DNA of 48,407 bases from Paracoccaceae bacterium. GTDB lineage: Bacteria > Pseudomonadota > Alphaproteobacteria > Rhodobacterales > Rhodobacteraceae. The translations under genes and the position numbers were made by a program. Within the stretch, counting starts at the first letter, position 1. Every line of letters starts with the position of its first letter. Positions 1 to 48,407 of the stretch are shown piece after piece. A model generated the notes under the pieces. That model made no database searches and was not told where the DNA came from. It worked only from the letters and a program-made list of their open reading frames with translations. The DNA lies in NCBI GenBank assembly GCA_024642725.1, contig JAHEAO010000008.1, positions 1 to 48,407 of the forward strand, read 5' to 3'.

Positions 1-884
1 TGCCGACAGACCCGACACTGCTCTACGGAATAGGCGCGCAAAAAGCCGGCACCAGCTGGCTTTACGACTATCTGTCGGCCCATCCTGAATGCCATTTCAG
101 GACGCTCAAGGAACTGCACTACTTCGATCTTCTCGAAAAGTCCGACCGGGTCCGGATGGAAAAGAAGATGAAGGACCGGGTGATCGGGCTGCGCTGGATG
201 CGCCGCGCGCAGTTCTTCCGCAGCCGCGAGGATCTCAAGCGCGGTATCCGGGATATCGACGGCTGGTTTGACATCTTCGAGGACGGCACGCCCACCCATC
301 GCAAATATCTCGATTACGTCTTCGACGGGGCAGGGGACGCGCGGGTCGTTGGTGACATCACGCCGTCTTATGCGCGCCAAAGCGAAGCTGGCTTTGCTGA
401 AATGGCGCGGCTCGCTCCGAAGTCGAAGTTCATCTTCCTGATGCGCGACCCCGTTGACCGGCTCTGGTCCAGCATCCGCATGTCCGCAAGCCGGGCCACG
501 ATCATCAGGGGCAACTACGAGAAAACCGCGTTTGACCTCATGGATCGCTACCTCGCGGGCAAGAAACAGAAAGCCGAAGAGAAATCGGACTATGTCGCGA
601 CGATCACCCGGCTGACCGCTGCGGTTCCGGCAAAAGACATTCACTTCGAGTTTTTCGAATCTCTTTTCTCTGGCGATGCGGTCCGCCGGATCACCGATTT
701 TCTCGGGCTTTCGCCGCGTCCGGCGGATACCGGGACCGTCATCCTCAAGGGCAAACCGCTGACGCTGGACGCCGAGCGTCGCGCCCGCGCCATCGCGCTC
801 TTGAAACCGCAATATGATTTTGTCGAGCGTACGTTCGGCGACCGCGTGCCGGATCGCTGGAAGTCGAATCTGGTTGGTGTGTAG
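1..884 (+). CDS. Sulfotransferase family protein, 5' end cut by window edge
   Basis: This is a PAPS-dependent sulfotransferase. The reading frame is open from the first full codon at position 3, so the true start lies upstream; about 293 residues are visible. The 5'-phosphosulfate-binding loop reads QKAGTSWLY near visible residue 13, and the 3'-phosphate-binding region reads FLMRDPVDRLWSSIRM near residue 145, both typical of the family. The conserved VGDITPSYA segment precedes the latter. The acceptor cannot be told from sequence. The next gene is a clear paralogue that begins one base after this stop, and nuoD follows, so the pair is probably co-transcribed with the complex I genes. Family assignment is firm; substrate and role are unknown. 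Confidence 0.88.
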   Translation, partial: PTDPTLLYGIGAQKAGTSWLYDYLSAHPECHFRTLKELHYFDLLEKSDRVRMEKKMKDRVIGLRWMRRAQFFRSREDLKRGIRDIDGWFDIFEDGTPTHRKYLDYVFDGAGDARVVGDITPSYARQSEAGFAEMARLAPKSKFIFLMRDPVDRLWSSIRMSASRATIIRGNYEKTAFDLMDRYLAGKKQKAEEKSDYVATITRLTAAVPAKDIHFEFFESLFSGDAVRRITDFLGLSPRPADTGTVILKGKPLTLDAERRARAIALLKPQYDFVERTFGDRVPDRWKSNLVGV

Positions 885-885
885 A

Positions 886-1860
886 ATGGAGCGGGCAGAT
901 TTCTCATCCGGCTCCACGGGCACCGTCCTCCCGGTCGCGCCTGCTGCTCTGGAAGACTCAGAACGCCGCGCCGGAACGGGTTCCGGGCAACCGACACTCC
1001 TATTCTGTATCGGCGCGGCCAAGGCCGGAACAAGCTGGCTTTACCGGTACCTGCGCGACCATCCCGATTGCTACCTGAGGTCGATCAAGGAACTGCATTT
1101 CTTCGATTCAGTGGCTTTGGGCAATGTCGATGCCCGCCGCGAGAGGCTGACCGAAAGGCTCCGCCAGCTTGAAAAGGACTTCGTTTCGGCCGACTCGCAA
1201 AAGCTGGTCGCGATCGGCACCGAGATTGCGGATGCGAACGCCTGGCTCGACGTGCTGAACTATGAAGGCGACCGGACAGAGGCTTATCTTGCTTATCTGC
1301 ATGGTGGCCATCGTCAGGAAAATCTGGTCGGTGACATCACGCCAGCCTATGCGCTTCTGTCGGAAGAAGAACTGCACACCATGGCCAGCCTGTCGCCGGA
1401 CATACGCGTGATCTACATCATGCGCGACCCGGTCGAGCGGCTCTGGAGCCACGTGCGCATGGAAGCGACACGCCGTCACGACGCGAACAAACTGGATGAT
1501 CGAGTGGCGCGCCGTATCCTGCGTGATGTGTTGGGCGGCAACGAAGCCGAAATCGCCGCGCGCGGTGATTACGCGACGACGATCAAAAAGCTGAAGGCTT
1601 CGGTCGATCCCAAACGGGTGCTTCTGGCCTTTACCGAGGAAATGGTCACCCCGTCGGGGATGCGCACACTCTGCAATTTTCTGGGGATATGCTATGTTCC
1701 TCCGCAAACGGAACGGCGCATCCATGAAGGCGCAGAACTTCGGATGGGCCCCCGGCAAAAACGCGCGGCGCGCAGCTTTCTGGCGCCGCAATATGATTTT
1801 ATCGAACAACTGTTCGGTCGGTTGCCAAAGGCTTGGCAGCCCGAACTCGTGAAGGTGTGA
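886..1860 (+). CDS. Sulfotransferase family protein, paralogue of the preceding gene
   Basis: Sulfotransferase of 324 residues. The 5'-PSB loop reads [15 protein letters not shown] at about residues 42-56 and the 3'-PB region reads [16 protein letters not shown] near residue 176. I chose the ATG at 886, one base after the previous stop at 884; an in-frame start at 814 would lie inside the upstream gene and add 24 non-homologous residues. It shares with its neighbour the KAGTSWLY loop, the KELH-x-FD segment, VGDITP-x-YA and the C-terminal PQYDF element, so the two arose by tandem duplication. Its first ~35 residues are extra and low in conservation. The stop at 1858-1860 is followed almost at once by the nuoD start. 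Acceptor unknown. Confidence 0.88.
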
Positions 1861-1864
1861 CGTG

Positions 1865-3073
1865 ATGGACGGCAAATTCGACGACGCCATGACTGGCGAA
1901 CAGAAGATCCGGAATTTCAACATCAACTTCGGGCCCCAGCACCCTGCCGCCCACGGCGTGCTGCGTCTGGTGCTGGAACTCGATGGCGAGATCGTTGAGC
2001 GCTGCGATCCGCATATCGGACTCTTGCACCGCGGCACCGAAAAGCTGATGGAAAGCCGCACCTACCTGCAGAACCTGCCCTATTTCGACCGGCTCGACTA
2101 TGTCGCCCCGATGAATCAGGAACATGCTTGGTGCCTTGCCATCGAAAAACTGACGGGCACTGTTATTCCGCGCCGCGCCAGCCTGATCAGGGTGCTGTAT
2201 TCCGAGATTGGCCGCGTGCTGAACCACCTTCTCAACGTGACCACGCAGGCGATGGACGTTGGTGCGCTGACACCTCCGCTTTGGGGTTTCGAGGAACGCG
2301 AAAAGCTGATGATCTTCTACGAACGCGCCTGCGGAGCGCGGCTTCACGCCGCCTATTTCCGGCCCGGCGGCGTGCATCAGGACCTGCCGCCCGAACTGAT
2401 CGACGACATCGACACATGGGCCGATGAATTCCCCGCCCGGCTCGACGACATCGACGGTCTGCTGACCGAAAACCGCATCTTCAAGCAGCGCAATGCCGAT
2501 ATCGGCGTCGTGACCGAGGAAGATATCCAGAACTGGGGCTTTTCCGGCGTCATGGTGCGCGGCTCCGGCCTCGCCTGGGACCTGCGGCGGTCGCAGCCCT
2601 ACGAATGCTACGATGAGTTCGACTTCAAGATCCCGGTCGGCAAGAACGGCGACTGCTATGATCGCTACCTCGTGCGCATGGCCGAGATGCGCGAAAGCGT
2701 GAAGATCATCAAGCAGGCCATTGCGAAGCTGCGCGCCGAACCCGGCGAAGTCATGGCCCGCGGCAAGATCACGCCGCCCTCCCGTGGCGACATGAAGACC
2801 TCGATGGAAGCGCTCATCCATCACTTCAAGCTTTATACCGAGGGCTTCCACGTTCCGGCAGGCGAGGTCTATGCCGCCGTCGAGGCGCCCAAGGGAGAGT
2901 TCGGTGTCTATCTGGTGGCCGATGGCACCAACAAGCCCTACCGCGCCAAGCTGCGCGCCCCGGGGTATCTGCACCTGCAGGCGATGGACTATGTCGCGGG
3001 AGGCCACCAGTTGGCCGATGTCGCGGCGATTATCGGAACGATGGATATTGTGTTCGGCGAGGTGGACCGATGA
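1865..3073 (+). CDS. nuoD: NADH-quinone oxidoreductase subunit D (49 kDa type)
   Basis: NuoD is the 49-kDa subunit of the complex I connecting arm and forms much of the quinone-binding pocket with NuoB. The protein is about 402 residues, normal for alphaproteobacterial NuoD as a separate chain (not fused to NuoC). [15 protein letters not shown] occurs near the N-terminus, followed by [16 protein letters not shown] and [11 protein letters not shown], and it ends in DIVFGEVDR, all family hallmarks. Start is ATG at 1865; a GTG at 1862 directly in front is equally compatible with the AAGG at about 1851. The upstream neighbour is a sulfotransferase, not nuoC, which is unusual. The TGA overlaps the ATG of the next gene (ATGA). 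Confidence 0.96.
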
Positions 3074-3459
3074 AAACGACAGCCCTTTTTCCCGTCATCC
3101 TGCTCTTGGCGGCCTGTTCGACCCCGGTGCCCGACAGCGCCCCGCTGGAGCCGATTGTCGAGGACAATATCTACGACCCGAACGCTGCCGTGATTCAGCC
3201 AGCCGATCCCATCACCTCTGATCCCATCACCTCGGGCCCGATCTCGTCGGCTCCGCTCTCCGACAAGGAACGCCTTGTCGCCGCGATGGAGGCGAACGGT
3301 TGCGCGCTCAACCCAGAAAACTCCGAGCGTATCCTGACAGAGCTTGGCATCCCGCAAGATCGCATGACCGCAATCGGCTCGGAACTGATGCAGGAAGGAC
3401 GTGTCGCTGTTGTTCCGCCCGCTGAATTCCGGTTGATCACCGGGGCCTGCGCTACATGA
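3070..3459 (+). CDS. Small putative lipoprotein within the nuo operon
   Basis: A protein of 129 residues that I do not recognise as a named family. It has a short basic-hydrophobic leader ending in a lipobox, LLAAC, with the cysteine at residue 16, so export and lipidation are likely. A proline/acid-rich linker with a short repeat ([10 protein letters not shown]) leads to a C-terminal part rich in conserved-looking polar residues ([14 protein letters not shown]). The start overlaps the nuoD stop as ATGA and its own stop overlaps the next start the same way, so it is translationally coupled into the complex I operon. Rhodobacter-type nuo operons are known to carry unassigned small frames; this is one. 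Function unknown. Confidence 0.8.
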
Positions 3460-3824
3460 CACTGATCGGGCTCTCTTTGGCCCTTGCCGGTCTTGGCGTG
3501 CTCTGGACGGGCGCGCTTGCCATGCTTTACCTGCGCGACCCCGTGCATGGCATGGCCGTGACCACGCACCATCCCGAACAACTGCCCAAGGTCATGGCCG
3601 ACCGCTACTTCGCGATGGCGTTCCTCGCCTTCGGGGCCGTCAGCTACCGGGATTTTGCTGTCATCGCCTATCTCTTCGTCGTGTTTTCCTTCCTTGGCTT
3701 TGCCGATGCGTGGATATACCACCGCGCCGGCAAACCCTTTGCCCTGCATTTCGCAGCCGGCGTCATGGCGATGATCGTCGCCGTCATCGCCTTGCTGGCC
3801 CTGAACTCTGGAGTCACCGTCTGA
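3456..3824 (+). CDS. Small integral membrane protein within the nuo operon
   Basis: A 122-residue protein with about four hydrophobic stretches: near residues 3-23, 50-65, 66-88 and 97-118. It carries a conserved-looking loop [21 protein letters not shown] after the first segment, written here as two parts: [14 protein letters not shown] and PEQLPKV. It starts in an ATGA overlap with the lipoprotein gene and its stop shares one base with the nuoE start (TGATG), so it is embedded in the operon. I cannot name a family. A role in complex I assembly or in the membrane around it is inference from position only. Confidence 0.78.
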
Positions 3825-4921
3825 TGCTTCGCCGCCTTCATCCCGATCAGCCCGATACGTTTGCCTTCACCAAGGCCAACCAGCTTTGGGCTGAGGCGCA
3901 GATCACCAAGTTCCCCGAAGGCCGTCAGGCCTCGGCTATCATTCCGCTTCTGTGGCGCGCGCAGGAACAGGAAGGCTGGCTGACCCGGCCCGCGATCGAA
4001 CATGTGGCCGACATGCTCGGCATGGCCTATATCCGGGCGCTGGAAGTCGCGACCTTCTACTTCATGTTCCAGCTCCAGCCCGTCGGCTCGGTCGCCCATA
4101 TCCAGATCTGCGGAACCCTGTCCTGCATGATCTGCGGAGCAGAGGACCTGATCGGCGTTTGTCAGGACAAGATTGCCGCCAAGCCGCACCAGCTGTCGCC
4201 CGATGGCAAGTTCAGCTGGGAAGAAGTCGAATGCCTCGGATCCTGCGCCAACGCGCCGATGGCCCAGATCGGCAAGGATTACTACGAGGATCTGACGACA
4301 GAGCGTCTGGCCGAGATCATCGATGAACTGGCCGCAGGCAAGGTGCCCGTGCCCGGACCGCAGAACGGGCGCTATGCTGCGGAACCTCTCGCCGGGCTCA
4401 CCAGCCTGACGAAATACGAAAGCGGTCGCACGCAATATAACGCATCGGTGCAGCTTGCCACCGATATCGGTGACACGGTCAAGCGCATCGACGGAACCGA
4501 AGTTCCGTTGCTGACCCCTTGGCTGGGCAAGTCGAAACCGACATCCAAATCCGCGGCCAAGGCCAAGCCTGCCGCCAAGGCCACGGCCAAGCCCGCTGCA
4601 AAGGCAAAACCGGCATCCAAAGCTGCTGCGGCTGCACCCGCGAAGCAAAAGAAGCCGCGCAGCCTGAAGGCCGCGCGCAAGTCCGGCCCCGACGACCTGA
4701 AACTGATCAAGGGTGTCGGCCCGAAACTGGAACAGCTGCTGCATAGCCTCGGGTTCTTCCACTACGATCAGGTGGCGAAATGGACCGCCGAGGAAGTCGC
4801 ATGGGTCGATGAAAACCTCGAAGGCTTCAAGGGTCGTGTCAGCCGCGACGGATGGGTCGAACAGGCAAAGACCCTTGCCGCGGGTGGCGAGACAGAATTT
4901 TCGAAACGCGCTAAATACTGA
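3824..4921 (+). CDS. nuoE: NADH-quinone oxidoreductase subunit E with C-terminal helix-hairpin-helix extension
   Basis: NuoE carries the N1a [2Fe-2S] cluster in the NADH-oxidising arm. Start is ATG 3824, overlapping the previous stop by one base, giving 365 residues. Cluster ligands are C96 and C101 (CGTLSC) and C137 and C141 (ECLGSC). Canonical NuoE ends near residue 200-240. Here an Ala/Lys/Pro-rich linker of roughly 45 residues follows, then an 86-residue domain starting at about 280 with a helix-hairpin-helix signature ([17 protein letters not shown]). That extension is about 71 percent identical (61 of 86 by hand alignment) to the C-terminus of the next gene product. HhH domains of this kind often bind DNA; what one does on complex I is unknown. 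Confidence 0.93.
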
Positions 4922-4961
4922 GGGACCGACAACGCACTAAAGAAGAACGGGGAGAAGTCTG

Positions 4962-5750
4962 ATGAATTCCGATAACGGATCGAACAAGACCAAGATCTGG
5001 GGCTGGGCCGCTGTCGCCGGCGTGCTGGCCTTTCTTGCGCTGAAGTTCATGGCGTCCTACACCACATTTCCGGCGTTGCTGCTGGCAGTGTTGATCGCCG
5101 TGCTGGTGGCGATCCTGCTATGGATTGGCTTCTACCGTGATCCAGAGGTTGAAAGCCGCGCCTCTGCGCTGTCGCAGCCCGCAGCCAAACCCGCCGCTTC
5201 ACCCGAGGCAAGTCAACCGGCCGCTGCCAAGCCCGCCGCCCTGATGGGCGATGCCGCGGCCAAGGTCGTGTCCGAGAAACCGGCGGAGCCTGCAAAGCCG
5301 GCCGCCAAGAAACCGGCCGCCAAGAAACCGGCCGCCAAGAAAGCCGCAAAACCGGCAGCGAAACCGGCGGCCGCCGCGACACCCAAGGCGGCTGCGACCA
5401 AAGCCGCGAAACCCGCCGCGAAAGCCGCAGCCAAGGCGCCCGCGAAGAAACCAGTCGCTCCCGATGGCAAACCCGAAATGCTGAAAGCCGCCCGTGCGGC
5501 TGGCCCGGATGATCTCAAGCAGATCAAGGGCGTCGGCCCCAAGCTGGAAGCGGAACTGCACAAGATGGGCGTCTTCCATTTCGATCAGGTCGCTGGCTGG
5601 CGTAAACAGGAAGTCGCCTGGATGGATGAAAACCTTGCCGGCGTGCGCAGCCGCGTCAGCCGCGACGGCTGGGTTGCTCAGGCCAAGGTCCTCGCCAAGG
5701 GCGGGGCAACCGAATTCTCCAAGCGTGTCAAGAAAGGCGACGTGTACTGA
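4962..5750 (+). CDS. Membrane-anchored helix-hairpin-helix protein, paralogous to the NuoE tail
   Basis: 262 residues. Two hydrophobic segments near residues 12-30 and 37-57 should anchor it in the membrane. A long linker (about 65-170) consists largely of AAKPA and KKPAA repeats, histone-H1-like in composition. The last ~87 residues form a helix-hairpin-helix domain ([17 protein letters not shown]) nearly the same as the one ending NuoE 40 bases upstream. A strong Shine-Dalgarno (GGGGAGAAG) precedes ATG 4962. It sits between nuoE and nuoF in the same orientation. It could tether complex I peripheral arm parts, or bind nucleic acid at the membrane; both are guesses. The repeated linker codons invite slippage and length variation. 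Confidence 0.85.
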   Translation: MNSDNGSNKTKIWGWAAVAGVLAFLALKFMASYTTFPALLLAVLIAVLVAILLWIGFYRDPEVESRASALSQPAAKPAASPEASQPAAAKPAALMGDAAAKVVSEKPAEPAKPAAKKPAAKKPAAKKAAKPAAKPAAAATPKAAATKAAKPAAKAAAKAPAKKPVAPDGKPEMLKAARAAGPDDLKQIKGVGPKLEAELHKMGVFHFDQVAGWRKQEVAWMDENLAGVRSRVSRDGWVAQAKVLAKGGATEFSKRVKKGDVY

Positions 5751-5760
5751 GGTATGAGAC

Positions 5761-5982
5761 ATGGGTGATCCCGGGAAAGACAGCCAACTGGCACGCAAGG
5801 GCAGGCAGGTCGCGCTCTTCCTTGCCGCTGTAGGTCTTTACTGGATCGGGATCACCTGGTTGGGGGCAAGGCTGGAATGGACGAACCGCAGCCGCGCCTT
5901 TTTCGATTTGATTGCCCTTGCCGGGTTCGGCTGGGCCCTTTGGGCGATTTTTCAGATTTGGCGGCAACGCCGGGAAGACTAG
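5761..5982 (+). CDS. DUF5337-like small membrane protein
   Basis: 73 residues with two hydrophobic segments, near 14-33 ([15 protein letters not shown]) and 43-62 ([14 protein letters not shown]), a basic N-terminus and a charged C-terminus (WRQRRED). The pattern RKGRQVALF...WLG...FDLIALA...W resembles the DUF5337 family that I recall from rhodobacteral genomes, where it lies in the nuo region; this is from memory and not searched. It begins 10 bases after the HhH protein and ends 10 bases before nuoF. Function unknown; its position suggests a small accessory or assembly factor of complex I. Confidence 0.75.
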
Positions 5983-5992
5983 GGAAGCAGAC

Positions 5993-7291
5993 ATGCTGAA
6001 GGACAAGGACCGCATCTTCACGAATATCTACGGGATGCATGATCGCAGCCTTGCCGGGGCGCGCGCGCGCGGCCATTGGGACGGCACCGATGCACTGATC
6101 AAGAAGGGGCGCGACTGGATCGTGAACGAGATGAAGGCCTCGGGTCTGCGCGGGCGCGGCGGCGCGGGCTTCCCCACCGGCCTCAAATGGTCCTTCATGC
6201 CGAAGGAAAGCGATGGTCGCCCGGCCTATCTCGTGGTCAATGCCGACGAATCCGAACCCGGCACCTGCAAGGACCGCGAGATCATGCGCCACGATCCGCA
6301 TACGCTGATCGAAGGCTGTCTGATCGCGTCCTTCGCGATGAACGCCCACGCCTGCTACATCTACATTCGCGGCGAATATATCCGTGAAAAAGAGGCGCTG
6401 CAGGCGGCGATCGACGAATGCTACGACGCCGGGCTTCTGGGCAAGAACGCCGCCAAATCCGGCTGGGATTTCGACCTCTTCCTGCATCACGGGGCCGGGG
6501 CCTATATCTGCGGCGAGGAAACGGCGCTTCTGGAATCGCTCGAAGGCAAGAAGGGCATGCCCCGGATGAAGCCGCCGTTCCCGGCAGGCGCCGGGCTTTA
6601 CGGTTGCCCGACGACGGTGAACAACGTCGAATCCATCGCGGTCGCCCCGACGATCCTGCGGCGCGGTGCGGGTTGGTTCTCGGGCTTCGGCCGCGCCAAC
6701 AACACCGGCACCAAGCTTTTTGCGATCTCGGGGCATGTGAACAATCCCTGCGTCGTCGAAGAGGCGATGTCGATCACCTTCGACGAACTGATCGACAAGC
6801 ACTGTGGCGGCATCCGCGGCGGCTGGGACAACCTCAAGGCGGTGATCCCCGGCGGCTCCTCGGTGCCGCTCCTGCCTGCCGAGGTCATGAAGCAGGATGC
6901 GATCATGGATTTCGACTGGCTGCGCGAACAGCGCTCGGGCCTCGGCACGGCGGCGGTCATCGTGATGGACCAGTCCACCGATATCATCAAGGCGATCTGG
7001 CGGCTGTCCAAGTTCTACAAGCACGAAAGCTGCGGCCAATGCACGCCCTGCCGCGAAGGGACCGGCTGGATGATGCGGGTGATGGATCGCTTGGTGAAGG
7101 GCGATGCGGAACCCGAGGAAATCGACATGCTGCTTGATGTTACCAAACAGGTCGAAGGTCACACGATCTGCGCCCTTGGCGACGCCGCGGCATGGCCCAT
7201 TCAGGGTCTCATCCGCCATTGCCGGGATGAAATCGAGGACCGTATCAAGCACAAGCGCTCCGGCCGCGTCAGCGCCGTGGCGGCGGAGTGA
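5993..7291 (+). CDS. nuoF: NADH-quinone oxidoreductase subunit F (NADH- and FMN-binding)
   Basis: NuoF oxidises NADH with FMN and passes electrons to the N3 [4Fe-4S] cluster. The protein has 432 residues, the usual size. The NADH/FMN glycine-rich region reads [16 protein letters not shown] at about residues 51-66, followed by [16 protein letters not shown]3 ligands are C347, C350 and C353 (CGQCTPC) and C393 ([12 protein letters not shown]). I chose ATG 5993 with AGGGAAG just upstream; a longer frame from 5912 would overlap the previous gene in another frame. The stop at 7289-7291 is followed by a lipoprotein gene. Confidence 0.97.
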
Positions 7292-7296
7292 GCGGG

Positions 7297-7629
7297 ATGA
7301 AACGCCTGACGCCTCTGGTCGCCGCTCTGCTTCTGGCGGGCTGCAACTCGCTGGGCTGGGGCCCGGATGAGGTTGAACGCAGTTTCCCTTACAAGGCAGA
7401 GATCGCGGTGGACGAAAACCAGAGCGATCTGGCGATCAGCGTTGCCGCTCCGCCCGGCGTCACCGTCGATATCGTGCGCGAGGCCGCGCGCTATCAGGTC
7501 ACCCGTCATTGCCTCCAGACCTTCGGAGATTCCGACGCCGACTGGCAGATCGACCCGGCCACCGGCGACTGGGCCTATACCCGAACGCCCGATGCGATGA
7601 TCTTCCGCGCAAGATGTCAGGGGCGCTGA
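7297..7629 (+). CDS. Small putative lipoprotein between nuoF and nuoG
   Basis: 110 residues. The N-terminus MKRLTPLVAALLLAGC is a classic lipoprotein signal with the lipobox cysteine at residue 16. The mature part holds a basic/acid mix, two further cysteines and a short YTRTPDAMIFRARC tail. Start ATG 7297 has GGAG about ten bases upstream in the end of nuoF; a GTG at 7288 overlapping the nuoF stop is an alternative that adds three residues. I do not recognise a family. It is the second of three lipoprotein-like genes interleaved with the nuo genes and is probably exported to the periplasmic side of the membrane. Confidence 0.78.
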   Translation: MKRLTPLVAALLLAGCNSLGWGPDEVERSFPYKAEIAVDENQSDLAISVAAPPGVTVDIVREAARYQVTRHCLQTFGDSDADWQIDPATGDWAYTRTPDAMIFRARCQGR

Positions 7630-7639
7630 CAGGAAACCG

Positions 7640-7738
7640 ATGACGATGCAGTCCCACGCATATCATGTCGCTTCCCGCCGGTCCGGTCTCTTCGCCGCGG
7701 GCGCCCGGCGCATTTGCGCTGCACCGGTGGCGGAGTAA
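7640..7738 (+). CDS. Possible 32-residue microprotein
   Basis: A short frame starting MTMQSHAYHV and ending CAAPVAE, arginine-rich in the middle, with AGGAAA four bases ahead of the ATG and a TAA four bases before the next start codon at 7743. Spacing is what one expects in this tightly packed operon, but the composition is not distinctive and no conservation can be checked here. It may equally be a short untranslated spacer. Confidence 0.28.
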   Translation: MTMQSHAYHVASRRSGLFAAGARRICAAPVAE

Positions 7739-7742
7739 CGGG

Positions 7743-7973
7743 ATGCGGGCGTTTTTCGACGGATTGCTCAGCTTCGTCGCCGCGGTCGCAACCGCGGCCC
7801 TGACGCTGATCCCGGCCTATTATGCCTGGATGTCGATCGACGCGGGCTTTGCGCCGCAATGGGTCTGGATCAACATCTCGGGCCTGTCGCTGGCGGCCGC
7901 GGTGATGATCTTCGTGCTGCTGCGCAAGGCCAAAGACGGCGTGGCACCCCTTCGGGCCCGGAGGCGCAGATGA
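7743..7973 (+). CDS. Small two-helix membrane protein in the nuo operon
   Basis: 76 residues with two hydrophobic segments (about 7-29 and 42-62) separated by a loop with WMSIDAGFAPQWVWI, and a strongly basic tail ending RARRRR, which predicts a cytoplasmic C-terminus. I chose ATG 7743; the longer in-frame start at 7665 adds 26 residues without hydrophobic or conserved character. The stop overlaps the ATG of a doubtful downstream frame. No family recognised. It belongs to the group of small accessory frames between nuoF and nuoG. Confidence 0.72.
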   Translation: MRAFFDGLLSFVAAVATAALTLIPAYYAWMSIDAGFAPQWVWINISGLSLAAAVMIFVLLRKAKDGVAPLRARRRR

Positions 7974-8242
7974 ACATCCACCCGTCACCCGCCGCTTGGG
8001 ACAGCATTGAAACATCCGCGCACGAAACCGTGCTTGGCGTAGCGGCCAATCGGCGTGATACCAGACACTTGCATAAAGATGGACGGAGCCGGAAGGCCCG
8101 GACCATTCGGGCGGGAAACACCGCCACACCGAAGACGGCGCAAGATCGTCTTGACCTGCTGGGCGTGAAAGGGGCGACGTACATGCCCCCATGTCACCTG
8201 CGCGCCAAAGCGCGCAATCAGCGGAGTCAAAACCATGTTTGA
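7970..8242 (+). CDS. Doubtful 90-residue frame before the DUF5333 gene
   Basis: The frame starts MNIHPSPAAWDSIE with a good Shine-Dalgarno (GGAGG five bases ahead) and an ATGA overlap with the previous stop, both signs of a real gene here. Against this, its codons (GTA, AGA, ACA, GGA, TTG, repeated CGG) differ from the strongly biased nuo genes, the product is a featureless basic polypeptide, and it runs 8 bases past the likely start of the next gene. It may be a decayed gene or a transcribed spacer. Two hairpins lie in its 3' part. Confidence 0.25.
   Translation: MNIHPSPAAWDSIETSAHETVLGVAANRRDTRHLHKDGRSRKARTIRAGNTATPKTAQDRLDLLGVKGATYMPPCHLRAKARNQRSQNHV
8181..8216 (+). other. Pair of small perfect hairpins ahead of the DUF5333 gene
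   Basis: ACATG at 8181-8185 pairs with CATGT at 8190-8194 across four C residues, and TGCGCGC at 8199-8205 pairs with GCGCGCA at 8210-8216 across CAAA. They sit 18 bases before the DUF5333 start, in the least gene-like part of the operon. There is no T run, so they are not a terminator. An mRNA stability or processing role between nuoF- and nuoG-proximal messages is conceivable. Confidence 0.4.
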
Positions 8243-8675
8243 ACGCCTTTCCACTGCCATTATGAAACGTGCAACCCTTGCGGCCATCCTTGGCGGCAGC
8301 CTCGTTGCACAAGCCGTCGCGGCGCAAACTCCACCTCCGATCAACGAGGAACAGCACATCAACGACTCGCTGCTTGCCGCCGCAGTCGGTGCCATGATCC
8401 TGCGCGACTGCTCGACGATCTTCCCGCGGTATCTGGTGATCAAGGGTAAGGTCGACGCGCTCGAGGAATATGCGCTCGGGCAGGGCTATACCGAGGAACA
8501 GATCGAAGCTTTCCTCGACGACAAGGACGAACGCAAGCGGATGCGCAAACTGGCGAATACCTATTTGCGCGATCATGGCGTGGTCAAGGACGACCCAGAG
8601 ACGTTTTGCGCGCTCGGGCGTGACGAAATCGCAAAAGGAACGCTGACCGGCGAGATGATCTGGTCATTGAAATAA
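8235..8675 (+). CDS. DUF5333-like exported protein between nuoF and nuoG
   Basis: 146 residues with an N-terminal signal peptide ending near LVAQAVAAQ and a mature acid/basic helical domain with two cysteines (LRDCSTIF and ETFCALG). The pattern AVGAMILRDC, then GYTEEQIEAFLDDKDERKRM, and C-terminal FCALGRDEIAKG fits the DUF5333 family as I remember it from Rhodobacteraceae; not searched. I chose ATG 8235 with CGGAG seven bases ahead; an internal ATG at 8262 would also give a usable signal peptide. The gene ends 48 bases before nuoG. A periplasmic location and a link to complex I are inferred from the signal peptide and position. Confidence 0.75.
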   Translation: MFERLSTAIMKRATLAAILGGSLVAQAVAAQTPPPINEEQHINDSLLAAAVGAMILRDCSTIFPRYLVIKGKVDALEEYALGQGYTEEQIEAFLDDKDERKRMRKLANTYLRDHGVVKDDPETFCALGRDEIAKGTLTGEMIWSLK

Positions 8676-8723
8676 GAAGGATCAAAGGCCTGCAAATGGC
8701 CTTTCGACAAAACGGGTGAATGG

Positions 8724-10739
8724 ATGTCTAATCTGAAGAAGATCATCATCGACGGGCAAGAGGTCGAAGTAGAAGGGGCCATGACCCTGATTCAGGCCTG
8801 TGAGGTCGCGGGCATCGAAGTGCCGCGCTTCTGCTACCATGAACGCCTGTCGATCGCGGGCAACTGCCGGATGTGTCTGGTCGAAGTTGTCGGCGGCCCG
8901 CCGAAACCCGCCGCTTCCTGTGCGATGCAGGTCAAGGACCTGCGCCCCGGACCGGAAGGCCAGCCGCCGGTTGTCAAGACCAACAGCCCGATGGTCAAGA
9001 AGGCGCGCGAAGGCGTCATGGAGTTCCTTCTGATCAACCACCCGCTCGACTGCCCCATCTGCGATCAGGGCGGTGAATGCGATTTGCAAGATCAGGCAAT
9101 GGCTTACGGGGTGGACTTCAGCCGCTACCGCGAACCGAAACGGGCCAGCGAGGACCTCGATCTGGGACCGCTCGTCGAAACCCATATGACGCGCTGCATC
9201 TCCTGCACCCGCTGCGTGCGGTTCACGTCGGAAGTCGCCGGGATCACCCAGATGGGCCAGACCGGTCGCGGCGAGGATGCCGAGATCACCAGCTATCTCG
9301 GCCAGACCCTGAACTCGAACCTGCAAGGCAATATCATCGACCTTTGCCCGGTCGGCGCGCTGGTGTCCAAGCCCTATGCCTTTACCGCGCGTCCGTGGGA
9401 GTTGACCAAGACCGAATCCATCGACGTGATGGATGCGCTGGGCAGCAACATCCGGGTCGATACCAAGGGGCGCGAAGTCATGCGCCTCCTGCCGCGCAAC
9501 CATGACGGGGTGAACGAGGAATGGATTTCCGACAAGACCCGTTTCGTCTGGGACGGGTTGCGGCGGCAACGGCTCGACACGCCCTATATCCGTGAAAAGG
9601 GCAAGCTGCGCAAAGCCGGCTGGGGCGAGGCGCTGCAAGCCGCCGCCAAGGCCATGAAGGGCAAGAAAGTCGCCGGTCTCGTCGGCGATCTGGCTCCGAC
9701 CGAGGCGGCCTTCGCGCTCAAGCAGCTGATCGAAGGGCAGGGCGGCAAGGTTGAATGCCGCACCGATGGCGCCAAACTGCCCGCAGGCAACCGCTCTGCC
9801 TATGTCGGCAACGCGCGCATTGAAGATATCGACAGCGCCAAGGCGATCATGCTGATCGGCACCAACCCGGCCGTCGAAGCCCCGGTTCTCAACGCCCGCA
9901 TCCGCAAGGCATGGATCAATGGCGCCAAGATTGGCGTCGTTGGTGAAGCCGTTGATCTGACTTATGAATATTTCCACCTCGGCGCTGGCCGCGATGATCT
10001 GGTCAAGATGGCTGAATCGGATCATACCGACGCGTTGGGCAAGGAAACTCTGGTCATCGTGGGTCAGGGCGCTCTGCAAGAGGCGGACGGCGAAGCGGTG
10101 CTGAGCCAGGCGATGAAGTTCGCCGAACTGACAGAGTCCAAATTCATGATCCTGCACACCGCTGCCGGACGTGTCGGCGCGATGGACGTGGGGGCCACGA
10201 CCGACGGCGGCCTTACCGCCGCGCTCGACGGGGCCGAGGTCGTCTATAACCTCGGCGCGGATGAGGTTGATATCGCCCCCGGTGCCTTCGTCATCTATCA
10301 GGGCAGCCATGGCGACCGCGGCGCGCACCGCGCCGACATCATCCTGCCGGGTGCCGCCTATACCGAAGAAAACGGTCTGTTCGTCAACACCGAAGGCCGC
10401 CCGCAACTTGCCATCCGCGCCGGCTTCGCGCCGGGCGAGGCGAAAGAGAACTGGGCGATCCTGCGGGCCTTGTCGGCAGAGCTTGGGGCGACGTTGCCCT
10501 ATGACTCTCTGGCAGCCCTGCGTCAGGCTCTTGTCGTGGCGCATCCGCATCTCGCGATGATAGATTCGGTGCCGGTGAACGAATGGAACCGGATCCCGCT
10601 CCGCAAACCGGGCAAAGCGACATTCCGCAATGCAATCAAGGACTTCTACCTGACGAACCCGATTGCGCGCGCTTCGGCGCTGATGGCGGAACTGTCGGCG
10701 AACGCCGCCGCGCGCGGACAGAAGATCGCGGCGGAATAA
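8724..10739 (+). CDS. nuoG: NADH-quinone oxidoreductase subunit G (75 kDa type)
   Basis: NuoG is the large iron-sulfur subunit of the peripheral arm. The protein has 671 residues, close to mitochondrial and alphaproteobacterial 75-kDa subunits and shorter than E. coli NuoG. Ligands seen: [2Fe-2S] C37, C48, C51, C66; the His-type [4Fe-4S] H106, C110, C113, C119; the N4 cluster C158, C161, C164 and C208 (DLCPVGAL). No N7-type extra cluster motif is visible after residue 210, as expected in this lineage. A molybdopterin-oxidoreductase-like body follows, with [16 protein letters not shown] near residue 535. Start ATG 8724. A GTG one base after the stop context begins the next gene. Confidence 0.97.
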
Positions 10740-10740
10740 G

Positions 10741-11139
10741 GTGAGGACGGGGGCAATGCTGATGGCGCTTTCCACGATGGGACTGACCGGGTGCACCCCC
10801 GCCGACCCGTCGGCGTCCGACGCTGCCTTTTCGCCCGAATATATCGGGATCGAAACGCGTCTGCTCGATGACGACCTCGTCAGTTTTCAGGTCGCCATGA
10901 AGGGCGCGCGCGACCCGGACGACGTCGCGGACTACGCCCGCTGCGCCGCCGCGCAATATGCGCTGATCCGGGGCTTCGGATTTGCGCGCCATGTGCGCAC
11001 AAATGTAGCGAAAGAGGGTGGCATTTGGCGTGCAGATGCGGTTTACACCATCTCGCCAGCCCTGCCGGACGGTCTGCGCACGATTGACGCCGAAGTCATC
11101 GTGCAGGACTGCGAGGCCAAGAGAATACCGACGGTGTGA
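10741..11139 (+). CDS. Small putative lipoprotein between nuoG and nuoH
   Basis: 132 residues if the GTG at 10741 is used, which gives a basic residue at position 2, a hydrophobic stretch and a lipobox-like MGLTGC with cysteine at 18. ATGs at 10756 and 10762 would remove the basic n-region, so I prefer the GTG. The mature part contains [20 protein letters not shown] and, near the end, EVIVQDCEA. No family recognised. It is the third lipoprotein-like gene in the operon, one base behind nuoG and 13 bases ahead of nuoH. Confidence 0.72.
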
Positions 11140-11152
11140 GGAACAGGAAAAC

Positions 11153-12193
11153 ATGGTCGAATTTTTCACCACCACCAATCTGGGCATTGTCCTCCTGATT
11201 CTCGGTCAGGCGCTGTTGGTCATCGTCCCGCTGCTTCTGGCTCTGGCCTTCCTGATGTATGCCGACCGCAAGGTCTGGGCGGCCGTCCAGATGCGCCGGG
11301 GTCCGAACGTCGTTGGCACTTTCGGCCTGCTGCAAAGCTTCGCGGACTTCCTCAAGTACATCGTCAAGGAAGTCGTGGTGCCGGCCGGCGCCGACAAGGT
11401 GGTGTTCTTCCTCGCTCCGCTGATCAGCTTCGTGATGGCGGTGATTGCCTGGGTCGCGATCCCGTGGAACGATGGCTGGGTTGTCGCCGACCTCAACGTG
11501 GCGATCCTCTACATCTTCGCGATATCCTCGCTGGAAGTGTATGGCGTGATCATGGGCGGCTGGGCCTCGAACTCGAAATACCCGTTCCTTGGCTCTCTGC
11601 GCTCCGCCGCGCAGATGATTTCCTACGAGGTCTCGATCGGCCTGATCATCATCGGCATCATCATCTCGACCGGCAGCATGAATTTCGGCGATATCGTCAA
11701 CGCGCAGCGCGGCGACTGGGGCCTGTTCAACTGGTACTGGCTGCCGCATTTCCCGATGCTGTTCCTGTTCTTCATCTCGGCGCTGGCCGAAACCAACCGC
11801 CCGCCCTTCGACCTTCCCGAAGCGGAATCCGAACTCGTCGCGGGCTATCAGGTGGAATATTCCTCGACGCCGTTCCTGCTGTTCATGATCGGCGAGCTGA
11901 TGGCCGTCGTTCTGATGTGCGCGCTGGTTTCGCTGCTGTTCCTCGGCGGCTGGCTGTCGCCCATTCCGGGCCTGCCCGACGGCATCCTCTGGATGGCGCT
12001 GAAGATGACAGCCGTCTTCTTCGTCTTCGCGATGGTCAAGGCGATCACACCGCGCTACCGCTACGACCAGTTGATGCGGATCGGCTGGAAAGTGTTCCTG
12101 CCGCTGAGCCTTGCGTGGGTGGTGATCGTCGCCTTCTTCGCACAATACGGTGCCTTCGGCGGGGCCTATGCCCGCTGGACCATTGGGGGATAA
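11153..12193 (+). CDS. nuoH: NADH-quinone oxidoreductase subunit H (ND1)
   Basis: NuoH is the ND1 homologue that joins the membrane arm to the Q-module and lines the quinone channel. It has 346 residues with about eight transmembrane segments. Family motifs are present: [17 protein letters not shown] near the N-terminus, the charged loop [20 protein letters not shown] (near residue 205), and [13 protein letters not shown] near the C-terminus. Start ATG 11153 follows AGGAACAGG; an in-frame ATG at 11018 lies inside the previous gene. nuoI follows after three bases. Confidence 0.96.
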
Positions 12194-13091
<898 letters not shown>

Positions 13092-13095
<4 letters not shown>

Positions 13096-13706
13096 GTGTC
13101 GTCGATTTCACCTTCTACCTCTTTGCCATCGTGGTGGTGATAGCGGGTCTTCTGACTGTGGTGTCGAAGAACCCCGTCCATTCGGTGCTGTGGTTGATCC
13201 TCGCCTTCCTGTCCTCCTCGGGGCTGTTCGTCCTGCTGGGGGCGGAATTCGTCGCGATGCTGCTGATCATCGTCTATGTCGGCGCGGTCGCGGTGCTGTT
13301 CCTGTTCGTCGTGATGATGCTCGATGTCGATTTCGCCGAACTCAGGGGCGAAATGGCGCGTTACATGCCGCTGGCGCTTCTGATGGGCGTCGTGATCCTG
13401 ATGCAGCTTGCAATGGCCTTTGGCGTCTGGGAATTTTCCGATCAGGCGCAGGGTCTGCGCGGCGCGGTCACCCCCGATGCGGCAGAGGTCCACAATACCG
13501 CCGCGCTCGGTCTGCTGATCTATGACAAGTATATCCTGATGTTCCAGCTTGCCGGGTTGATCCTGCTGGTCGCCATGATCGGTGCGATCATGCTGACATT
13601 GCGCCACCGCACCGACATCAAGCGCCAGGACGTGCTGGCCCAGATGTACCGCGATCCGGCCAAGGCGATGGAACTGAAGGACGTGAAACCGGGACAGGGG
13701 CTATGA
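13092..13706 (+). CDS. nuoJ: NADH-quinone oxidoreductase subunit J (ND6)
   Basis: NuoJ is the ND6 homologue in the proton-pumping membrane arm. 204 residues with five hydrophobic segments. The [18 protein letters not shown] segment and the pi-bulge helix region [20 protein letters not shown] are family hallmarks. The start overlaps the CMD-like gene (ATGA) and the stop overlaps the ATG of a 38-codon microprotein frame. Confidence 0.95.
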
Positions 13707-13819
13707 ACAGCCTCGCGCCCCTTCTGCCGCTCGTCGGGCTGGCCTCGCTTGTCGTGGTCGCGATCCGCAGGCGGCGGGAAAAGAAGAAAAGATTTGAGGG
13801 ACAGAATGGTCGGACTTGA
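13703..13819 (+). CDS. Putative 38-residue single-helix microprotein between nuoJ and nuoK
   Basis: The ATG at 13703 overlaps the nuoJ TGA as ATGA, the coupling used repeatedly in this operon, and the stop falls 14 bases inside nuoK. The product starts [20 protein letters not shown], one hydrophobic helix, then a strongly basic stretch [13 protein letters not shown]. This shape, a single membrane helix with a basic cytoplasmic tail, is what small accessory subunits often look like. Too short for usual gene calls. Without it, nuoJ and nuoK would be separated by 99 bases, far more than the neighbouring junctions, which supports it. Confidence 0.6.
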
Positions 13820-14111
13820 ACATTACCTGACGGTCGCCGCGGCGCTCTTTGTCATCGGCATCTTCGGGATTTTCCTGAACCGCAAGAACGTCATCATCAT
13901 CCTGATGTCGGTCGAGTTGATGCTTCTGGCCGTCAACATCAACTTCGTCGCCTTTTCCTCGTTTCTCGGGGATCTGGCGGGGCAGGTCTTCACCATGTTC
14001 GTCCTGACCGTCGCCGCGGCCGAAGCCGCGATCGGCCTGGCGATCCTTGTCTGTTTCTTCCGTAACCGCGGCACTATCGACGTCGAAGACGTCAACGTGA
14101 TGAAGGGCTGA
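13806..14111 (+). CDS. nuoK: NADH-quinone oxidoreductase subunit K (ND4L)
   Basis: NuoK is the ND4L homologue. 101 residues with three transmembrane segments. [19 protein letters not shown] at the N-terminus, [18 protein letters not shown] with the conserved glutamate, and [15 protein letters not shown] with the second glutamate are all seen. I chose ATG 13806 with GAGGGACAG upstream; the in-frame start at 13749 would add 19 basic residues that no NuoK has. nuoL follows four bases after the stop. Confidence 0.96.
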
Positions 14112-14115
14112 GCAA

Positions 14116-16305
14116 ATGGAAACGATTATCCTCTTTGCCCCGCTCGTCGGCGCGCTGATTGCAGGCTTCGGCTGGCGCGTCATCGGTGACGCCGGTGCGC
14201 AATGGCTGACGACCGGTCTTCTCTTCCTGTCGGCCTTCTTGTCGTGGATCGTGTTCCTGACTTTCGACGGGGTAACCGAACATATCCAGATCCTGCGCTG
14301 GATCGAAAGCGGGTCGCTCTCGACCGATTGGGCTATCCGGCTCGACCGGCTGACCGCAATCATGCTGGTCGTCGTGACCACGGTTTCCAGCCTCGTCCAC
14401 CTCTATTCCGTCGGCTACATGGCGCATGACGAGAATTTCGGCGAAGGCGTCAGCTACCGGCCGCGCTTCTTCGCTTACCTGTCGTTCTTCACCTTCGCCA
14501 TGCTGATGCTGGTGACCGCCGACAATCTCGTGCAGATGTTTTTTGGCTGGGAAGGCGTCGGCGTCGCCTCGTATCTTCTGATCGGTTTCTACTACAAGAA
14601 ACCCTCTGCCAACGCCGCCGCCATCAAGGCTTTCGTGGTCAACCGCATCGGCGACTTCGGCTTTGCGCTTGGCATCTTCGGGCTGTTCTTCCTTGTCGAC
14701 AGCATCAAGATGGATGACATCTTCGCAGCCGCGCCGCGTCTGGCGGAAACCAACCTGCATTTCCTCTGGGCCGATTGGAATGCCGCCAACCTGCTGGCTT
14801 TCCTGCTGTTCATCGGCGCGATGGGCAAATCCGCGCAGCTCTTCCTGCACACATGGTTGCCGGACGCGATGGAAGGCCCGACACCGGTTTCCGCGCTGAT
14901 CCACGCCGCGACCATGGTGACGGCGGGCGTTTTCCTTGTCTGCCGCATGTCGCCGCTGTTCGAATACGCACCCGAAGCCAAGATGTTCGTCATCTATATC
15001 GGCGCCTCGACCGCATTCTTCGCCGCAACCGTCGGTCTCGTGCAGAACGACATCAAGCGCGTCATCGCCTATTCGACCTGTTCGCAGCTTGGCTACATGT
15101 TCGTGGCGGCAGGGGCCGGCGTTTACGGTGCTGCGATGTTCCATCTTTTCACCCACGCCTTCTTCAAGGCGATGCTGTTTCTGGGGGCAGGCTCGGTTAT
15201 CACCGCCATGCACCATGAGCAGGACATGCGGAACTACGGTGGCCTTCGTCACAAGATTCCGAAAACCTTCTGGGCGATGATGATCGGCACACTGGCCATC
15301 ACCGGCGTCGGCATCCCGCTGACCTCGATCGGCTTTGCCGGTTTCCTGTCGAAAGACGCGATCATCGAAAGCGCCTATGCCTCGGGCGTCGGCTATGCCT
15401 TCTGGCTTCTGGTCATCGCCGCGCTTTTCACCAGTTTCTACAGCTGGCGGCTGATTTTCATGACCTTCTATGGCGCGCCTCGCGGCGATCACCACGCGCA
15501 TGAACATGCCCATGAAAGCCCCTGGACGATGCTGGTGCCGCTCGGCGTGCTTGCCCTCGGCGCGGTTTTCTCGGGGATGATCTGGTACGGTTCGTTCTTC
15601 GGCGACCACAACACGGTCAACAAGTTCTTCGGCATTCCCCAACATCACGCCGAAGCCGCCGACACCGGCCACGCCGAAGCGGCGACGACCGAACAGACCG
15701 AAGCGGCCACCACCGAACATTCAGAGGCGCCTGCCGACAGCCACGGCGCAACCGACATGGCCACCGCTGACGCGGCCTCCACCGCCGCCGAAGGCAGCGC
15801 CATGGCCGCGACGGACCATTCCGCTGATGCGGCCGCCGAACCGCACGCCGCCCCCGAAGGCGCGATCTTCATGGCCCCCGACAACCACGTGATGGATGAC
15901 GCACACCATGCACCGGCTTGGGTCAAGGTCTCGCCGTTCGTCGCGATGCTGATCGGCTTGTTCACCGCATGGGTCTTTTACATCCGCGATCCGTCCATTC
16001 CGGGACGGCTGGCGGCCCAACAGCGCCCGCTCTACGAATTCCTGCTCAACAAGTGGTATTTCGATGAGATCTACGACTTCCTGTTCGTGCGCCCTGCCAA
16101 GCGCCTTGGCAATTTCCTGTGGAAGCGTGGCGACGGCGGCGTGATCGACGGCTTCCTCAATGGCGTCGCGATGGGCGTGGTGCCGTTCTTCACCCGGCTC
16201 GCCGGGCGGATGCAGTCGGGCTACCTCTTCCACTATGCCTTCGCGATGGTGCTGGGGATTCTGATCCTTATCACCTGGATGACCATCGGCGGGGGAGCAC
16301 ACTGA
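14116..16305 (+). CDS. nuoL: NADH-quinone oxidoreductase subunit L (ND5) with His/Ala-rich insert
   Basis: NuoL is the distal antiporter-like proton-pumping subunit. The protein has 729 residues, about 100 more than E. coli NuoL. Family motifs: [19 protein letters not shown] near residue 137, [20 protein letters not shown] near 246, FLVCRMSP, and the [11 protein letters not shown] helix. The extra length is a low-complexity segment at about residues 505-590, made of Ala, Glu, Thr and about ten His, after the helix-XIV region and before the long lateral helix ([13 protein letters not shown] near 645). A smaller His-rich patch ([10 protein letters not shown]) sits near 457. The stop shares one base with nuoM (TGATG). 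Confidence 0.95.
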
Positions 16306-17843
16306 TGGAAAACCTGCTTTCGATCATCACTTTCATGCCGCTCGTCGCGGCGCTCATCCTCGCGGTCTTCCTGCGCGGCGACGATCCGGCAGCGCAGGCG
16401 AACGCCAAATGGCTGGCCCTGATCGCGACCTCGGCCACCTTCGTGGTGTCGCTCTTCGTTCTCTTTGGCTTCAACCCGGCAGACACCGGCTTTCAGTTCA
16501 TCGAGGAACGCGAATGGCTGATGGGCCTGAAGTACAAGATGGGCGTCGACGGGATTTCGGTTCTCTTCGTGATGCTGACGACCTTCCTCATGCCGATCAC
16601 CATCGCGGCCTGCTGGAACGTCGAGACCCGCGTCAAGGAATACATGATCGCATTCCTCGTCCTTGAAACCCTGATGCTCGGCGTTTTCATGGCGCTGGAC
16701 CTCGTGCTCTTCTACCTGTTCTTCGAGGCCGGGCTGATCCCGATGTTCCTGATCATCGGCATCTGGGGCGGCAAGGACCGCATCTATGCGGCGTTCAAGT
16801 TCTTCCTCTATACCTTCCTCGGTTCGGTGCTGATGCTGGTGGCGATGGTGGCGATGTTTGTCGACGCCGGGACCACCGATATCCCGACGCTGCTGAACCA
16901 TACCTTTGCGTCTGAAACCTTCCCGGTGCTGGGCTTCCAGGTTGTCGGGGGGATGCAGACCCTGCTGTTCCTTGCCTTCTTCGCGTCTTTCGCGGTGAAG
17001 ATGCCAATGTGGCCGGTCCATACATGGTTGCCTGACGCACACGTTCAGGCACCGACCGCGGGCTCTGTCGTGCTGGCGGCGATTCTGTTGAAGATGGGGG
17101 GCTACGGCTTCCTGCGCTTCAGCCTGCCGATGTTCCCGGTCGCCTCGGACATCTGGGCACCCTTCGTTCTGTGGATCAGCGCAATCGCAATCGTCTACAC
17201 CAGTCTGGTGGCGCTGGCGCAGCATGACATGAAAAAGCTGATCGCCTATTCCTCGGTCGCCCATATGGGCTATGTGACCGCGGGTATCTTCGCGGTGAAC
17301 CAGCAGGGCATCGACGGGGCGATCTTCCAGATGCTCAGCCACGGCTTCATCTCTGGCGCTCTGTTTCTTTGCGTCGGCGTGATCTACGACCGGATGCATA
17401 CCCGCGAAATCGACGCCTATGGCGGTCTGGTGAACCGGATGCCGGCCTATGCGCTGATCTTCATGCTGTTCACCATGGCCAATGTCGGCTTGCCCGGCAC
17501 CTCGGGGTTCATCGGCGAATTCCTCACGCTCGTCGGGATATTCCAGGCCAACACCTGGGTCGCGGCGGTTGCGACTTCGGGCGTGATCCTGTCGGCGGCC
17601 TATGCGCTCTGGCTCTATCGCCGGGTCGTCATGGGCGACCTGATCAAGGAAAGCCTGAAGTCGATCACCGACATGAACACCCGCGAGCGCGCGATCTTCG
17701 CGCCGCTGGTGGTGATGACCATCCTGCTTGGCGTCTACCCCTCGCTCGTGACCGACATCATCGGTCCCAGCGTTACGGCGCTGATCACAGACTACCATGC
17801 CGCCCTGCCTGTCGATCAGGTGGCCGCCGTGGCTGCGCATTAA
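16305..17843 (+). CDS. nuoM: NADH-quinone oxidoreductase subunit M (ND4)
   Basis: NuoM is the middle antiporter-like subunit of the membrane arm. 512 residues, usual size. [39 protein letters not shown], and [14 protein letters not shown] are family hallmarks carrying the pump lysines and glutamate. Start ATG 16305 overlaps the nuoL stop by one base; the longer frame from 16119 overlaps nuoL and has no membrane character. A 12-base gap separates it from nuoN. Confidence 0.96.
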
Positions 17844-17855
17844 AGGACGACAACG

Positions 17856-19295
17856 ATGACCGAGGCCGATTTCAACATTGTCCTGCCAGAGGTGATCCTC
17901 GCAGTCTTCGCCATGGCCGCGCTTCTCTTCGGCGCCTATGGCGGCAAGGACAAGACCGCCCCGATGATCCTCTGGGCTTCGGCGGGCCTGATGGCGCTCA
18001 TGGCCGTCTGGATCGGCGTGAGCGGCGAGGGAACCCATACGCCCTTTGGCGGCATGTATGTCGATGACGCCTTCAGCCGCTTCGCCAAGGTCGTGATCCT
18101 GCTGTCCGGCTCCGCCATCTTGCTGATGAGCGAGGCCTACCTTGCCCGCCGCGGACTTTTGCGCTTTGAACTGCCGATCCTCGTGGTGCTGGCGACCATC
18201 GGCATGATGGTGATGGTGTCGGCTGCGGACCTGATGACGCTATACATGGGGCTGGAACTGCAGTCGCTCTCGCTTTACGTCGTCGCCGCCCTGCGCCGCG
18301 ATTCAGTAAAATCGACCGAGGCGGGACTGAAATACTTCGTCCTCGGCGCGCTGTCCTCGGGCATGCTGCTCTATGGCGCGTCTCTGGTCTACGGCTTCTC
18401 GGGCACCACGCTTTTCTCGGGGATCATCCAGACGGCAAGCGATGGCCACGTTTCGCTTGGCCTCCTGTTCGGGCTGATGTTCCTGATCACCGGCCTTGCC
18501 TTCAAGGTCTCCGCCGTGCCGTTCCACATGTGGACGCCCGACGTCTACGAAGGCTCGCCGACCTCGGTGACCGCCTTCTTTGCAACCGCGCCAAAGGTTG
18601 CGGCAATGGGCCTGTTCGCTCGTGTCCTGTTCGACGCCTTCGGCGGCGTGACCGCCGATTGGGGGCAAGTCATCGCGATCCTCTCGGTGGCGTCAATGTT
18701 CCTTGGCGCCGTCGCCGCCATCGGCCAGCGCAATATCAAGCGCCTGATGGCTTACTCCTCGATTGCTCATATGGGCTTTGCGCTGATGGGCCTCGCTGCG
18801 GGCACCGCCTTTGGCGTGCAGGCGATGCTGATCTACATGGCGATCTACGTGACGATGAACATCGGCACCTTCGCTTTCATCTTGTCCATGGAACGCGACG
18901 GCGTGCCGGTCACCGATATCGACGCGCTGAACCAGTTTTCGAAATCCGAACCGCTCAAGGCGCTGGCGATGCTGGTGCTTCTGTTCAGCCTCGCCGGGGT
19001 GCCGCCGCTGGTCGGCTTCTTCGGGAAATTCTACGTGCTCAGGGCTGCGGTGGACGCCAATATGACATGGCTCGCCGTCGCCGGCGTCATCGCCTCGGTC
19101 ATCGGCGCATTCTATTACCTGCGCATCGTTTTCTACATGTATTTCGGCGAAGAGGGCGATGGCATTGACGGTCACATGACCCCCGTTTCCTGGGCCATGC
19201 TGATGGCGTCAGCCGCAATCATGGTGGTTGGCGTGGCTAACCTCTTCGGGATCGAGGCGCTGGCTGCCGCCGCCGCGGACGCCCTTGTCAAGTAA
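17856..19295 (+). CDS. nuoN: NADH-quinone oxidoreductase subunit N (ND2)
   Basis: NuoN is the ND2 homologue, last antiporter-like subunit and last nuo gene here. 479 residues with about fourteen transmembrane segments. [40 protein letters not shown] and [14 protein letters not shown] are the family motifs. AAGG ends seven bases before ATG 17856. The end of the gene overlaps the probable TTG start of birA. Confidence 0.96.
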
Positions 19296-20064
19296 CTGGC
19301 GCATCGACGCTTCCGAAAGCCTCTGGCCCGCAGGCGTCGGTCGCCATATCCTTGAAGAAACCGACAGCACCAACGCCGAGGCCGCGCGCCGCGCGCCGAC
19401 GCTGACATCGCCCGCCTGGATCCTCGCGCTGCACCAGACCGCCGCACGCGGACGCCGGGGCAGGGCATGGGTCAGCCCGCCGGGAAATTTTGCCGCGACC
19501 TACGTGATGCACCCGACCGAGACCGCCGACATTGTCGCCCTGCGCTCTTTCGTGGCGGCGCTGGCGCTTTTCGACACGCTCGTCGCGGCGACCGGACGGG
19601 TTGAAGGGCTGACGCTCAAATGGCCCAATGACGTTCTGCTGCAGGGCGGCAAGGTCGCGGGCATCCTGCTGGAATCCAGCGGGCAGGGGGGGCAGACCGA
19701 CTATCTGGCCATCGGCATCGGCGTGAACCTCGCCCGCGCCCCCGACCCGACAGATCTCGAACCCGGCGCCTCTGCGCCGATCGCGCTTGAAGATGTCATC
19801 GGCGGCACCATAGCGCCGGAAAATTTCCTAGACCTTCTGGCCCCGGCCTACGCCTGGTGGGAACACCGCTTCACCGCCGAAGGTTTCGCGCCGATTCGCG
19901 AAACCTGGCTGTCGCATGCCGCCCGCCTTGGCACGGTCATCACCGCGCGCACCGGCAAAGAGGACATCACCGGGACGTTTGAAACCATCGACGATGCCGG
20001 TAACCTGATCCTGACGACTTCAAAAGGCCGCCGCACGATCTCGGCCGCCGAGGTCTTTTTCTGA
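19285..20064 (+). CDS. birA: Biotin--[acetyl-CoA-carboxylase] ligase, class I (no HTH)
   Basis: It attaches biotin to the biotin carboxyl carrier domains of acetyl-CoA and related carboxylases. Motifs: [15 protein letters not shown] near residue 52 (biotinyl-AMP loop), [20 protein letters not shown] near 111, and a C-terminal SH3-like part ending [11 protein letters not shown]. There is no N-terminal helix-turn-helix, so it should act only as an enzyme and not as a repressor. The start is unclear: no ATG is near, and I chose TTG 19285, which overlaps nuoN by 11 bases and gives 259 residues; TTG 19228 is longer but wholly inside nuoN. birA after nuoN is common in alphaproteobacteria. Confidence 0.92.
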
Positions 20065-20098
20065 CGGGGTCAGCCCCCCGCGAGACAGAGGAAACCCC

Positions 20099-20875
20099 AT
20101 GCTGCTCTGCATAGACACCGGAAATACCAACACCGTGTTCTCGATCTGGGACGGCGACTCGTTCCTCGCGACATGGCGCACCTCGACCGAGCACCAGCGC
20201 ACGGCGGACCAGTATTTCGTCTGGCTGACGACCTTGATGAATGCCAAGAAGCTCGACGTGACCATCGACGAGGTCATCATCTCCTCCACCGTGCCCCGCG
20301 TCGTGTTCAACCTGCGGGTCCTGTGTGACCGCTATTTCAACTGCCGACCCTATGTGGTCGGAAAGCCCGAATGCCTGCTGCCCTATGCGCCCCGCGTCGA
20401 TCAGGGCACGATCGTCGGCCCCGACCGGTTGGTCAACACCACCGGCGCCTACAACCGGCACGGCGGCGATCTCATCGTGGTCGACTACGGCACCGCCACC
20501 ACCTTTGATGTCACCGCCCATGACGGCGCCTATGTCGGCGGCGTTATCGCACCCGGCGTCAACCTCTCGCTCGAGGCCCTGCACCAGGCCGCCGCCGCGC
20601 TGCCGCATGTCGACGTGACCAAGCCGGAAAAGGTGATCGGCACGAATACGGTTGCATGTATGCAGTCAGGTGTGTTCTGGGGCTACATCGGTCTGGTCAA
20701 AGGCATCTGCGCCCAGATCAAGGAAGAATACGGCAAACCGATGAAGACCATCGGCACCGGTGGCCTCGCACCGCTTTTCGCGCAGGGCAACGGCCTGTTT
20801 GACACGATCGAAGATGATTTGACGATGCACGGCCTGACCGTCATCCACCAGTATAACAAGGACCAGGGCAATTGA
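20099..20875 (+). CDS. coaX: Type III pantothenate kinase
   Basis: CoaX phosphorylates pantothenate, the first step of coenzyme A synthesis. 258 residues. It has the ASKHA-fold signatures MLLCIDTGNTNTVFSIWDG at the start (phosphate 1), IVGPDRLVN near residue 105, and VVDYGTATTFDV near 126, followed by VGGVIAPGVNLSLEAL. The ATG at 20099 follows AGAGGAAA. The TGA overlaps a TTG start for the next gene. Confidence 0.95.
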   Translation: MLLCIDTGNTNTVFSIWDGDSFLATWRTSTEHQRTADQYFVWLTTLMNAKKLDVTIDEVIISSTVPRVVFNLRVLCDRYFNCRPYVVGKPECLLPYAPRVDQGTIVGPDRLVNTTGAYNRHGGDLIVVDYGTATTFDVTAHDGAYVGGVIAPGVNLSLEALHQAAAALPHVDVTKPEKVIGTNTVACMQSGVFWGYIGLVKGICAQIKEEYGKPMKTIGTGGLAPLFAQGNGLFDTIEDDLTMHGLTVIHQYNKDQGN

Positions 20876-22539
20876 GTAAAGACCGCCTGATTTATCTTCC
20901 CCTCGGCGGCGCCGGCGAGATCGGCATGAACTGCTATGTCTACGGCTATGGGCCGGTGGGAAAAGAGCGTTACATCCTCGTCGATCTCGGCCTGACCTTC
21001 CCCGATATGGACACGACACCCGGCGTCGACCTGATCCTGCCCGACATCGCTTGGATTCGGGAACGCCGTGACCGGCTTGATGCGATTTTCATCACCCATG
21101 CCCACGAAGACCACGTCGGCGCCATCGGCCATCTGTGGAGCCAGCTCAAGGCGCCGATCTATGCCCGGTCCTTCACCGCCCATATCGCTCGGCTGAAGTT
21201 CGAGGAACACGGCCATGACGAGTTGATGATCAAGACCGTCACCGCTTACCCGGAAAAGGTTCAGGCAGGCCCCTTCAGTGTCAGCTTCGCGCCGATCTCG
21301 CACTCGATCCCGGAAAGCTCTGCGCTTGTCATCGACACGCCGGCGGGCCGCATCGTCCATTCCGGCGATTTCAAGATCGACCTGACCCCGGGCGTCGGCG
21401 AGCCTTGGGATCCCGCGATGTGGGCCGAGATTGCCAAGCCCGGTGTCCGGGCGCTCATATGCGATTCCACCAACGTCTTTTCGCCTCTGCCCGGCCGGTC
21501 GGAAGCGACCTTGCCCGCCGAGATCGAAAAGCTGATCGCCGGGTCCAAGGGGCTTGTCGCGGCCACCACCTTTGCCTCGAACATCGCGCGGGTCAAAACG
21601 CTGGCCGTCGCGGGCAAGAAGGCGGGCCGTTCGGTCGTGCTTCTCGGGCGGGCCATGCGCCGGATGATCACGGCAGGCGTCGAAACCGGCATCCTCAACG
21701 ATTTCCCCTCGACGATCAGCCCCGAAGACGCGCCGTCGATCCCGCGTGAAAACCTGATGCTCATCGTGACAGGATCCCAAGGCGAACGCCGCGCGGCCTC
21801 GGCCCAGCTCAGCCGCGGCAAATATCTTGGCCTGACGCTGAAAGAGGGTGACACCTTCCTGTTTTCATCCAAGACCATTCCGGGAAATGAAACCAGCGTC
21901 AGCCGGATCGTGAATGCCTATTCCGAAATGGGTGTCGATGTCGTTGACGACAGTTCCGGGCTCTACCATGTGTCCGGCCATGCCAACCGGCCGGACCTGG
22001 CCGAGATGCACCGCACCCTCTCGCCTCAGGTCGTCATCCCGATGCACGGCGAACATCGCCACCTGCGCGAACATGTGAAGCTGGCCGAAGAAAACGGGCT
22101 AAAGGGCGTGATCGCACCGAACGGCAGCATGGTCGACCTGTCAGGCACCGCGCCGAAGGTGGTCGAGCATATCGAAACCGGGCGCACCTACCTTGACGGG
22201 GCCATCCTGATCGGCGCGATGGATGGCGTTGTGCGTGACCGTATCCGCATGGCGCTGAACGGCCATGTCCTCGTAACGCTCATCGTCGAAGACGACGCGC
22301 CCTTGGGCGATGCATGGTGCGAGATCATGGGCCTTCCCGAAACCGGTCGCAGCCGTGCCCCGCTCGTGGAAGTCCTCGAAGAGGACGTGACCCAGTTCCT
22401 GATGCGGGCGGGACGCAAGACGCTGGCCGATGACGACAAGCTGGGCGACGAGATCAAGAAGATCGTCCGCAACACTGCCAATGACGAGATCGGCAAGAAG
22501 CCGGAAGTGACCGTCGTCGTCAGCCGTCTGCAAGGCTGA
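20872..22539 (+). CDS. rnj: Ribonuclease J
   Basis: RNase J is a metallo-beta-lactamase/beta-CASP ribonuclease with 5'-exo and endonuclease activity in rRNA and mRNA processing. 555 residues. The metal site is HAHEDH with H76, H78, D80 and H81, then H144 (HSIPES) and the SGDFK aspartate near 168. The beta-CASP region includes TTFASNIARVKTLA, and VIPMHGEHRHLREH near residue 385 carries the last metal-site histidines. Start TTG 20872 overlaps the coaX stop (TTGA) and begins MSKDRLIYLPLGGAGEIGMN, a typical RNase J N-terminus. It ends the long plus-strand unit. Confidence 0.94.
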   Translation: MSKDRLIYLPLGGAGEIGMNCYVYGYGPVGKERYILVDLGLTFPDMDTTPGVDLILPDIAWIRERRDRLDAIFITHAHEDHVGAIGHLWSQLKAPIYARSFTAHIARLKFEEHGHDELMIKTVTAYPEKVQAGPFSVSFAPISHSIPESSALVIDTPAGRIVHSGDFKIDLTPGVGEPWDPAMWAEIAKPGVRALICDSTNVFSPLPGRSEATLPAEIEKLIAGSKGLVAATTFASNIARVKTLAVAGKKAGRSVVLLGRAMRRMITAGVETGILNDFPSTISPEDAPSIPRENLMLIVTGSQGERRAASAQLSRGKYLGLTLKEGDTFLFSSKTIPGNETSVSRIVNAYSEMGVDVVDDSSGLYHVSGHANRPDLAEMHRTLSPQVVIPMHGEHRHLREHVKLAEENGLKGVIAPNGSMVDLSGTAPKVVEHIETGRTYLDGAILIGAMDGVVRDRIRMALNGHVLVTLIVEDDAPLGDAWCEIMGLPETGRSRAPLVEVLEEDVTQFLMRAGRKTLADDDKLGDEIKKIVRNTANDEIGKKPEVTVVVSRLQG

Positions 22540-22622
22540 TCGGCGCCGGGCCCCGATCCTGATCCGAGACCCCGCCGTCAGACCGCCATCGCCGCAAACT
22601 GCGACCTGTCGCTATGCACGAG

Positions 22623-22660
22623 ATCCGTACAAAAGCGGTCGTACGGATGTGTACGTTTTT
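22623..22660. terminator. Inverted repeat between convergent rnj and the DEAD-box gene, possible terminator
   Basis: ATCCGTAC at 22623-22630 pairs perfectly with GTACGGAT at 22641-22648 across ten bases, and a run of five T lies at 22656-22660. It sits 83 bases beyond the rnj stop and before the end of the helicase gene on the other strand. The seven bases between stem and T run make it a weak intrinsic terminator; an operator-like role is also possible. The rest of 22540-22698 shows no gene. Confidence 0.45.
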
Positions 22661-22698
22661 GGCATTTGCGGTCGGACGTTTCGTACAGGAACCGCAGC

Positions 22699-24153
22699 TC
22701 AACCTGTGCGGCGATCCTCAAAGCTCAGCGCAATGAAGCTTGGCATATGGTCGCCCATACCCACAACCTTGTCGCGTCCGCCCTGCGGCTGGCGGTCCTC
22801 TTGCGACCGTTCTTCGCGACGTGGCTTCGGCGACTTTGGCTCGGTCTTGGCCGCGGCTTCGACGACCTCAACGGTCTCAGGTTTTTGTTCGCGCGGTGTC
22901 TCAGATTTCGCCTCGCGAGTCTTCCCGCCACGGCTGCGCGGGGCGCGGGTGCGCTTTGGCCGCTCTTCCGGCTCCGCCTCTGGTTTGGCATCGGAGGCCG
23001 TTGATTTCAAAGGATTTTCGGCGCGCGGGATCGCTTTGGAAATCAGGTTCTCAATCGCCGCGAGGTTCTTTTCATCCTGCGGTACGCAGATCATGATCGC
23101 CTTGCCAGCGCGCCCGGCGCGACCTGTCCGGCCGATCCGGTGGACGTAATCCTCGGGATGGCTCGGAACGTCGAAGTTGAACACATGGCTCACCGCCGGA
23201 ACATCCAACCCGCGCGCGGCCACATCCGAGGCCACGAGGAACCGCAAGGTTCCCTCACGGAAACCGTCAAGCGTCCGGGTCCGCTGCGACTGGTCCAGGT
23301 CTCCATGGATCGGCGCCGCATCATAACCGTATTTTTTCAATGACTTAGCGACAATATCGACGTCGGTCTTGCGGTTGCAAAAGACGATGGCGTTCGTACA
23401 TTTGTCGCCTTCGGCATCGATCAGCTTGCGCAGCACTTCGCGTTTTTCGGTGGGCTGCCGATCCTTGCGGCTGCCCTTGAACATCACCACGGCCTGCTCG
23501 ATCGTCTCGGATGCCGTCGCCTGCCGCGCAACCTCGATCTTGGCCGGGGCCGACAGGAAGGTGTTGGTGATCCGCTCGATCTCGGGCGCCATCGTTGCCG
23601 AGAAGAAAAGCGTCTGCCGGGTAAAGGGCGTCAGGCTGAAAATGCGTTCAATATCAGGGATAAAGCCCATGTCGAGCATGCGGTCGGCTTCGTCCACCAC
23701 CATGATCTGAACGCCCGTCAAAAGCAGCTTGCCGCGCTCGAAATGGTCAAGCAGGCGACCCGGTGTGGCGATCAGAACATCGACGCCACGGTCGATCAGC
23801 ATGTCTTGTTCCTTGAACGAAACGCCGCCGATCAAAAGCGCCTTGGTCAGCTTCAGGTGCTTGGTGTAAGTGTCAAAGTTTTCAGCAACTTGAGCGGCGA
23901 GTTCCCGCGTCGGGCAAAGCACCAGTGACCGGGGCATCCGCGCCCGGGCCCGGCCCTTTGCCAGAAGGGTGATCATCGGCAGAACGAAGCCCGCCGTCTT
24001 GCCTGTGCCCGTCTGTGCAATCCCCAGGACATCACGCCCTTCAAGCGCCGCCGGAATCGCTCCGGCCTGAATTGGGGTAGGGGTTTCGTAGCCCGCCTCT
24101 TCGACGGCCTTAAGGACCTTGGGGTCCAGGTTGAGATCAGAAAACTTGGTCAT
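22699..24153 (-). CDS. DEAD-box ATP-dependent RNA helicase
   Basis: RNA helicase of 484 residues, RhlE/DeaD-like. In order: Q motif (TPTPIQ), motif I AQTGTGKT at 46-53, PTRELAAQ, TPGRLLD, DEAD in VVDEADRMLDMGF, FSATM, then ARGLDVPAVSHVFNFDVP and HRIGRTGRAGRAG in the second RecA domain. The C-terminus (about 375-484) is a Lys/Arg/Glu/Pro-rich disordered tail that ends GMGDHMPSFIALSF, likely for RNA contact. I chose ATG 24153 (MTKFSDLNLD); a GTG at 24171 would add six residues but lies inside a hairpin. It converges on rnj. Which DEAD-box subtype it is cannot be fixed by eye. Confidence 0.93.
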   Translation of the reverse strand: MTKFSDLNLDPKVLKAVEEAGYETPTPIQAGAIPAALEGRDVLGIAQTGTGKTAGFVLPMITLLAKGRARARMPRSLVLCPTRELAAQVAENFDTYTKHLKLTKALLIGGVSFKEQDMLIDRGVDVLIATPGRLLDHFERGKLLLTGVQIMVVDEADRMLDMGFIPDIERIFSLTPFTRQTLFFSATMAPEIERITNTFLSAPAKIEVARQATASETIEQAVVMFKGSRKDRQPTEKREVLRKLIDAEGDKCTNAIVFCNRKTDVDIVAKSLKKYGYDAAPIHGDLDQSQRTRTLDGFREGTLRFLVASDVAARGLDVPAVSHVFNFDVPSHPEDYVHRIGRTGRAGRAGKAIMICVPQDEKNLAAIENLISKAIPRAENPLKSTASDAKPEAEPEERPKRTRAPRSRGGKTREAKSETPREQKPETVEVVEAAAKTEPKSPKPRREERSQEDRQPQGGRDKVVGMGDHMPSFIALSFEDRRTG

Positions 24154-24157
24154 ATGT

Positions 24158-24180
24158 GTCCGTAATTCCACGGACTTTTT
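24158..24180 (-). promoter_or_regulatory. Hairpin sequestering the ribosome binding site of the DEAD-box gene
   Basis: On the minus strand GTCCGT and ACGGAC form a perfect 6-bp stem around the loop GGAATT, ending four bases before the ATG at 24153. The only Shine-Dalgarno-like bases (GGAA) lie in the loop. Such a structure can tie translation to RNA folding, for example to temperature or to the helicase itself. On the plus strand the same bases followed by five T look like a small terminator, but no plus-strand gene needs one here. Confidence 0.45.
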
Positions 24181-24251
24181 GCGCCCGTGACATCTGAAGA
24201 GGTTTGGCCCGAATGGCCAGCTTCCCTGAGAAGCGCCTCGAATGAAGGTGG

Positions 24252-24278
24252 GCTATAGAAAAACCTGCTCAGCGTCAA
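24252..24278 (-). promoter_or_regulatory. Candidate promoter of the DEAD-box helicase gene
   Basis: On the minus strand TTGACG (24278-24273) and TATAGC (24257-24252) are separated by 15 bases, about 100 bases ahead of the helicase ATG. The spacing is shorter than the optimal 16-18, so this is tentative. It would leave a roughly 90-base leader that includes the RBS hairpin. Confidence 0.3.
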
Positions 24279-24335
24279 TGTCGTCGACGCAAATGGAACC
24301 AATACGTAGCTTTGCAGCTAATTGTTGATTGCAAC

Positions 24336-25742
24336 TTATTGCTCGGCCAGAAGCTTCTGCGCCTCGGCCTTGTAGCGAAACTCAGGATCAAGCGACAGGG
24401 CCGTCTCTAACAACTTGCGCCCTTCCTCTTCGCGGCCTGATTTAATCATCACCAGCCCAAGCCGGTAGTTCGCAGTCGCATTCCCCGGTTCGCGTGAAAG
24501 GATACCTTCAAAGGTCTTCGTGGCCATTTCGAGACTTCCGGCGTTGAAATACGCAAATCCGAGAGTGTCTTGAACAGCATCCACATCGGGTGCAATTGCT
24601 GCGGCTTCGGATGCAAGTGCTACTGCTCTCGACGGATCCGTTTCTGACAAAAGTGCAGAGAGGTTGTTTAATGCGAGCCAGTTTGGTGCGTCACCTGTAA
24701 TTGCCAGCTCATACGCTTTGATCGCTGCCTCGTTTCGGCCAAGGCGTTCAAGTACGATCGCGTGCCAGTAGTGGTCGTTCGGACTGGAATCCGGCCTGCT
24801 GGCAAGTGCTTCGGTATGTATAAGGGCCGTCTCGTAGTCAGCGGCTTGATATGCAGCCCGACTCGCACCCGACCGGAAGGCCTTTTGATCTGGCCACTTT
24901 CGCACACCATCCTCGAACGCCGCCAGTGCAAGATCGTACCTCCTTGTCAGCCCATAGAGCCCGGCAAGTTCCAATTGCATCGCTTCGTCTTCAGGAAAGT
25001 TCTCAATCCCTTTCTTCAGCGTCTTTTCCGCATCATCAAAGCGGTTGGCATTCAGTTCTGCGCGGGCTTTGAATAGCGGCAATTGCGCCTTGCCCGGTTC
25101 GAGCGCGATGGCCGCATCGAAAAGCTTTGTAGCCTCGTCGTTCCGTCCGTCGGTGAACTCTAAACGACCAAGCGCTACAAGGGCTTCTGGTTGGTCGGGG
25201 TTGGCATCTGTGAACTCCTGCAGCACACGCCTTGCATCATCCAGCCGTTCGACCTCTGCATAGATCGCCGCGAGTTTCACTTGCGGTCCAAACAGATTGG
25301 TTGGCGCGTTCTCAGAGGCGCGTTCGTAATGTATTATGGCAGCCTCTGTATCGCCTTCGCCCATTGCAATACCGCCGAGACTGTCTTGCGCACGCCAGTC
25401 GCCCGGGTCGCGCTCGGACGCCGCGACATAGGTCGCTCGCGCCGCAGCGATATCTCCTCGTTCAAGCAGCAGATCGCCTTTCACTATGAGGGGGTCAGAG
25501 GTGAATTCGTAGATCGCCGCCGCTTGGTCCAGCGCCGCGATCGCTTCATCCACCTTGCCCTGATTGGCCAGAGCAAGCCCCAGAAGGTGATACCCTTGCG
25601 GCGATTCCGGCGCGCGTTCGACAAGTGTCCTCGCATTGGCCTCGGCCCCGGCGAAATCAGCCTGCAACAGCGAAGCGATCGCAGCGCGGAAAATCAAAAA
25701 AAGTTCCGGATGGTCGAAATGATCGATCTTCTGATCTTGCAA
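24336..25742 (-). CDS. TPR-repeat protein, possibly truncated at the N-terminus
   Basis: 468 residues made almost wholly of tetratricopeptide repeats (about 12), e.g. AIAALDQAAAIYEF, AAIIHYERASENAP, ALAAFEDGVRKWPD, AIKAYELAI and the final ANYRLGLVMIKSGREEEGRKL. It may scaffold protein contacts. No ATG is available near the first repeat; the frame can begin only at TTG 25742 and stays open back to a stop at 25782-25784, without signal peptide or good RBS. Upstream DNA is the remnant of another gene on the opposite strand, so the 5' end may have been lost in a rearrangement. Long TPR proteins of this type (PrsT-like) occur near PEP-CTERM genes, and the neighbour is a VPLPA-CTERM-like remnant. 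Confidence 0.8.
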   Translation of the reverse strand: MQDQKIDHFDHPELFLIFRAAIASLLQADFAGAEANARTLVERAPESPQGYHLLGLALANQGKVDEAIAALDQAAAIYEFTSDPLIVKGDLLLERGDIAAARATYVAASERDPGDWRAQDSLGGIAMGEGDTEAAIIHYERASENAPTNLFGPQVKLAAIYAEVERLDDARRVLQEFTDANPDQPEALVALGRLEFTDGRNDEATKLFDAAIALEPGKAQLPLFKARAELNANRFDDAEKTLKKGIENFPEDEAMQLELAGLYGLTRRYDLALAAFEDGVRKWPDQKAFRSGASRAAYQAADYETALIHTEALASRPDSSPNDHYWHAIVLERLGRNEAAIKAYELAITGDAPNWLALNNLSALLSETDPSRAVALASEAAAIAPDVDAVQDTLGFAYFNAGSLEMATKTFEGILSREPGNATANYRLGLVMIKSGREEEGRKLLETALSLDPEFRYKAEAQKLLAEQ

Positions 25743-25744
25743 CA

Positions 25745-26105
25745 GGCGTTGCTGTTGCTGGAGAGGTCGGCTACAGCACGGTCACTGTCGATGATCTTGG
25801 TGGTGGCGATCCACTGATCGACGTTAGCGCGGTTTGCATGTCGGCCGACACTGGCACTTGCGTGGGCTCGGATGCCGTCGGAACATACGATCGTTCGACC
25901 GACCGCACATTCGAATTCGATGTGACATTTACTCGAATGGCGGCGGGTGACGCATCATTCGACACCTTTGCGCTTGCAAATGGAGGGATTGTGGCTCGCG
26001 AGGCTGATCGTTTCCCCGGAGAAGGTGGTCCGGCTGTTGTTCTGCTGCCGGCTGCTGATCGCTGGTCTTGGCGGTCTGGTTGCTGCAAAGCGCCGCAAGT
26101 CGTAA
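25745..26105 (+). pseudogene. Remnant of a VPLPA-CTERM (PEP-CTERM-like) sorted protein, 5' truncated and frameshifted
   Basis: One frame reads as a secreted Asp/Thr/Ala-rich domain: VGYSTVTVDDLGGGDPL, two cysteines, FEFDVTFTRMAAGDASFDTF, then GEGGPAVVLLPAA. The next frame at once continues with LLIAGLGGLVAAKRRKS and a stop at 26103-26105. Together these form the motif, hydrophobic helix and basic tail of a VPLPA-type sorting signal, split by a frame change that equals loss of 8 (or 2 or 5) bases. The hydrophilic part has codon use like a real gene. No start or signal peptide is found; the left side runs into the antisense of the TPR gene. An intact terminator follows. I infer a decayed gene. 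Confidence 0.6.
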
Positions 26106-26121
26106 GACAAGAAAACGAATG

Positions 26122-26158
26122 TGAAAGGCCCGCGCAAGTCGCGGGCCATTTCATTTTT
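26122..26158. terminator. Bidirectional intrinsic terminator between the CTERM remnant and prfC
   Basis: TGAAAGGCCCGCG at 26122-26134 pairs with CGCGGGCC-A-TTTCA at 26140-26153, a 13-bp stem with one bulged A and a CAAGT loop. Five T follow at 26154-26158 and an A-rich stretch precedes, so it can stop transcription from both sides. The last T base is part of the prfC stop codon. Confidence 0.85.
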
Positions 26159-27765
26159 CACACCATCATCTCTTTCGTCGCCGTCAGCTTAAGCTCGGGA
26201 TGATCGCGCTCGATCCGATCGATATCCCACTGCAACCGCGTCAGAAAAACCAGATCTCCGTCGTTGTCATGGGCGATGTGGCCCTTGTTCGAATTGACGA
26301 ATTTCTCCACCGCAACCTTCGGTCCGGCGATCCAGCGGGCAGATGTGAACTGCGATTGTTCAAACCTTACTGGAAGCCCATATTCCAGTTCGATACGGCT
26401 CGCAAGAACCTCAAACTGAAGTGCGCCGACGACGCCGACAATGAACCCGGACCCGATCATCGGCTTGAAAACCTTCGCGGCGCCTTCCTCGGCGAACTGC
26501 ATCAGAGCTTTCTCAAGGTGCTTGGCCTTCATCGGATCCATTGCCCGGACGGTCTGCAAGAGTTCTGGTGCGAATGAGGGAATTCCCGTGACACGCAGTT
26601 CTTCGCCTTCGGTGAGCGTGTCTCCGATGCGCAATTGTCCATGGTTTGGAATGCCGATGATATCTCCGGCCCAGGCTTCCTCGGCCAGTTCCCGATCCGC
26701 AGCCAAAAACAGGACGGGGTTCGAAATCGTCATTGGTTTCTTTGACCGAACGTGATGCAACTTCATGCCGCGTTCAAAATGGCCGCTCGCCAGTCGAACA
26801 AAAGCGACCCGGTCGCGGTGCTTGGGGTCCATGTTGGCCTGCACCTTGAAGACAAAGCCCGCGACGGTCTTCTCATCCGGTGAAATCTGCCGCGGCTCAG
26901 CCGATTGCGGCTGCGGGACCGGTCCGAAGTCGCCTATTCCGTCCATCAATTCTTTTACCCCGAAAGAGTTGATGGCCGAACCAAACCAGATTGGTGTCAT
27001 CGTCCCGTCGAGAAAAGCCTGACGGTCGAAGCTCGGCAGAAGTTCTCGTGCCATTTCAATTTCTTCACGAAGTTTTGCCAAGAGTTCCGCTGGAACATGT
27101 TGCCCCAGCTTGGGGTCGTCGAGTCCCTCGATCTTGATGCTTTCCGCCACCTTGTTACGGTCAGCGCGGTCCATAAGTTCCAAACGGTTGCGCAACATGT
27201 CATAGCAGCCGACAAAGTCCCGCCCGACACCGATGGGCCAGGATGCAGGAGTTACATCAATTGCAAGGTTCTCTTGAATCTCGTCGATGATCTCGAAGGT
27301 GTCGCGGCTCTCCCGGTCCATCTTGTTACAGAATGTGAGGATCGGCAGATCCCTCAACCTGCAGACTTCGAAGAGTTTGCGTGTCTGGCTTTCCACACCC
27401 TTGGCCCCGTCAATCACCATCACGGCAGCATCTACGGCCGTCAATGTGCGATAGGTGTCTTCAGAAAAGTCAGAGTGACCCGGTGTGTCGACAAGGTTGA
27501 ACCGGTACGATCCAAAATCGAAAGACATTGCCGAGGCTGATACGGAAATGCCCCGGTCCTTTTCCATCTGCATGAAGTCGGATCGTGTCCGTCGCGCTTC
27601 ACCCTTTGCCCTGACTTGGCCCGCCATCTGGATTGCGCCGCCGTAAAGCAGGAATTTCTCGGTCAATGTTGTTTTGCCAGCATCGGGATGGCTGATGATG
27701 GCAAAGGTGCGCCGCCGGGCAATCTCGGCGGGTAGATCGAGTGAATTTGAGGCACGGTCAAGCAT
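26158..27765 (-). CDS. prfC: Peptide chain release factor 3
   Basis: RF3 is a translational GTPase that removes RF1/RF2 from the ribosome after termination. 535 residues. G1 reads ISHPDAGKTTLTEKFL, followed by the switch region RRTRSDFMQMEKDRGISVSA, G3 NLVDTPGHSDFSEDTYRTL and G4 FCNKMDRE. Domain III ends with FTSARWIAG, typical of RF3. Start ATG 27765, preceded by a weak RBS. The stop lies inside the terminator shared with the CTERM remnant. Codon use is less biased than in the nuo genes. Confidence 0.95.
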   Translation of the reverse strand: MLDRASNSLDLPAEIARRRTFAIISHPDAGKTTLTEKFLLYGGAIQMAGQVRAKGEARRTRSDFMQMEKDRGISVSASAMSFDFGSYRFNLVDTPGHSDFSEDTYRTLTAVDAAVMVIDGAKGVESQTRKLFEVCRLRDLPILTFCNKMDRESRDTFEIIDEIQENLAIDVTPASWPIGVGRDFVGCYDMLRNRLELMDRADRNKVAESIKIEGLDDPKLGQHVPAELLAKLREEIEMARELLPSFDRQAFLDGTMTPIWFGSAINSFGVKELMDGIGDFGPVPQPQSAEPRQISPDEKTVAGFVFKVQANMDPKHRDRVAFVRLASGHFERGMKLHHVRSKKPMTISNPVLFLAADRELAEEAWAGDIIGIPNHGQLRIGDTLTEGEELRVTGIPSFAPELLQTVRAMDPMKAKHLEKALMQFAEEGAAKVFKPMIGSGFIVGVVGALQFEVLASRIELEYGLPVRFEQSQFTSARWIAGPKVAVEKFVNSNKGHIAHDNDGDLVFLTRLQWDIDRIERDHPELKLTATKEMMV

Positions 27766-27828
27766 GGTGCAGGCCGTTTACCCCGGACTGCGAGGGGCCG
27801 CAATCAGGCAATGGATCTCGGTTGAGTG

Positions 27829-28836
27829 TCAGCTGCTCGATTTATTGTGCAAGGCGGGGGAAGGGTGAAATGAACCGATCTGCATGTCGCGGGCCCCTGC
27901 CTGCTTGGCGTTGGCGCCTCCATTAGATTCGCGCTTCAGGCCCGCCACGACGTTGCTTGGAAGCGAGGGCCGCAGATGAGGGGCGGCAAAGAGGCTTTCT
28001 GCCGCAATTCCTTCGGCGTAAATGATTTCGTGCTGATCAAACAAAAGCTGAAAGTAGTCGACAAATCCACCTTCGGACATGGTGATCGTATCATTGTTGA
28101 CCAGTTGATCAGCACGGATCATGACCGCGCCGCGGCCCGCTCCAAGGTGATCTTCGCGTTGGTAAATGAAAAGGCGATGGTTAGGCGCCAGGGTGAGCGG
28201 GCCATAGTTGTTAAGCACGTCTTTCGCAATATGGATCGGGGCAAAAGCACCCACGGCACGAACCGTCTGCTCTCCGATCCAGCGTATTTCCTGTGGGCCG
28301 TGGTCGCGGGTCAGAACGGCGTCGCCGGTTTGCAGCGCTTCGATCGGAACCTGACGCCCATCTGCCAATGCGATACGTGTGCCGCGCACAAACGATACAC
28401 AGCCCAGATTCGTGAACCGCGATATCGCTTTGCCCCTGTCGATCGAAACGAGCGTGTGATCGGTTTTCTTGCGCAATTGTGCAAGCGGTACGATGTAAGT
28501 CGCATCAATCAACCCGTCCTCGGTTTCGACGACAATCAGAACTTCGATGGTCGACCCGTCGGGGCACATGAACGTAGCACAACAATCCAGATGCAAATCG
28601 GCACCGGGACGGCCAATTTCGCTGCCGCTGCCGACACTGAACGGAGTCGCTTGCCCGTCTCCGCTGATCGCCAGATGGTCCCTGCGTGCATCTGCGTGGA
28701 GGCGGTAGACATCGGTCAGGTTTAGCTCCGATTCGTCAGCGATTGGGTCTCCAAGATTGGCGCCGCTGGTCACGACAAACCATTCTGCACGGAAGACCGG
28801 CAGAACGAGCATGGAATCTTGGCCCTTGGCACTCAT
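27829..28836 (-). CDS. Hint-domain protein of the roseobacter type
   Basis: 335 residues from ATG 28836 (a TTG at 28848 would add four). The N-terminal half (1-140) is an unassigned beta-rich region with a CC and further Cys. A Hint module begins at about C146: CVSFVRGTRIALADGRQVPIEALQTGDAVLTRDHG, given here in parts as CVSFVRGTRIALADG and VPIEALQTGDAVLT, then PNHRLFIY. Hint modules carry out protein self-splicing or cleavage in inteins and Hedgehog; this group (Hint_2-like), abundant in roseobacters, usually lacks a clear second extein, so its activity is unknown. It ends 63 bases from prfC, in the same direction, with no sign of a shared role. Confidence 0.82.
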   Translation of the reverse strand: MSAKGQDSMLVLPVFRAEWFVVTSGANLGDPIADESELNLTDVYRLHADARRDHLAISGDGQATPFSVGSGSEIGRPGADLHLDCCATFMCPDGSTIEVLIVVETEDGLIDATYIVPLAQLRKKTDHTLVSIDRGKAISRFTNLGCVSFVRGTRIALADGRQVPIEALQTGDAVLTRDHGPQEIRWIGEQTVRAVGAFAPIHIAKDVLNNYGPLTLAPNHRLFIYQREDHLGAGRGAVMIRADQLVNNDTITMSEGGFVDYFQLLFDQHEIIYAEGIAAESLFAAPHLRPSLPSNVVAGLKRESNGGANAKQAGARDMQIGSFHPSPALHNKSSS

Positions 28837-29068
28837 GAAAGCTTTCAACGTTCACATCATCCGCGAAGGCATCCTCGCACTGAGTTGCGGCGGTTTTGGG
28901 GCGATCGTGCAGAGACTAGGACGCCCATCCCAAGGGGTCAATCCGCGCCGCCGCAGCCGGGTCCGAGAGGGAAGTCTGGCTCCGTATCGTTAATTCCGGG
29001 TGTACCTTTGCATTGCGGCTTGGCTCTTGCTGCGTCATGTTCCGGCACAAACGGAAAGGGAGATCGAC

Positions 29069-29848
29069 ATGGATCTGGGAATTTCAGGCAAGCGGGCGAT
29101 TGTCTGTGCGTCTTCAAAGGGGCTTGGTCTTGGTTGCGCTCGTGCGCTGGCGGAGGCCGGTGTCAATCTGGTCATGAATGCCCGAGGAGAAGAGGCGCTG
29201 GAGGCCGCCGCAAGAGCGATCAGAAGCGATTTCGGGGTGACCGTCACCGCCGTCGCTGCTGACATCACCGACCCGGCAGGGCGTGACGCGGTGCTCGGTG
29301 CGGCCGGTGCAACCGATATTCTTGTCACAAATGCTGGTGGCCCGCCTCCCGGAATTTGGTCGGACTGGAGTCGTGACGATTTCATTCGTGCGCTGGACGC
29401 CAACATGCTGACGCCCATCGCAATGATGCAGGCGGTTCTTCCGGGCATGATGGAACGGGGCTGGGGACGGATCGTCAACATTACCAGCCAGTCCGTCAAA
29501 GCTCCCATCCCTCAGTTGGGTCTGTCCAACTCCGCCCGGGCAGGTTTGACGGGCTTTGTGGGCGGCACGTCGCGGCAGGTGGCGCCGTCGGGCGTTACCA
29601 TTAACAATTTACAACCAGGAATTCATGCCACTGAACGTGCAGATGTGCTTGATTCAGGTGCAGCAAAGGCACAGGGCATCTCAATCGAAGAAGCGCGAGA
29701 ACGTCGTGCAGCTATGATTCCCGCACGCCGTTACGGTACCGCCGAGGAATTTGGTGCAGCCTGTGCTTTCCTGTGTTCGCAGCATGCCGGCTTTATGGTT
29801 GGCCAGAATATCCTATTGGACGGCGGAGCAATCAATTCGACCATGTAG
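29069..29848 (+). CDS. Short-chain dehydrogenase/reductase with altered catalytic residues
   Basis: 259-residue Rossmann protein annotated by most tools as a FabG-like reductase. The nucleotide motif is CASSKGLGLGCARALAEAG near residue 13, and NAGGPPPG occurs near 88. The catalytic Ser is in NITSQSVK, but where Tyr-x3-Lys is expected the sequence reads L-S-N-S-A-R, so both Tyr and Lys seem replaced (Leu and Asn when S-N is aligned to S-K). A subgroup of SDRs shares this SN pattern. I chose ATG 29069 with GGGAGAT seven bases ahead. Its gene stands divergent from the Hint gene; a 232-base gap upstream holds no gene. Substrate unknown. Confidence 0.85.
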   Translation: MDLGISGKRAIVCASSKGLGLGCARALAEAGVNLVMNARGEEALEAAARAIRSDFGVTVTAVAADITDPAGRDAVLGAAGATDILVTNAGGPPPGIWSDWSRDDFIRALDANMLTPIAMMQAVLPGMMERGWGRIVNITSQSVKAPIPQLGLSNSARAGLTGFVGGTSRQVAPSGVTINNLQPGIHATERADVLDSGAAKAQGISIEEARERRAAMIPARRYGTAEEFGAACAFLCSQHAGFMVGQNILLDGGAINSTM

Positions 29849-29855
29849 TTCCGTC

Positions 29856-29916
29856 GAGATTGAATCTCTTCGTGCGTCATACGGTCCGCTAGGTCTGAAG
29901 CGCTTGCTCCAGCAAG
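29856..29916. repeat. Two short palindromes between the SDR and ABC genes
   Basis: GAGATT-G-AATCTC at 29856-29868 and CTTGCT-CC-AGCAAG at 29903-29916 are both perfect. Neither has a T run. They fill the gap between the SDR stop and the ABC ATPase start and could be regulator sites or weak mRNA structures. Confidence 0.35.
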
Positions 29917-29976
29917 GTCATGCTGTTATCCCGCCAAAGTCCGATGGTTTTCATCGGATTAGGCATTGAGGCAGAT

Positions 29977-31062
29977 TTGAAGGCGCAAGCCCCTCTCTTG
30001 GAGGTCAGAAACCTCGTCCGGCGATTCAGCGGTCGGCCGGTCGTCGACGACCTGTCTCTGCGAGTGATGCCCGGTCAAGTGACATGCCTGCTCGGACCAT
30101 CCGGTTGTGGCAAATCGACGACATTGCGGATCATTGCAGGCGTGGACCGCCAAGATGAAGGTATGGTCCTTGTCAGTGGAAACGTGATTTCCGACGGATC
30201 AAGCGATACCCCGCCAGAGGACCGGTCTATCGGCTTGATGTTTCAGGATTTTGCGCTCTTTCCACATCTCACGGTCGCGGAGAACGTGGCTTTCGGACTC
30301 ACGGGTCCAAAAGATGCAAAAAGGTCGCGGGCGTCGGAACTGTTGGCGCGGGTCGATTTGTCCCGCGCAATCGACGTCTATCCGCATGAACTTTCGGGCG
30401 GTGAACAGCAGCGAGTGGCCTTGGTCCGGGCGCTGGCGCCGCGTCCCAAGATCATGTTGATGGATGAACCGTTCTCCGGTCTTGATGAACGCCTGAAGGA
30501 TGAAATCCGCGACACGACACTGTCTGTTCTCAAAGATGAGGGCACTGCGGTCCTTCTCGTGACCCATGAGCCGGACGAAGCCATGCGGATGGCCGATGAA
30601 ATTGCATTGATGCGGGCGGGACGGATTGTGCAACTGGGAGCGCCATACAACATCTACAATTCTCCTGTTGATAAGGCGTGCGCTGCATTTTTCAGTGATA
30701 TCAATGTAATAGAGGGAACAGTTCAAGGCGCTTTGGTCAGCACTGCGTTCGGAGAGTTTCTGGCACCCGGACACCCCGACGGAGGGCGCATAGACATCGT
30801 CATTCGCCCGCAACATCTGCGCATAGATTTTGACCGGGGCGGCAAGGGCCCCAATCCGACGGCGGCAGATGGTGCCCCCGCCCGAGGCATCGTCGAACGC
30901 GCGAGATTCGTTGGTCGCGAAAGTCTGATCGAGTTTAGAATGGACTATGATGGATCGATCCTGAAAGCGACCGTGCCCTCAGTCTTTCTCCCGAGTCCTG
31001 GAACGGCGCTCTGGCTTATGATCCGGCGCGAAAGGTGCTTTGTTTTTAGAAACAGTGACTAA
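29977..31062 (+). CDS. ABC transporter ATP-binding protein, iron(III)/FbpC-like, without permease
   Basis: 361 residues from TTG 29977, which has GAGG five bases upstream; ATGs at 29920 and 29944 give longer versions without a good RBS. Walker A is GPSGCGKSTT, signature LSGGEQQR, Walker B IMLMDEPFSGLDE, and the switch His is in LVTHEPDEAM. The C-terminal third (about 235-360) is a TOBE-like regulatory domain, as in ferric iron, polyamine and sulfate importers. LEVRNLVRRFSGRPVVDDLSL most resembles FbpC-type ATPases. No permease or binding protein is adjacent. It converges on the WYL regulator with 11 bases between stops. Confidence 0.85.
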   Translation: MKAQAPLLEVRNLVRRFSGRPVVDDLSLRVMPGQVTCLLGPSGCGKSTTLRIIAGVDRQDEGMVLVSGNVISDGSSDTPPEDRSIGLMFQDFALFPHLTVAENVAFGLTGPKDAKRSRASELLARVDLSRAIDVYPHELSGGEQQRVALVRALAPRPKIMLMDEPFSGLDERLKDEIRDTTLSVLKDEGTAVLLVTHEPDEAMRMADEIALMRAGRIVQLGAPYNIYNSPVDKACAAFFSDINVIEGTVQGALVSTAFGEFLAPGHPDGGRIDIVIRPQHLRIDFDRGGKGPNPTAADGAPARGIVERARFVGRESLIEFRMDYDGSILKATVPSVFLPSPGTALWLMIRRERCFVFRNSD

Positions 31063-31073
31063 TACAGACAACT

Positions 31074-31751
31074 TTAGGCCGGATCTTGCAGCGTCTTGCC
31101 CGGTTCGTCCTCAAATCGGACAGAGAGTTCCGACAACGAACTGATCTGGTCCACGCGAAAAGTGCGAAAGGCCTTGCGTCGTTCACACCACGCTGCGCAA
31201 GTCCAGACCCGGCCCCAATAATCAAGTTTGAGCGGGCGTATCAGATGCTCGCTTTCTTCGCCTGAGTTATCAAAATACCGTATTCGCAACTTCCGCCGTG
31301 CCCGGATCGCGTTTCGGATTGCAGGAATGTTGCGAATGCCGGCGGCAGTGTCTGCGAACGGAAAGACCGCCAATCCCCAAGCTGTTGAAGGCGCAATACG
31401 GTCCTCTGGCAAGGCCTCATCAATCTTGTGCGCGAGGCTTCGCGCGGCCTCCTGAAGCGCCGGGTCCGCTGCCTCTGTCATGACTGCGATACCAAGATGC
31501 AGGGCCTCGAGTTCGGCGAAGGACAGATTTATTGGCGGTAGGGTTACAGGCGCTGTCATCTTGTAACCGAATCCGCGCTCACCTGCCACCGGAACGCCGG
31601 AGGCGACAAGCGTCTCCATGTCACGGTAGATCGTGCGCTGAGTCACGCCCAAAATGCGGGACAGATCTTCCGCCCGGTGGATCGCACCGTCACGCAATAT
31701 GCCGATAATCTCGATCAGTCTGGTTTTGCGGTTCATTCCTGATTTCGCCAT
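31074..31751 (-). CDS. HTH/WYL-domain transcriptional regulator (YafY type)
   Basis: 225 residues. An N-terminal winged helix-turn-helix of the HTH_11 type (RLIEIIGILRDGAIHRAEDL, then TQRTIYRDMETL) is followed by a WYL-type ligand domain at about 135-210 (RKLRIRYFDNSGEE, LKLDYWGRVWTCAAWC). The WYL triad is degenerate here: DYWGR. Such proteins are usually autoregulated repressors. A perfect 14-bp inverted repeat lies 26 bases ahead of the start and overlaps its likely promoter. Start could be ATG 31751 or 31736 (MNRKTRL). The target genes are unknown; tatA is the divergent neighbour. Confidence 0.87.
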   Translation of the reverse strand: MAKSGMNRKTRLIEIIGILRDGAIHRAEDLSRILGVTQRTIYRDMETLVASGVPVAGERGFGYKMTAPVTLPPINLSFAELEALHLGIAVMTEAADPALQEAARSLAHKIDEALPEDRIAPSTAWGLAVFPFADTAAGIRNIPAIRNAIRARRKLRIRYFDNSGEESEHLIRPLKLDYWGRVWTCAAWCERRKAFRTFRVDQISSLSELSVRFEDEPGKTLQDPA

Positions 31752-31776
31752 TGCGTGATTCGGCTCGTCGGGCCAT

Positions 31777-31815
31777 TTTACAACTGACAGAAACCTGTCA
31801 GTTGTAAATTGTCAA
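31777..31815. promoter_or_regulatory. Perfect inverted-repeat operator and -35 element ahead of the WYL regulator
   Basis: TTTACAACTGACAG (31777-31790) and CTGTCAGTTGTAAA (31795-31808) are exact inverted repeats around AAAC. On the minus strand a consensus TTGACA lies at 31815-31810, so a promoter reading into the WYL gene would have its spacer and -10 inside the palindrome. This is the layout of an autorepressed regulator. No T run follows, so it is not a terminator. Confidence 0.72.
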
Positions 31816-31854
31816 AGGCATGGCAAGCTTCAAACCTGTGCAGATGAGTAAGTT

Positions 31855-31898
31855 TTCTGTGCCTGATGTTCGTTGGTCCTTTTCGATCCGGCACAGAA
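31855..31898 (+). promoter_or_regulatory. Inverted repeat in the tatA leader region
   Basis: TTCTGTGCC at 31855-31863 and GGCACAGAA at 31890-31898 are exact inverted repeats separated by 26 bases, 62 bases ahead of tatA. It may be an operator with two half sites or a long-loop leader hairpin. Confidence 0.4.
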
Positions 31899-31960
31899 CC
31901 AATAGATAGCACTATGCGCAACGGGCGGGCCTGCAGCCGCTCGCACTAGGGAGACAACCC

Positions 31961-32173
31961 ATGCTTAACAATATTGGCCTGCCAGGCCTTCTGCTGATCG
32001 CAATCGTTGTTCTGGTCCTTTTTGGACGCGGAAAAATTTCTTCTCTGATGGGTGAAGTCGGAAAAGGCATCACCTCGTTCAAACGTGGCATCGATGACGG
32101 CAAGAGAGAGATCGAAGAGGGTGTGGAAAATGCCCGCGACGTGACCCCTTCCAAGGAAAAAGACAAGGCCTAA
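31961..32173 (+). CDS. tatA: Sec-independent protein translocase subunit TatA
   Basis: TatA forms the pore element that exports folded proteins bearing twin-arginine signals. 70 residues: one transmembrane helix ([15 protein letters not shown]), the conserved FG hinge at the end of it, an amphipathic helix ([19 protein letters not shown]) and an acidic tail. AGGGAG precedes ATG 31961 by seven bases. First gene of tatABC. Confidence 0.95.
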
Positions 32174-32199
32174 GGCCGTTCGGCAGGAGCTAAGGGAAC

Positions 32200-32799
32200 A
32201 TGTTCGATATCGGCTGGACCGAGCTCTTGCTTATCGGGATCGTGGCACTGATTGTTGTCGGCCCCAAGGATTTGCCGGTGATGTTTCACACGCTTGGCCG
32301 CTTTACAGCAAAAGCGCGCAGCATGGCGCGGGAATTCACACGCGCAATGGACGACGCCGCCAAGGAAAGCGGTGTGGGCGATGTTGCGAAAGATCTCAAG
32401 AACCTGACAAGCGCCCGCAACCTTGGACTGGATAAGGTCAAGGACGCTGCTTCGAAGTTCGAGAAGTGGGACCCGATGAAGCCGTCCAAGGATCCGAAAG
32501 GCCCGGCTACGGCTGCATTGTCAGAAGAACGCGCCGCTGCAGCGGAAAAGATCCGCGAAGCCTCGGCAAAGATGGCGAGCGACAGGCTTGCCGCAGAGGC
32601 CGCTGCAAAGGCGGGTGCCGAAAATCAGAAAGCAACGCGCAAGTCAGAGCCGACAGCAAAGCCGACGCCGAAACCTGCTGCCAAGGCGAAAGCTGCAGCC
32701 AAACCGAAAACGGCGGCAAAGCCCAAAGCCGCCGCTGCTGCGGAAAAACCGGTGAAGAAGCCTGCCGCAAGTAAAGCGGCCAAGAAAGCGACCGAATGA
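32200..32799 (+). CDS. tatB: Sec-independent protein translocase subunit TatB
   Basis: TatB receives twin-arginine substrates together with TatC. 199 residues. MFDIGWTELLLIGIVALIVV with the conserved Glu-8, then GPKDLPVMFHTLGRF, mark TatB rather than TatA. The amphipathic region continues to about 100. The last 70 residues are an Ala/Lys/Pro repeat tail (AAKPKTAAKPKAAAAAEKP), like the linkers of NuoE and the HhH membrane protein in this window. Its stop overlaps the tatC ATG (ATGA). Confidence 0.94.
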   Translation: MFDIGWTELLLIGIVALIVVGPKDLPVMFHTLGRFTAKARSMAREFTRAMDDAAKESGVGDVAKDLKNLTSARNLGLDKVKDAASKFEKWDPMKPSKDPKGPATAALSEERAAAAEKIREASAKMASDRLAAEAAAKAGAENQKATRKSEPTAKPTPKPAAKAKAAAKPKTAAKPKAAAAAEKPVKKPAASKAAKKATE

Positions 32800-33638
32800 G
32801 TACCGATGAACTTGATGACAGCTCTGCTCCGCTGATCGAGCATCTGACGGAACTTCGGTCGCGTCTGATCAAGTCGGTGATCGGATTTCTAATCGGGATG
32901 GTCATTGCCTTCAGCTTTGCCGAGCCGATATTCAACTTTCTGACAGCGCCTCTCTGCAGCGTTCTCAATGAACGGGGGCAAGACTGCGGTCTGGTCTTCA
33001 TCAAGGCGCAGGAAGGCTTCTTCGTTGCGATCCGCATATCGCTCTTGGGCGGCTTTGCACTTTCCTTTCCTTATATCGCTAATCAGCTGTGGCGTTTCGT
33101 AGCGCCTGGGCTCTACAAATCAGAAAAAGGCGCTTTTTTGCCTTTTCTGATTGCCTCACCCTTCATGTTCTTTCTCGGTGGTGCCTTCGCTTTCTACGTG
33201 GTGACGCCGCTTGCTTTCGATTTCTTCCTCGGGTTCCAGCAACTTGGCTCTGGCGGCCAGGAGGCTGCGGAAGGAACTCTGTCTTCGCCTGTTCCAAGCG
33301 TGATTTTTCAGGGCTCGGCCGAAGAATATCTTGCGCTGACCATAAAGTTCATCGTTGCTTTTGGGTTGTGTTTCCAGCTCCCTGTGCTGCTAACCCTAAT
33401 GGGCAAGGCTGGACTGGTATCCTCACAAGGATTGGGCGCGGTGCGCAAATACGCAGTCGTCGGAATTCTTGTTCTGGCCGCCGTTGTCACGCCGCCCGAC
33501 GTCATCACTCAGGTGATCCTGTTCAGCGTTGTCTATGGTCTCTACGAAATCTCGATTCTGTTGGTTAGGCGGGTTGAACGTAAGCGCAATGAAAAGCTGC
33601 GGGCAGAGGGGCTACTCGACGATGAGGACGAGGTCTGA
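32796..33638 (+). CDS. tatC: Sec-independent protein translocase subunit TatC
   Basis: TatC is the signal-peptide receptor of the Tat system, a six-helix membrane protein. 280 residues. The N-terminal LIEHLTELRSRLIKS motif, the periplasmic SPF-type loop (IASPFMFFLGGAF), and FGLCFQLPVLLTLMGKAGLV followed by RKYAVVGILVLAAVVTPPD are family hallmarks. Stop shares one base with the following ATPase gene. Confidence 0.96.
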   Translation: MSTDELDDSSAPLIEHLTELRSRLIKSVIGFLIGMVIAFSFAEPIFNFLTAPLCSVLNERGQDCGLVFIKAQEGFFVAIRISLLGGFALSFPYIANQLWRFVAPGLYKSEKGAFLPFLIASPFMFFLGGAFAFYVVTPLAFDFFLGFQQLGSGGQEAAEGTLSSPVPSVIFQGSAEEYLALTIKFIVAFGLCFQLPVLLTLMGKAGLVSSQGLGAVRKYAVVGILVLAAVVTPPDVITQVILFSVVYGLYEISILLVRRVERKRNEKLRAEGLLDDEDEV

Positions 33639-34477
33639 TGTCAAAGGCCGCCCTGAAGCGGATTGCTGCCGCGCTGGAGCGGATGGCGCCGGCCCCGTTG
33701 GATGCACCGGATTTCAACTTTGACGATGCTTTTGTCTGGCATGTCGATCCCGACAGATTGGTGCCTGTTGCAAGGGTAAACCGGGTCGACCTCTCGCTAC
33801 TGGTCGGTATCAACCGATCCCGTGACACGTTGTTGGAAAATACACTGCAATTCGCCAACGGCCTACCCGCAAACAACGCTCTTCTCTGGGGAGCGAGGGG
33901 GATGGGGAAGTCCTCGCTCGTCAAGGCGATACACGCGGAAGTTCGGGCACGCGGCCTGCAATTGAAGATCGTCGAAGTTCAGCGCGAAGACCTGCCGTCC
34001 ATCGGGCGGTTGTTGAACCTGCTGCGCAAGGCCGATGCGCGGTTCTTGCTGTTTTGCGATGATCTGTCGTTCAGCCATGATGACGAGCACTACAAATCGT
34101 TGAAAGCGGTATTGGACGGTGGAATCGAGGGCCGGCCGGAAAACGTGGTATTCTACGCCACGTCAAATCGCCGTCACTTGATGCCGCGCGATATGATTGA
34201 GAATGAGCGGTCCTCGGCGATCAGCCCATCGGAAGCGACAGAGGAGAAGGTTTCATTGTCGGATAGGTTTGGCCTCTGGCTCGGCTTCCATCCCTGTTCG
34301 CAGGATGAATATCTGACGATGATACGCGGCTACTGCGACGCTCATGGTCTGAAAATTGACGATGAGACTCTGCGTGCCGAAGCCATTGAATGGCAGGCGA
34401 CACGCGGAAGCCGTTCCGGTCGTGTCGCATGGCAATATTTCATAGACCTCGCGGGGCGACGCGGCATACGCATCTGA
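33638..34477 (+). CDS. DUF815-family ATP-binding protein
   Basis: 279-residue AAA-like ATPase of the DUF815 family. Walker A is GARGMGKSSLVKA near residue 89, Walker B LLFCDDLSFS near 142, and the sensor-1-like VVFYATSNRRHLMPRD near 173 follows. SDRFGLWLGFHPCSQDEYL and C-terminal SGRVAWQYFIDL are conserved in the family. Cellular role not known. Coupled to tatC by TGATG, which may reflect operon placement only. Confidence 0.88.
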   Translation: MSKAALKRIAAALERMAPAPLDAPDFNFDDAFVWHVDPDRLVPVARVNRVDLSLLVGINRSRDTLLENTLQFANGLPANNALLWGARGMGKSSLVKAIHAEVRARGLQLKIVEVQREDLPSIGRLLNLLRKADARFLLFCDDLSFSHDDEHYKSLKAVLDGGIEGRPENVVFYATSNRRHLMPRDMIENERSSAISPSEATEEKVSLSDRFGLWLGFHPCSQDEYLTMIRGYCDAHGLKIDDETLRAEAIEWQATRGSRSGRVAWQYFIDLAGRRGIRI

Positions 34478-34514
34478 CCCCACTCCGACTATCTCATCCG
34501 CCGAACCGGATCTA

Positions 34515-34528
34515 GCGCTTCAGAGCGC
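34515..34528. terminator. Weak hairpin between convergent genes
   Basis: GCGCT and AGCGC pair across TCAG between the DUF815 stop and the end of the NlpD-like gene. The stem is only 5 bp and no T run follows; a terminator function is doubtful. Confidence 0.25.
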
Positions 34529-34550
34529 AATAAGGCGTCATCGGTAGGCT

Positions 34551-35738
34551 TTAGTTCAGGAACGGCATTGGATCGACGCTGTCAAATCCTTGACGGACCT
34601 CGAAATGCAGGAAGCTGGGGTTCGTGTCGCGGATCTTGGCAATCGTCTGACCGCGCTTAACCGTGTCACCTTTCTCGATCGAGACGCCGTCAACTCCGGC
34701 ATAGACGGTCAGAAGATTGTCGGCATGCCGCAGTACGACGATTGGGACCTGATCGGTGTCACGGGTGATCGCGGCAACGGTACCATCGGCAGCGGCCTTG
34801 ACCGCCGTTCCGGCGCTTGCCGAAATGTCGATGCCCTCGTTCTTGCCCTTGGAGTAGCTGCGAATAATGCTGCCGGAAACCGGCATCAAGAGTTTCGATG
34901 AACCGGAAGCTGAGGTCTTGTCTTTGCCGAGGTCGGGCGATGCCGGGGCCGGCGCCGGTGCTGTCGCCACGGGTTTGGCGTCTTCCTTGGGCAATGGTGT
35001 CGCCGCGCTTGGTGGTTCCGGTGTTGCAGACCCGGTTCCCGGCGCTTCTACGACCGTGGACCTAGGAGGTGCCTCGCTGGCGACCGGGATTAACAGGTAT
35101 TGTCCCTCACGCACCATCATGTCGGATCCAAGACCATTCCATTCGGCAAGCGAACGGGGTGAGACGTTATAGAGCCTGGCTATCTGATATGCGGTTTCAC
35201 CGCGCACGACCTTGTGGCGTATCGGCTCTGACCCGGTCTGGACTGCTGCAGGGGCAGCAGGCTGCGATGTAGTGACTGTCCCAGAAGTCCCGGCACGGTC
35301 AATTGCCGCGCCGGCGAGAGTTGTTACATCAATTTCTCCGGCTGGCTGAATGGGACCTGTCCCTATCGCTCCCGTGGCAGGAGATGGCTCTCCAACGCGT
35401 CTGGGCAGCGCGATAACCTCACCTTCGCGAAGTGGCGTATCGGCCGGAATGCCGTTGTAGCGCGCGAGCTCATCGGTCGGAAGGCCGACGCGTGCCGCGA
35501 CGTCGCCTATCCGATCACCGCGCTGCGCCAATGCGACTTGGTAGTTGGGATAGGAAATGACGCCACGATTGTCTGGCGCGGGTCGCGGAGCCGTGGCAGC
35601 CATCGCAGCACCAGAGGTGTCCAGGCCGCCGCCATATTTTCGCAGATCCATGTCGAACTGCTGGTTGCAGGCGCCGAGCGTTGCAAGCGCAGTGCCAAGC
35701 AAGATTGCGCGAAGTCCTGATGATCGGAAGTCTGACAT
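34551..35738 (-). CDS. LysM/LytM lipoprotein, NlpD-like amidase activator
   Basis: 395 residues from ATG 35738, with GAGG nine bases upstream; starts at 35753 and 35747 are possible. A lipoprotein signal ends ATLGAC. Two LysM modules bind peptidoglycan (about 60-110 and 172-222). The C-terminal LytM/M23 domain (about 280-390) has GIDISASAGTAVKAAADGTV and LHFEVR. The first zinc His (HxxxD) is replaced by Asn (KNEGIDIS), and YAHL is YAGV, so it is probably not a peptidase. NlpD and EnvC, which activate amidases during cell separation, show the same loss. The order surE-pcm-nlpD matches the E. coli arrangement, supporting this call. Confidence 0.87.
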   Translation of the reverse strand: MSDFRSSGLRAILLGTALATLGACNQQFDMDLRKYGGGLDTSGAAMAATAPRPAPDNRGVISYPNYQVALAQRGDRIGDVAARVGLPTDELARYNGIPADTPLREGEVIALPRRVGEPSPATGAIGTGPIQPAGEIDVTTLAGAAIDRAGTSGTVTTSQPAAPAAVQTGSEPIRHKVVRGETAYQIARLYNVSPRSLAEWNGLGSDMMVREGQYLLIPVASEAPPRSTVVEAPGTGSATPEPPSAATPLPKEDAKPVATAPAPAPASPDLGKDKTSASGSSKLLMPVSGSIIRSYSKGKNEGIDISASAGTAVKAAADGTVAAITRDTDQVPIVVLRHADNLLTVYAGVDGVSIEKGDTVKRGQTIAKIRDTNPSFLHFEVRQGFDSVDPMPFLN

Positions 35739-35826
35739 AGCTCGCATCCTCATTTTAGTGACCCTTTTGCCGGGCTCTTGGTCGCCCTTGCGGGCATGTC
35801 ACATTCGCCTACCTGGTTCGATGGGG

Positions 35827-36468
35827 TCATTCCTGACCTAACCCTTCAATCAAGGGCACGAACCGTACCGGCAGCAGTTCTTCGTAGTCAAAGCCAGTCT
35901 CTGTGCGCTTTACTTTTATCAGGCTCTGCACTGCGTCCGACTGCCCTACCGGCAAAACCATAATACCGCCAATTCGAAGTTGCGCCAATAGGGGGCCGGG
36001 CGGATCCTCTGCCGCGGCGGTCACTATAATCTTGTCAAATGGCGCTTGTTCCGGCAGCCCGCGGCTACCGTCGGCCGCGAATGCCGTGATGTTTGTAAGG
36101 TTAAGCTCGTCAAAGACCGCCTTGGCAGAGTTTACCAGTCGGCGGTGGCGGTCGACCGTGTAAACCCGGCGCGCCAATTGCGATAGGATTGCGGCTTGAT
36201 AGCCAGAGCCTGTACCGATTTCCAAGACCTTGTCGCGGGGTTGCACGTTCAGGGCCTGGGTCATCAGTCCGACGACAGAGGGCTGGCTGATTGTCTGTCC
36301 GCACGCAATCGGCAACGGCATATCTTCATATGCCCGGTCCGCGAAATGCCCCCGAACGAAAGGACCGCGGTCGATCTTTTCCATTGCCTCCAGCACCCGC
36401 TTGTCCGTCACTCCTTTGCTGCGAAGGGCAAAGAGGAACTGCATCTTGCGTTCGGCTTCGCTGGTCAT
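35827..36468 (-). CDS. pcm: Protein-L-isoaspartate O-methyltransferase
   Basis: PCM methylates isoaspartyl residues in aged proteins using S-adenosylmethionine, the first step of their repair. 213 residues. The substrate-side motif [17 protein letters not shown], the SAM-binding [15 protein letters not shown], and the later IMVLPVG are present. It lies 25 bases after surE and shares its direction, a widely conserved pair. Confidence 0.95.
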
Positions 36469-36493
36469 CGATGCGCCCTGTGTTTCGCGACCT

Positions 36494-37276
36494 TCATTCC
36501 AGACGCTCTTTTAGGGAGGCCAAAATCTCATGCGCCGTCAGATCGCAGCGCATCGGGGTGATCGAGACATAGCCATCGAGATTGGCAGTGACATCGGTTC
36601 CGGGACCCGTGGGAATGTGCTGTGCTCCGCCTTTGATCCAGAGGAACTTGCGTCCCGAAGGGGACAGATGCGGCTCAACGCCAAAGAACGTGTCGGTCCG
36701 GTATCCTTGCGATACGACGCGGCGCCCCTGCACCGAACGGGCAGATACAGGGGGGAAATTCACGTTGTAAAAGAGGCGGTAGTCTGCTTCATCCCAGATA
36801 CCGTTTTCGAGGATGGCCCGCACGGTCTCGACTCCGGTTGCGGCAGCGGCCTCGAACGGATCATTCAAAGCATGATTGCCCGGTCCCATGAATTGCGAAA
36901 GCGCAATTGCCGGCAATCCCTGCAACGCGGCTTCCATCGCTCCGCCGATTGTGCCCGAATAGAGAGTGTTCTCTGCCGCATTGTTCCCGCGGTTCACGCC
37001 CGAAAGCACGAGGTCGGGCCGATTGTGCATTACATCGTAAAGCCCGGCGAGAACGCAATCGGCCGGAGAACCTTCCGCAGCATAACGCCGTGGGCCAAGC
37101 TCGGCGATCATCATCGGATGTGTATAGCTGATGCAATGCCCGACGCCGGATTGTTCAAAAGCCGGGGCAACGGTCCAGACCTCGCCTGTGGGTCCGGCGA
37201 TTTCCTCGGCGATCGCATGAAGCACTTTGAGCCCCGGTGCGTTGATCCCGTCATCATTGGTTATGAGTATGCGCAT
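36494..37276 (-). CDS. surE: 5'-nucleotidase SurE
   Basis: SurE is a metal-dependent nucleotidase/exopolyphosphatase linked to stationary-phase survival. 260 residues. The N-terminal metal motif reads [14 protein letters not shown] with D8 and D9; [20 protein letters not shown] carries the other conserved Asn/Ser. First gene of the surE-pcm-nlpD-like set on the minus strand, with an 84-base gap to the SDR upstream. Confidence 0.96.
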
Positions 37277-37360
37277 TCATTCGCCCGCCCGTTTTTCTTG
37301 TGCATAGAGGACGCAGTGCGAAGCGGCAAGCCAACCATTGCTTTGCAGGCTGGCCTGTCG

Positions 37361-38008
37361 TCAGGAAATCTTGGCCAAGAGGCGCGCGGCCTCATCGCTT
37401 GGGGATGCCAGCCCACTGCGGTCCTCGCCTGGAAAGAAGCGGGCCCGAGTCGCCGTCGGCATCGGGGAGGGCGTCAGGATATGAACCTGAACACCGTTCG
37501 CGGCAGCCTCGGCTTGCCAGCTTTGGGCGACTGCAATCTGTGCCGCCTTCGTTGCACCGTAGGCCCCGAAGAACTTTTGACCGCCGCGCGGGTCATCCAA
37601 GAAGATCGCCCTCCCGGCAGGAGCCAGCGCCAGCAAAGGCTCTATCATTGGTATGAGTTTCCCTGTCGCTGTGACATTCGTGGACACTGATTTATCCCAA
37701 TCCTTGGCGTCCATATGCGCGGCCGGCGAAAGCGGCGCGGCGTGGATGGCAGTGTGAACCCAAGTGTCCACATGGCCCCAACGGTCAAATATCGAGCGGC
37801 AGAGTTGTGCCATGGCATCGCTGACGTTGACATCCATCGGTGCGAGCGTGGCCTTACCACCAGAAGCTTGAATACGGTCGTCAAGTTCCTCGAGCGCACC
37901 CGTTGTTCGTGCCACGGCCACAACGTGGTGGTCCCGCGCCAAGGCTTCCGCAAAGGCCGCACCAAGGCCACGAGAGGCACCTGTGACAAGTGCTATCTTA
38001 TCGGGCAT
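37361..38008 (-). CDS. Short-chain dehydrogenase/reductase
   Basis: 215 residues, on the short side for the family. LVTGASRGLGAAFAEALA binds the cofactor, and the catalytic Tyr and Lys are in FGAYGATKAAQIAVA (Y-x3-K intact). The usual C-terminal substrate part is brief. The substrate is unknown. It stands between purF and surE in the same direction with gaps of 178 and 84 bases, so it may be a separate unit. Confidence 0.87.
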   Translation of the reverse strand: MPDKIALVTGASRGLGAAFAEALARDHHVVAVARTTGALEELDDRIQASGGKATLAPMDVNVSDAMAQLCRSIFDRWGHVDTWVHTAIHAAPLSPAAHMDAKDWDKSVSTNVTATGKLIPMIEPLLALAPAGRAIFLDDPRGGQKFFGAYGATKAAQIAVAQSWQAEAAANGVQVHILTPSPMPTATRARFFPGEDRSGLASPSDEAARLLAKIS

Positions 38009-38186
38009 TATCCACCTTCATCTGTTCAACGCCTCCCAAAGAAAAGCCGGTCTGGTGCTGCAAGGTTGTATCGCAATTGATCCGGGTTTGACCTTACAGG
38101 ACCCCGTGGTCAAGGGTTTCCGAATTCCCGGATTTCTAAGCGGAAACCATTGCCCCAATTCGATACCCCGAGCCGCAGCGGATTGG

Positions 38187-39656
38187 TCACTCGGCCGCAG
38201 TCTTCATCGCGAAACCCTTTTCGATCATATCCGCTGGGGTCACCGGGTATTCACCTGAGAAGCATGCGTCACAGTACTGCGGACATTTCGCATCTCGGCC
38301 CTTCGACTCGCCAACGGCTCTGTAAAGACCGTCCAGAGAGATGAATTTCAAGCTGTCGACGCCGATATGATCCCGCATTTCCTCCTCGCTCATATGGCTG
38401 GCGAGAAGTTTTTCACGTTCCGGCGTGTCGACTCCGTAGAAGCATGGCCAAGCCGTTGGTGGACTGGCGATGCGAAAATGAACTTCGGCCGCGCCTGCAT
38501 CTAGGATCATGTCCTTGATCTTCATGCTGGTCGTGCCTCGCACGACTGAGTCGTCGACAAGGATAACCCGCTTGCCCTTGATTAGCGCGCGATTGACGTT
38601 GAGCTTCAGTCGAACGCCCATGTTTCGGATCTGTTCGGTAGGTTCAATAAATGTCCGGCCCATATATTGGTTGCGGATAATACCCATCGCGTAAGGAATG
38701 CCGCTTTCCTGACTATAGCCAATCGCTGCCGGCGTGCCGCTGTCGGGGACCGGGCAGACTAAATCCGCGTCTACCGCAGCCTCGCGAGCGAGTTCGACGC
38801 CGATCTGGCGGCGCGTTTCATAGACCGAGCGCCCGCCGAGAATGGAATCCGGGCGTGAGAAATAGACATGCTCGAATATGCAGAAACGCGGCTTGGCTCG
38901 TTCGAAAGGATGAAAACTCTGCACCCCTTCGGCGGCGGATATAACCACCATCTCGCCCGGCTCAATCTCACGGATGAATTCGGCTCCGATGATATCCAGC
39001 GCACAGGTTTCCGATGACAATACCCAGCCATCGCCAAGCTGTCCCAATACCAGCGGGCGTACGCCCAACGGGTCCCTTACGCCGATCAGCTTGGTCCTGG
39101 TCATGGCGACGACCGAGAAGGCACCCTCGACTCGTCGCAGCGCGTCTTTCATGCGCTCCGGAATATTTCGCTGAAGTGAACGCGCCATCAGATGGATAAT
39201 GCATTCGCTGTCTGAATGGCTCTGGAATATCGACCCGCGTTCGATCAGTTCTTTCCGCAGGGCTTCGGCATTGGTTATGTTTCCGTTATGGGCAATCGCT
39301 GCCCCACCCATCGCGAACTCACCGAAGAAAGGTTGAACATCGCGGATTTGAGTATTGCCCTTGGACCCGGCGGTTGAGTACCGGACATGGCCGATTGCCA
39401 ACGAGCCCGGCAGTGTTTCCATCAGGCTGGCCTTGGTGAAATTGTCGCGTACATATCCAAAACGGCGGGCCGACGAGAAACCTGCATCCGGCGCGTAGCT
39501 GACAATTCCACCGGCTTCCTGACCCCGGTGCTGCAGTGCATGCAGGCCGAGCGCAACGAAATTGGCGGCATCTTTTGCGCCGATAACGCCGTAAACGCCG
39601 CATTCTTCCTTCAGTTTGTCATCGTCAAAAGCATGGGCGGGGGGCAACTCTCGCAT
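38187..39656 (-). CDS. purF: Amidophosphoribosyltransferase
   Basis: PurF makes phosphoribosylamine from PRPP and glutamine, the first step of purine synthesis. 489 residues. The nucleophile Cys is in KEECGVYGVIG, preceded by an 18-residue leader that is presumably cleaved; the glutaminase half continues with ALQHRGQEAGGI. The PRPP loop is VILVDDSVVRGTTSMK near residue 360. It starts at ATG 39656, 255 bases from the divergent aroQ. cvpA, its usual partner, is on the far side of aroQ. Confidence 0.96.
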   Translation of the reverse strand: MRELPPAHAFDDDKLKEECGVYGVIGAKDAANFVALGLHALQHRGQEAGGIVSYAPDAGFSSARRFGYVRDNFTKASLMETLPGSLAIGHVRYSTAGSKGNTQIRDVQPFFGEFAMGGAAIAHNGNITNAEALRKELIERGSIFQSHSDSECIIHLMARSLQRNIPERMKDALRRVEGAFSVVAMTRTKLIGVRDPLGVRPLVLGQLGDGWVLSSETCALDIIGAEFIREIEPGEMVVISAAEGVQSFHPFERAKPRFCIFEHVYFSRPDSILGGRSVYETRRQIGVELAREAAVDADLVCPVPDSGTPAAIGYSQESGIPYAMGIIRNQYMGRTFIEPTEQIRNMGVRLKLNVNRALIKGKRVILVDDSVVRGTTSMKIKDMILDAGAAEVHFRIASPPTAWPCFYGVDTPEREKLLASHMSEEEMRDHIGVDSLKFISLDGLYRAVGESKGRDAKCPQYCDACFSGEYPVTPADMIEKGFAMKTAAE

Positions 39657-39911
39657 CGTAATGGCGGGGCTCCGAATCCGGTAATATGGCAGATGATCTT
39701 CATTTAGTGCCTAAGCGCCCGAGTGTCACGCAAGGATCACAATTCTTCTTGGATGAAAATGATCTCGGGACCGGTGCCGGAGGGCCTTTATCGTTCATGA
39801 AGGATAGGAGACACAACGCCGATTTCCCGGTATCGGCTTGAAAACTCGCAGCTTGGGGCTTTCCGGCAAATCTGCTAGTCGTCGAGAAAATCAAATGGAA
39901 CCAAAGAAACG
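39657..39911. other. Divergent intergenic region between purF and aroQ
   Basis: 255 bases that should hold promoters for both genes. I see no clear -35/-10 pair, no long palindrome, and no open frame of note, so no site is called. Confidence 0.4.
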
Positions 39912-40349
39912 ATGCCACATATCACGATCCTGAACGGTCCGAATCTCAATCTACTTGGGCAGAGGCAACCCGAAATCTACGGCCACGATACGTTGGATGA
40001 TGTCGCCAAACGCTGTGATTCCCTCGCAACGACATTTGGGCTGACATCTGATCTGCGGCAGTCGAACCACGAGGGCCAGATCATCGACTGGATCCACGAT
40101 GCGCGCCAGAACGCGGCCGGTATCATCATAAACCCGGGTGCTTTGACCCACACATCCATTGCCATACTGGACGCGCTGAATGCTTTCGTCGGGCCAGTGC
40201 TGGAGGTCCATATCTCCAACATTCACAAGCGTGAGTCCTTCCGGCACCATTCCTATGTTTCGATGCGCGCCGACGGCGTCATCGCCGGTTTCGGAGTAGA
40301 AGGATATGAACTGGCCATGCGCCGCATGGGTGCTCTGCTGGCCAAATAG
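39912..40349 (+). CDS. aroQ: 3-dehydroquinate dehydratase, type II
   Basis: AroQ converts 3-dehydroquinate to 3-dehydroshikimate in the shikimate pathway. 145 residues. [19 protein letters not shown] with the catalytic Tyr, the [13 protein letters not shown] motif, [10 protein letters not shown], and [11 protein letters not shown] with the catalytic His are typical. The only plus-strand gene between 34551 and the window end. It converges with cvpA with 19 bases between stops. Confidence 0.97.
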
Positions 40350-40368
40350 TCTTGGGACCTGCGTCAGC

Positions 40369-41037
40369 TCAGTTGGCGGCCGGTGCGGCTTCAGCCGGTG
40401 CCGTTTCGGCAGGGGTACTTTCTGCGGGGGCTGTCCCGTTTTCCAATGGCGCAGCTTCGACCGGGGCGGTTGCAGCACCTTCCGGCGCACCGCAATTGCC
40501 GACCAGTTCCTCATAGCGGGCGACGATCCAGGCGGGGGCATCTTCAGGAATGGAATCGTTCAGACTGTCCTGCATCCGGGCAAAGATCTTTGCAGTCCGG
40601 CTGTCGTCAACCATCGGCATCGTGCCGCCCGAAATCGCCCGGTCGTAGACAACAAGCGCCACTGCAACAAGCAGAAGACCGCGGAAGACTCCGAACAGGA
40701 ATCCAAGTCCTTGATCGAGCCCGCCGAGCGCCGATCGCTGCACGGCAGACGAAAAGAGTGGGGCAAAGATCGAAACGATAACAAGAGACAGCGCGAAAAC
40801 CGCTGCGAACGCGGCTATGATTGCCAATTCACAGCTATCGCCCAGGAAATCTCCGACCATCGGAATTTCGCGGATTAGCGGTTCGGCTTTGGGCGCAAAG
40901 ATGTAAGCGAGTACGGCTGCAGCGACCCATCCGACGATGGCCATCACCTCTCGGACAAAGCCGCGAGAGTAGGCCAAAATGGCCGACACGACGATGACCA
41001 GGGCCACCACGCCGTCGATGATTGTGAAACCTTCCAT
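40369..41037 (-). CDS. cvpA: CvpA family protein
   Basis: Membrane protein named for colicin V production; homologues influence envelope functions. 222 residues with four hydrophobic segments in the first 130 (FTIIDGVVALVIVVSAILAY, then VGWVAAAVLAYIFA, two more). RGFVREVMAIVGW is the family motif. The C-terminal tail beyond residue 180 is an Ala/Pro/Glu-rich low-complexity stretch. It follows radA by 21 bases. Confidence 0.9.
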   Translation of the reverse strand: MEGFTIIDGVVALVIVVSAILAYSRGFVREVMAIVGWVAAAVLAYIFAPKAEPLIREIPMVGDFLGDSCELAIIAAFAAVFALSLVIVSIFAPLFSSAVQRSALGGLDQGLGFLFGVFRGLLLVAVALVVYDRAISGGTMPMVDDSRTAKIFARMQDSLNDSIPEDAPAWIVARYEELVGNCGAPEGAATAPVEAAPLENGTAPAESTPAETAPAEAAPAAN

Positions 41038-41058
41038 GCTCAGCTCTCCTCGCGCGTG

Positions 41059-42423
41059 TTATCCCGCGCCGAATATCTCGCCCACGAAACTCGTCAGATC
41101 CGGCATCTGCCTTATGCCCTGACCGTCATCCGAGCCCAATTTGCTTCTGGTTGGTGCGATAGCCTGCGAAAAGCCCAATTTTCGGGCTTCTTTCAGGCGA
41201 TTTTCTGTTTGCCCAACCGGACGCAAGGCCCCTGATAGACTGATTTCTCCGAAAACCACAGTGTCAGAGGGGATCGCGGCATCTTCTCTGGCGGAAAGTA
41301 GCGCAGCCGCAACAGCCAGATCCGCCGCCGGTTCGCTTACTTTGAGGCCCCCGGCGACGTTCAGATAGACGTCAAGCCCGGTAAAAGGGATGCCGCAGCG
41401 GCTTTCCAGTACCGCTAGGATCATTGCGAGCCGACCCCCATCCCATCCAACGACAGTCCGGCGCGGCTGACTATGTGGGGTCGGGGCGACAAGCGCTTGA
41501 AATTCGACCAGAACCGGGCGCGTCCCTTCAATCCCGGCGAAGACGACGGATCCCGGGGCCGGGGCGTCGCGTTCCGACAGGAACAGCGCAGAGGGATTCG
41601 CGACCTCCGCCAGCCCTTCGCCTGTCATCTCAAAAACTCCGATTTCATCGGCGGGACCAAACCGGTTCTTGACAGCGCGCAGGATACGAAACTGATGACC
41701 GCGTTCGCCTTCAAAATACAGGACCGTGTCGACCATATGCTCGATCACACGGGGCCCGGCGATCTGGCCTTCCTTGGTGACATGACCGACCAGCACGACG
41801 GACATGTCTTTGCGTTTGGCGAAATTGGTTAACTCATGCGCCGCAGCGCGCACCTGGCTTACAGAGCCGGGGGCGCTTTCGACGTTGTCCGCCCACATCG
41901 TCTGGATCGAATCTATGATTGCAAGGTCAGGTTTCTCGGCCTCAAGCGTCGTCAAAATGTCCCGAAGATTGGTTTCGGCGGCCAGTTTAACGCTGGCGTC
42001 AGACAAGCCCAGTCGCTGGGCGCGCATCCTGACCTGCGCCGTGGCTTCCTCGCCGGAAACGTAGATGACCTTGAGACCCGAGCGGGCAAAACTTGCCGCC
42101 GCCTGTAGCAGGAGCGTGGATTTCCCAATCCCCGGGTCGCCGCCGACCAGTATCGCGGAGGCTCGTACCAGTCCGCCCCCAAGAACCCGATCCAGTTCTT
42201 CAATCCCTGAACCGGTTCGTGGCGGCGGTGTCTCTTCAGTTCGCAGGTCAGTCAGTATCATCCGACTGCCGCGCTTTCCGCCAAGCGACTTTTTTGCAGG
42301 TCCAGCCGAGATAGGCACGTCTTCGACGATAGAGTTCCACTCGCCACAGGCGTCGCAGCGCCCGGACCACTTGGAGTGAACCGCGCCGCAGGCTGTGCAA
42401 GAGAAAGACTGTACCTTTGCCAT
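41059..42423 (-). CDS. radA: DNA repair protein RadA
   Basis: RadA is a RecA-like branch-migration helicase in recombinational repair. 454 residues. An N-terminal C4 zinc finger (CTACGAVHSKWSGRCDAC) is followed by Walker A GGDPGIGKSTLLLQ, the RadA-specific KNRFG motif (VKNRFGPADEIG), and a C-terminal Lon-protease-like domain (GLDVYLNVAGGLKVSEPAAD). Start ATG 42423; a tiny 5-bp hairpin sits directly before it. Confidence 0.96.
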   Translation of the reverse strand: MAKVQSFSCTACGAVHSKWSGRCDACGEWNSIVEDVPISAGPAKKSLGGKRGSRMILTDLRTEETPPPRTGSGIEELDRVLGGGLVRASAILVGGDPGIGKSTLLLQAAASFARSGLKVIYVSGEEATAQVRMRAQRLGLSDASVKLAAETNLRDILTTLEAEKPDLAIIDSIQTMWADNVESAPGSVSQVRAAAHELTNFAKRKDMSVVLVGHVTKEGQIAGPRVIEHMVDTVLYFEGERGHQFRILRAVKNRFGPADEIGVFEMTGEGLAEVANPSALFLSERDAPAPGSVVFAGIEGTRPVLVEFQALVAPTPHSQPRRTVVGWDGGRLAMILAVLESRCGIPFTGLDVYLNVAGGLKVSEPAADLAVAAALLSAREDAAIPSDTVVFGEISLSGALRPVGQTENRLKEARKLGFSQAIAPTRSKLGSDDGQGIRQMPDLTSFVGEIFGAG

Positions 42424-42475
42424 AGCTACGCTGTAGCGAAAGCCGTTAGTGCCGCCAACCGGGACTTTACGGAAT

Positions 42476-42907
42476 CTAGCCTTTTCGCGCAGTCATTATC
42501 GATATGGCCAAAGATGCCAGGATGCAGAAGCTGAACAGGTAAAGCCCCCAGGCGGTTTCGATACGGGCCATCCCGACCCCCTTCACGATGACAATGTAGA
42601 GCGCGATCAGGAAAACATCCGCCATCGCCAACTTGCCCAGCACATGCAGCGCTGGGAGAATGCGGGGGCTGGCCAGCCGATATTGGACCAGCGCCAAACC
42701 GATCGTCTTCAGATAAGGCGCGAATAGCGCGAAAACAGTCACGATAAGCGCCAAGAAGACGTCAGTCTGCCACAGAGACTGAAGGCCTGAGACAACGGAG
42801 ATTTCCGAGAGCCCGAAAAGCGGCAGGAGACCGGCGCGCATTAATGGGGCAAACCACGCGACCGGGAACAGGACCAGCAGTGCAAGATTGGCATAACGAA
42901 GCATCAT
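42476..42907 (-). CDS. Paraquat-inducible protein A-like membrane protein
   Basis: 143 residues with four hydrophobic segments. The pattern LWQTDVFLALIVTVFALFAPYLKTIGLA, given in parts, and LGKLAMADVFLIALYIVIVKG match the PqiA transmembrane module; PqiA proteins are linked to MCE-type lipid transport in the envelope. Only one such module is present. mlaF and mlaE lie a little upstream in the same direction, which suits an envelope role. Gap to radA is 52 bases. Confidence 0.78.
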   Translation of the reverse strand: MMLRYANLALLVLFPVAWFAPLMRAGLLPLFGLSEISVVSGLQSLWQTDVFLALIVTVFALFAPYLKTIGLALVQYRLASPRILPALHVLGKLAMADVFLIALYIVIVKGVGMARIETAWGLYLFSFCILASLAISIMTARKG

Positions 42908-42950
42908 TGCCGAGGCTTAGCGTAGCAGCACCGCGCCACCAAGACGGAAA

Positions 42951-43292
42951 TCAGATTGCACGGCTCTGTTTTAGCCTTCGTTTGTGGCGCAAGGTCGATT
43001 TCATCGCGATCCGGCCAAAAAAGCTGAACCATGATACCATCAGTGCCAGCAGCAGAAACGCATCGGGCCGCAGGTCTGCGATCATGATTTCATCCAGCCT
43101 GACAAGAACGAAAATCAGGTTGAAAACCAATGCCACGATTCCGGACACCGTCGCCGATGCCAAGATTGAAGACCGAGTCGACCATCCAAGGCGCTTCTGT
43201 TGACGCAAGACGGTCACAACAAGAAGGATTGGCGGCAAGAGAAGGGCGAGAAATGTCAGAACGACAAAGATGGGCAGCAGCGGTTGCATCAT
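42951..43292 (-). CDS. Small membrane protein of unknown function
   Basis: 113 residues with three hydrophobic segments (about 5-28, 44-66 and 76-93) and a basic C-terminal tail (RHKRRLKQSR). I recognise no family. It lies between the PqiA-like gene and mlaF in the same direction; 118 bases and an inverted repeat separate it from mlaF. Confidence 0.65.
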   Translation of the reverse strand: MMQPLLPIFVVLTFLALLLPPILLVVTVLRQQKRLGWSTRSSILASATVSGIVALVFNLIFVLVRLDEIMIADLRPDAFLLLALMVSWFSFFGRIAMKSTLRHKRRLKQSRAI

Positions 43293-43330
43293 ACATCCTC
43301 CGTCAGCCCCGCAAATAGATTAGTAGATTT

Positions 43331-43368
43331 CGGCAACAATGTCAAAGTTTTGGTACGGATTGTTGCCG
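43331..43368. repeat. 10-bp inverted repeat downstream of mlaF
   Basis: CGGCAACAAT (43331-43340) and ATTGTTGCCG (43359-43368) are exact inverted repeats with an 18-base spacer, in the gap after mlaF and before the small membrane protein. No T run on the minus strand, so it is not a clear intrinsic terminator; a binding site for a dimeric regulator or an mRNA end structure are both possible. Confidence 0.5.
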
Positions 43369-43410
43369 GCCAGAATCCGTTCAGTTTGATGCCGTGTCCG
43401 ACTTTGCGGG

Positions 43411-44157
43411 CTACCTGACGCTTTCGATCGGGCCCTCGGCCCGTCCATGGATGAATTGGTCAAGGTAGGGGTCACCACTATTGTCCATTTCGCCGACGGG
43501 TCCGGTCCACTGGATCATGCCGTCGTGCAACATTGCGACCTTGTCGGCGATTGCGCGAACGCTTGTCATGTCATGGGTAATGGTCATGGCCGTCGCGCCC
43601 ATTTCGGTGACGATCTCACGTATCAGTTCGTTGATTACGCCGGCCATGATCGGGTCCAAACCCGTTGTGGGTTCGTCGAAAAAGATGATCTCCGGCTCGG
43701 CAGCGATGGCGCGGGCAAGGCCGACGCGCTTCTGCATGCCGCCTGAAAGTTCGGCCGGATATAGGTCCGCGACTTCCGGACTCAAGCCGACGCGCCGCAA
43801 CTTGTCGATAGCGATTTCGCGCGCTTCGGCCTTTGGGCGCTTCAGCGACCCGCGCAGCAGGCGGAATGACACGTTTTGCCAGACGCTCAGGGAGTCAAAA
43901 AGGGCCCCGCCCTGAAAGAGCATTCCGAACCGCGCCAGGAACGCGTCTCTTTCGGCCTTGGCGACATCCTCTCCGTCCAAGAGGATGACACCAGAACTGG
44001 GCGGAACAAGGCCAAGGATGCACTTGATAAGAACGGATTTTCCGGTTCCGGATCCGCCGATGACGACCATGCTTTCGCCTTTGGGGATCGTCAAGTTGAC
44101 GCCCTGCAGAACCTTCTTGTCCCCGAAGGATTTATGAAGGTCGCGCAGTTCTATCAT
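43411..44157 (-). CDS. mlaF: ABC transporter ATP-binding protein MlaF type
   Basis: ATPase of an MlaFE(DB)-type phospholipid transporter that maintains outer-membrane lipid asymmetry. 248 residues. Walker A is GGSGTGKSVLIK, signature LSGGMQKRVGLARA, Walker B IIFFDEPTTGLDP, switch THDM. The GMQKR signature and THDMTSVRAIADKVAML are typical of MlaF. Overlaps the mlaE stop. No mlaD-like MCE gene is adjacent in this window. Confidence 0.93.
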   Translation of the reverse strand: MIELRDLHKSFGDKKVLQGVNLTIPKGESMVVIGGSGTGKSVLIKCILGLVPPSSGVILLDGEDVAKAERDAFLARFGMLFQGGALFDSLSVWQNVSFRLLRGSLKRPKAEAREIAIDKLRRVGLSPEVADLYPAELSGGMQKRVGLARAIAAEPEIIFFDEPTTGLDPIMAGVINELIREIVTEMGATAMTITHDMTSVRAIADKVAMLHDGMIQWTGPVGEMDNSGDPYLDQFIHGRAEGPIESVR

Positions 44158-44939
44158 GTGGAGAAGAACAACGAGGTTAGGACGAAGTTCGCGGCCAAGA
44201 TCAGAACGGCGGCCGCTTCGACGGATGATTTGGTCGCTCTGCCCACGCCCTGTGCGCCGCGCCCTGCCTGCATGCCGTAGTAACAGCCCATCAGCGCCGC
44301 GATAAAACCGAAAACCGCCCCCTTGGCGAGGCTCGACCAGACATCCGGCGCCTCAAGGAAGTCGATCGTGTTCTTCATATATGTCGTCGGATTGAACCCC
44401 AGTTGCTTGGTTCCCACAAGAAACCCGCCCATGACGCCAATGATGTCGCCGAGGCCCACGAGAAGAGGCACGACGATCAGAGCGGCGAGAACCCTTGGCA
44501 CCGTCAGGTACTTCATCGGGTGGGTTGAGAGGGTCACCAGAGCATCGATCTGCTCTGTCACCTTCATGGTCGCGATTTCCGCCGCGATTGAAGAGGTGAC
44601 GCGCGCGGCGATCATCAGACCGACCAGCACCGGACCGAGTTCGCGGACCATACCGATGGCAACAATCTGGGGGACGACAGCCTCGGCACTGAAGCGGGAC
44701 CCACCGGCGTAGATCTGCAGCGCCAGTGCGCCGCCGGTGAAGATGGCCGTCAGGCCCACAACGGGAAGGCTGAAATACCCTATGGAAATAACAGATTGCA
44801 CGAACTCTTTGAAGTAAAACGGCGGCCGCGCAATGTGACTTATGGCTTCAGCTGCGTAGATTGCCACGCGTCCGATTGCCGCCAGAAATGCAAGGACCGG
44901 AGCGCCGATCCGGGCAAGAAAAGTCGCCGCCAAGTTCAT
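44154..44939 (-). CDS. mlaE: ABC transporter permease MlaE type
   Basis: Permease partner of mlaF, 261 residues with about five or six transmembrane segments. The family core [37 protein letters not shown] and the C-terminal [16 protein letters not shown] are present. Start ATG 44939 overlaps the alr stop (ATGA), so the two are coupled. Confidence 0.93.
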
Positions 44940-45985
44940 GCGGCACCACCGGCGTAGCGGCGCACGTAGCGTTGACCCAGCGAAGTCAGTACTTCGTACC
45001 CAATCGTTCCCGCATGGGCCGCCACGTCATCGACACTCTGCACCGAGCAGATCAGATCAAGCGAAACCGGTGTCTCGGAAAGGTCGGTTATGTCTACCGT
45101 AAGCGCATCCATCGAGACCCTGCCGACAACCGGGCAGGATTCCATATCTGAAAAGAGTTCCAACTTCCCGCCCAGTGCCCTGAAGATGCCGTCCGCATAA
45201 CCGGCCGACACCGTGGCAACCCGCGATGGGCGTGCCGCCACCCAGCCGCCCGCATAGCCGACCGCTTCACCCGGCGCGACCTGACGAATCTGAACGACGG
45301 AAAGCGACAATCGAACAACCTGCTCTGCGCCCTCGAAAGGCAATCCGCCGTACAGTCCAATACCCGGGCGCGTCAGGTCAAAATGGTAGTCTGGACCCAG
45401 AAGGATTCCGCCGGTCGCGGCGAGCGATCGCGGCACATTCAACCCATCTGTCATGTCGCGGAAGACGTTGAGCTGGGCCGCATTCATCGGATTCTCTGGC
45501 TCGTCCGCGCAGGCAAGATGCGAAATCAGGAGTTTCGGCCCGGCCTGCATCACCAGATCTCGCAGGGTCATCCATTCACCGGGTTCCAGTCCAAGGCGGT
45601 TCATGCCGGTGTCAAGCTGGACGCCGAACGGATGGCCGGGCAGGGCCTCGAAGTGCCGGGTCAATTGCTCGACCGAATTTAACATCGGCACAAGCTGGGT
45701 GTCCTGGATCATCTCGGTGTCACCGGACATGTGTCCGGTGAAGACGCCGATCTCCGGCGCCGGTCCCACAGCGGCACGAAGTGCGGCACCTTCCTCGGAA
45801 TTAGCGACGAAGAAACGTCGCGCTCCTGCCCGCATAAGCGCGCGCGCAACCCGTGCCGCGCCAAGCCCGTAGCCATCAGCCTTAACCACTGCAGCGGTTT
45901 CGACATCCGCACCGGTCACGGCGTCCAGCGCCCGCCAGTTGCGGACCAGTGCGTTGAGATCAATTGTCAGGGTTCCAGTCGACAT
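44936..45985 (-). CDS. alr: Alanine racemase
   Basis: PLP enzyme making D-alanine for peptidoglycan. 349 residues from ATG 45985 ([17 protein letters not shown]); the longer start at 46021 adds 12 unrelated residues. The PLP lysine is in [13 protein letters not shown] near residue 36; catalytic Tyr is in [18 protein letters not shown] and the C-terminal GYEVLTSLG are family features. It lies just downstream of the MprF-like gene. Confidence 0.95.
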
Positions 45986-46034
45986 GGCGCAGTTTCTGAC
46001 GGACCCCCGCGGTGTGTTCAAGAGAAAACGAAAT

Positions 46035-47699
46035 TCAATGTCGTGGGCGAGATATCAGCAAAGCCACGTCGAGAACGGCCCGGGCCATCGAGATGCCGCG
46101 CGGGAATGTGAGGTAGCGTGGAGCCCACTCCGGCCCGAACTTTTCCTTGAAGGCGCGCAGTCCCTCGAAGCCGTAGAAATCGTCACCATGCCTGTAGACA
46201 TAATTCCCCATTCGACTCCAGAGCGGCGCAAGCGGGTGGTTCGCCAGACCAGAGAGCGGGGCCCCACCCAAATTGAACCAGCGAAAGCCATTCGCCTGTG
46301 CATGCAAGATTATCTCGGTCATGAATGCTTCCATGAGGACCGGACTCTGACCGGTGACATAGCGCATTAGGTCGGGTGAAAGCTCTTGGTTTCCACCGTT
46401 CCAAAGGTTGGCGAATGCGACGATGCGGTCCTGGTGGCGCATGACCGCGATATCGAATTCGGCCAAATAGTCGATGTCGAAACGGCCCAGAGAAAAGCTC
46501 TTTTCGCGGCCCGTCCGGCTGGCAAGCCACTGATCCGATATGGATTTCAACTCTCCCATATGCGGCAGGAGGCCGCCCTTCGGCAGGATGTCGAAGATTA
46601 GGCCCTCGCGCGCCGCACGCGTGCGGGCGTAGCGCAGGGATTTTCTGGCGCTGCCGTCCAGGCTGAAGGTATGAAGATCGACACGGGCCATTTCACCGAA
46701 CTTCACGATCGTATGCCCAAGGTCGAGCAAATGAAGAACCGCATTTGGCCCGACGCCATAAAAGACCGGCCTGACGCCGTAGCGGTCTGCGAGTTCAAGA
46801 TATTCCCAGATTAGACCGGCGCTTGCGTCATTTGCCCCGATCGGCCCACCGAGCGAAACGAAGCTTCGACCGGCGACGGCATACATGATGAAGGCATCCT
46901 TGCTTGGCGATATCAGGAAGTCCTTGTCGCCAAGCAGTGCGACCTGCGCTTGGCTTTCAGGCCATTCTGCCAAGACATTGCGGACCTCCTCCGGAATCGA
47001 GTGGCCCGTCAACCTGGATTTCGGGCGAACCCGGTTGAGCAGGCTATCGAGCGCTATCGCCGATGTCATGACCGCAAGTGCCAGGCTGACCCGCAAGAAT
47101 CGGGAAGCATCGCCGGACCAACTGAACGACCACCAGAGTTCGCCGCGGTAGCCAGTGTTTTTGAAGGCCATGAACCCGATGAAGATCACAGCCGCGACTG
47201 TCAGTGCGACAACCGCCAGCCAAGTTGGCCCCGGGCGAAAGCTTCGCCAGTCGCCATGACGATAGAAGGCCCCCCGAGACAGATACAGAAGCGAAGCGAC
47301 TCCGATCAAAAGGAGCGCCTCTTCCCATTGAAATCCCTTGAAAAGAGAGAATACGGAGCCAGACAGCAAAAGCGCGATTGACGCCGTCCAGCTTGCTGTC
47401 ATCCGCAGCGCAAGACCGCGAGCCAAGATGATCAGTGCAAGACCTACAAGACTGCTGAAGAGGTGAGAGGATTCTGCAAAAGGCAGGGGAACGACGTCGC
47501 GGACCAAATCGATCCGGGCAAAGTCGACCGGTCCGGCCCCGGACAACAGCAGCGCAATTCCACCCGCAAAGACAAGAGCGGCAAGAAACAGATGGGCAAT
47601 CCGTTCGACGGCTAGGACCAGATCGACAAATGGCTCGGCCCAATCCGGCAGTCTGGATGCAAGATCCGGTCGCGGCCGCTCTGACTGCGGGTTACTCAA
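46035..47699 (-). CDS. MprF-like phosphatidylglycerol lysyltransferase (DUF2156)
   Basis: 554 residues. About six transmembrane segments fill residues 30-225, then a cytosolic DUF2156/GNAT-like aminoacyl transferase domain (about 236-545) contains [20 protein letters not shown], then [14 protein letters not shown], and [11 protein letters not shown]. Such enzymes add lysine or another amino acid to phosphatidylglycerol and lower the surface charge. Full MprF is about 840 residues with a longer flippase part, so this is a short form. Start is TTG 47699 (MSNPQ), overlapping the dnaB stop by eight bases; no closer ATG exists. It separates dnaB from alr. Confidence 0.85.
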
Positions 47700-48407
47700 A
47701 ACCCCCGCCGCTTGTCTGTTGCCAAGGTTTCACAAGGTTTCCGAAGCGCGTGAAGCGGCCTTCGAACGAAAGTTCGACGTTCCCGATCGGACCATGGCGT
47801 TGCTTGCCGATGATGACTTCGGCGCGACCGTGCAGAGCCTCCATTTCGGCTTGCCATGCGGCCATTTTGTCTAGCTCGTGGTCACCCGGTTTCTCGCGTT
47901 CCTTGTAATACTCCTCGCGGAACACGAACATGACGACGTCGGCGTCCTGCTCGATTGAGCCCGATTCACGCAGGTCCGACAGCTGTGGCCGCTTGTCTTC
48001 ACGGCTTTCAACCTGACGGCTGAGCTGGGACAAAGCGATGACGGGAATATCCAGTTCCTTGGCAATGGCCTTCAGGCCCTGAGTGATCTCTGAAACCTCG
48101 TTCACGCGGCTGTCCTTTGCAGTCGCAGGCCGCACCAGCTGTAGGTAATCGATGATCAAGACGTCCAGCCCATGCGTCCGTTTCAGCCGCCGTGCGCGTG
48201 CGGCGAGCTGGCTGATCGGCAGGGCAGGGGTGTCGTCAATGAACAGTGGGCAGGCTTCCAAGGACTTCGCCGCGTCCACAAATCGCCGGAACTCGGTTTC
48301 GGTCATGTCGCCGCGACGTATTTGTTCACTTGGGACTTCAGAGGCTTCCGAAAGGATTCGTGCTGCAAGTTGTTCGGCGCTCATTTCGAGGCTGAAGAAC
48401 CCAACGA
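47692..48407 (-). CDS. dnaB: Replicative DNA helicase DnaB, C-terminal part
   Basis: The frame enters from the right edge (VGFFSLEMSAEQLA) and is 3' complete; about 238 residues are visible, the RecA-like motor domain after Walker A. Walker B reads GLDVLIIDYLQLV, DnaB motif H3 VIALSQLSRQVESRE, and DLRESGSIEQDADVVMFVFR, and the arginine-finger region HGPIGNVELSFEG follows. It loads at the replication fork and drives unwinding. Not a gene fragment; only the window ends here. Confidence 0.96.
   Translation of the reverse strand, partial: VGFFSLEMSAEQLAARILSEASEVPSEQIRRGDMTETEFRRFVDAAKSLEACPLFIDDTPALPISQLAARARRLKRTHGLDVLIIDYLQLVRPATAKDSRVNEVSEITQGLKAIAKELDIPVIALSQLSRQVESREDKRPQLSDLRESGSIEQDADVVMFVFREEYYKEREKPGDHELDKMAAWQAEMEALHGRAEVIIGKQRHGPIGNVELSFEGRFTRFGNLVKPWQQTSGGGFE

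Follow-up and report, generated by a model that had tools for sequence, protein, structure and literature searches.

A protein-O orthologue with a NuoE-like tail, encoded between nuoE and nuoF in a Paracoccaceae bacterium without a detected reaction centre

NuoE and its membrane-anchored neighbour

The window analysed here is a stretch of 48,407 nucleotides from a Paracoccaceae bacterium (contig JAHEAO010000008.1 of assembly GCA_024642725.1, read on the forward strand), and the features of interest lie among its nuo genes (Table 1). The nuoE gene, at 3824-4921, encodes 365 residues, and its identity, which the initial annotation had proposed from the letters alone, is confirmed by the NCBIfam model NF009040 (613.7 bits against a cut-off of 514). 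The last 86 residues of NuoE agree with the product of the next gene at 61 positions in the best ungapped register, the next-best register giving 14, so that a hand count of about 61 proves exact; BLASTP of the two tails finds 72% identity at E 2e-41. Both tails hang, as had also been noticed, on linkers composed largely of alanine, lysine and proline, and the neighbour has the two predicted membrane helices claimed for it, at residues 7-31 and 35-58 of an AlphaFold2 model (hydropathy was also used). A search of the window's genome at E <= 10 finds the tail in these two copies only. The C-terminal tail of NuoE is a feature already annotated (NCBIfam NF009040/PRK12373), and positions 220-399 of the 400 in NF009040 match the tail of the neighbour as well.

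Table 1. Features of the nuoE-nuoF region, in coordinates of the window.
Feature	Coordinates	Strand	Evidence
NuoE core (24 kDa thioredoxin-like [2Fe-2S] subunit), residues 1-235	3824..4528	+	PF01257, E 2.6e-51; aligns to the 239-residue NuoE chain 8qby_E, E 1e-117
NuoE Ala/Lys/Pro linker, residues 236-276	4529..4651	+	34/41 A+K+P; net charge +12
NuoE tail, probably HhH-type, residues 277-365	4652..4918	+	63/88 identical to neighbour tail; pLDDT 75.4
Protein-O orthologue, 262 aa	4962..5750	+	phmmer against 8yy9_O, E 2.7e-35
O transmembrane hairpin (predicted helices 7-31 and 35-58)	4980..5135	+	without the Cys10/Cys60 pair
O Ala/Lys/Pro linker, residues 61-170	5142..5471	+	83/110 A+K+P; net charge +15
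O tail, probably HhH-type, residues 171-262	5472..5747	+	tail match to NuoE; AlphaFold2 model
DUF5337 gene, 73 aa, between O and nuoF	5761..5982	+	PF17272, E 4.1e-25
Presumed nuoF (context)	5993..7291	+	reading frame

Several small frames are scattered among the nuo genes (3070-3459, 3456-3824, 7288-7629, 7665-7973, 8235-8675 and 10741-11139); the first looks lipoprotein-like by eye and the second has a match to DUF4267 below the cut-off. Upstream of the nuo genes, two adjoining frames (3-884 and 814-1860), possibly a tandem duplicate, have in common an 11-letter protein motif that we take to be typical of sulfotransferases.

We identify the neighbour, encoded at 4962-5750, as an orthologue of protein-O. 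Searched against solved structures, it leads to chain O of 8yy9, 8yz2, 9jpb and 9km0 and to chain a of 9wqv, of which 8yy9 is the RC-LH1 of Dinoroseobacter shibae, where protein-O was seen by cryo-EM (PMC12079452). There protein-O is presented as a new photosystem subunit of unknown function, 239 residues long, with residues 8-59 traced and the remainder invisible. Its hairpin is flanked by RC L on one side and by LH1 alpha subunits 11 and 12 on the other, with a Cys10-Cys59 disulfide on the cytoplasmic side, its gene lies between nuoE and nuoF, and the C-terminal domain common to protein-O and NuoE is already reported (PMC12079452). A profile that we built from 58 O proteins covers the full length of 8yy9_O (E 1.4e-81), and residues 6-58 of the model of the window's O superpose on residues 8-59 of 8yy9_O with an rmsd of 1.3 Å over 52 residues (Z 7.4) at 15% identity. 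One genome of the survey described below, G030, encodes an O identical to the D. shibae chain (239/239), and its gene too has nuoE on one side and nuoF on the other. As far as the alignment reaches, this hairpin is also that of the 76-residue 'Protein LRC' in 9lts/9ltv, which are titled D. shibae RC-LH1. The RC M chain in 9wqv is not the D. shibae one (582 versus 767 bits), which means that O also occurs in the RC-LH1 of a second organism.

The initial annotation had worried that an HhH domain on complex I was unexplained. The worry was fair, but the pair of domains was already known, with protein-O as its membrane member. It had also proposed that the pair could bridge complex I to the membrane, whereas the only membrane partner of O known by structure is the photosynthetic RC-LH1 (the 8yy9 group, 9lts/9ltv and 9wqv) and not complex I.

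The shared tail in the family and beyond

How regularly do the two tails occur together? Our family sample holds 160 genomes, one per genus with the window's included, and the nuoE-nuoF region was retrieved from 148 of the 159 others; the 11 genomes outside the survey comprise three without a NuoE match, seven with the most divergent NuoE and one contig-end fragment. O was sought solely between nuoE and nuoF, so that absence there does not equal absence from the genome. G130, in which NuoE and O lie on separate contigs, is counted for O (as a tail fragment) and excluded from the NuoE-tail counts. The initial annotation had made its proposal depend on the gene's being kept beside nuoE, and O is present in 98 of the 149 genomes. 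Leaving G130 aside, both tails occur in 87 genomes, the NuoE tail alone in 39, the O tail alone in 10 and neither in 12, a co-occurrence slightly above expectation (p 0.0497, kinship ignored). Exactly one tail copy at E <= 1e-5 is found in 28 of the 160 genomes, on NuoE in 18, on O in five and elsewhere in two, the region not having been retrieved in the remaining three.

The pairing inferred at the outset, a duplication yielding a pair that works together, thus holds in part. The tails are homologous, one on a peripheral-arm subunit and the other on a two-helix membrane protein, but they need not act jointly, given the 10 genomes with the O tail alone and the 39 with the reverse. A bridge between NuoE and O is nevertheless possible: the two tails might bind each other, tying the peripheral arm to membrane-bound O and, in phototrophs, to RC-LH1. 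Such a pairing would fit the within-genome identity of NuoE and O tails, which is 0.668, where shuffling gives 0.627 on average and 0.639 at most (87 pairs, 2000 shuffles, kinship ignored). It would also fit the lower scores of O tails where NuoE has no tail (median 129.7 bits, n=10, versus 145.9, n=87; p 0.001, kinship ignored), a difference that persists at p 0.0099 after correction for NuoE-core divergence, and the fact that the window's genome has no other copies, as well as the slight excess of co-occurrence. On the other hand, the scores of NuoE tails differ little whether O is present (142.7) or not (139.1; p 0.08), the NuoE tail is the sole detected tail in 18 genomes, and each tail is found without the other, as counted above. 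Moreover, gene conversion alone could explain the excess of within-genome identity. One clear recent gene conversion is seen in G094 (L140), where the NuoE and O tails share an exact tract of 130 bp, against a median of 15 bp. On balance we regard mutual binding of the tails as doubtful.

Between genomes, tail identity is 0.632 for NuoE-NuoE, 0.640 for O-O and 0.626 for NuoE-O, and values this close would be predicted were the two tails to contact one common partner. The idea that the NuoE and O tails are ancient separate paralogues was rejected, since by identity they do not form separate classes; in a tail tree the NuoE/O label changes 53 times, as against 84-91 in five shuffles, so that separation is partial rather than full.

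The fold of the tail is probably of the HhH type. AlphaFold2, working from small input alignments of 10 and 22 rows, predicts a helical domain with HhH-type helix order and a GVG turn at a mean pLDDT of 75.4. Foldseek with this model gives no match at E <= 0.001. Near the top in VIA-align are the RadA N-terminal domain (3etl), which is the best at Z 8.0 with an rmsd of 2.1 Å over 60 residues, and the AR2 domain of NusA in its SuhB-bound form (6ib8_C; Z 7.1, 2.5 Å over 62 residues). The modelled tail resembles these two domains in its probable HhH-type fold, with about 20% identity and no sequence-level match, and a Z of such size may mean a mere common arrangement. The label HhH given by the initial annotation is probably right in kind, with a predicted fold of moderate confidence, but the Pfam models stay below their gathering cut-offs (HHH_5 on NuoE, 13.4 bits against 27; HHH on O, 15.2 against 24).

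The initial annotation had also suggested a bridge to nucleic acid, and an HhH-type fold invites the proposal that basic linkers and HhH tails act as a tether to DNA or RNA, for complex I as well as for the membrane. In the window both linkers carry a strong positive charge (+12 and +15), 98-100% of NuoE and O tails retain the GxG hairpin, the nearest folds include the N-terminal domains of RadA/Rad51 and DNA polymerase iota, and the tail also appears on ribosomal protein models. However, O linkers elsewhere are mostly acidic (negative in 66 of 97, positive in 28), and the very basic linkers of the window are therefore not the rule. The tails themselves have a median net charge of -1 both in NuoE (n=126) and in O (n=97), and this neutrality argues against general DNA binding, while the complex of NusA AR2 with SuhB shows that such a fold also mediates contacts between proteins. 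We consider a nucleic-acid tether improbable.

The tail is a reused module, found also on ribosomal L21 and on other membrane proteins. The NCBIfam models for L21, S2 and the phasin PhaH (NF008915, NF008916, NF008966, NF045508) have ends that match the tail at E 1e-9 to 5e-22; nothing in their N-terminal portions is related to NuoE or O, and all these matches fall below the whole-protein cut-offs, as expected. At 16 tail columns the same residue occurs in NuoE and O (at least 95%) and in 11 proteins encoded downstream and four L21 tails (at least 75%). Three loci (L180, L183 and L187) show tails where inspection by eye suggests L21 beside L27, and a class-level search gives a tail match in 13 of 144 genomes, including the window's and two of its family. 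No common partner emerges among the genomic neighbours of the other tail carriers.

Other carriers are varied. Three loci (L177:6777-7397, L179:7145-7777 and L176:7444-8046) encode one-helix coiled-coil membrane proteins with a tail ending in GDVY, in L177 and L179 just after a gene for an exported-looking protein. A frame of 1314 residues in G016 (L186:2356-6297) has one N-terminal helix and a long coiled coil, with a tail-like repeat present four times. Downstream of O, 11 of the 149 genomes encode a further tail protein that has no hairpin (e.g. L065:2469-3299). Two such proteins look like phasins by eye, an identification that is tentative at best: in the six scanned, PhaH stays below its cut-off, and the matches cover mostly linker and tail.

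Protein-O with and without a reaction centre

The window's genome is 98.95% complete, and a search with Photo_RC (PF00124) at E <= 0.001 turns up nothing in it; CytoC_RC and PufX are also unmatched. The genome of a congener, G160, likewise lacks a Photo_RC match and has the NuoE tail and O in the same order as the window. Since neither genome shows a reaction-centre match, we do not class O here as an RC-LH1 subunit. Photo_RC is positive in 61 genomes of the family sample. The 149 surveyed comprise 59 phototrophs and 90 non-phototrophs; O occupies the nuoE-nuoF gap in 45 of the former (one as a tail fragment) and 53 of the latter, and is somewhat commoner in phototrophs (p 0.035, kinship ignored). 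It is missing from that gap in 14 of the phototrophs and 37 of the non-phototrophs, from which it follows that O is not essential to complex I. The split between PufX-type and PufC-type phototrophs was considered as a driver of O presence and rejected, with O in 23 of 31 and 20 of 25 genomes respectively (p 0.75).

On a proxy tree of NuoE and NuoF with 147 tips, phototrophy changes 35 times, compared with a shuffled mean of 45; for O the count is again 35, equal to the lowest among its shuffles, whose mean is 43. Neither trait, then, tracks the tree closely. With phototrophy changing so often, some of the non-phototrophs may have lost their reaction centre recently. In one clade of three non-phototrophic genera (support 0.956), all three have kept O.

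Hairpins from the two groups of genomes form one family. When the 53 non-phototroph hairpins are made into a profile, it recovers 43 of 45 phototroph queries (two of which, from G030 and from the PDB, are one protein), among them D. shibae O at E 8e-13, and passes none of 44 reversed hairpins. By a hydropathy cut-off, three of 97 O hairpins have one helix and one has three. Per-position entropies of phototroph and non-phototroph hairpins correlate at 0.82 over 86 columns. Hairpin likeness is higher within PufC-type phototrophs (0.318) than within non-phototrophs (0.259), which speaks against a purely general role, and Phe at column 42 is more frequent in phototrophs (0.77, versus 0.30 or less).

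Cysteines at alignment columns 10 and 60 are all-or-none, with 62 proteins having both, 35 neither and none a single one (n=97), and 48 of the 62 have a third Cys at column 14; these cysteines may have a redox or metal role. The window's O is among those without the pair, which marks the type member but does not define the family. Of the non-phototrophs 38 of 53 have both cysteines, and of the phototrophs 24 of 44; given this frequency in non-phototrophs, the D. shibae disulfide is no photosystem trait. Among phototrophs the pair is commoner in the PufC type (16 of 19) than in the PufX type (8 of 23). What is new here, as far as the open-licence literature searched shows, is that O with its hairpin, and often with its cysteine pair, is kept in many genera without a reaction centre. 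That protein-O is not tied to photosynthesis is not reported in that literature.

Between the window's O and that of G160, a single pair of congeners that are both non-phototrophs, the hairpin is 75% identical with dN/dS 0.24, the tail 82% with dN/dS 0.15, and the linker 38% with dN/dS saturated. O is thus under purifying selection between two non-phototroph congeners.

Could O nonetheless be solely an RC-LH1 subunit, its copies in non-phototrophs being relics of lost photosynthesis? All three O-type chain sequences in the PDB come from entries with a reaction centre, and O is slightly commoner in phototrophs, as given above with kinship ignored. Relics would, however, be hard to square with intact frames carrying hairpin and tail in 53 non-phototroph genera, with a cysteine pair at least as frequent there as in phototrophs, with purifying selection on the congener pair, or with the three-genus clade in which O is universal, and we judge this explanation very unlikely. 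Equally remote is a passive tail, spread by duplication and gene conversion and with no specific partner, which would suit the 130-bp tract in G094, the lack of separate NuoE and O classes and the loss of tails from NuoE or O in many genera, but is at odds with the low tail dN/dS beside a saturated linker and with the 16 columns held in common across NuoE, O, the 11 downstream proteins and the four L21 tails.

A respiratory role for O, and known systems

We propose that O serves the respiratory chain as an accessory membrane protein and is also bound by RC-LH1 in some phototrophs, a reading to which we would give a probability of roughly 0.45. Its usual job is probably respiratory; we place the main job in respiration because O is kept in so many genera without a reaction centre. 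In this scheme O would be made together with complex I, and its hairpin would sit in the membrane and pack against a larger membrane complex. The partner of the hairpin would most likely be complex I itself, as the operon position and the shared tail suggest, or else a complex assembled with it. A long linker, probably disordered (pLDDT mostly under 50 over residues 61-170), would hold out the HhH-type tail on what is presumably the cytoplasmic side in the window's species, where this tail and that of NuoE may share one cytoplasmic partner. Some phototrophs offer the hairpin a further site, the gap between RC and LH1, the position shown by structure for D. shibae (PMC12079452).

In a more ambitious version O would partner complex I generally and would have been co-opted by RC-LH1, the matched HhH tails of NuoE and O coupling quinone reduction to NADH metabolism and the cysteine pair being redox-sensitive; we think this unlikely. 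If it were true, the photosynthetic core would be held beside complex I in phototrophs, and another quinone-linked complex would be held there in non-phototrophs. Quinone reduction, whether driven by light or respiratory, would then be physically coupled to NADH metabolism, and the cysteine pair at the cytoplasmic ends of the hairpin, often with the third Cys, would provide redox sensitivity.

Returning to O as a respiratory accessory protein, over half of the surveyed non-phototroph genera keep it in the complex I operon, and it is in respiration that its basic job should be sought. More generally, O may help to show whether Rhodobacteraceae-like bacteria keep their photosynthetic and respiratory complexes in one physical arrangement.

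Among known systems the closest is D. shibae protein-O itself (ABV93056.1; 8yy9 chain O), which the window's O resembles in the place of its gene between nuoE and nuoF, in its N-terminal two-helix hairpin and long linker, and in the same C-terminal tail ending in GDVY. It differs in that its host is without a reaction centre and in lacking the Cys10/Cys60 pair, and also in its strongly basic linker and a hairpin only 15% identical to that of 8yy9_O. Protein-U/Y of Rhodobacter sphaeroides RC-LH1 is likewise a hairpin at a similar place between RC and LH1 (PMC12079452), but according to that paper its sequence is quite distinct from that of protein-O, and D. shibae is without a homologue. For NuoE the comparison is simpler: the window's protein differs from the NuoE of NF009040/PRK12373, a model of length 400, by ordinary sequence variation alone.
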